DNA of 25,617 nt from a virus. The stretch lies in IMG/VR virus record IMGVR_UViG_3300032278_000106, positions 1 through 25,617 of that record; one strand, written 5' to 3'. The translations under genes and the position numbers were made by a program. The notes beneath the pieces were generated by a model, which saw only the letters and a program-made list of their open reading frames with translations, searched no databases and had not been told where the DNA came from. Positions within the stretch are counted from its first letter, which is position 1, and the number at the start of each line of letters is the position of its first letter. Shown here in pieces: positions 1-25,617 of the stretch.

Positions 1-90
1 GTGGCGCGTGACCAGCGCGTGCGCGAGCTGCTTGCAGACGAAGACAACGTGGCGATCCTTATCGCCAAGCTGACCGAGGTCTACCGATAA
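1..90 (+). CDS. 3' end of an upstream gene (partial), unknown product
   Basis: The frame that starts at base 1 is open for 29 codons and ends in TAA at 88-90. The visible residues read VARDQRVRELLADEDN and then VAILIAKLTEVYR, a charged amphipathic helical tail. The true start lies outside the window, and the GTG at base 1 cannot be taken as the start. No family can be assigned from so short a piece. The next 149 bases are non-coding, so this gene ends an upstream unit. Confidence 0.5.
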   Translation: MARDQRVRELLADEDNVAILIAKLTEVYR

Positions 91-94
91 GATA

Positions 95-117
95 CTGACA
101 CCACGACGTGATGTCAG
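95..117. promoter_or_regulatory. 23-bp near-perfect palindrome, operator candidate
   Basis: The arms CTGACA and TGTCAG enclose CACG/CGTG. Over the 23 bases only one pair of arm positions and the centre depart from perfect two-fold symmetry. A TTGACA hexamer follows at 122-127, but I see no good -10 at 16-18 bp, so a promoter here is unproven. The rest of the gap (118-239) holds a 5-bp hairpin (TCGGG/CCCGA, 150-165) and a run of seven T from about 180. The symmetry suits a dimeric repressor site; a transcript-end hairpin is the alternative. Confidence 0.4.
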
Positions 118-239
118 CAAATTGACAAAGGGCCGTTTTTTCCACACCTTCGGGTTTCTGCCCGATATCCGCTTGTATCTGTTTTTTTGCGCGGTAATTT
201 GGCAGGCAATGCGGCGAACAACGTAACAAGAGAGGCAAT

Positions 240-446
240 ATGAAAGACGAAAGAAACACGCAATGGGGAACGGCAGCAGACGCCGCCGCGATTCTCGACG
301 TGTCTATCGGCACTGTTGACCGATGGATGCGCGAGGGCCGGGTGACGTTCCGCAAGCTGGGGCAGCGGCTGAGTCTTGAGGACGTGCGGCGCCTGGCGGA
401 AGTCGGCGAGGTGCAGTACATGGCCGAGCGCGAGGTGATGACATGA
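240..446 (+). CDS. small helix-turn-helix DNA-binding protein (excisionase/MerR-like HTH_17 type)
   Basis: This 68-residue protein is almost entirely one winged-helix-like HTH. TAADAAAILDVSIGTVDRWMREGRV matches the pattern of excisionase-family domains: 'ta.eaA..L.vs..tv.rwi..G.i', then a beta turn FRKLGQRL and the helix SLEDVRRLAE. Such proteins bind DNA as small architectural or regulatory factors (Xis, AlpA-like regulators). AAGAGAGG lies just upstream of the ATG, at good spacing. The stop overlaps the next start (ATGA at 443-446), which suggests translational coupling. No integrase is visible, so a role as excisionase is not shown; a transcription regulator is equally likely. The domain call is firm, the role is not. 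Confidence 0.7.
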   Translation: MKDERNTQWGTAADAAAILDVSIGTVDRWMREGRVTFRKLGQRLSLEDVRRLAEVGEVQYMAEREVMT

Positions 447-688
447 CGGCGATCCCATCACCAGCACACCGCGCATATCGCAGGGCGTTGGCTGACGCCT
501 GGGGCCGGTACATCGTCATTGGCGGTCTACTGCTGGCGCTCATGGCGCTGGCGACGACAGCCACGGCCACGCCATCGTATGGCGACCACGACGAGCAGTG
601 GGACGAGGTGCTGCCGCAGCGCCCGCGCTACTGGTATATCCTGATCGCACCGGAGACACGCCCGCGCATTCACTGGCGGTGGGTATGA
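443..688 (+). CDS. small single-pass membrane protein, unknown function
   Basis: An 81-residue protein coupled to the preceding HTH gene by an ATGA overlap. Residues 1-22 are basic (AHRAYRRALADAWGR). Residues 23-43 form one hydrophobic segment (YIVIGGLLLALMALATTATAT). The rest is polar with aromatic residues (RPRYWYILIAPETRPRIHWRW). The layout fits a type II or signal-anchor inner-membrane protein; a cleaved signal peptide after ATATA is also possible. I recognise no family. Its stop is again overlapped by the start of the methyltransferase stub (ATGA at 685-688). Confidence 0.55.
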   Translation: MTAIPSPAHRAYRRALADAWGRYIVIGGLLLALMALATTATATPSYGDHDEQWDEVLPQRPRYWYILIAPETRPRIHWRWV

Positions 689-741
689 AGCTGATCAGCC
701 TATTCGACGGGATCGGCGGGTGCGGCTGCGCGATTGACTGA
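685..741 (+). pseudogene. N-terminal stub of a cytosine-C5 DNA methyltransferase
   Basis: The ATG at 685 opens an 18-codon frame, MKLISLFDGIGGCGCAID, ending TGA at 739-741. MKLISLFDGIGG is the hallmark start of C5-cytosine methyltransferases: beta strand 1 and motif I, the AdoMet-binding loop. Everything downstream that would carry motif IV (PCQ) and the target recognition domain is missing. In another frame 741-830 reads LNLAAGAGTV and more, which could be the next helix after a frameshift, but this is weak. The ATGA overlap with the preceding gene shows the remnant still sits in the operon as a once-translated gene. I infer a deletion or replacement remnant. A short functional peptide cannot be excluded. 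Confidence 0.6.
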
Positions 742-816
742 ACCTCGCTGCCGGGGCTGGCACCGTGGAGGACACGGGGCCGGTAGCTGTGGCTGGTGCG
801 CCCGGCGGCGAGGTTC
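740..816 (+). other. branched RNA structure (16-bp closing stem, two internal hairpins)
   Basis: Bases 740-755 pair with 801-816 over 16 positions, with one T.G wobble (749/807). Inside are CCGTG-gagga-CACGG (763-777), extended by GGC/GCC beyond an A.G mismatch, and a small AGC-tgtg-GCT hairpin (785-794). The whole folds as a three-way junction. No T tract follows; instead ATAGGGGGAG, the ribosome-binding site of the gene at 833, comes right after. It may control that gene, mark a deletion junction, or be a small RNA. The pairing is seen directly; the function is unknown. Confidence 0.45.
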
Positions 817-832
817 TTATATAGGGGGAGCA

Positions 833-1099
833 ATGGAATTGAATCTGCACAGGGTGAGCGATTGCACGGTAAAGCGTGACTATCACGACGAGGGCGAGCC
901 GGTCATGCCTGGCTTTCCACCGTCGCACGCATTCCATGTGACGCATCTGGCTATCGTAGACGATGCCGGCATCACGGCGACGATCAGACTATTCAGCCCG
1001 CAGCGGCTGGCAATCACAACCGAGGGGGGAGATGATGGCAGTACTACTTCGATGGAAGCGCAGGCCGTGGCGGAAGGTGAAACCCCACGCGGTACTTGA
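833..1099 (+). CDS. small protein of unknown function, 3' end rebuilt by the HNH insertion
   Basis: I chose the ATG at 833 because AGGGGGAG lies a few bases upstream; the frame is open further upstream but those starts have no such site. The 88-residue product begins MELNLHRVSDCTVKRDYHDEG and contains FHVTHLAIVDDAGITATIRLFS, a plausible beta-rich fold. I recognise no family. From about TIRLFS onward the coding DNA (983-1044) is one copy of an imperfect direct repeat whose other copy (1801-1858) lies at the end of the HNH gene. There the same phase reads TTEGDDDGSTGDI and stops, probably the ancestral C-terminus of this gene. The present tail, STTSMEAQAVAEGETPRGT, then runs on into the HNH coding region in another frame. 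Confidence 0.6.
   Translation: MELNLHRVSDCTVKRDYHDEGEPVMPGFPPSHAFHVTHLAIVDDAGITATIRLFSPQRLAITTEGGDDGSTTSMEAQAVAEGETPRGT
983..1044 (+). repeat. imperfect direct repeat, left copy, flanking the HNH gene
   Basis: ATCAGA-TATTCAGCC, CGGCTG, ACAACCGAGGGGG and GATGGCAGTAC all recur in the same order at 1801-1858, with small indels. This left copy supplies the G-rich ribosome-binding site (1022-1029) and ATGGCAGTA start of the HNH gene. Confidence 0.75.
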
Positions 1100-1871
1100 A
1101 TCTTCAGCCGAGGGGCAACTTCCCCGCATGGCGGTCGTGGCAGGCTTTTCCCGCTACGCCGTCACCGAGGACGGCCAGGTAATCAACCGCAAGACAAAGC
1201 GCGTTCTTCGGCAGTATGTAACCAAAAGTGGCTATAGGCGAGTTGGCATCACAGATGATACTGGCAAGCAGCGATGGAAGCGCGTCCATCGGATCGTATT
1301 GGCAGCGTTCACTCCGAATCCCGAGGGCTATCCCGATAGTCATCATATCGACTCAGACAAAAGGAATAACCACCGCCTGAATCTGCAATGGGTGACACAT
1401 AAACAGAACCAGTTGCATATGCGCGATTCCATTTCGACCAAACCCGATAGTCCCTACCGCCTAACTATGGCCGATGCCACCGTCATTCGGGAGCGGTCTG
1501 CCGAAGGCTGCACACAGGCAGAGTTGGCCGAGGAGTATGGCGTGCATAAAACAACGGTGACAAGTGTCGTGGGGAACAGAACCTGGCACGACCCGAACTA
1601 CTCGCCAAGTCCCTACCGCCTAACTATGGCCGATGCCGCCGTCATTCGGGAGTGGTATGCCGAAGGCTGCACACAGGCAGAGTTGGCCGAGGAGTATGGC
1701 GTGAGTCAACCAACGGTGTCAAGTGTCGTGGGGAACAGAACCTGGCACGACCCGAACTACTCACCACCGATCGTCAAAGGTCGGCGGCGCCGCCAGGACA
1801 ATCAGAATATTCAGCCAGCAACGGCTGAGACAACCGAGGGGGATGACGATGGCAGTACCGGCGATATTTGA
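1035..1871 (+). CDS. HNH homing-type endonuclease with duplicated HTH repeat
   Basis: This is a DNA endonuclease of the HNH_3/NUMOD4-like group found in free-standing phage homing genes. FSRYAVTEDGQVINRKTKRVL is a NUMOD-like strand pair, and VHRIVLAAFTPNPEG with SHHIDSDKRNNHRLNLQWVTHKQNQ is the HNH core (HH, N, N). Two tandem 53-residue repeats follow (SPYRLTMADA...WHDPNYSP), each a resolvase-like HTH (AEGCTQAELAEEYGV...TVSSVVGNRTW) that should read the DNA target. I chose the ATG at 1035, not the upstream starts or the ATG at 1032. It has a GAGGGGGG site 5 nt upstream and matches the start of the next gene in the flanking repeat. The product is 278 residues. Its last residues, TTEGDDDGSTGDI, are probably borrowed from the interrupted upstream gene. 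It overlaps the next gene by 23 bp. Confidence 0.85.
   Translation: MAVLLRWKRRPWRKVKPHAVLESSAEGQLPRMAVVAGFSRYAVTEDGQVINRKTKRVLRQYVTKSGYRRVGITDDTGKQRWKRVHRIVLAAFTPNPEGYPDSHHIDSDKRNNHRLNLQWVTHKQNQLHMRDSISTKPDSPYRLTMADATVIRERSAEGCTQAELAEEYGVHKTTVTSVVGNRTWHDPNYSPSPYRLTMADAAVIREWYAEGCTQAELAEEYGVSQPTVSSVVGNRTWHDPNYSPPIVKGRRRRQDNQNIQPATAETTEGDDDGSTGDI
1449..1766 (+). repeat. two tandem 159-bp repeats encoding HTH modules
   Basis: Copy one is 1449-1607 and copy two is 1608-1766, exactly 53 codons each. The DNA is nearly identical from AGTCCCTACCGCC to CGAACTACTC. Differences cluster in the recognition-helix region (HKTTVT versus SQPTVS) and at ERS/EWY. The near identity means a recent in-frame duplication, and the clustered changes suggest altered target recognition. 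Confidence 0.9.
1801..1858 (+). repeat. imperfect direct repeat, right copy, flanking the HNH gene
   Basis: This is the partner of 983-1044. It carries GAGGGGG (1836-1842) and the ATGGCAGTA start of the annealing-protein gene. Duplication of this segment lets the HNH gene sit in the operon without removing the downstream ribosome-binding site. Confidence 0.75.
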
Positions 1872-2565
1872 ACAGTTGGCCGAGCGCCTGCCGGATGGCG
1901 CATATAAGACAGTCAACGTGCGCGGCGGCTTCACCAGCATCGACGCCTATCATATCGTCGAGCGATTAACGGACACCTTCCAATCCATCTGCGGCCATCG
2001 CTGGGGCATCGAGGTCGAAACCTTCGAGCATCACGACAAGTGCGTGGCGGCGATCGGGCATCTGTGGTATCGACTGCCGGATGACGATACCGATGCGGTT
2101 TACAAGGTGCCGGCAGTCGGCGAAGGCCAGCAGCGCGGCGGCTCGGTAGCTGATGCGATGAAGATGGCGCAGACCAATATGATGTCGAAGGCCGCAAGCT
2201 ATATCGGCATCGGCCTGTCGATCTACAAGGGGCAGCACATCGACGCGCCGATCCTATCCGCCGGCATCGAGGTGCAAGCGGTGCCGATCACGCCCGGCAC
2301 GCTCAATGCCGTTATGGCAGCGAACCCGGCAGACATCGAGGCGGTGACCGCCGGCAAGAAGACGACGCCGGAGCAGTTGACCGAGGCCGAGGGCCGACAC
2401 CTGCAAGCGGTGCTGGAGTTCGCCGACCTGATCGTGATGGCCGATGACGGCGCCGCACGCCGCGACAAGTGGCTGCAGGCGCATGACGTGGCGCACGCCG
2501 GCGAGGTCGATGTGTCGGCGATTAACCAGGTGATCCGGTCGATGCGCCAAGACTCGAAGAAATGA
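1849..2565 (+). CDS. Rad52/ERF-like single-strand annealing protein
   Basis: Probable phage recombinase that anneals complementary single strands during recombination-dependent replication and repair. In the 238-residue product, residues 1-60 (FEQLAERLPDGAYKTVNVRGGFTSIDAYHIVERLTDTF) and the later GGSVADAMKMAQTNMMSKAASYIGIGLSIYKG follow the pattern of Rad52/Sak and ERF proteins: a beta-rich core, then the 'D A.K.A.T.....KAA..iGiG...Y' helix. The C-terminal third is linker and helix. The ATG at 1849 has GAGGGGG six bases upstream; the ATG at 1843 is too close to it. Neighbouring nuclease, resolvase and SSB-like genes support the role. Rad52 versus ERF assignment is uncertain; annealing-protein identity is fairly likely. 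The gene overlaps the next by ATGA. Confidence 0.7.
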   Translation: MAVPAIFEQLAERLPDGAYKTVNVRGGFTSIDAYHIVERLTDTFQSICGHRWGIEVETFEHHDKCVAAIGHLWYRLPDDDTDAVYKVPAVGEGQQRGGSVADAMKMAQTNMMSKAASYIGIGLSIYKGQHIDAPILSAGIEVQAVPITPGTLNAVMAANPADIEAVTAGKKTTPEQLTEAEGRHLQAVLEFADLIVMADDGAARRDKWLQAHDVAHAGEVDVSAINQVIRSMRQDSKK

Positions 2566-3020
2566 CGAACCCGGTGACTATCATCTCGCTCACCGGCAAT
2601 CCCGCCGCCGGCAAGACGACGCTGGTGCGCAGCATCCGTGATGCCGGGCATCCGCTTGGCTATTGGTGCGTCAAAGATCACTGGTACATCCCGCAGGGTA
2701 TCGTGGTCGATGGCAAGATGTGCTGGCCGACGTTCCGCGAACGGATGCCGGCGATGCGTCGCAGCCTGGCCGATGCCATGATTGAGGCTGGTCTGCCGGT
2801 ATTCGCGATCGAACACAGCGGGGCCGGGAAGTGGATCGGACGCATCATCCGCCGCCTCGAGCAGCGGCGCAAGGTCGTGCATATACATCTATTACCGCGC
2901 CTGGTCGGCACCGATGAGCCGAGTTTATTCTGGCGGACATCCAGCCGACGCCGGGACGGCCTGACCTATGAAGCAGCGCACGACGAGATTCTGGCGACAA
3001 TCAACGCAACCAATAACTAA
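2562..3020 (+). CDS. P-loop NTPase, small nucleotide-kinase-like protein
   Basis: This 152-residue protein opens TIISLTGNPAAGKTTLV, a clear Walker A (GNPAAGKT, residues 12-19) after a beta strand. It continues with a compact alpha/beta layout: LADAMIEAGLPVFAIEHSGAGKWIGRIIRRLEQRRKVVHIHLLP, where FAIEHS may be the Walker B-like strand and the RRLEQRR helix a lid. Size and layout resemble P-loop kinases of nucleotides or polynucleotides, but no substrate signature is visible. The start is fixed by the ATGA overlap with the annealing-protein gene. Location in the recombination module suggests a DNA or nucleotide role. The P-loop is certain, the reaction unknown. Confidence 0.65.
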   Translation: MTNPVTIISLTGNPAAGKTTLVRSIRDAGHPLGYWCVKDHWYIPQGIVVDGKMCWPTFRERMPAMRRSLADAMIEAGLPVFAIEHSGAGKWIGRIIRRLEQRRKVVHIHLLPRLVGTDEPSLFWRTSSRRRDGLTYEAAHDEILATINATNN

Positions 3021-3031
3021 GGGGGAGAACG

Positions 3032-3805
3032 ATGAAGACGCATTTCTCACAGAGTCAATTTAGGATGTTAAACGAATGCCCGGCGAAGTGGTGGGCATAC
3101 GCGACTGAGCAGTGGACGCCGCCGCCGCCGACCGATGCAATGCTGCTGGGCTTGCTGATTGAGGGCGAGCTGGGCCTGGGCGACGGCATCCCCGAAGAGT
3201 TCGACGCCCGGCAATGGGACAGCCGTGCGAAAGAGCCGAAGCGGAAAAAGGACTATGCCGCGACGGCAGCAGTGGCCGAAAAGGTGCGGGCGCTCGATGT
3301 CATGCGCCTGCTTGAAGGTGACGCCCAGGTGGCACTCGATGGCGAGGTATCCGGCTTGCAATGGCGCGGTGTGCTGGATGTCGTGGCAGAAAATCATTTC
3401 GCAGACCTAAAGTATATCGGCCAGTTCGCTGAGTACTGGGCGCCGCATCACCGGCGGCGCGTGCCGTTCTATGCCGCGTATGAGCTGCAGCTTGCGATCT
3501 ACCGTGAACTGCTGCTGCAGGATCTCGACCGCGCCGGCAGTGCAGGCGAGGCGTACATCGTCGCGGTCGGCAGCAGGAAGCCGCACGCAGTCGTCCCGGT
3601 ACGCTTCAGCGATCTGCCGGCTGCTGCCGATCTGCTTGCTGCGGTATGGGCAGGCGCACACGCACCCGATGCGCCGCCGTGGGCGCAGGTGGCCGAGGAG
3701 CTGCCGGAGTGGCGCGAGGACGATACGCCGCCGCCGCTGCCGGCTTGTGGCGTTTGCGCCTGGTGCGCCGAGCAGGAACCGACGATCATCGAGGCCGCGA
3801 TATGA
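3032..3805 (+). CDS. PD-(D/E)XK nuclease (RecB/Cas4-like exonuclease)
   Basis: This 257-residue protein has the order of the PDDEXK_1 family. SQSQFRMLNECPAKWW (residues 6-21) is the opening 'S.sql..f..CP..w' helix. Then come GLLIEGEL (40-47), the catalytic strand pair WRGVLDVV...FADLKYIG with D116 and D125-x-K127, and the trailing helix YELQLAIYRELL with the usual Q and Y (Q153, Y157). The end CGVCAWC could be part of an iron-sulfur or zinc site as in Cas4/AddB, but I see too few cysteines to claim a cluster. Such nucleases resect DNA ends to feed an annealing protein, which lies two genes upstream. The site AGGGGGAG precedes the ATG. Confidence 0.8.
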   Translation: MKTHFSQSQFRMLNECPAKWWAYATEQWTPPPPTDAMLLGLLIEGELGLGDGIPEEFDARQWDSRAKEPKRKKDYAATAAVAEKVRALDVMRLLEGDAQVALDGEVSGLQWRGVLDVVAENHFADLKYIGQFAEYWAPHHRRRVPFYAAYELQLAIYRELLLQDLDRAGSAGEAYIVAVGSRKPHAVVPVRFSDLPAAADLLAAVWAGAHAPDAPPWAQVAEELPEWREDDTPPPLPACGVCAWCAEQEPTIIEAAI

Positions 3806-4347
3806 TCGCCATTCCCGACCTGCTCGCCATCGATCCCGGCCCGGTGAAGTCGGGCTATGTGTTCTTCGTCGATGGCAGCATATACGAGACTGACACCGAA
3901 GCGAACAAGCACATCATCGCCGCCGCCGCTTGTCCCGCCACGATCGTTATCGAATGGCCGAATCTGATGGGGATGCCTGCCGGCCAGGACATCTTCCACA
4001 CTTGCCGCCAAGTCGGCAGGATGCAGCAGGCGTTCATAGATCACCGCGACCGGCACTACCAGGACGAAGGGCCAGCCGAGGTGCATCTGATCCAGCGGAA
4101 CCAGGTCAAGCTGGCGCTGACCGGGCGCACAGTCGGCGTTACCGATGCAGTACTTCGGCAGCGGCTGATCGACTTGTTCCCAGCGACAGGCGGCGGGCGC
4201 GTGCCACAGATCGGCACGAAGGCCGAGCCTGGGCCATTGTACAAAGTCAAGGGCCATGCCTGGCAGGCACTCGCTGCCGGCGTGGCTTGGGTGATGAACC
4301 AACGGCAGATTGCCAAAAAACAAATAACAGGAGAAGAATCACAATGA
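3802..4347 (+). CDS. RuvC-like Holliday junction resolvase
   Basis: A 181-residue RNase H-fold nuclease. LLAIDPGPVKSGYVFF carries the first catalytic Asp (D11) with the RuvC 'aiDpG...sGya' signature. IVIEWPNLMGM gives the second acid (E51). KGHAWQALAAGVAWV near 150-164 matches the final catalytic helix, although the usual Asp there reads Gln, with H152 and preceding acids as possible metal ligands. The frame is open further upstream, but the ATG at 3802 overlaps the nuclease stop (ATGA) and places the first strand at the N-terminus as in the family. It should cut branched intermediates before packaging. Nuclease fold is likely; the missing last Asp lowers certainty about classical activity. 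Confidence 0.75.
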   Translation: MIAIPDLLAIDPGPVKSGYVFFVDGSIYETDTEANKHIIAAAACPATIVIEWPNLMGMPAGQDIFHTCRQVGRMQQAFIDHRDRHYQDEGPAEVHLIQRNQVKLALTGRTVGVTDAVLRQRLIDLFPATGGGRVPQIGTKAEPGPLYKVKGHAWQALAAGVAWVMNQRQIAKKQITGEESQ

Positions 4348-4766
4348 GTCTCGATCTCGACATCACCGGAGTCGTCCACAAGGTCGGCGAGGTCAAACAG
4401 ATCACCGACACGTTCCAAAAGCGGGACGCGATCATTCAGATCGACGAAATAGGCAATAACGGCCAGACCTATACGCAGCACATCAGCCTCGAAATCAAGC
4501 AGAAGGCGTGCGAGTACTGGGACGGCATCAGCAAGGGCGACACGGTGAGCTGCAAGTGCAGACTGCGCGGGCGGCTGTATACCAGGCGCGACACCGGCGA
4601 GGAGGCGTCGTTTACGTCGGTCGATGCCTGGCGCGTCGATGTCGATGCCGCAGCGCCCGGCCCGATGCCGGAGCCGCCAGCGCAACCAGTGCCGCCGGGC
4701 GAGCGGGCGCCGAGTTTGCTGCCGTCAGAGGATGACGACAAAACAAAAGAGTCTATACCATTCTAA
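4344..4766 (+). CDS. DUF3127/SSB-like protein
   Basis: A 140-residue protein whose first 105 residues resemble an OB-fold of the DUF3127 type. LDITGVVHKVGEVKQITDTFQKRDAIIQI is followed by TYTQHISLEIKQKACEYWDGISKGDTVSCKCRLRGRLY and then FTSVDAWRVDV. A proline-rich linker leads to an acidic tail ending SIPF. This acidic stretch with a terminal IPF is the layout of single-stranded DNA-binding proteins, whose tip recruits partners. AGGAGAAG lies upstream and the ATG overlaps the resolvase stop. The most likely role is ssDNA coating for the annealing protein and nuclease. The family call rests on pattern only. Confidence 0.7.
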   Translation: MSLDLDITGVVHKVGEVKQITDTFQKRDAIIQIDEIGNNGQTYTQHISLEIKQKACEYWDGISKGDTVSCKCRLRGRLYTRRDTGEEASFTSVDAWRVDVDAAAPGPMPEPPAQPVPPGERAPSLLPSEDDDKTKESIPF

Positions 4767-4775
4767 AGGGGGTGA

Positions 4776-6143
4776 ATGATGGGGGATTACGCGGAGTTCT
4801 TAAAGGGGAAAGCGACATCGGATGAGGCAACAGGACTATCCGATATACCCGAACTGAATCCAATGCTATATGACTTCCAGCGCGACATTGTGCGGTGGGC
4901 ATTGCGACGGGGCCGGGCAGCTATCTTTGCAGATTGCGGATTAGGCAAGACGCCGATGCAATTAGAATGGGCGCAGCACTTGCCCGGTGATGTATTGATC
5001 GTTGCGCCATTGGCAGTATCAAAACAGACAATCCGAGAGGGTGACAAGTTCGGCGTTGATGTGGAGCATTCACAGGATGGGAATAGGTCTGGCAGGATAA
5101 CTATTACCAACTATGAACGGTTGCATCATTTCAATCCAGATGACTTTGTCGGTATAGTGCTGGATGAAAGTAGTATATTAAAAAGCTATACTGGCAAATA
5201 TCGAACTGAACTGATCGAGCGGTGGGGCAGTCGTCCCTTCAAATTAGCGTGTACAGCCACGCCGGCGCCTAATGACTACATGGAGCTTGGCAACCACTCT
5301 GAGTTTATAGGGGCTATGCGTGGTTCCGAGATGTTGTCATCATTCTTTATTAATGACGCGGCGAATGTTGGCCGGTACAGGGTTAAGGGTCACGCAGAGG
5401 GGCCGTTCTGGGAGTGGATGGCATCATGGGCAGTTATGATGCGAAACCCGTCGGACTTGGGATATAATCACGAAGAATTTACTTTACCGCCGCTTACGGT
5501 TCACGACGTAATTGTTGACGCGAACCAGGCACCGGAGGGGATGCTTTTCTCGTTCGACGCGCATACCATGAGCGAGAGAAGGGCAGCGCGAAAAGCAAGC
5601 ATTAAAGACCGGGTATTAATAGTTGCGGATATGGTTAATAGTTCAACAGATTCCTGGCTTGTATGGTGCGACCTGAATGCGGAAAGCGATATGCTCAAGC
5701 GGTCGATACCGGACGCGATCGAGGTGCGCGGATCAGATAGCGAAGAGCATAAAGATCGTGCGCTATTAGGTTTTGCAGACAATGACTTCCGCGTACTTGT
5801 AAGCAAGCCAAGCATTGCAGGGTGGGGCATGAATTATCAGCACTGCCATAAGGTTGCGTTCACGGGGCTATCAGATTCATACGAGTCGTTTTATCAAGCC
5901 GTGCGCAGGGCATGGCGTTTTGGTCAGACGAATCCCGTTGACTGCTATGTTATTACAGACAGGACAGAGGGCGCAGTCGTGGCGAACATACGAAAGAAGA
6001 AGCATCACGCAGATAGAATGGCGACGAATATGGCGGCACGAATGAGTCACATATCAAAGGGCATCGTAAGGGGCGATAAACCCTTTGCGCGGGCGTATCA
6101 AACAAAGCACCAGATGGAGGTTCCGGCATGGCTAAGTGCATAG
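4776..6143 (+). CDS. SNF2/DEAD-type helicase-like ATPase
   Basis: A 455-residue superfamily 2 ATPase. The Q-like entry LYDFQRDIV is at 31-39, Walker A ADCGLGKT at 52-59, IVAPLAV at 75-81, motif II LDESS (129-133) in place of DEAH, motif III TATP (160-163), a second RecA domain from about residue 275, and motif VI QAVRRAWRFGQ (374-384). This 'W/HR.GQ' form is typical of SNF2 proteins. It should use ATP to translocate on duplex DNA. It follows AAGGGGGTG and starts ATGATG. The DNA is AT-richer than its neighbours (21 of 60 G+C at 5161-5220) and uses TTA, ATA and AGT codons freely, which suggests a separate origin. It overlaps the methyltransferase gene by 16 bp, so the two probably work together. 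Confidence 0.85.
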   Translation: MMGDYAEFLKGKATSDEATGLSDIPELNPMLYDFQRDIVRWALRRGRAAIFADCGLGKTPMQLEWAQHLPGDVLIVAPLAVSKQTIREGDKFGVDVEHSQDGNRSGRITITNYERLHHFNPDDFVGIVLDESSILKSYTGKYRTELIERWGSRPFKLACTATPAPNDYMELGNHSEFIGAMRGSEMLSSFFINDAANVGRYRVKGHAEGPFWEWMASWAVMMRNPSDLGYNHEEFTLPPLTVHDVIVDANQAPEGMLFSFDAHTMSERRAARKASIKDRVLIVADMVNSSTDSWLVWCDLNAESDMLKRSIPDAIEVRGSDSEEHKDRALLGFADNDFRVLVSKPSIAGWGMNYQHCHKVAFTGLSDSYESFYQAVRRAWRFGQTNPVDCYVITDRTEGAVVANIRKKKHHADRMATNMAARMSHISKGIVRGDKPFARAYQTKHQMEVPAWLSA

Positions 6144-7114
6144 AGCAGGCGACGGGGAAGAGGTGGGTTATGTTCGGCGGAGATTGCGTGGAGGTGCTCA
6201 AGGGCTTGCCCGATGACTCGGTCGGCGCCTCGATCTATTCGCCGCCATTTGCCGGTCTGTACATTTACAGCGACAGCGAGCGCGACATGGGAAACTGTAA
6301 GTCTAACGCTGAGTTTTTTAATCATTACAAGTTCGCCGTCGAGGAGATATACCGCGCTACAGTACCGGGCAGGCTCACGATAGTTCATTGCAAAGACTTG
6401 CCGGCGTACTTTCACAGGGACGGGTATGCAGGACTTCAAGACTTCCCAGGCGAAGTCATCCGTGCGCATGAAGATTGCGGATGGAGATACCACTCTCGCG
6501 TGACAATATGGAAATGTCCCGTAATCGAGCGCGAGAGAACGAATAATAACGGACTTCTACATAAAACAGTAATGCGTGATCGGTCGCAACTGCGGCAGGG
6601 CATGGCCGATTACTTGATTGTCATGCGGAAGGTGTCAAGCGGCACTCTTGAGAGCGAAGTTCCAGTTGGCCCTGGCGTAGGGCTTGAATCATATATTGGC
6701 CTTGACGACTGCGATCCACGAACGGCGGATTCAAAACATCCATCTAACTTTTCCCGCAAGACTATAGCGACGAATGATAGCATAAACATCTGGAGGCGAT
6801 ACGCCGAGCCTGTATGGTGGGATATCAATCAGACAAATGTATTGAACTCTAAGATGGCCCGCATCAGCGAAGATGAAAAACACATCTGCCCGCTACAACT
6901 CGATGTGATACGCCGGGCCGTGGACTTATGGACGCAGCCGGGCGATGCCGTACTCTCTCCGTTCGCGGGCATAGGTAGCGAGGGCTATTGCGCTGTGAAA
7001 GCTGGCCGCCGCTTCATAGGCATCGAACTAAAGCAATCATACTTCAAATATGCCTGCGACAACCTCGCTGAAGCAGAGCTGGAATCGACCCAGGATGATC
7101 TATTCGCAGTATGA
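6128..7114 (+). CDS. site-specific DNA methyltransferase, beta class (N4-cytosine or N6-adenine)
   Basis: A 328-residue AdoMet-dependent methyltransferase with the circularly permuted beta-class order. The catalytic motif IV SPPF (38-41) comes first, after FGGDCVEVLKGLPDDSVGASIY. The AdoMet-binding motif I SPFAGIGSEGYCAVKAGRRFIGIEL comes last (from about 277). SPP[YF] rather than DPPY favours N4-cytosine methylation; N6-adenine remains possible. The middle region (about 60-230) would carry target recognition. There is no restriction endonuclease nearby, so it probably acts alone to mask phage DNA from host restriction, or with the overlapping helicase gene. Codon use is as AT-rich as the helicase. 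A terminator-like RNA structure follows directly. Confidence 0.85.
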   Translation: MAKCIEQATGKRWVMFGGDCVEVLKGLPDDSVGASIYSPPFAGLYIYSDSERDMGNCKSNAEFFNHYKFAVEEIYRATVPGRLTIVHCKDLPAYFHRDGYAGLQDFPGEVIRAHEDCGWRYHSRVTIWKCPVIERERTNNNGLLHKTVMRDRSQLRQGMADYLIVMRKVSSGTLESEVPVGPGVGLESYIGLDDCDPRTADSKHPSNFSRKTIATNDSINIWRRYAEPVWWDINQTNVLNSKMARISEDEKHICPLQLDVIRRAVDLWTQPGDAVLSPFAGIGSEGYCAVKAGRRFIGIELKQSYFKYACDNLAEAELESTQDDLFAV

Positions 7115-7120
7115 ATACTA

Positions 7121-7229
7121 AGCACCGGCCTCGCCCAGGGACTGCCGCACTTCTGCGGTATTGTGGCGGCGCTACATGAGCGGGTTGTAATGCTGGGCGA
7201 GTCTATCGCCTGGGGCCGGTGCTTTTTTT
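7121..7229 (+). ncRNA. branched structured RNA ending in an intrinsic terminator
   Basis: AGCACCGGCC (7121-7130) pairs perfectly with GGCCGGTGCT (7214-7223), which runs straight into TTTTTTT (7223-7229): an intrinsic terminator. Inside, TCGCCCAG (7131-7138) pairs perfectly with CTGGGCGA (7193-7200), leaving a 13-nt one-sided bulge at 7201-7213. Within the loop are a 7-bp hairpin TGCCGCA-CTTC-TGCGGTA (7143-7160) and a small CGCT-ACATG-AGCG (7170-7182). CCCAGG (7134-7139) could instead pair with CCTGGG (7209-7214), so two exclusive folds are possible. It ends the helicase-methyltransferase unit. A plain terminator would not need the branched interior. It may be a small RNA released from the 3' end, or a switch. 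Confidence 0.65.
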
Positions 7230-7240
7230 GATACAACATA

Positions 7241-7269
7241 GGGACACAAGCTCAGTGTACCTATATACT
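7241..7269 (+). promoter_or_regulatory. promoter with overlapping operator dyad, upstream of the replication gene
   Basis: GGGACA (7241-7246) and TATACT (7264-7269) are 17 bp apart and fit a sigma70-type promoter, with a weak -35 and a good -10. GGGACAC (7241-7247) and GTGTACC (7255-7261) form an inverted repeat with a 7-bp spacer and one mismatch, covering the -35 and spacer. A regulator bound there would block the promoter. It lies just after a terminator, so the replication gene needs its own start of transcription. The rest of the gap to 7339 shows nothing clear. Confidence 0.5.
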
Positions 7270-7339
7270 TTACGGATCATCGGGCGGCGGTTGCAATGCC
7301 GATCTGCCGGGCTAATTTTACGCAGCGGGGGTGCAGGGG

Positions 7340-8077
7340 ATGCCATGGATAAAGATGCGGACGGATCTGATCGGTGATCCGCGAGTGATACAGCTAAGTA
7401 GTCAACTGCGACTCGACGAAGTGACAGTGATCGGGCATCTGTACGCCTTCTGGTCGTGGGCCGATAGTCACATCGTCGCTGACGGCTCGAGCGATGGTCA
7501 CGCTATCGGCGTGACACCCGAATGGATCGACGCGCATCTGCGCTGCCCTGGATTCAGCCAGGCGATGCTCGACGTAGAGTGGGTGACGTTCAAATCCGGC
7601 GGCGGCATCACTATACCCGACTTCGACGTTCATATGTCCGAATCAGCAAAGACGCGGGGTCTGGCCGCAGAACGCAAGCGCCGGCAGCGTGCAGGTGTCA
7701 CGCAAATGTCACACAAAAGCTGTGACAAATCCGTGACCAGAGGAGATAAGATAAGAGAAGATAATACTAATCCCCCCTCTATCCCCCCGCAATCGGGGGG
7801 AGTGAACGTGCCGGCGGCGTTCGCTGAATGGTGGGCCGCGTACCCGAAGAAGGTCGGCAAGCAGGCGGCAATTCGCACTTGGCGCCGGATCAAAGGCAAG
7901 CCAGCGATCAAGGCGATGCTCGAGAAGCTGGCCGAGCAGATCGAGTCGGAGCAATGGACGCAGGACGCCGGGCGATACATTCCGAACCCGGCGACTTATC
8001 TTAACCAAGGCCGGTGGGATGACGAAGTGATGCCGGCAGACAACGAACCATACACACCGGAGTACGCGAAGCAATGA
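7340..8077 (+). CDS. phage replication initiator (winged-helix, DnaD/O-like)
   Basis: A 245-residue protein. The N-terminal part MPWIKMRTDLIGDPRVIQLSSQL...VIGHLYAFWSWADSH is the opening winged-helix domain common to phage replication initiators. AKTRGLAAERKRRQRAG ends that part, followed by a polar linker of about 50 residues. The C-terminal AFAEWWAAYPKKVGKQAAIRTWRRI...GRYIPNPATYLNQGRWDDE is the domain often found at the end of phage replication proteins. I chose ATG 7340 because conserved relatives begin at this MPW/KW residue pattern. GTG 7331 is an alternative; both have G-rich DNA directly upstream rather than an ideal site. The linker-coding DNA carries an iteron-like array, as in lambda O. 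It is expected to bind the origin and load a helicase. Confidence 0.7.
   Translation: MPWIKMRTDLIGDPRVIQLSSQLRLDEVTVIGHLYAFWSWADSHIVADGSSDGHAIGVTPEWIDAHLRCPGFSQAMLDVEWVTFKSGGGITIPDFDVHMSESAKTRGLAAERKRRQRAGVTQMSHKSCDKSVTRGDKIREDNTNPPSIPPQSGGVNVPAAFAEWWAAYPKKVGKQAAIRTWRRIKGKPAIKAMLEKLAEQIESEQWTQDAGRYIPNPATYLNQGRWDDEVMPADNEPYTPEYAKQ
7697..7800. other. origin-of-replication candidate inside the initiator gene
   Basis: GTCAC occurs at 7697-7701 and 7708-7712, and its reverse complement GTGAC at 7722-7726 and 7733-7737. Each pair is spaced exactly 11 bp start to start, so four sites form a symmetric cluster about one helical turn apart. Next come 30 bases of purine- and AT-rich DNA (7741-7770, all A/G/T apart from one C). 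Then a hairpin of CCCCCC (7783-7788) and GGGGGG (7795-7800) follows. Initiator sites followed by an easily melted purine-biased stretch, all inside the initiator gene's linker, is the lambda ori layout. The sequence pattern is seen; the origin role is inferred. Confidence 0.55.
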
Positions 8078-8586
8078 AGGACAAGACGAAGCACCTTGTA
8101 TCATCGAATGCGCTGCGATCCATGATCCAGGCCGAGTTCGGCCCGCGACGATTCAGCGACGAGGAATGGTGGCACATAGATCGAAAGCTGCCGCCATATT
8201 GCAAGGCCGACAGCGTGCCGTGGTCAGAGCGTGAGCCGGTATTCCAGAAGATCGTCGAGCGCCTGCTGTTCACGCATGAGGCGACGACGACGCTGCCCGC
8301 CGCCCGAGTGATTGTCGCCGCTGCGAAGCATACGCTGCGCCCGAAGCTGCGAACGTCGGCAGCAGTAGCACAGGCGCCAGCCGGCAGGCCGGCCACGGCG
8401 CAAGAGGTATCGCTGATCATGCGCGGCTGGAAGGCGCACGGCGTCGAGTACGCCGGCGAGCTGGGGCAGTGGATGGAGTCAGGGCCGCACGACTATGCCG
8501 ACCTCGAGGCGTCACTACCGCACCAGGCACCAGGTGAGGGTGACGACGTATCGAGCGCGATCACTTCGATGCGGTGGGCGGGATGA
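8074..8586 (+). CDS. conserved-looking protein of unknown function, after replication initiator
   Basis: A 170-residue protein coupled to the initiator gene by ATGA. It starts with a basic stretch (MKDKTKHLVSSNALRSMIQAEFG). A mixed region with Trp follows (FSDEEWWHIDRKLPPYCK), then VFQKIVERLLFTHEATTTLPAARVIVAAAKHTLRPKL. The C-terminal helix EVSLIMRGWKAHGVEYAGELGQWME is followed by an acidic tail. I recognise no catalytic motif. Its place directly after the initiator, where many phages carry a helicase loader or accessory protein, suggests a replication role, but this is context only. Codon use is GC-rich like the main phage backbone, unlike the helicase-methyltransferase module. Confidence 0.55.
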   Translation: MKDKTKHLVSSNALRSMIQAEFGPRRFSDEEWWHIDRKLPPYCKADSVPWSEREPVFQKIVERLLFTHEATTTLPAARVIVAAAKHTLRPKLRTSAAVAQAPAGRPATAQEVSLIMRGWKAHGVEYAGELGQWMESGPHDYADLEASLPHQAPGEGDDVSSAITSMRWAG

Positions 8587-8990
8587 TAGGCTATAAATTT
8601 GAAAAAGGCAGGGGGGGGCTATATTACGGCATGATGGATGCGCCCACATCGTCGATAGCTCGGTATCAGTCACCACGTCGCAAAGCGCCGAAGGTGAGCA
8701 ATCATGTCATGTGCCATATCAGATTCTCGAGCGAGATGGAGATCGAGGGAGGCCCGCCGGTCGTTGCCCGGTGCGAGGCGCTCGAGTACGACACCGACAA
8801 TCTCGATGGCCGCGAGCTGCCGAGGGCAGGCAGGGTGCTGGCTCAATGGCACCAGGGATGCGGCAGGACATATCAGCAGTGGGTCAGGGCCGTCGTCGAT
8901 GCGCAGCGGGAGCGACTGCTGATCGAAGGCACGATCACCGAAACCTACAAGGAACGATACAGGAGGCTGGCGCGTGCAGAAGATCGATAA
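8583..8990 (+). CDS. unknown protein with a G8 tract near its start
   Basis: I chose ATG 8583 because it overlaps the previous stop (ATGA), giving 135 residues. GTG 8574 and ATG 8631 are alternatives. Residues include HVMCHIRFSSEMEIEGGPPVVARCEALEY, then a basic helical end: GCGRTYQQWVRAVVDAQRERLLIEGTITETYKERYRRLARAEDR. The C-terminal half resembles a small DNA- or RNA-binding helix bundle, and the position between replication and packaging genes is where late regulators (antiterminator Q type) often sit. I cannot match it to a family. Eight consecutive G at 8611-8618 lie in the coding region after MIGYKFEKGR, so a one-base slip there would shut off the long form while the start at 8631 would remain. 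Confidence 0.5.
   Translation: MIGYKFEKGRGGLYYGMMDAPTSSIARYQSPRRKAPKVSNHVMCHIRFSSEMEIEGGPPVVARCEALEYDTDNLDGRELPRAGRVLAQWHQGCGRTYQQWVRAVVDAQRERLLIEGTITETYKERYRRLARAEDR
8595..8618 (+). repeat. AAATTTGAAA + poly-G element, copy 1
   Basis: AAATTTGAAA (8595-8604), then AAGGCA and eight G. The same AAATTTGAAA followed by AGA and a nine-G run recurs at 9016-9036, directly before the ATG of the next gene. The element looks like a duplicated ribosome-binding module. Confidence 0.5.
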
Positions 8991-9015
8991 GGTGGTGGGG
9001 GTATGCCCGTCGGCG

Positions 9016-9036
9016 AAATTTGAAAGAGGGGGGGGG
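9016..9036 (+). promoter_or_regulatory. AAATTTGAAAGA + G9 ribosome-binding element, copy 2
   Basis: AAATTTGAAA (9016-9025), then GA and nine consecutive G (9028-9036), one base before the ATG at 9038. AGAGG at its left end sits about 8 bp from the start and can act as the Shine-Dalgarno. The length of the G run sets the spacing, so slippage here would tune translation. Confidence 0.5.
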
Positions 9037-9037
9037 T

Positions 9038-9253
9038 ATGCCGCGCTTGACCTGGAAAGGTAGCCTCGAGGTGTGCAAGCAGCACTGGAGCGAGCCAGTA
9101 ATATATGTCGATGGCATATGCGTCGAGACTGAATTCAGTGAAGCACTGCGATCGGCACCGCATCTTATGGGCGCCGGCCAGCCGATTCAAGCCGAAGTCT
9201 TAATCAAGTGGAAGTGGCCCGCCCGTGCAAAAGAGAACGGCGATGCCCAGTAA
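9038..9253 (+). CDS. small protein of unknown function
   Basis: A 71-residue product starting at ATG 9038, directly behind a poly-G ribosome-binding element; the frame is open upstream but that part overlaps the previous gene. Residues VCKQHWSEPVIYVDGICVETEFSEALR and AEVLIKWKWPARAKENGDAQ suggest a small mixed alpha/beta fold with two cysteines. I recognise no family. It overlaps the following HNH gene by 11 bases. Confidence 0.5.
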   Translation: MPRLTWKGSLEVCKQHWSEPVIYVDGICVETEFSEALRSAPHLMGAGQPIQAEVLIKWKWPARAKENGDAQ

Positions 9254-9590
9254 GCCGCCGACATATTCACCCGCCCGCCAAGCACCCGCCCGCCGAGCGC
9301 GAACAATCAAGCGCAAGGTGAAGCGAGCGGCAGCTATACGCCGAGGCCGACGGTGGACGAGATTCTCGGTCAGGCTGCGGCGTGATCATCCGCTTTGTCA
9401 ATCGCCTGCGCATGATGGGCCGCTGGCTGGGGTGGCGTCAGTGCATCACTTTGAGCCGCTGGCAGACCGGCCAGACCTGGCATTCGACGAATCGAACTGC
9501 TGGTGCCTTTGCGCCGCGTGCCATAGGCAAATAACCGATATAGAGCGCACACAGGGCATAGAGGTTGCGCAGGCTGTATTGATGCCTTGA
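9243..9590 (+). CDS. HNH endonuclease, packaging-associated type
   Basis: A 115-residue protein with a very basic N-terminus (RQAPARRARTIKRKVKRAAAIRRGRRW) and a compact HNH core: HPLCQSP, then VASVHHFEPLADRPDLAFDESNCWCLCAACHRQITDIE. This gives the metal-site His pair, the Asn, a CxxC-H, and the usual 'n...lC..CH...t' ending. HNH proteins of this short form sit beside terminase genes in many HK97-like phages and take part in cutting DNA at packaging. The small terminase gene is about 1.9 kb downstream. I prefer ATG 9243; the GTG at 9225 would add six residues. The Shine-Dalgarno is weak, so coupling to the upstream gene is likely. Confidence 0.8.
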   Translation: MPSKPPTYSPARQAPARRARTIKRKVKRAAAIRRGRRWTRFSVRLRRDHPLCQSPAHDGPLAGVASVHHFEPLADRPDLAFDESNCWCLCAACHRQITDIERTQGIEVAQAVLMP

Positions 9591-9604
9591 CCGGGTAGCC
9601 GGTC
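9589..9604 (+). other. hairpin at the start of the 131-base gap before the next gene
   Basis: GACCGG-GTAG-CCGGTC is a perfect 6-bp stem with a GTAG loop that begins in the HNH stop codon. No T tract follows, so it is not a standard terminator. The remaining gap (to 9721) contains GCGCGCATTTTGCGC near 9647-9660 and TAATAT at 9661-9666, a possible -10 without a fitting -35. A cohesive-end site could lie in this HNH-terminase interval, but I see no decisive mark. Confidence 0.35.
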
Positions 9605-9721
9605 GGAATATCCACAGGGTGAGCATCTGGAGACGCCCGCATCACGCGCGCATTTTGCGCTAATATTTGAAGACTTTTGAAATCAGACCAGCCGAGACGA
9701 GTACGACGAGCGAGGACGAAC

Positions 9722-10219
9722 ATGACGAGCGAGCTACGGGCGAAGATCGAATCGGTCTGCCAGCGCCACAGGCACGATCCTGAGTGGCCCTGGAGCAATA
9801 GCAGGATCGGCAAGTACATCAAATACAAGGGCGCCCACGTCCGGGCTGCGGAAGTTGCCGAGGTGACAAGCGGCATGGACTTCACGACGGTCGAGCATGG
9901 CCCGGCGGCGAAAAAGGCCAGCAAGCCAGGCATGACGAAGCGCGAGTTCCTCGAGGAGTTCGATCCGTATACGCGCACGCGGCGCGACATCAATCGCGGC
10001 CTGACGAAGCACCTGGAAAGCGACCGCTATATCAAGGATGCGGAGTTCAGAAAGTTGTGCGGCGTCAGCGACCATCGAATGTGGCGTGATGTCGTCGTCG
10101 ATCCTGCCGAGGGATTCACCGGCTACCAGTTTATCTACGGCGAGCAGCGATGGTGGACTACCGAGAAATCCGCCGCCGAGATGATCGCCGCGACGATGAA
10201 AGCCAAGGTCGTCGAATGA
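9722..10219 (+). CDS. unknown protein with a peptide motif shared with the next gene
   Basis: A 165-residue protein started at ATG 9722 with AGGA five bases upstream; an upstream TTG start lacks such a site. The N-terminal part (ELRAKIESVCQRHRHDPEWPWSNSRIGKYIKYKG) looks like a helical DNA-binding region. The middle carries SKPGMTKREFLEEFDP. The C-terminal part (FRKLCGVSDHRMWRDVVVDPAEGFTGYQFIYGEQRWWTTEKSAAEMI) resembles a small winged HTH. The SKPGM...E..DP stretch recurs at the start of the neighbouring phosphoesterase (SKPGMSRDEMQELVDP), so the pair are related in history or share a binding tag. No family is recognised. DNA binding near packaging is a reasonable guess only. Confidence 0.55.
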   Translation: MTSELRAKIESVCQRHRHDPEWPWSNSRIGKYIKYKGAHVRAAEVAEVTSGMDFTTVEHGPAAKKASKPGMTKREFLEEFDPYTRTRRDINRGLTKHLESDRYIKDAEFRKLCGVSDHRMWRDVVVDPAEGFTGYQFIYGEQRWWTTEKSAAEMIAATMKAKVVE

Positions 10220-11262
10220 GCAAGCCAGGGATGAGCCGCGACGAGATGCAGGAGCTGGTCGATCCGTCACCGACGACCGTATCACTGCAGCAGCAGCTTC
10301 GTGACGCATTGACCGATGTCAAGAAGCTGAAGGCGCAGGTCGGCAGCGACCTGGCGTTGTTCGATCACATCCAGGGATCAATCGAACCACTCAAGACGTA
10401 CCCGCGAGTTCCGATCAGTAAGCCGAAGCTGACGAAGAAGATGATGCGCCCGTCGCTGATCATCACCGACGCGCACTGCGAAGAGGTCGTGGACGCCGAG
10501 CAGATGGAGGGGATGGCGGCATACGATTGGGCGATATTCCAGCACCGGATCGCCACGACATTCGAGAAGGCCGTCGAGCTGACCGAGTTGATGCGCCAGA
10601 CCGCGCACATCGAGGAGATCGATGTCTGGCTGCTGGGCGATTGGTTCATGGGCGCGATCCATCCCGACGACTGCGGCTGGGGCAGTTCGATGCCGTTGCC
10701 TTGCGCCCTGCCAGGTGCGGCCCTGGCGCTCGGCGATCAGCTTATGCGGCTGGCTGCGCACTTCAAAAAAGTGAAAGTGATCGGCGTCGTCGGCAACCAC
10801 GGGCGCACCACGCGCAAGCCGACGCAGAAGATGACCGCCGATCGGAACTGGGATTTCAGCGTCTACCTTATCGCCCAGGCGTATACGCAGCGGGCGACGA
10901 ATGTCGAATGGGTCATACCGCGCAGCCGCGTCCATGTGATCGATATGCTCGGCTCAAAGGTCGCGCTCACTCACGGCGACATATCGCGCAGCACTGGCAC
11001 GGTTCCCTATTTCGGCATCATCAATTCAATGCGCAAACAGCACCAATCGCGCCGGCGCACCGGCAAGGACTTTGATTACGCATTTATGGGCCATTGGCAC
11101 CACGAAGCTCTGCTGGATGGCGAGATATTCATCTGCCCGGCATTGATCGGCCCGTCGCAGTATTCACAGTACGAGATGCACAGCCGCTCACTCGCCCAGC
11201 AGATGATCATATTCTGGAGCGAAAAGCACGGGCCGACTAATCGCTGGCCGATAAACCTATGA
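10216..11262 (+). CDS. calcineurin-like metallophosphoesterase
   Basis: A 348-residue protein with the full metallophosphoesterase motif series. It has TDAH (D85, H87), LLGDW (G141-D142), VVGNHGR (G193-N194-H195), LTHGD (H253) and MGHWH (H293, H295). These residues bind two metal ions and hydrolyse phosphate esters. The first 75 residues are a separate helical region with the SKPGMSRDEMQELVDP motif and a QQLRDALTDVKKLKAQ helix. Phage members of this group lie among DNA genes and may act as DNA exonuclease or phosphatase (the Mre11/SbcD-like fold); substrate is not visible here. The start overlaps the previous stop (ATGA), and the stop overlaps the next start in the same way. Confidence 0.85.
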   Translation: MSKPGMSRDEMQELVDPSPTTVSLQQQLRDALTDVKKLKAQVGSDLALFDHIQGSIEPLKTYPRVPISKPKLTKKMMRPSLIITDAHCEEVVDAEQMEGMAAYDWAIFQHRIATTFEKAVELTELMRQTAHIEEIDVWLLGDWFMGAIHPDDCGWGSSMPLPCALPGAALALGDQLMRLAAHFKKVKVIGVVGNHGRTTRKPTQKMTADRNWDFSVYLIAQAYTQRATNVEWVIPRSRVHVIDMLGSKVALTHGDISRSTGTVPYFGIINSMRKQHQSRRRTGKDFDYAFMGHWHHEALLDGEIFICPALIGPSQYSQYEMHSRSLAQQMIIFWSEKHGPTNRWPINL

Positions 11263-11525
11263 AGGAGATCGATCCGAACCTATTCGGCGCCCGCGTCACC
11301 GTGATATGGCAGGACACGCAGGCGCACATCAATGAAGACCTGGCCGATGTCACGCTGGCCGAATGCCGGAGCGAGGGTATACTGATGAGCGCCGACGACC
11401 AGAAGCTGATCCTGCGATCTGCTCACTATCCAGGCACGCCCACAGGCGACTATACAGCGATTCCCCGAGGTTGTATCGATGCGATCGAATCACAGGAGGC
11501 GCTCGATGTCGAAGCTACCGACTGA
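11259..11525 (+). CDS. small protein of unknown function
   Basis: An 88-residue protein coupled by ATGA to the phosphoesterase gene. ARVTVIWQDTQAHINEDLADVTLAECRSEGILMSADDQKLILRSAHYPG suggests a small beta-barrel-like or Sm-like fold with an alternating strand pattern, followed by an acidic end. No motif is recognised. Phage genes of this size between DNA genes and terminase often adjust DNA binding, but nothing here proves it. It overlaps the small terminase gene by 20 bases and contains that gene's AGGAGG site. Confidence 0.5.
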   Translation: MKEIDPNLFGARVTVIWQDTQAHINEDLADVTLAECRSEGILMSADDQKLILRSAHYPGTPTGDYTAIPRGCIDAIESQEALDVEATD

Positions 11526-11898
11526 TCCGCCGGCCTGGTGCTGTGGTCGCAGCGCCGAGATATACGGCGAGATCCTGGCCGACCTGACTGACGCCGGCAT
11601 CGTACCAGCGGATATCCGTGCCGTCGCGGTGCTGGCCGATATGCAGGCACGGTTCGAGCGGTGCGCGGCACTGGTGAGCGATCCCGACCGTGACGAGTAC
11701 TTTGTCAACCGGCACGGCGAGGAGTGCGAGGCGCCGCACGTCCGACGACTCAGCGCCCTGGCCCGCGAGATGCTGCCGTATTTCCGACAGCTCGGCATGA
11801 CGCCTGCGGCCCGGCAGACAATGGGCATCGCGGCGAAGGCCGATAAGCCAGCAGCACCGGCAAGCATCAAGAAGTTCAACTTGAAGAAGGTCGGATGA
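11506..11898 (+). CDS. terS: small terminase subunit, P27 family
   Basis: A 130-residue protein whose layout matches P27-type small terminases. It is a helical region (EIYGEILADLTDAGIVPADIRAVAVLADMQARFERCAALV), then VNRHGEECEAPHVRRLSALAREMLPYFRQLGMTPAARQTMG. The family ends with the 'hP.....l...r.l..lGltPaaR' helix seen here. The small terminase recognises the phage packaging site and recruits the large subunit. The ATG at 11506 has AGGAGG six bases upstream, and the stop overlaps the large terminase start by ATGA, the standard terS-terL arrangement. A lysine-rich tail (IKKFNLKKV) may contact the large subunit. Confidence 0.8.
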   Translation: MSKLPTDPPAWCCGRSAEIYGEILADLTDAGIVPADIRAVAVLADMQARFERCAALVSDPDRDEYFVNRHGEECEAPHVRRLSALAREMLPYFRQLGMTPAARQTMGIAAKADKPAAPASIKKFNLKKVG

Positions 11899-13583
11899 CC
11901 GACGCCCGCCGCCTGTCGCTGCAGCTTCCCGGCTATGATCCGTGTCGTGATGCCGAGGACGGCAGCGGGTACTACTTCGACGAGCCATCGGCGCAGCTTG
12001 CCATCGACTTCGTCGAGTCGCAGTTGACATTCACCAAGGGCGAATGGGAAGGCGACCAGTTCCTGCTGGCGCCCTGGCAGAAGTGGCCGATCATCGGCAA
12101 CCTCTTCGGGTGGAAGCGCGAAGGCGGCAAGCGGCGCTACCGGCAGACACTCATCTACCTGCCGCGCAAGAACGGCAAGAGCGAGCTGTGCGCAGCCATC
12201 GGTCACGTCATGCTATTCCTCGGCAACATCAACGACGGCGGCAAGAATAAGCCGGAAGGTGCGCCCGAGATTCACTGCGTGGCGACCGAGAAGAAGCAAG
12301 CCGGCCTGGTACATGAAGCTGCCCGGCGCATGATCCGAGCGAACCCGTCGCTGGCCGAGATGTGCCGGGTGACCGACTTCTATATGTATATTCGGCTTCA
12401 CACCGGCGGCATCTGGGAAGTACTGAGCGGCGAGAAGGGCGGCGGCGGGCGCGGCCAGGGCAAGCACGGAACCTCGCCTTATTGCGTGATCGTCGATGAG
12501 CTGCACGAAATGATGCGGCCCGATCTGCTCGAGGCCGAGGAATCCGGCATGGGCGGGCGGCAGCAGCCGCTGATCCTGCTGGCGACTACGGCGGATGTCG
12601 TGCGCCCGTCGTTGTGCAATGTGCGAGTTGACTATGCCCGCCAGGTACGGGACGGGTCATTGCGAGACGGTACGTTCCTGCCGGTGATGTACGAGACTGC
12701 CGACCGCGACTGCGATTGGTCTGATCCGGCTATATGGGCTGCAGCCAATCCGATGTATCCGGTGACGCCGAATCACGAATTCATGGTAGCCGAATGCAAC
12801 AAGGCCAAAGGGCTGCCGAGCTACGAGAACACATTCCGCCGGCTGTACTTGAACCAGCAGACCGAGCAGGCATCGCGCTGGTTGCCGATGTCCGATTGGC
12901 AGGAGTGCAGCGAACCGTTCGACCAGGCCGATCTCGAGGGCCAGACCTGCTATGCCGGCCTTGACCTGGCGAGTACCAATGACTTGAACGCCCTGGCGCT
13001 GTGGTTCCCAGATCCGCAGGTGCTGCTGCTGCGGTATTGGCTGCCGGAGGCGGCGATCGATGACGCCGACCCGAAGCGCGACGGATCGCTGGTGCGGCAA
13101 TATCGCGAGTGGCGCCGCGACGGATATCTGCTCACCACGCCCGGCGACTATGTCGACCACGATGAAATCACAAGCGCCATATTTGACATGGCCGAACTAT
13201 ATAATATGATAGACCTACGGTATGACGACCGTTATGCTTCGCAAATGGCAACGCACCTGCGCGAAGGCAGGCATCCAGATGGCCGGGACGTGAACCCGGT
13301 CGAGGCGATGAAGTTCAATCAATCGGCCACAGCCTACAATGAGCCGTCGCTGGAGTTCGAGCGCATGGTACGATCGCACGCTTTCAATCACCTGGACAAT
13401 CCCGTACTGACCTGGAACGCCGCCAACGTGGCGATCAAGCAGCACGGTGATCTAATCATGCCGGCCCGCCCGGAAGCAACCAGCACCTTGAAGATCGACG
13501 GCATCCCGGCAGCAATCATGGCGATCGCCGGCGATATGTTCAACATCGAAGACGGAGGAGACTTTGAAATCTTTGGCTTTTAA
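11895..13583 (+). CDS. terL: large terminase subunit (HK97-type ATPase-nuclease)
   Basis: The packaging motor: 562 residues, usual for Terminase_1/HK97-like proteins. ATPase: LIYLPRKNGKSE with Walker A-like RKNGKS (91-96), Walker B VIVDE (198-202), and coupling motif LLATTA (228-233). The nuclease domain starts YAGLDLASTNDLNAL with the first metal Asp (D357) and continues to IDLRYDDRYASQM around 439-451, with further acids. It translocates DNA into the prohead and cuts it. Coupled by ATGA to terS. Its last codons overlap the TTG start of the next small gene. Confidence 0.93.
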   Translation: MTDARRLSLQLPGYDPCRDAEDGSGYYFDEPSAQLAIDFVESQLTFTKGEWEGDQFLLAPWQKWPIIGNLFGWKREGGKRRYRQTLIYLPRKNGKSELCAAIGHVMLFLGNINDGGKNKPEGAPEIHCVATEKKQAGLVHEAARRMIRANPSLAEMCRVTDFYMYIRLHTGGIWEVLSGEKGGGGRGQGKHGTSPYCVIVDELHEMMRPDLLEAEESGMGGRQQPLILLATTADVVRPSLCNVRVDYARQVRDGSLRDGTFLPVMYETADRDCDWSDPAIWAAANPMYPVTPNHEFMVAECNKAKGLPSYENTFRRLYLNQQTEQASRWLPMSDWQECSEPFDQADLEGQTCYAGLDLASTNDLNALALWFPDPQVLLLRYWLPEAAIDDADPKRDGSLVRQYREWRRDGYLLTTPGDYVDHDEITSAIFDMAELYNMIDLRYDDRYASQMATHLREGRHPDGRDVNPVEAMKFNQSATAYNEPSLEFERMVRSHAFNHLDNPVLTWNAANVAIKQHGDLIMPARPEATSTLKIDGIPAAIMAIAGDMFNIEDGGDFEIFGF

Positions 13584-13737
13584 GGCAGTTCTCGGCGTGG
13601 CACCGATCGCAATGATAGCAGGCGGCACCTACATGACGCACGGCACCGGCACGGCGCTGATCGTCGCCGGCGCTGCCATCTGGGCCAGTTACCTCATCGG
13701 CCTGCGCACCAGGCGCAGCAGCGAGGCGGCAGTATGA
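13564..13737 (+). CDS. small two-helix membrane protein with TTG start
   Basis: The frame from TTG 13564 to TGA 13737 encodes 57 residues and fills the whole terL-portal gap. GGAGGAG (13554-13560) lies 3 bases upstream, and the ATGA overlap with the portal start fits the local style. Residues about 6-24 (FKAVLGVAPIAMIAGGTYM) and 29-47 (TALIVAGAAIWASYLIGL) are hydrophobic, followed by a basic RTRRSSE tail, so a membrane hairpin with inside ends is expected. HK97-type phages often carry a small unassigned gene at this spot. Function unknown. The rare start codon would make it easy to overlook. Confidence 0.65.
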   Translation: MKSLAFKAVLGVAPIAMIAGGTYMTHGTGTALIVAGAAIWASYLIGLRTRRSSEAAV

Positions 13738-15281
13738 TATTCGAGATGTTCGCAGCGACGAGCACGCAGGTATCCACGACCAGCACAGCAGGCTGGACAT
13801 CGACAACCGGCCAGCCACTATCGGACACGGCGCCGATCAATCCCGGCACCGCCTTCGGCCTATCGGCCTTTTTCGCCTGCATCCAGGCTATCAGTCAGGA
13901 CTTCGCCAAGCTGCCGATCAAGGTCATCCAGACTCGACCGGACGGCAGCAAGGATACGCTGCGGGATCATCCGATTGCAGCGCTTGTCGGTGATTCCCCG
14001 AACGGCGAAATGTCGCCGAACACCTGGAAGATGGTGACGCAGTCGCAGGTTCTCGGCTGGGGCAATGGCTTCGCCGAGATCACCCGCGACCTGGCTGGCA
14101 GACCGCAGCGCCTCGATATCATCCATCCCGACCGCGTGACTGCAGCGCGTGAAGGGGGCGAACTGCTCTACACCATCCAGGGCGGCAGCGATGCCGTCGT
14201 CAAGCATAGCTCGGACATCATCCATATTCGCGGCATGGGCGGCGAGCTTATGGGCTGGAGTATCGTGCAGCTCGGCGCAAACTCGCTGGCCTCGGCAATC
14301 AGTAAGCAGGACTATACCCGCAGCTATTTCTCGAACCATACGCAGACCGGCCTGGTGGCGCATACCGATCAGCGACTGAACGACACCGCGAAGGAGCGAC
14401 TGGTCGAGCAGATGGAGAAGCGCCTGCGCGGCCCTGAGAAGTCGTTCCGGTTCCTGGTCATGGACGCCGGCTTGAAGCTGACACCGACGATGATCAGCGC
14501 CGACGACGCGCAACTGCTCGAGTCAATGATCTACTCGGTGCAGGATGTCGCCCGCTGGTTCCGCATCCCGCTGCACAAGATCGGCGAACTGACGCACGCC
14601 ACATTCAGCAATATCGAACACCAGGCGCTCGAGTATGTCAGCGACACGCTGATGCCCTGGTGCGTGGCCTGGGAAGAGGAACTGGGCCGCAAGCTGCTGA
14701 CACCCGCAGAGCGTGCCACCGGCATCGAAGTGAAGTGCAACCTGGACGCACTACTGCGGGCCGACAGCAAGAGCCGGGCAGAGTTTCATCGGGTGCTGTT
14801 TAATATCGGCGCCCGCACGCCTAACGAGATCCGGCGGTTCGAGGGGCAGAACCCGAACCCGGATGAAGCATCGGACAAGTACTACATCGGCGCCAATATG
14901 CTGCCGCTCGACGTGGTATCCGAGAGCGGCAATATGTCCGAGGCATCGCAGGCGGCACCGATCACCGAGGCCAGCCGGCAGGCGCGGGCAGACGATCTAT
15001 GGGTCGTGATTATCGAGGCGTGCGACCGCGTGACGCGGAAGCAGATGAAAGCCGAGGAGGCCGCGCAGAAGAAGCCGCAGTACTATTCCTGGTCGGATCA
15101 TTTCTATGGCGAGACATTCCCCGTATTCATGCGGCAGAATCTAAGCAGCATCGCCATCGCCATCGATCCGGTCGCCGGCGAGCGCCGGGCGCAGGAATAC
15201 ATCGGGCAATATTGCGAATACCGAACCACGCTGACGCCGAAGGGCATGGCAGATCAACTGATAGGGAGACTAACACAATGA
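13734..15281 (+). CDS. portal protein, HK97 family
   Basis: A 515-residue portal that forms the dodecameric DNA channel at one vertex. Diagnostic stretches: PGTAFGLSAFFACIQAISQDFAKLPIKV near the start, LGWGNGFAEITRD, LDIIHPDRVTAAREGGEL, DIIHIRGMG...GWS, and VARWFRIPLHKIGELTHATFSNIEHQALEYVSDTLMPWCVAWEEEL, the conserved stem/wing region. The stretch NEIRRFEGQNPNPD...GANMLPLD closes the portal core. The last 115 residues are an extra helical, Lys/Glu-rich extension (RKQMKAEEAAQKKPQ) beyond the usual core, perhaps a scaffold- or protease-contact tail. Start coupled by ATGA to the membrane protein. Confidence 0.93.
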   Translation: MIFEMFAATSTQVSTTSTAGWTSTTGQPLSDTAPINPGTAFGLSAFFACIQAISQDFAKLPIKVIQTRPDGSKDTLRDHPIAALVGDSPNGEMSPNTWKMVTQSQVLGWGNGFAEITRDLAGRPQRLDIIHPDRVTAAREGGELLYTIQGGSDAVVKHSSDIIHIRGMGGELMGWSIVQLGANSLASAISKQDYTRSYFSNHTQTGLVAHTDQRLNDTAKERLVEQMEKRLRGPEKSFRFLVMDAGLKLTPTMISADDAQLLESMIYSVQDVARWFRIPLHKIGELTHATFSNIEHQALEYVSDTLMPWCVAWEEELGRKLLTPAERATGIEVKCNLDALLRADSKSRAEFHRVLFNIGARTPNEIRRFEGQNPNPDEASDKYYIGANMLPLDVVSESGNMSEASQAAPITEASRQARADDLWVVIIEACDRVTRKQMKAEEAAQKKPQYYSWSDHFYGETFPVFMRQNLSSIAIAIDPVAGERRAQEYIGQYCEYRTTLTPKGMADQLIGRLTQ

Positions 15282-16168
15282 TACCACACACACCCGAATG
15301 TTTGAACAACCATCTCGGCACCTGGGCAATCGAGCCGGCCTGGTTCCGTGGCTCGATGTCCTGGTTGCGCACGACCGGCTTCGCCGCCGCGATCGTCCAT
15401 CCTCGGGCCGATGGTGCGCAGGCCGCTGCCGCTGGCGAGCGCCGATTCGCCGCTTCCGGTGGTATCGCGATGATTCCGATCTACGGCAGCATGATGAAGG
15501 GTCAGAGCAAGTTCGGCGGAACCTCGACGCAGGACACCCGCCGCGCCATCACCGCCGCCACCAGTGACAACTCGATCGACGGCATCATGCTGCACATCGA
15601 CAGCCCAGGCGGTCACGTCGCCGGGACGCAGGAGCTGGCCGACGACATCGCCGCTGCCGACAAGATCAAGCCGGTACACGCGCACATCGATGATCTGGGC
15701 GCATCTGCCGCGTACTGGGCTGGATCACAGGCCCGCAACCTGACGATCAACGAGGCCGGCAGCGCCGGCAGTATCGGCGTGTTCGCGGTGCTGTATGATA
15801 CCAGCGGCGCCGCCGAGGCCGAGGGCGTCAAGGTTCACGTCGTCAGCACCGGCGAGCATAAGGGTGCCGGCATCGACGGTGCGCCGATCACCGATGATCA
15901 GTTGTCCGAGTTTCAGTCGCAGGTCGATGGCATCAACGAACTATTCCTGGCAGCGGTCAAGCGTGGCCGCAAGCTGCCAGCCAACCAGGTGCGCGACCTG
16001 GCCGATGGCCGGGTGCTGATGAGTCGGCAGGCGAAAGCTGCCGGCCTGGTCGATGGCGTGATGCCGTTCGAGGCATCGGTGCGCAAGCTGCAGGCAGTGG
16101 TGCGCAGCGAGAAGCGCAGCAATACTGCAGCGGCGAAGATCGCCCTGGCGAAAATCACAAGGGCATAG
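15278..16168 (+). CDS. head maturation protease, S49/SppA type
   Basis: A 296-residue serine protease of the ClpP/SppA fold used by phages as prohead protease or minor capsid protein C. The pattern is IAMIPIYGSMM, GIMLHIDSPGGHVAGTQELADDI, then DLGASAAYWAGSQA with catalytic Ser143, followed by SAGSIGVFA. K195 in STGEHKGAG is the likely general base of the S49 Ser-Lys dyad. The C-terminal helix LMSRQAKAAGLVDGVM is the usual end, followed by a basic tail of about 30 residues that could scaffold the head. ATG 15278 overlaps the portal stop (ATGA). It stands before a 172-base gap with two hairpins, then the capsid gene. Confidence 0.9.
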   Translation: MIPHTPECLNNHLGTWAIEPAWFRGSMSWLRTTGFAAAIVHPRADGAQAAAAGERRFAASGGIAMIPIYGSMMKGQSKFGGTSTQDTRRAITAATSDNSIDGIMLHIDSPGGHVAGTQELADDIAAADKIKPVHAHIDDLGASAAYWAGSQARNLTINEAGSAGSIGVFAVLYDTSGAAEAEGVKVHVVSTGEHKGAGIDGAPITDDQLSEFQSQVDGINELFLAAVKRGRKLPANQVRDLADGRVLMSRQAKAAGLVDGVMPFEASVRKLQAVVRSEKRSNTAAAKIALAKITRA

Positions 16169-16205
16169 TTTGCAATCGTTTTTTTGATAACGTAGTTTTG
16201 AGACA

Positions 16206-16240
16206 ATGCGGGCAGGTGTGCAAAGTATACGCCGCCGCAT
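16206..16240 (+). other. stem-loop in the protease-capsid gap
   Basis: ATGCGG (16206-16211) pairs with CCGCAT (16235-16240). Inside, GGTGTG (16215-16220) pairs with TACGCC (16228-16233), including two G.U pairs, around a 7-nt loop. No T tract follows, so it is not a terminator by itself. It precedes the terminator hairpin by 27 bases, and the two together form a structured leader. Confidence 0.5.
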
Positions 16241-16267
16241 CCAATAAAAGACAACCCGGCTCAAAGT

Positions 16268-16311
16268 AAGCCAGCACGATACACACGGTGTGTCGTTCGC
16301 TGGCTTTTTTT
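16268..16311 (+). terminator. intrinsic terminator hairpin before the major capsid gene
   Basis: AAGCCAGC (16268-16275) pairs with GCTGGCTT (16299-16306). Inside, ACG/CGT and ACACA/TGTGT (16281-16285 / 16289-16293) extend the stem to a CGG loop. A run of seven T (16305-16311) follows. This is a strong factor-independent terminator form. The capsid ATG lies only 30 bases on, leaving no room for a promoter after it, so it must be read through or regulated, or the hairpin instead protects a processed 5' end. Confidence 0.75.
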
Positions 16312-16340
16312 GTGCCTAAACCACGAACGGAGAAAATACA

Positions 16341-17699
16341 ATGCTTTCGGAACTGCGACAGCAGATGACGGCTGCACTGGATGCCGCGCAAGCGATTCAG
16401 ACGACAGCCGAAACGGACGACCGCGATATATCAGCGGATGAGCTTGGCACGATCCAGGGTCATCTCGATCGCGTCGAGACAATCAAGGCACAGGTATCGA
16501 CCATCGAGCGGCTGGACGACGCAGCGGCATCGGTGACCGCACCGCGCACGCCGGCAACGGTACAGGATACAGTCACCGCCGCAGGTGACGCCGCCCAGGA
16601 GATGAGCGGAAACATCCAGACGCACGACTGCCGGGCCGACAATCCGACGCACGAATTCAATCACATGGGCGACTTCGCCTCTGCGGTTGCTGGTGCAGCG
16701 CAACCTGGCACGATGGCCGACGAGCGCCTGTCGTTCTTCGCCGCTGCCGGCGATGCCAGCGGGCTGAATCAGACGGTCGGTGCAGACGGTGGCTTCGGCG
16801 TCCCGCCGAGCTTCGCGAATGCGATCTGGGACGGGCTGAACTCACTTAATGACAACCTGCTGGCCCGCACGGATCAGCTCACAGTCACCGGCGAGTCGAT
16901 CTCGATCCCGGCCAACGCGGAAACATCCCGCGCTGCTGGTAGTCGTTACGGCGGCGTCCGTGGCTACTGGATCAGCGAGGCCGAGGCGATCACAGCATCG
17001 ACGCCGAAGCTGCGCATGGTCAAGGTCGAGCCGCAGCAGTTGGCTGTGCTGGTCTACGCGACGAACAAGTTGCTCTCCAATAACACGGTGGCGCTCGATC
17101 AGTACATCACCCGCGCCGCAGTCGAAGAGATCAACTTCATGTCCGGCGATGCGATCGTCAACGGTTCCGGTGCAGGACAGCCGCTTGGCATCCTCAATTC
17201 CGGCAGCCTGGTGACGGTGGCGAAGGAATCGGGGCAGGCGGCTGACACGCTGCTCGCGGCGAACATCGACAAGATGTGGGCGCGGTTGCATCCGAACAGC
17301 CGGGCGAATGCGGTCTGGCTGGTGAATGTTGACTGCGAGCCGCAGTTGCAGGCGCTGGTGCAGGACACGAACGGTGGCGTACCGCTGTTCCGTCCAGCTA
17401 ACGGCCTCATCGGCCAGCAGCTCGACACGCTGAAGAACCGCCCGCTGATCCCGGTCGAGTATTGCCCGACCATCGGCGATGCCGGCGACATCATCCTGGC
17501 CGACCTTTCTGCATACGTCAGTGGCGTGCGCGGCGGGATCGAGCAGGCTATGTCGGTGCATCTCAAGTTCGACAGTGCGCAGAGCGCGTTCCGCTTCATC
17601 TTCGAGGTGGACGGTCAGCCGTACTTGAACTCGGCGCTGACGCCGTTCAAGGGCAGCAACACGCTGTCCACGCACATCAACCTCGCCGTCAGAGCGTAA
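16341..17699 (+). CDS. major capsid protein, HK97 fold
   Basis: A 452-residue capsid protein. The first about 60 residues (MLSELRQQMTAALDAAQAI...IQGHLDRVETIKAQVSTIERL) are a coiled-coil delta domain that scaffolds assembly and is cleaved off by the upstream protease. After a flexible linker, the shell domain begins with GADGGFGVPPSFANAIWDGLNS and includes IPANAETSRAAGSRYGGVRGYWISEAEAITASTPKLRMVKVEPQQLAVLVYATNKLLSN. AVEEINFMSGDAIVNGSGAGQPLGIL and MWARLHPNSRANAVWLVN are family hallmarks. The end FIFEVDGQPYLNSALTPFKGS is typical. GGAGAAAATACA gives the start site. Strong expression is expected, but the leader carries a terminator hairpin. Confidence 0.94.
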   Translation: MLSELRQQMTAALDAAQAIQTTAETDDRDISADELGTIQGHLDRVETIKAQVSTIERLDDAAASVTAPRTPATVQDTVTAAGDAAQEMSGNIQTHDCRADNPTHEFNHMGDFASAVAGAAQPGTMADERLSFFAAAGDASGLNQTVGADGGFGVPPSFANAIWDGLNSLNDNLLARTDQLTVTGESISIPANAETSRAAGSRYGGVRGYWISEAEAITASTPKLRMVKVEPQQLAVLVYATNKLLSNNTVALDQYITRAAVEEINFMSGDAIVNGSGAGQPLGILNSGSLVTVAKESGQAADTLLAANIDKMWARLHPNSRANAVWLVNVDCEPQLQALVQDTNGGVPLFRPANGLIGQQLDTLKNRPLIPVEYCPTIGDAGDIILADLSAYVSGVRGGIEQAMSVHLKFDSAQSAFRFIFEVDGQPYLNSALTPFKGSNTLSTHINLAVRA

Positions 17700-17723
17700 C
17701 CACAACCACAGGAGAAATTGATA

Positions 17724-18197
17724 ATGAGCGCACGTTTCAGCGAAACAGTTCATGTCGTGAACGGCCTGTCGCCAGTGGCTGACGCCCTGGCCGGCACGGT
17801 CAATTCCGACATCGTGAACATGGAAGGCTACGGCAAATGTACTTTCCTCGTTCACGCCGGCGTCGGCACCACAGGCACATCCACCTTCACGGTGGAAGCC
17901 AGCGACGACACCAGCGCCTCGAACACAACCGCGATCAAGTTCGCGTATCGTCAGATCACCACCGGAGATACACACGGTGCCTTGACGAATGCGGCAGCAG
18001 CCGGCTATACGAACACAGCCGGCAGCGATGACATCGAGATCATCGAAGTCAGCGCGGAAGACCTGAGCAGCACTGGCTACAGCTATGTCAGGTTGCACGC
18101 AGTCGAGTCTGCGAACGATCCGGTTCTGGCAGGGATATTGATTGTCCTGTCTGATCCCCGGTTCCCGCAGTCTGTGACTGATACTGCAATAACCTAA
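17724..18197 (+). CDS. probable capsid decoration/stabilisation protein
   Basis: A 157-residue protein directly after the capsid gene, started at ATG 17724 with AGGAGAA seven bases upstream. Composition is beta-rich and low in Cys: MEGYGKCTFLVHAGVGTTGTSTFTVEASDDTSASNTTAIKFAYRQITTGDT, then IEIIEVSAEDLSSTGYSYVRLHAVESANDPVLAGILIVLSDPR. The pattern resembles small beta-sandwich proteins coded next to HK97-type capsid genes ('tftVeasddts...aipf.yr...' and 'y.yvRl....gs...'). Placement and fold suggest it binds the outside of the head. No direct motif proves this. Confidence 0.6.
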   Translation: MSARFSETVHVVNGLSPVADALAGTVNSDIVNMEGYGKCTFLVHAGVGTTGTSTFTVEASDDTSASNTTAIKFAYRQITTGDTHGALTNAAAAGYTNTAGSDDIEIIEVSAEDLSSTGYSYVRLHAVESANDPVLAGILIVLSDPRFPQSVTDTAIT

Positions 18198-18205
18198 AAG
18201 CAGCA

Positions 18206-18260
18206 GATCGCCGGAGTACCCTGTGAAGCGGCCTCGCCTCAGTAGCAGGACTCCGGCATC
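18206..18260 (+). other. long mRNA stem-loop between decoration and next gene
   Basis: GCCGGAGT (18210-18217) and CCTG (18220-18223) pair with CAGG (18246-18249) and ACTCCGGC (18250-18257). GAT/ATC (18206-18208 / 18258-18260) extends it past a one-base bulge. The loop is 22 nt. No T tract follows. The GAGGG site of the next gene lies 11 bases downstream of the stem, so it may limit exonuclease decay or set relative translation. Confidence 0.6.
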
Positions 18261-18282
18261 TATTGCCCTGGAGGGCGGAATC

Positions 18283-18474
18283 ATGGCAGCGAGTGTCTAC
18301 ACGTTTACCAAGCGGTACACGCCGCCGGTCGGCGGGCGCGAGTTCGAGGCTGGCGACAAGATCCCGGTCAAGGATATCACGGCGGAGCTTGCGAAGGTAC
18401 TGATCGATGGCGGCTACTGCACGGCGCCGAAAAAGCGGACGGCAGCGAAGAAGACAGCAGCGAAAAGCAAATGA
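18283..18474 (+). CDS. small protein with lysine-rich tail, probable head-tail accessory
   Basis: I chose ATG 18283 because GAGGG lies seven bases upstream; a GTG at 18223 would place the long stem-loop inside the coding region. The product has 63 residues: MAASVYTFTKRYTPPVGGREFEAGDKIPVKDITAELAKVLIDGGYCTAP, then KKRTAAKKTAAKSK. The core resembles small phage proteins coded between capsid and head-tail connector genes ('y....G..f..Gd.ipv..it...A..li..G.ce...'). The alanine-lysine tail may bind DNA or the head interior. It overlaps the connector start (ATGA). Confidence 0.6.
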   Translation: MAASVYTFTKRYTPPVGGREFEAGDKIPVKDITAELAKVLIDGGYCTAPKKRTAAKKTAAKSK

Positions 18475-19283
18475 ACCTGCACCAATCGCAGCTCGCAACC
18501 TGGTTGCCGGTCACGCTGGCCGATGCCAAGCAGCACAGCCGTATCGACATCGATGACGACGATGCGCTGATCACGGCGCAACTGGCGGCAGCGGTAGTGC
18601 GTGGCGAGCAGGTGAGCAATCGGCAATTCGCGCCGGCCACCTGGGTCTTGAAGCTGGACGCCTTCACTGGCACCGACACGATCGAACTACCGAAGCCGCC
18701 GCTGCTATCGGTATCCTCGATCCAGTACGTCGATACCGATGGCGCGACGCAGACATTCAGCAGTAGCGATTACAGCGCCGACCGGACGAGCGAGCCGGGC
18801 CGCGTGGTGCTGGGCTTCGGCAATTCCTGGCCTTCGGCTCGAGCGCAGCCCGATGCGATCACGATCACCTATGTCGCCGGGTACGGTTCGGTCGTGACGG
18901 CAGTCAATGCCACGAACGTATTCACGATCGCCAGCGGCGGCAGGACGTATGCCGACAATATGCAGGTGCGTCTATTCTCGGTCGGCGGCGATGTCCCGAC
19001 CGGCCTGACTGCCGACACTGCGTACTTCATCCGCGACGTGAGCGGCTCGACGTTCAAGCTGGCGCTGACCGCCGGCGGCACTGCGATCAGCATCAGCAGC
19101 GACGGCACCGGCACGATCTACATCGACGAGGTGCCGGAGATCATCAAGGCCGCAATCAAGCTGGATGCCGCGCAGTTGTACGAACACCGAGAAAGCACGC
19201 ACGACGGCTGGGTGATGGACAATCCGACATCGGACAACATCTACCGGCAGCAGCACGTCCACACGACCGAGTGGGGTTACTGA
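18471..19283 (+). CDS. head-tail connector (gp6-like) with inserted beta domain
   Basis: The N-terminal 130 residues (VTLADAKQHSRIDIDDDDALITAQLAAAVVRGEQVSNRQF...WVLKLDAF, IELPKPPLLSVSSIQYVDTDGATQTF, ITITYVAGYG) and the C-terminal helices (VPEIIKAAIKLDAAQLYEHRE) are those of HK97 gp6-like connector proteins, which stack under the portal. Between them, at about residues 140-218, lies an extra domain reading NATNVFTIASGGRTYADNMQVRLFS...GLTADTAYFIRDVSGSTFKLALTAGGTAI. It aligns in order with the E1_FCCH-like domain of the four paralogues downstream. At 270 residues it is much longer than usual (around 100-200). Start coupled by ATGA to the upstream gene; stop overlaps the next start (TGATG). Confidence 0.8.
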   Translation: MNLHQSQLATWLPVTLADAKQHSRIDIDDDDALITAQLAAAVVRGEQVSNRQFAPATWVLKLDAFTGTDTIELPKPPLLSVSSIQYVDTDGATQTFSSSDYSADRTSEPGRVVLGFGNSWPSARAQPDAITITYVAGYGSVVTAVNATNVFTIASGGRTYADNMQVRLFSVGGDVPTGLTADTAYFIRDVSGSTFKLALTAGGTAISISSDGTGTIYIDEVPEIIKAAIKLDAAQLYEHRESTHDGWVMDNPTSDNIYRQQHVHTTEWGY

Positions 19284-19990
19284 TGGGACAGGTTCAATAC
19301 AGCGCGGCCCGCCGGCTCGACCGGATACTCGACAGCCAGGGTGACGGCACCGGGACGATCAGCCAGGTAATCGCAGCGACCTCGATCAGCGGTGCGACCA
19401 ATGCCACGCCGATTGTCGTGACAGCAAATAGTCACGGATACAGCGATGGCGACTTTGTTCACATCACCGGCGTCGCCGGCAATACGGCGTGCAATGATTT
19501 GCACATCATCCAAAACAAAACGACAAACACCTTTGAACTGACTACGCCAGCCGGTGTGGATGTGGCTGGCAACGGGTCATACTCAAGCGGCGGCGCCGCG
19601 CACCTATGCTTCGCTTGTAAGCCGGCAGCAGGTGTGACGCATTGCCTGCACGGGATGTCCGGGTACGGCATGGATTCATCTGTCGATCCGAAGAAATACT
19701 TCGGCATCACAGCCTTAACGAACGGCATCAAAGTGCAAGTGCGCCAGGACACGACCGTGCTGCATACATTAACACCGACTCCGATCAAAGTATTCCCACA
19801 CTGGCAGCTCGGCGGAGTGCGGACGGCATTCATGGAAAGCGGCACATATGGTTGCCAGACATGGACGCATGACTATAGCGGCTGTGCAATCAATCTGGAC
19901 GGTGACGCGAACGAATTCTATGTGGTGCTGCATTCCGATGCGATCACGATTGATATGCACGAAGTCAGCGTCAAGGGCGAGATACTGTGA
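19283..19990 (+). CDS. neck-region paralogue 1 (E1_FCCH-like domain, Cys motif)
   Basis: First of four tandem paralogues, 235 residues, started at the TGATG overlap with the connector. Order: N-terminal motif YSAARRLDRILDSQGDGTGT (6-25), E1_FCCH-like beta domain (about 38-105: NATPIVVTANSHGYSDGDFVHITGV, NTFELTTPAGVDVAGNGSYSSGG), then C109-x2-C112-x8-C121-x-H123. Next come a variable patch, a conserved NGIKVQVRQDTTVLHTL, a second variable patch, and CAINLDGDANEFYVVLHSD near the end. FCCH-like domains occur in phage structural proteins. The last variable patch (FPHWQLGGVRTAFMESGTYGCQTW) has an extra Cys. It is separated from copy 2 by 19 bases. Likely virion neck or fibre protein; not proven. 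Confidence 0.75.
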   Translation: MGQVQYSAARRLDRILDSQGDGTGTISQVIAATSISGATNATPIVVTANSHGYSDGDFVHITGVAGNTACNDLHIIQNKTTNTFELTTPAGVDVAGNGSYSSGGAAHLCFACKPAAGVTHCLHGMSGYGMDSSVDPKKYFGITALTNGIKVQVRQDTTVLHTLTPTPIKVFPHWQLGGVRTAFMESGTYGCQTWTHDYSGCAINLDGDANEFYVVLHSDAITIDMHEVSVKGEIL

Positions 19991-20009
19991 ACACGAACCA
20001 GGGCAGACA

Positions 20010-20717
20010 ATGGGACTGATTCAATATAGCGCGGCCCGCCGGCTTGACCGGATAATGGACAGCCAGGGCGACGGCAGCGGCACTGTGACCCAAGTCGTGA
20101 CAGCGAAGACCGTGAGCGGTGCAACCAATGCCACGCCGATCGTCGTGACGGCAACGAGTCACGGATACAGCGATGGGGATTTCGTACACATCACCGGCGT
20201 GGTCGGCAATACGGCGTGCAATGATCTGCACGTCGTGGCAAACAAGACCTCGAATACCTTTGAGCTGACGACGCCGGCAGGCGCGGACGTGGCTGGCAAC
20301 GGGTCATACTCAAGCGGCGGCGCTGCGCATATTTGTTTTGTGTGCAAGCCGGCCAGCGGTGTGACGCATTGCATTCATCAGTTGTCGGGCGTTGCAGTCG
20401 ATTCGGCCTGGACGGATGAGAAATATATGAACGAGACAGCCCTATCGAACGGTATCAAGCTGCAGGTGCGACAGAACACGACCGTCATCAATACATTGAC
20501 AGCGGCCCCGGTAAAGATCTTTATCGATTGGTCACTCGGTGCCGAGCCGCAGATTCTCGGTGAGGCACAAAGCAACGGAGCCGGATCATTCACTTGGCGA
20601 TTCGATAGTTGTTTCGTGAATCTGGACGGTGACGCGAATGAGTTTTTAGTCGTGCTGCACAGCGATGGCCTCGCAATTGATGACCAGTGGTTCAGCGTGC
20701 ATGGCGAGGTATTATGA
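20010..20717 (+). CDS. neck-region paralogue 2 (E1_FCCH-like domain, Cys motif)
   Basis: Second copy, 235 residues. The N-terminus YSAARRLDRIMDSQGDGSGT is nearly that of copy 1, so these two are sisters at this end. From TAKTVSG through GSYSS it is identical over 71 residues to copy 3 (AKTVSG...GSYSS), including a 66-bp stretch without a change (20160-20225 versus 20858-20923). Cys motif at C109, C112, C121, H123. The variable patches read QLSGVAVDSAWTDEKYMNE and IDWSLGAEPQILGEAQSNGAGSFTWRFDS. It ends FVNLDGDANEFLVVLHSDGL. ATG 20010 follows GGGCAG, a weak site; no overlap with copy 1. This mosaic of shared and divergent blocks points to gene conversion among copies. Confidence 0.75.
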   Translation: MGLIQYSAARRLDRIMDSQGDGSGTVTQVVTAKTVSGATNATPIVVTATSHGYSDGDFVHITGVVGNTACNDLHVVANKTSNTFELTTPAGADVAGNGSYSSGGAAHICFVCKPASGVTHCIHQLSGVAVDSAWTDEKYMNETALSNGIKLQVRQNTTVINTLTAAPVKIFIDWSLGAEPQILGEAQSNGAGSFTWRFDSCFVNLDGDANEFLVVLHSDGLAIDDQWFSVHGEVL

Positions 20718-21427
20718 TCGCTTACAGTCCATCGCGAATACTGAACAAATTGGTTGACAGCCAGGGCGACGGCACCGGCACGACGCAACAGTTGCCGGCA
20801 GCGAAGACAGTGAGCGGCGCGACCAACGCCACGCCTATCGTCGTGACGGCAACCTCGCACGGATACAGCGATGGGGATTTCGTACACATCACCGGCGTGG
20901 TCGGCAATACGGCGTGCAATGATTTGCACGTCGTGGCAAACAAGACCTCGAACACCTTCGAGTTGACGACGCCGGCAGGCGCGGACGTGGCTGGCAACGG
21001 GTCATACTCCAGTGATGGCAAGGCGCATCTATGCTTCACCTGCAAGCCGGCAGCAGGTGAGCGATATTGCGTGCATCACTTCACCGGGTATTGCCTGGGC
21101 GGCACGATCAATCCCGAAGAATATCTGCGCGGTGCAGCCCTGACCAATGGGATAGAGGTACAGGTGCGACAGAATACGACGGTCGTGCATACACTGTCAC
21201 CGGCACCGATCAAGACTGCACCGCTTGGCTGGTCATTGGGCAGCCGGCAACTTCCGCCCGCAGAGAAAGTCGGCGGCGGTGCTGTGAACTTCCGCTGGGA
21301 TTTCGCGAACTGCGCAGTCAATCTCGACGGCGATGCCGACGAGTTTTTTGTCGTGCTGCATTCCGACGACATGACGACCACAGATGTCGAACAGCAGCTA
21401 ATGAGCGTCCACGGTGAGTCGATATGA
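20714..21427 (+). CDS. neck-region paralogue 3 (E1_FCCH-like domain, Cys motif)
   Basis: Third copy, 237 residues, joined to copy 2 and copy 4 by ATGA overlaps. The N-terminus changes to MIAYSPSRILNKLVDSQGDGTGT, close to copy 4, while its FCCH domain is identical to that of copy 2. Cys motif C107, C110, C119, H121. Variable patches HFTGYCLGGTINPEEYLRGA and APLGWSLGSRQLPPAEKVGGGAVNFRWDF. The end CAVNLDGDADEFFVVLHSDDM is followed by EQQLMSVHGESI, shared with copy 4 and different from copies 1 and 2. Copy 3 is thus a chimera in pattern: domain like copy 2, ends like copy 4. Confidence 0.75.
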   Translation: MIAYSPSRILNKLVDSQGDGTGTTQQLPAAKTVSGATNATPIVVTATSHGYSDGDFVHITGVVGNTACNDLHVVANKTSNTFELTTPAGADVAGNGSYSSDGKAHLCFTCKPAAGERYCVHHFTGYCLGGTINPEEYLRGAALTNGIEVQVRQNTTVVHTLSPAPIKTAPLGWSLGSRQLPPAEKVGGGAVNFRWDFANCAVNLDGDADEFFVVLHSDDMTTTDVEQQLMSVHGESI

Positions 21428-22131
21428 TTAGCTACTCGTCAGCACGGATACTCAATCGCATACTTGATAGCCAGGGTGACGGCACCGGCACGACGGCCCA
21501 GGTATACGGTGCGAAGTCAGTTGGCGGCGCAACGAATGCCACGCCGATCGTGATCACGTCAACCTCGCACGGGTACAGCGATGGCGACTTTGTTCACATT
21601 ACAGGAGTCGTCGGGAACACTGCCGCGAATGACCTGCACGTCGTGGCGAACAAGACTGCGAATACTTTTGAATTGAACACACCAGCCGGCACGGACGTGG
21701 CCGGCAATGGGTCATATGACAGCGCCGGGGCGTGTCATCTGTGCTTCGCCTGCAAGCCAGCCAGCGGCGAGCAGTATTGCCTGCACCGCTTCCAGGGATA
21801 TGTACTCGGCGGCAGTGTCGCGAACGGTACACTGTACCACGACCAGACAGCCCTGACGAACGGCATCAAGGTACAGGTGCGCCAGGATACGACCGTGCTG
21901 CATACACTGTCGGTGCTGCCGATCACCCGTGGGCCGCTGTGGCAACTCGGCAATGAGCCGGTCGCTGCATCAGTGGAACAAGTCAGCGGCGCCGTGCAGG
22001 GGTGGTCGTGGAATTTCTCAGCCTGCAACGTCAATCTCGACGGCGATGCTGACGAGTTCTTCGTGATCCTCAATTCCGATGCGATGACGGTCGAGCAGCA
22101 GTTAATGAGCGTCCACGGGGTGACGATCTAA
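21424..22131 (+). CDS. neck-region paralogue 4 (E1_FCCH-like domain, Cys motif)
   Basis: Fourth copy, 235 residues, and the most diverged in the FCCH region (KSVGGATNATPIVITSTSHGYSDGDF, NTAANDLHVV, NTFELNTPAGTDVAG). It loses the Cys that the other three have in NTACND but gains C104 before the motif C107, C110, C119, H121. Variable patches RFQGYVLGGSVANGTLYHDQ and GPLWQLGNEPVAASVEQVSGAVQGWSWNFS. It ends CNVNLDGDADEFFVILNSDAM and EQQLMSVHGVTI. The stop overlaps the start of the head closure gene (TAATG), so the cluster lies inside the head-tail operon and not in a separate cargo unit. Confidence 0.75.
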   Translation: MISYSSARILNRILDSQGDGTGTTAQVYGAKSVGGATNATPIVITSTSHGYSDGDFVHITGVVGNTAANDLHVVANKTANTFELNTPAGTDVAGNGSYDSAGACHLCFACKPASGEQYCLHRFQGYVLGGSVANGTLYHDQTALTNGIKVQVRQDTTVLHTLSVLPITRGPLWQLGNEPVAASVEQVSGAVQGWSWNFSACNVNLDGDADEFFVILNSDAMTVEQQLMSVHGVTI

Positions 22132-22466
22132 TGGCATCCGCAGGTCAAATGCGAAACCGGGTTGAGGTTCAGCAGGCCCAGGAAAGCGCCGACGCGCACG
22201 GGCAGACCTCCCGTGCCTGGACAACGATCGCAACACGCTGGGCATCGATCTCATCCGATGCCGGCGATGAAGTTCTCGAGGGCGGGCAGCAGGAAGTTCG
22301 CAATACGCACAGCATCCGTATGCGCAGCTTCCCGGTGCTGCAGGCAGACACGCACCGGCTGATCGTGCGCGGCATCGTCTACGACATCAACGGCGCCACG
22401 CACGACCAGGCCGGCAAGCAGCGCACGACTTCAATCGCAGCGACGGACACGGGTGTGACGGCATGA
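22131..22466 (+). CDS. head closure / head-tail joining protein
   Basis: A 111-residue protein with the pattern of the Phage_H_T_join family: MRNRVEVQQAQESADAHGQTSRAWTTIATRWASISSDAGDEVLEGGQQEVRNTHSIRMRSFPVLQADTHRLIVRGIVYDINGATHD. The markers are the opening 'mR.rv.iq.....d..G....W.......wa.i....g.E...a.q.....' and 'i..r.r.....r...g..ydI'. It seals the portal-connector channel after packaging and presents the tail-binding surface. Start overlaps the previous stop (TAATG) and stop overlaps the next (ATGA). Confidence 0.8.
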   Translation: MASAGQMRNRVEVQQAQESADAHGQTSRAWTTIATRWASISSDAGDEVLEGGQQEVRNTHSIRMRSFPVLQADTHRLIVRGIVYDINGATHDQAGKQRTTSIAATDTGVTA

Positions 22467-22888
22467 CGTTGAAGGACGAAATCACGCGATACCTAAAGGG
22501 CAACGCCGGCATCGCCGCTGCCGTGGCTGGGCGCATCTTTCCCGGCCTGGCGCCGCAGTCAGCCTCGCGGCCCTATCTGCTTTGGTCACGCATAGCGGAT
22601 GCGCCAGGGCATCATCTCGCCGCATCGTCAGATATGTCGTCGGCACTGATCCAGGTGGACGTGATGGCCGACAGCAGCATCGAAGCCGAGACAGCAGCAG
22701 AGGCGGTGCGCGAGGCGGTGGACGGTTACCGCGGCACGCTGAATGACGAGTTCCACATCGACTCGATGTGGCTCGATGCCGAGGCCGACTTTGTCGAGTC
22801 GAAGGGTGACGGCAGCGACGACAGCACCTATCAGATTTCTCTATCAATCACGGTCAATTACCGGCGCACGGTGCCGGTATTCAATTAA
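22463..22888 (+). CDS. tail completion / terminator-like protein (DUF3168 type)
   Basis: A 141-residue protein matching the DUF3168 layout: LKGNAGIAAAVAGRIFPGLAPQSASRPYLLWSRI, then HLAASSDMSSALIQVDVMADSSIEAETAAEAVREAVDGYRG, and YQISLSITVNYRR at the end. The family pattern 'RiyP..aPq....PyivY......+..lsG......riqvDvwa.s...A..la..vr.al.g' fits. It caps the tail tube and joins it to the head closure protein. Coupled by ATGA to the upstream gene. Confidence 0.78.
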   Translation: MTLKDEITRYLKGNAGIAAAVAGRIFPGLAPQSASRPYLLWSRIADAPGHHLAASSDMSSALIQVDVMADSSIEAETAAEAVREAVDGYRGTLNDEFHIDSMWLDAEADFVESKGDGSDDSTYQISLSITVNYRRTVPVFN

Positions 22889-22909
22889 AAACAAACAAGG
22901 AGAAGAACA

Positions 22910-23344
22910 ATGCCTGGATCAGCATCTCGATCAATCGTAGGAGCGACAGTCGTTTTTGGAACGACATCCTACTCGCAGCAAATCACCAGTGTCGGCATCA
23001 GTGGTGCCGGGCGCACGGCGATCCCAACCTCGCACCTCGGCACGACGCTGGCGACCTCGGGGAAATTCGGTAGTATGACATTCAGAGCGAGCGACCTGGT
23101 GAATCCCGGCACTGTCGATCTGGGCATCCATTACGATCCCGACGACGTGCCGATCATCGACACCGCCGCCGAGACTTGCACGATCACATGGGCGACCGTG
23201 ACAGGCGATTCCAGTGGCTCGATACTCGCGGCTTCGTATATCGGTACTGACTTCTCGTTCAGCGGCAGCGTTGACAGCGAGCTGTGTGAAGGATCGATGA
23301 CGGGCCAGCTCAGTGGCAATGTCACACGGACGGCAGCAACCTAA
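22910..23344 (+). CDS. major tail tube protein
   Basis: A 144-residue protein with good site AAGGAGAAG upstream of ATG 22910, in the usual place between completion and chaperone genes. Residues are beta-rich and Ser/Thr/Gly-rich: VVFGTTSYSQQITSVGISGAGRTAIPTSHLGTT, KFGSMTFRASDLVNPGTVDLGIHYDPDDVPIID, ETCTITW, and GTDFSFSGSVDSELCEGSMTGQLSGNVTRTA. These follow the two-sheet plan of siphovirus tube proteins ('...i....g.e.d.id.T.h.s......y..gl.d.G.v...~.f'). It polymerises in rings around the tape measure. Strong ribosome binding fits a high-copy protein. Confidence 0.75.
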   Translation: MPGSASRSIVGATVVFGTTSYSQQITSVGISGAGRTAIPTSHLGTTLATSGKFGSMTFRASDLVNPGTVDLGIHYDPDDVPIIDTAAETCTITWATVTGDSSGSILAASYIGTDFSFSGSVDSELCEGSMTGQLSGNVTRTAAT

Positions 23345-23361
23345 TCACAGGAGGCCAGGCG

Positions 23362-23652
23362 ATGGCGATCTTGAACGTAGCAGGCATCACCTGCGAGGGC
23401 GTCATTCGCCCGGCAACGAAAGCCGAATGCGGCATCACCGGCGACTGCTTTGCGGTCGAACTGGTGAATGCCGCCGGCGAGCATATCACAGTAATGTGTG
23501 ATAGCGCACAGGCATCGGCGAACCTGCTGGCGGCTGTGCGCAATCACGGCCACAAGTTAGTGGCGATTCGGGCAGCGACAAAGGCAGAGCGCGGCCCAGA
23601 AGAACCGACGAAACAAACAAACACAAACACAGTCAAAGGGGTGAAGGGATGA
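23362..23652 (+). CDS. small tail-region protein, unknown
   Basis: A 96-residue protein with AGGAGG upstream of ATG 23362, placed between tube and chaperone genes. MAILNVAGITCEGVIRPATKAECGITGDCFAVELVNAAGEHITVMCDSAQASANLLAAVRNHGHKLVAIRAATKAERG shows a small alpha/beta fold. IRPATKAECG and IRAATKAERG form an internal echo of ten residues. The end is a Thr/Asn/Lys tail (TKQTNTNTVKGVKG). Three Cys occur in the first half. No family is recognised. Coupled by ATGA to the chaperone gene. Confidence 0.55.
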   Translation: MAILNVAGITCEGVIRPATKAECGITGDCFAVELVNAAGEHITVMCDSAQASANLLAAVRNHGHKLVAIRAATKAERGPEEPTKQTNTNTVKGVKG

Positions 23653-23993
23653 GCGAGCTACGGGGGAGATTAACCAGCGGGAAGTGGTTACCGAGCGTGA
23701 AGGTCGAAGCCGACGAAATCGAGGACGGGCTGCTGATTCCCGTCAAGTCGATGTCGGCAAAGCTGCGGGCCGAGTGTATCGCATTTAACGACGACGGCAA
23801 AGAAAAGAGCGGCGCCGATAACCTGGAGTTTCAGCGCCGGATTATCGTGCAGACTGCCTGCGAGAATGATGGCACGCCCATCTTCAAGATCGACGACACT
23901 CTGGAAGGGGTGCCGGTCGTGACGCAGCAGAACCTATTCGACGCAGCGTTGAAGGCTTCGGGGATGGGGAGCGATGACGACTCAAAAAACTAA
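23649..23993 (+). CDS. tail assembly chaperone, upstream part (gpG-like)
   Basis: A 114-residue zero-frame product that ends SDDDSKN at a TAA just after the slippery heptamer. Residues include GLLIPVKSMSAKLRAECIAFNDDGKEKSGADNLEFQRRIIVQTACENDGTPIFKIDDTLEGVPVVTQQNLFDAALKASGMG. The 'v....l...fr.r......~.~....~.a.~.v~.~v..~.G.p.f.~.D...l..lp...~..l...~.~~.G' pattern is that of phage chaperone/TAC proteins. It holds the tape measure during tube assembly. A -1 frameshift adds the downstream part to give a 239-residue fusion. Confidence 0.8.
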   Translation: MSELRGRLTSGKWLPSVKVEADEIEDGLLIPVKSMSAKLRAECIAFNDDGKEKSGADNLEFQRRIIVQTACENDGTPIFKIDDTLEGVPVVTQQNLFDAALKASGMGSDDDSKN

Positions 23994-24040
23994 GCACCGC
24001 CGAGGAAATGTGGCACGACCTTGCCATTGCTCTCGGCGGT
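23984..24040 (+). promoter_or_regulatory. programmed -1 ribosomal frameshift signal
   Basis: A AAA AAC (23984-23990) lies in the correct phase: zero frame reads TCA AAA AAC TAA. Five bases later, ACCGCCGAG (23996-24004) pairs perfectly with CTCGGCGGT (24032-24040), and the loop holds a second hairpin TGGCA/TGCCA (24011-24015 / 24022-24026). A -1 slip at the heptamer continues as CTA AGC ACC GCC GAG GAA ATG in the frame of the downstream protein. Slippery site, spacer and stem together are the standard signal for tail chaperone G/GT-type expression. Confidence 0.9.
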
Positions 24041-24367
24041 CGGACGGTAGACGAATGGCAGCAAGCCATGTCTGCTGTGGAGTTCGAGAGCTGGATGCGG
24101 TACTGCGCGAAGAAACCACTGCCGGCGCAACGGGCAGACCTACGCACAGCACGGCAGACAACCGAGATCGCCGGCATGATGGGCGCGAAGAACGTCAAGC
24201 TGACCGACTTCATGTTCGACTTCGACGGCGGCGCCGAGGATGGCAGCACCGGCACGGGCCGGGCGATGTCGCCAGAGCAGGTATCGCATCTATTGGACAC
24301 CGCCGTCGGAAAGCATATACAAGATGGCTATGGAGAGCTGGTTGATGGCGATAGTTCTGATCCGTGA
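24008..24367 (+). CDS. tail assembly chaperone, downstream part (gpT-like), made by -1 frameshift
   Basis: The 119 residues from ATG 24008 (MWHDLAIALGGRTVDEWQQAMSAVEFESWMRYCAKKPLP) match the gpT layout, with 'l...LGg.t..Ew...ms..E...W..f....p' and a helical body. The tail is acidic. The real product is the fusion 23649-24367 of 239 residues: 114 shared residues, then LSTAEEM and onward. GAGGAA lies right at the ATG, too close for good independent start, so the frameshift is the main route. Its 3' end overlaps the next gene by 23 bases. Confidence 0.85.
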   Translation: MWHDLAIALGGRTVDEWQQAMSAVEFESWMRYCAKKPLPAQRADLRTARQTTEIAGMMGAKNVKLTDFMFDFDGGAEDGSTGTGRAMSPEQVSHLLDTAVGKHIQDGYGELVDGDSSDP

Positions 24368-24596
24368 TCTGAATGACTTCGGCGAACACAAGGCCGACTG
24401 CGGCGGCAAGCTGGTGCAGATCTGGTATGTCGATCCGCCGCTGATCCGCAGCAAGTCGGGACGGTGCAAGGAGTGCAACGAGATCATCAAGCTGCCACCT
24501 GGTCTATGGCGTGACAAGCCGATAATGATCCAGGGCAGGCCGTTCAATATGATCCGCAAAGCACTGGCCCGGCGTGGCCGGTGGCAGGAGATATAA
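24345..24596 (+). CDS. small Cys-containing protein, unknown, before the tape measure
   Basis: ATG 24345 has GGAGAG seven bases upstream; ATG 24324 and 24330 are poorer. The 83-residue product MAIVLIRDLNDFGEHKADCGGKLVQIWYVDPPLIRSKSGRCKECNEIIKLPPGLWRDK contains CKEC and an earlier Cys, a possible partial zinc ribbon. The C-terminal end is basic (IRKALARRGRWQEI). It lies between chaperone and tape measure, where a third small chaperone-like gene is sometimes found. No family is recognised. Confidence 0.55.
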   Translation: MAIVLIRDLNDFGEHKADCGGKLVQIWYVDPPLIRSKSGRCKECNEIIKLPPGLWRDKPIMIQGRPFNMIRKALARRGRWQEI

Positions 24597-24599
24597 CGC

Positions 24600-25617
24600 A
24601 TGGCGAAGATAGCAGACATCTCGACGAAGTTGTCGCTGAATAACCGGGACTTCAAGAAAGGTTTACAGTCAACCAGCAAAAGCCTCGGCAAGTTCCACGC
24701 CGCATTCAAGCGTGCTGCCGGCAGAATCGCGAAGGCCGGCGTGGTGGCCTTGGCTGCCGTAGGCGTTGCGATGGTAGCGATCGTCAAGAAGACAGCCAGC
24801 AAGATCGACGAGCTATCGAAGGAAGCCCGCAAGCTGGACATCACCACGGAGATGCTCGCCGGCCTCGGTCATGCTGCAAAGTTGTCCGGGCTGGATCAAG
24901 AGAAACTCGGCAAGTCGCTTATAAAAATGACGAAGGCAGTGAGTGAAGCGAACGAGGGATTGTCCACGCAGGTGCGAGCGTTCGACGATCTCGGGCTGGA
25001 GGTCGGCGATCTGATGAAGATGGACGCCGGCCAGCAGTTTCTAACGATTGCCGATGCGTTCGGGAACATCGAGAACCACAGCACGAAGGTGCGTGTGGCG
25101 ATGGACATCTTCGGGCGTACTGGTGGCGACCTGCTGGTGACGATGGAACAGGGCGCCGAGGGCATCCGGCGTGCCATCGAAGAAGCGAAGCGCCTGGGGA
25201 TAACATTCTCGGAAGAGCAAGGAGCAATGGTCGAGGAGGCGAACGACTCGATGACGAAGCTGGCATCAATCGGAGAGGGTGCGTTCAACCAGTTGACGAT
25301 CGGCGTTGCACCATTCATTTCGCTATGGTCAGATGCAATGACCGAGGCGGCACTGGAAGGCGAAAGCATGACCGACCGAGTGTCTGCCGGGATCGAGAAG
25401 ATCGTGAAGGTGATCGGCGTACTCGGCAATGCTATGAATCTGGTTAAAGGCACGATTCAGTTCGCCTTCGGCGGTATTCAGTTAGTCATTTTCGGGACGC
25501 TGAAAGGCATCAATGAATCGCTTATCTGGACGTTCGGACAGATCGATAAAGCGTTACGAGCCGCTGCGAAGTTACCTTTCGCTGAGAAGCTCGGAATCCC
25601 AGCAGGGCTGAATCCAG
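24600..25617 (+). CDS. tail tape measure protein, N-terminal part (gene runs off the window)
   Basis: ATG 24600 with AGGAG nine bases upstream opens a frame that is still open at the window end (339 codons). Residues 1-45 are basic and helical (KLSLNNRDFKKGLQSTSKSLGKFHAAFKRAAGRIAKAG), as in 'i.l~ad.~~f~~gl~~~~~~l~~f~' tape measure starts. A hydrophobic segment follows (VVALAAVGVAMVAIV, about 48-62). The next part (IDELSKEARKLDITTEMLAGLGHAAKLSGLDQEKLGKSLIKMTKAVSEA) is the typical repeating helical region, and GGDLLVTMEQGAEGIRRAIEEAKRLG is also a common tape measure phrase. It sets tail length. The 3' part lies outside. Confidence 0.9.
   Translation, partial: MAKIADISTKLSLNNRDFKKGLQSTSKSLGKFHAAFKRAAGRIAKAGVVALAAVGVAMVAIVKKTASKIDELSKEARKLDITTEMLAGLGHAAKLSGLDQEKLGKSLIKMTKAVSEANEGLSTQVRAFDDLGLEVGDLMKMDAGQQFLTIADAFGNIENHSTKVRVAMDIFGRTGGDLLVTMEQGAEGIRRAIEEAKRLGITFSEEQGAMVEEANDSMTKLASIGEGAFNQLTIGVAPFISLWSDAMTEAALEGESMTDRVSAGIEKIVKVIGVLGNAMNLVKGTIQFAFGGIQLVIFGTLKGINESLIWTFGQIDKALRAAAKLPFAEKLGIPAGLNP

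Follow-up and report, generated by a model that had tools for sequence, protein, structure and literature searches.

A tandem array of E1_FCCH-type paralogues between the head-tail adaptor and closure genes of a siphovirus-type phage, with signs of block exchange and recombination among copies

The window, meaning the whole 25,617-nucleotide stretch of viral DNA analysed here, is a fragment of a siphovirus-type phage with genes for terminase, portal, protease, HK97-type major capsid protein (MCP) and tape measure protein (PHROGs), and its entire sequence is contained unchanged in a 34.5-kb IMG/VR contig. Four intact paralogues of the same orientation, copies 1 to 4 (Table 1), occupy the interval between a gp6-like head-tail adaptor gene and an Hc1-type head-closure gene; this arrangement was described in a first-pass annotation, and reading frames, identities and profile matches agree with it. 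Copies 2, 3 and 4 share 66, 61 and 63% amino-acid identity with copy 1, and DNA repeat families recur within the array at a spacing of ~700–727 nt. The junctions are, in order, TGATG (a 1-nt overlap of the adaptor gene and copy 1), a 19-nt gap, ATGA, ATGA, and TAATG between copy 4 and Hc1; given these overlaps and the short gap, translation of the block is probably coupled to that of the neck genes. The array is real and well delimited, and its biological role is putative.

Table 1. Coordinates of the array, its flanking genes and the shared tract of copies 2 and 3
Feature	Start	End	Strand	Length	Basis or remark
Putative decoration gene, separate from array	17718	18197			
gp6-like head-tail adaptor, left flank of array	18471	19283	+	270 aa	PF05135 5.6e-7; PHROG 442 2.6e-23
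Copy 1	19283	19990	+	235 aa	ORF; FCCH match at residues 46–106
Copy 2	20010	20717	+	235 aa	ORF; 19-nt gap after copy 1
Candidate conversion tract of copy 2, common to copy 3	~20158	~20228	+		22 consecutive silent polymorphic codons identical; alignment columns 51–72; permutation p=0.0022
Copy 3	20714	21427	+	237 aa	ORF; 4-nt overlap with copy 2 (ATGA)
Copy 3 counterpart of the tract	~20856	~20926	+		approximate coordinates
Copy 4	21424	22131	+	235 aa	ORF; 4-nt overlap with copy 3, 1-nt overlap with Hc1 (TAATG)
Hc1-type head-closure (stopper) gene, right flank	22131	22466	+	111 aa	PF05521 (Phage_HCP) 3.2e-17; PHROG 25
Tail terminator	22463	22888	+	141 aa	PF11367 1.3e-13
Tube-like gene, separate from array	22910	23344			

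The surrounding genes have features of their own. The adaptor carries an inserted beta-rich module at ~residues 140–219, weakly similar to tail-fibre PHROGs, which is also found in the adaptor of the relative L063 and is absent from that of L074; the C-terminal loop of the adaptor varies between relatives. A gp10-like gene that follows Hc1 in L063 (6568–7038) and L074 (2556–3002) is missing there in the window (22463–23344), and a gene resembling it by eye sits after the tape measure gene in the window clade. At 1449–1766, a 159-nt unit forms two tandem repeats (94%) inside a 302-aa gene (963–1871) that matches HNH endonuclease and HTH DNA-binding families, and the repeat duplicates part of the HTH-like region.

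Each copy contains an E1_FCCH-type beta domain at ~residues 31–106, followed by a domain of ~130 residues that matches no sequence family. PF16190 (E1_FCCH) matches each window copy at ~residues 43–106 with E values of 1e-6 to 3e-5, just under the Pfam cut-off, and several copies exceed that cut-off in six-frame searches of related contigs. In an AlphaFold2 model, built from an alignment deepened with FCCH rows taken from nozzle genes, the FCCH domain has a pLDDT of ~80–94, and its predicted fold matches the solved FCCH half-domain 2v31 with a target TM of 0.60. Profile and predicted fold together assign the copies to E1_FCCH, in agreement with the domain call made on first reading for all four. 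The C-terminal ~130 residues are beta-rich in the predicted model, with moderate-to-low confidence (roughly pLDDT 37–78 by 10-residue block), and the model, of moderate confidence in this half, is without long helices.

Whole-length Foldseek matches of the model have low TM-scores (0.28–0.41). The best BFVD match, A0A6J5LCD6, a 224-aa uncultured-phage protein, aligns end to end (24% identity across 229 columns, E 1.7e-8), which makes it probable that proteins with both domains occur beyond the window clade. For the C-terminal domain taken by itself, we found no distant relatives in viral contigs beyond the same clade, none in genome contigs or PHROGs and no credible match among solved structures, and a search of 294 genomes of the phylum of G019 gave a single weak 50-residue match that we judged to be chance. 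Besides FCCH-region matches and sub-threshold noise, the copies have no Pfam or PHROG match. In particular, none matches Phage_connect_1 or Phage_HCP, and separate gp6 and Hc1 genes fill both roles, by which a plain connector component was rejected.

Two of the short motifs previously pointed out, SQGDG and C-x2-NLDGDA(N/D)EF, are present in all four window copies. A third, C-x2-C-x8-C-x-H, is likewise found in every window copy but does not hold for the family: in all six copies of L010 and L011 Ser takes the place of the first Cys, and in two copies the His is replaced by Asn or Asp. The Cys residues invariant across the family are 112, 121 and 201. Because C-x2-C-x8-C-x-H is not conserved in the family, we ruled out a zinc-finger or zinc-binding reading.

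Conservation is uneven along the protein. Mean pairwise amino-acid identity, computed over 14 copies, is 0.86 in the FCCH domain, 0.40 in residues 121–142 and 0.38 in residues 169–197, bearing out the original impression of a nearly frozen domain with two divergent patches downstream. In every computable region dN/dS is below 1, at or below 0.37, and it is 0.13–0.33 in the variable patches where computable; positive selection was not seen in these comparisons, many of which are near dS saturation. The patches show relaxed purifying selection, together with recombination.

Three copies are present in L009, L010 and L011/L012/L013, the last three having near-identical arrays, and four in L008, as in the window; contig ends truncate the interval in L014/L053 and L054. 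Complete arrays are known in four distinct versions, including that of the window. All copies are intact in all relatives, and among complete intervals in the clade there are never fewer than three copies: no relative was found with one copy, the case that would have spoken against a multi-part structure, or with zero. A scan for the motif DSQGDGTG returned known relatives and unrelated frames only, and we found no description of such an array in the open-access literature.

Phages that share the capsid protein at ~40–55% identity occur without the array, and the adaptor gene directly adjoins the closure gene in L063/L079, L077, L078 and L090. The four genes are therefore an insertion, in line with the earlier statement that connector and closure genes are normally adjacent. 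In L074, the slot between gp6 and Hc1 holds a different single gene of 139 aa, to which a 137-aa protein encoded in the window phage's tail-end region is related (42% identity, 4e-25), and other accessory genes stand between the decoration gene and gp6 in L078 and L080. Judging from the array-less relatives and the different gene of L074, the array is a derived insertion into a slot that accepts different accessory genes.

The 135–139 aa family itself has a weak virion-structural PHROG match and is found at three places: it lies in the gp6/Hc1 slot in L074 (1804–2223) and just before gp6 in L078 (6312–6719), whereas in the window phage it belongs to the tail-end region (L110, reverse strand; G001, upstream of the window). 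Most capsid relatives in genome collections (L078, L081, L083–L091) are from Planctomycetota MAGs, which gives a hint of the host range of the wider phage group.

Comparison with L011 sets the array apart from its flanks. Specifically, nucleotide identity between the window and L011 is 88–99% up to 19.2 kb, 60–74% in the array and 88–99% again at 22.2–23.7 kb, and dS is 0.05–0.22 in MCP, gp6, Hc1, terminator and tube genes as against 1.1–2.1 in the array. The arrays of L010 and L011 differ by a dS of 0.63–0.83, close to the dS of their flanks. Because dS is low in the flanks and high in the array, and the L010 and L011 arrays are closer to each other, L011 has a window-like backbone carrying an L010-like array. 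The same contrast of flank and array dS shows that whole arrays have been swapped as blocks between phages whose backbone is conserved; alternatively, the high array dS could reflect old divergence with little exchange pressure.

The tape measure gene (window 24600–25617 and beyond) is a second swap island, with ~47–65% nucleotide identity between the window phage and G003 (L113). Past it, the tail genes of these two phages are 95% identical, although their arrays differ.

Recombination has also left traces among the copies. Copy 1 of L009 is a chimera of copies 1 and 2: its codons 1–60 match window copy 1 at 26 of 29 informative sites, whereas from codon 121 on 100 of 122 informative sites match copy 2, with a changeover at ~codons 100–125. 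This changeover point, in the one clear chimera, coincides with the junction of the FCCH and C-terminal domains. Trees of the N-terminal and C-terminal halves conflict, with support of 0.94 and 0.999. Furthermore, a permutation test of 15 within-array pairs detected gene-conversion tracts between window copies 2 and 3 (p=.002), L010 copies 1 and 2 (p=.0009), L010 copies 1 and 3 (p=.0003) and L011 copies 1 and 2 (p=.002), the four p-values of.0003–.0022 becoming about.005–.033 after Bonferroni correction. In three of the four arrays, significant tracts fall within the FCCH segment or adjoin it, so that the frozen look of this domain is partly homogenisation by gene conversion between copies and not function only. 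Block exchange of the array and recombination among its copies are new relative to the first reading.

What the proteins do is approached here by analogy. Since FCCH is an outward domain of T1-type tail tubes and is also found in podophage nozzles, a virion-surface role at the neck or tail is likely. On balance, we favour the reading that the array encodes accessory virion-surface proteins in the adaptor/closure slot, which probably sit on the upper tail or where head and tail join. In each subunit, a short N-terminal stretch would be followed by the FCCH beta module and then by a beta-rich domain of ~130 residues with two variable patches. Gene position, the outward FCCH of T1-type tubes, and the Milano and neck-passage (NPS) precedents discussed below suggest that the proteins are in the virion, with FCCH facing outwards and the variable patches meeting variation in the host surface or host defences. 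The earlier picture of a fixed scaffold with variable patches stands as to the conserved domain and the two patches, but by analogy with T1 gp41 the FCCH domain is more likely outward-facing than an anchoring scaffold. Different paralogues may occupy different positions of one neck- or collar-like structure; the four may form a hetero-oligomeric collar or whisker and may contact a receptor. Recombination in and near the conserved FCCH stretch has combined FCCH halves with different variable domains, and the array would serve as a reservoir of variants. In its fullest form, a neck of several paralogues in which each copy has its own ring or position, with the genes as a built-in diversity generator, FCCH as the recombination hinge for variable domains and whole arrays swapped via the conserved neck genes, this scheme is speculative and rather unlikely.

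Other readings explain part of these data. The copies may decorate the tail tube, tail tip or capsid (as head fibres) and not the neck, the slot merely taking accessory structural genes: the solved FCCH homologue sits in T1-type tail tube proteins, relatives place other accessory genes before gp6 or between gp6 and Hc1, and the slot gene of L074 has its relative in a tail-end region. However, the phage already has a putative decoration gene and a tube-like gene, and the close overlap of start and stop codons at both neck genes points to joint production with the neck, so that we consider decoration elsewhere a serious contender with a minority share of the probability. The diversity may instead stem from escape from host defences that sense neck or structural proteins. 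Any diversifying pressure, this one included, should lead to relaxed patches and to block replacement between flanks that stay conserved, and the 95% identity of the window phage and G003 in the tail genes beyond the tape measure, despite their different arrays, would fit such escape in place of receptor contact; it does not explain the presence of multiple copies, however, and we hold it improbable. Neutral tandem duplication, with redundant copies held by purifying selection, homogenised by conversion and having no special role, would account for a dN/dS below 0.4 wherever computable, and any tandem repeat should undergo conversion and unequal crossing-over. Against it, the copies are kept intact, at three or more wherever the interval is complete, and orthologous copy identities persist between the window and L009 in the C-half tree, which argues for distinct retained roles; a neutral origin therefore also has a low probability.

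The adaptor/closure junction is usually viewed as the most rigid part of the siphophage genome. In these phages, by contrast, the junction is a swap island: it changes much more quickly than the genes on either side and contains three or four paralogues that recombine and share a domain known elsewhere from tail tubes and nozzles. What is surprising is to find block exchange and intra-array recombination at this place. The array would be, as these comparisons suggest, a fast-changing part of the virus surface, and provided that virions contain these proteins, rapid adaptation takes place at the neck or upper tail and not at the tail tip alone.

The FCCH module also occurs in tail proteins. Pelagiphage tail tubular protein B contains it, as does the product of a Vibrio phage MZH0603 gene directly downstream of the adaptor gene; these podophage nozzles have the same module at 47–57% identity but as a small insert in a single-copy, much larger protein (~850 aa in pelagiphage-like contigs). 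The module also matches T1-type tail tube proteins (PHROG 584; 9jlf_E, the tail tube protein of FCWL1). Residues 16–94 of T1 gp41 form an outward domain that is inserted near the N-terminus of the tube beta-sandwich and extends outside the tube (PMC11945409). Like the array copies, to which they are similar in length, T1 gp41 and 9jlf_E have FCCH after a short N-terminal stretch and before a C-terminal beta domain. They differ in being encoded by one gene without an array, in a role for which the window phage has its own tube-like gene, and the likeness is limited to FCCH: whole-length homology to PHROG 584 was not supported, the profile match stopping at ~residue 106 and hhalign covering residues 31–94 only.

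Two collar systems offer architectural parallels. The collar of the Agrobacterium phage Milano consists of four stacked gp13 rings (PMC10491603). Gp13 is of similar size (230 aa) and is a beta-rich subunit of two domains, a wall domain and a decorating domain inserted in it. Like the array, its gene adjoins neck genes, in this case immediately upstream of gp14 neck 1; it is however a single gene of a myophage, which precedes the adaptor and does not separate it from the closure gene, and sequence homology was rejected (hhalign probability 0.3). In lactococcal 936 and P335 siphophages, the NPS is an accessory collar at the head-tail connector with a conserved N-terminal part and swapped, variable distal host-binding modules (PMC6669499). 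NPS proteins differ from the array proteins in being encoded by one gene of 500–900 aa without an array, with a coiled-coil fibre, a carbohydrate-binding module and different domains (PMC6669499), and no NPS-type profile match, such as one to a BppU-like N-terminal domain, was seen in the copies with Pfam or PHROG. What the two have in common is an accessory position at the head-tail connector, probable for the array proteins, and a conserved N-terminal part joined to a variable rest.
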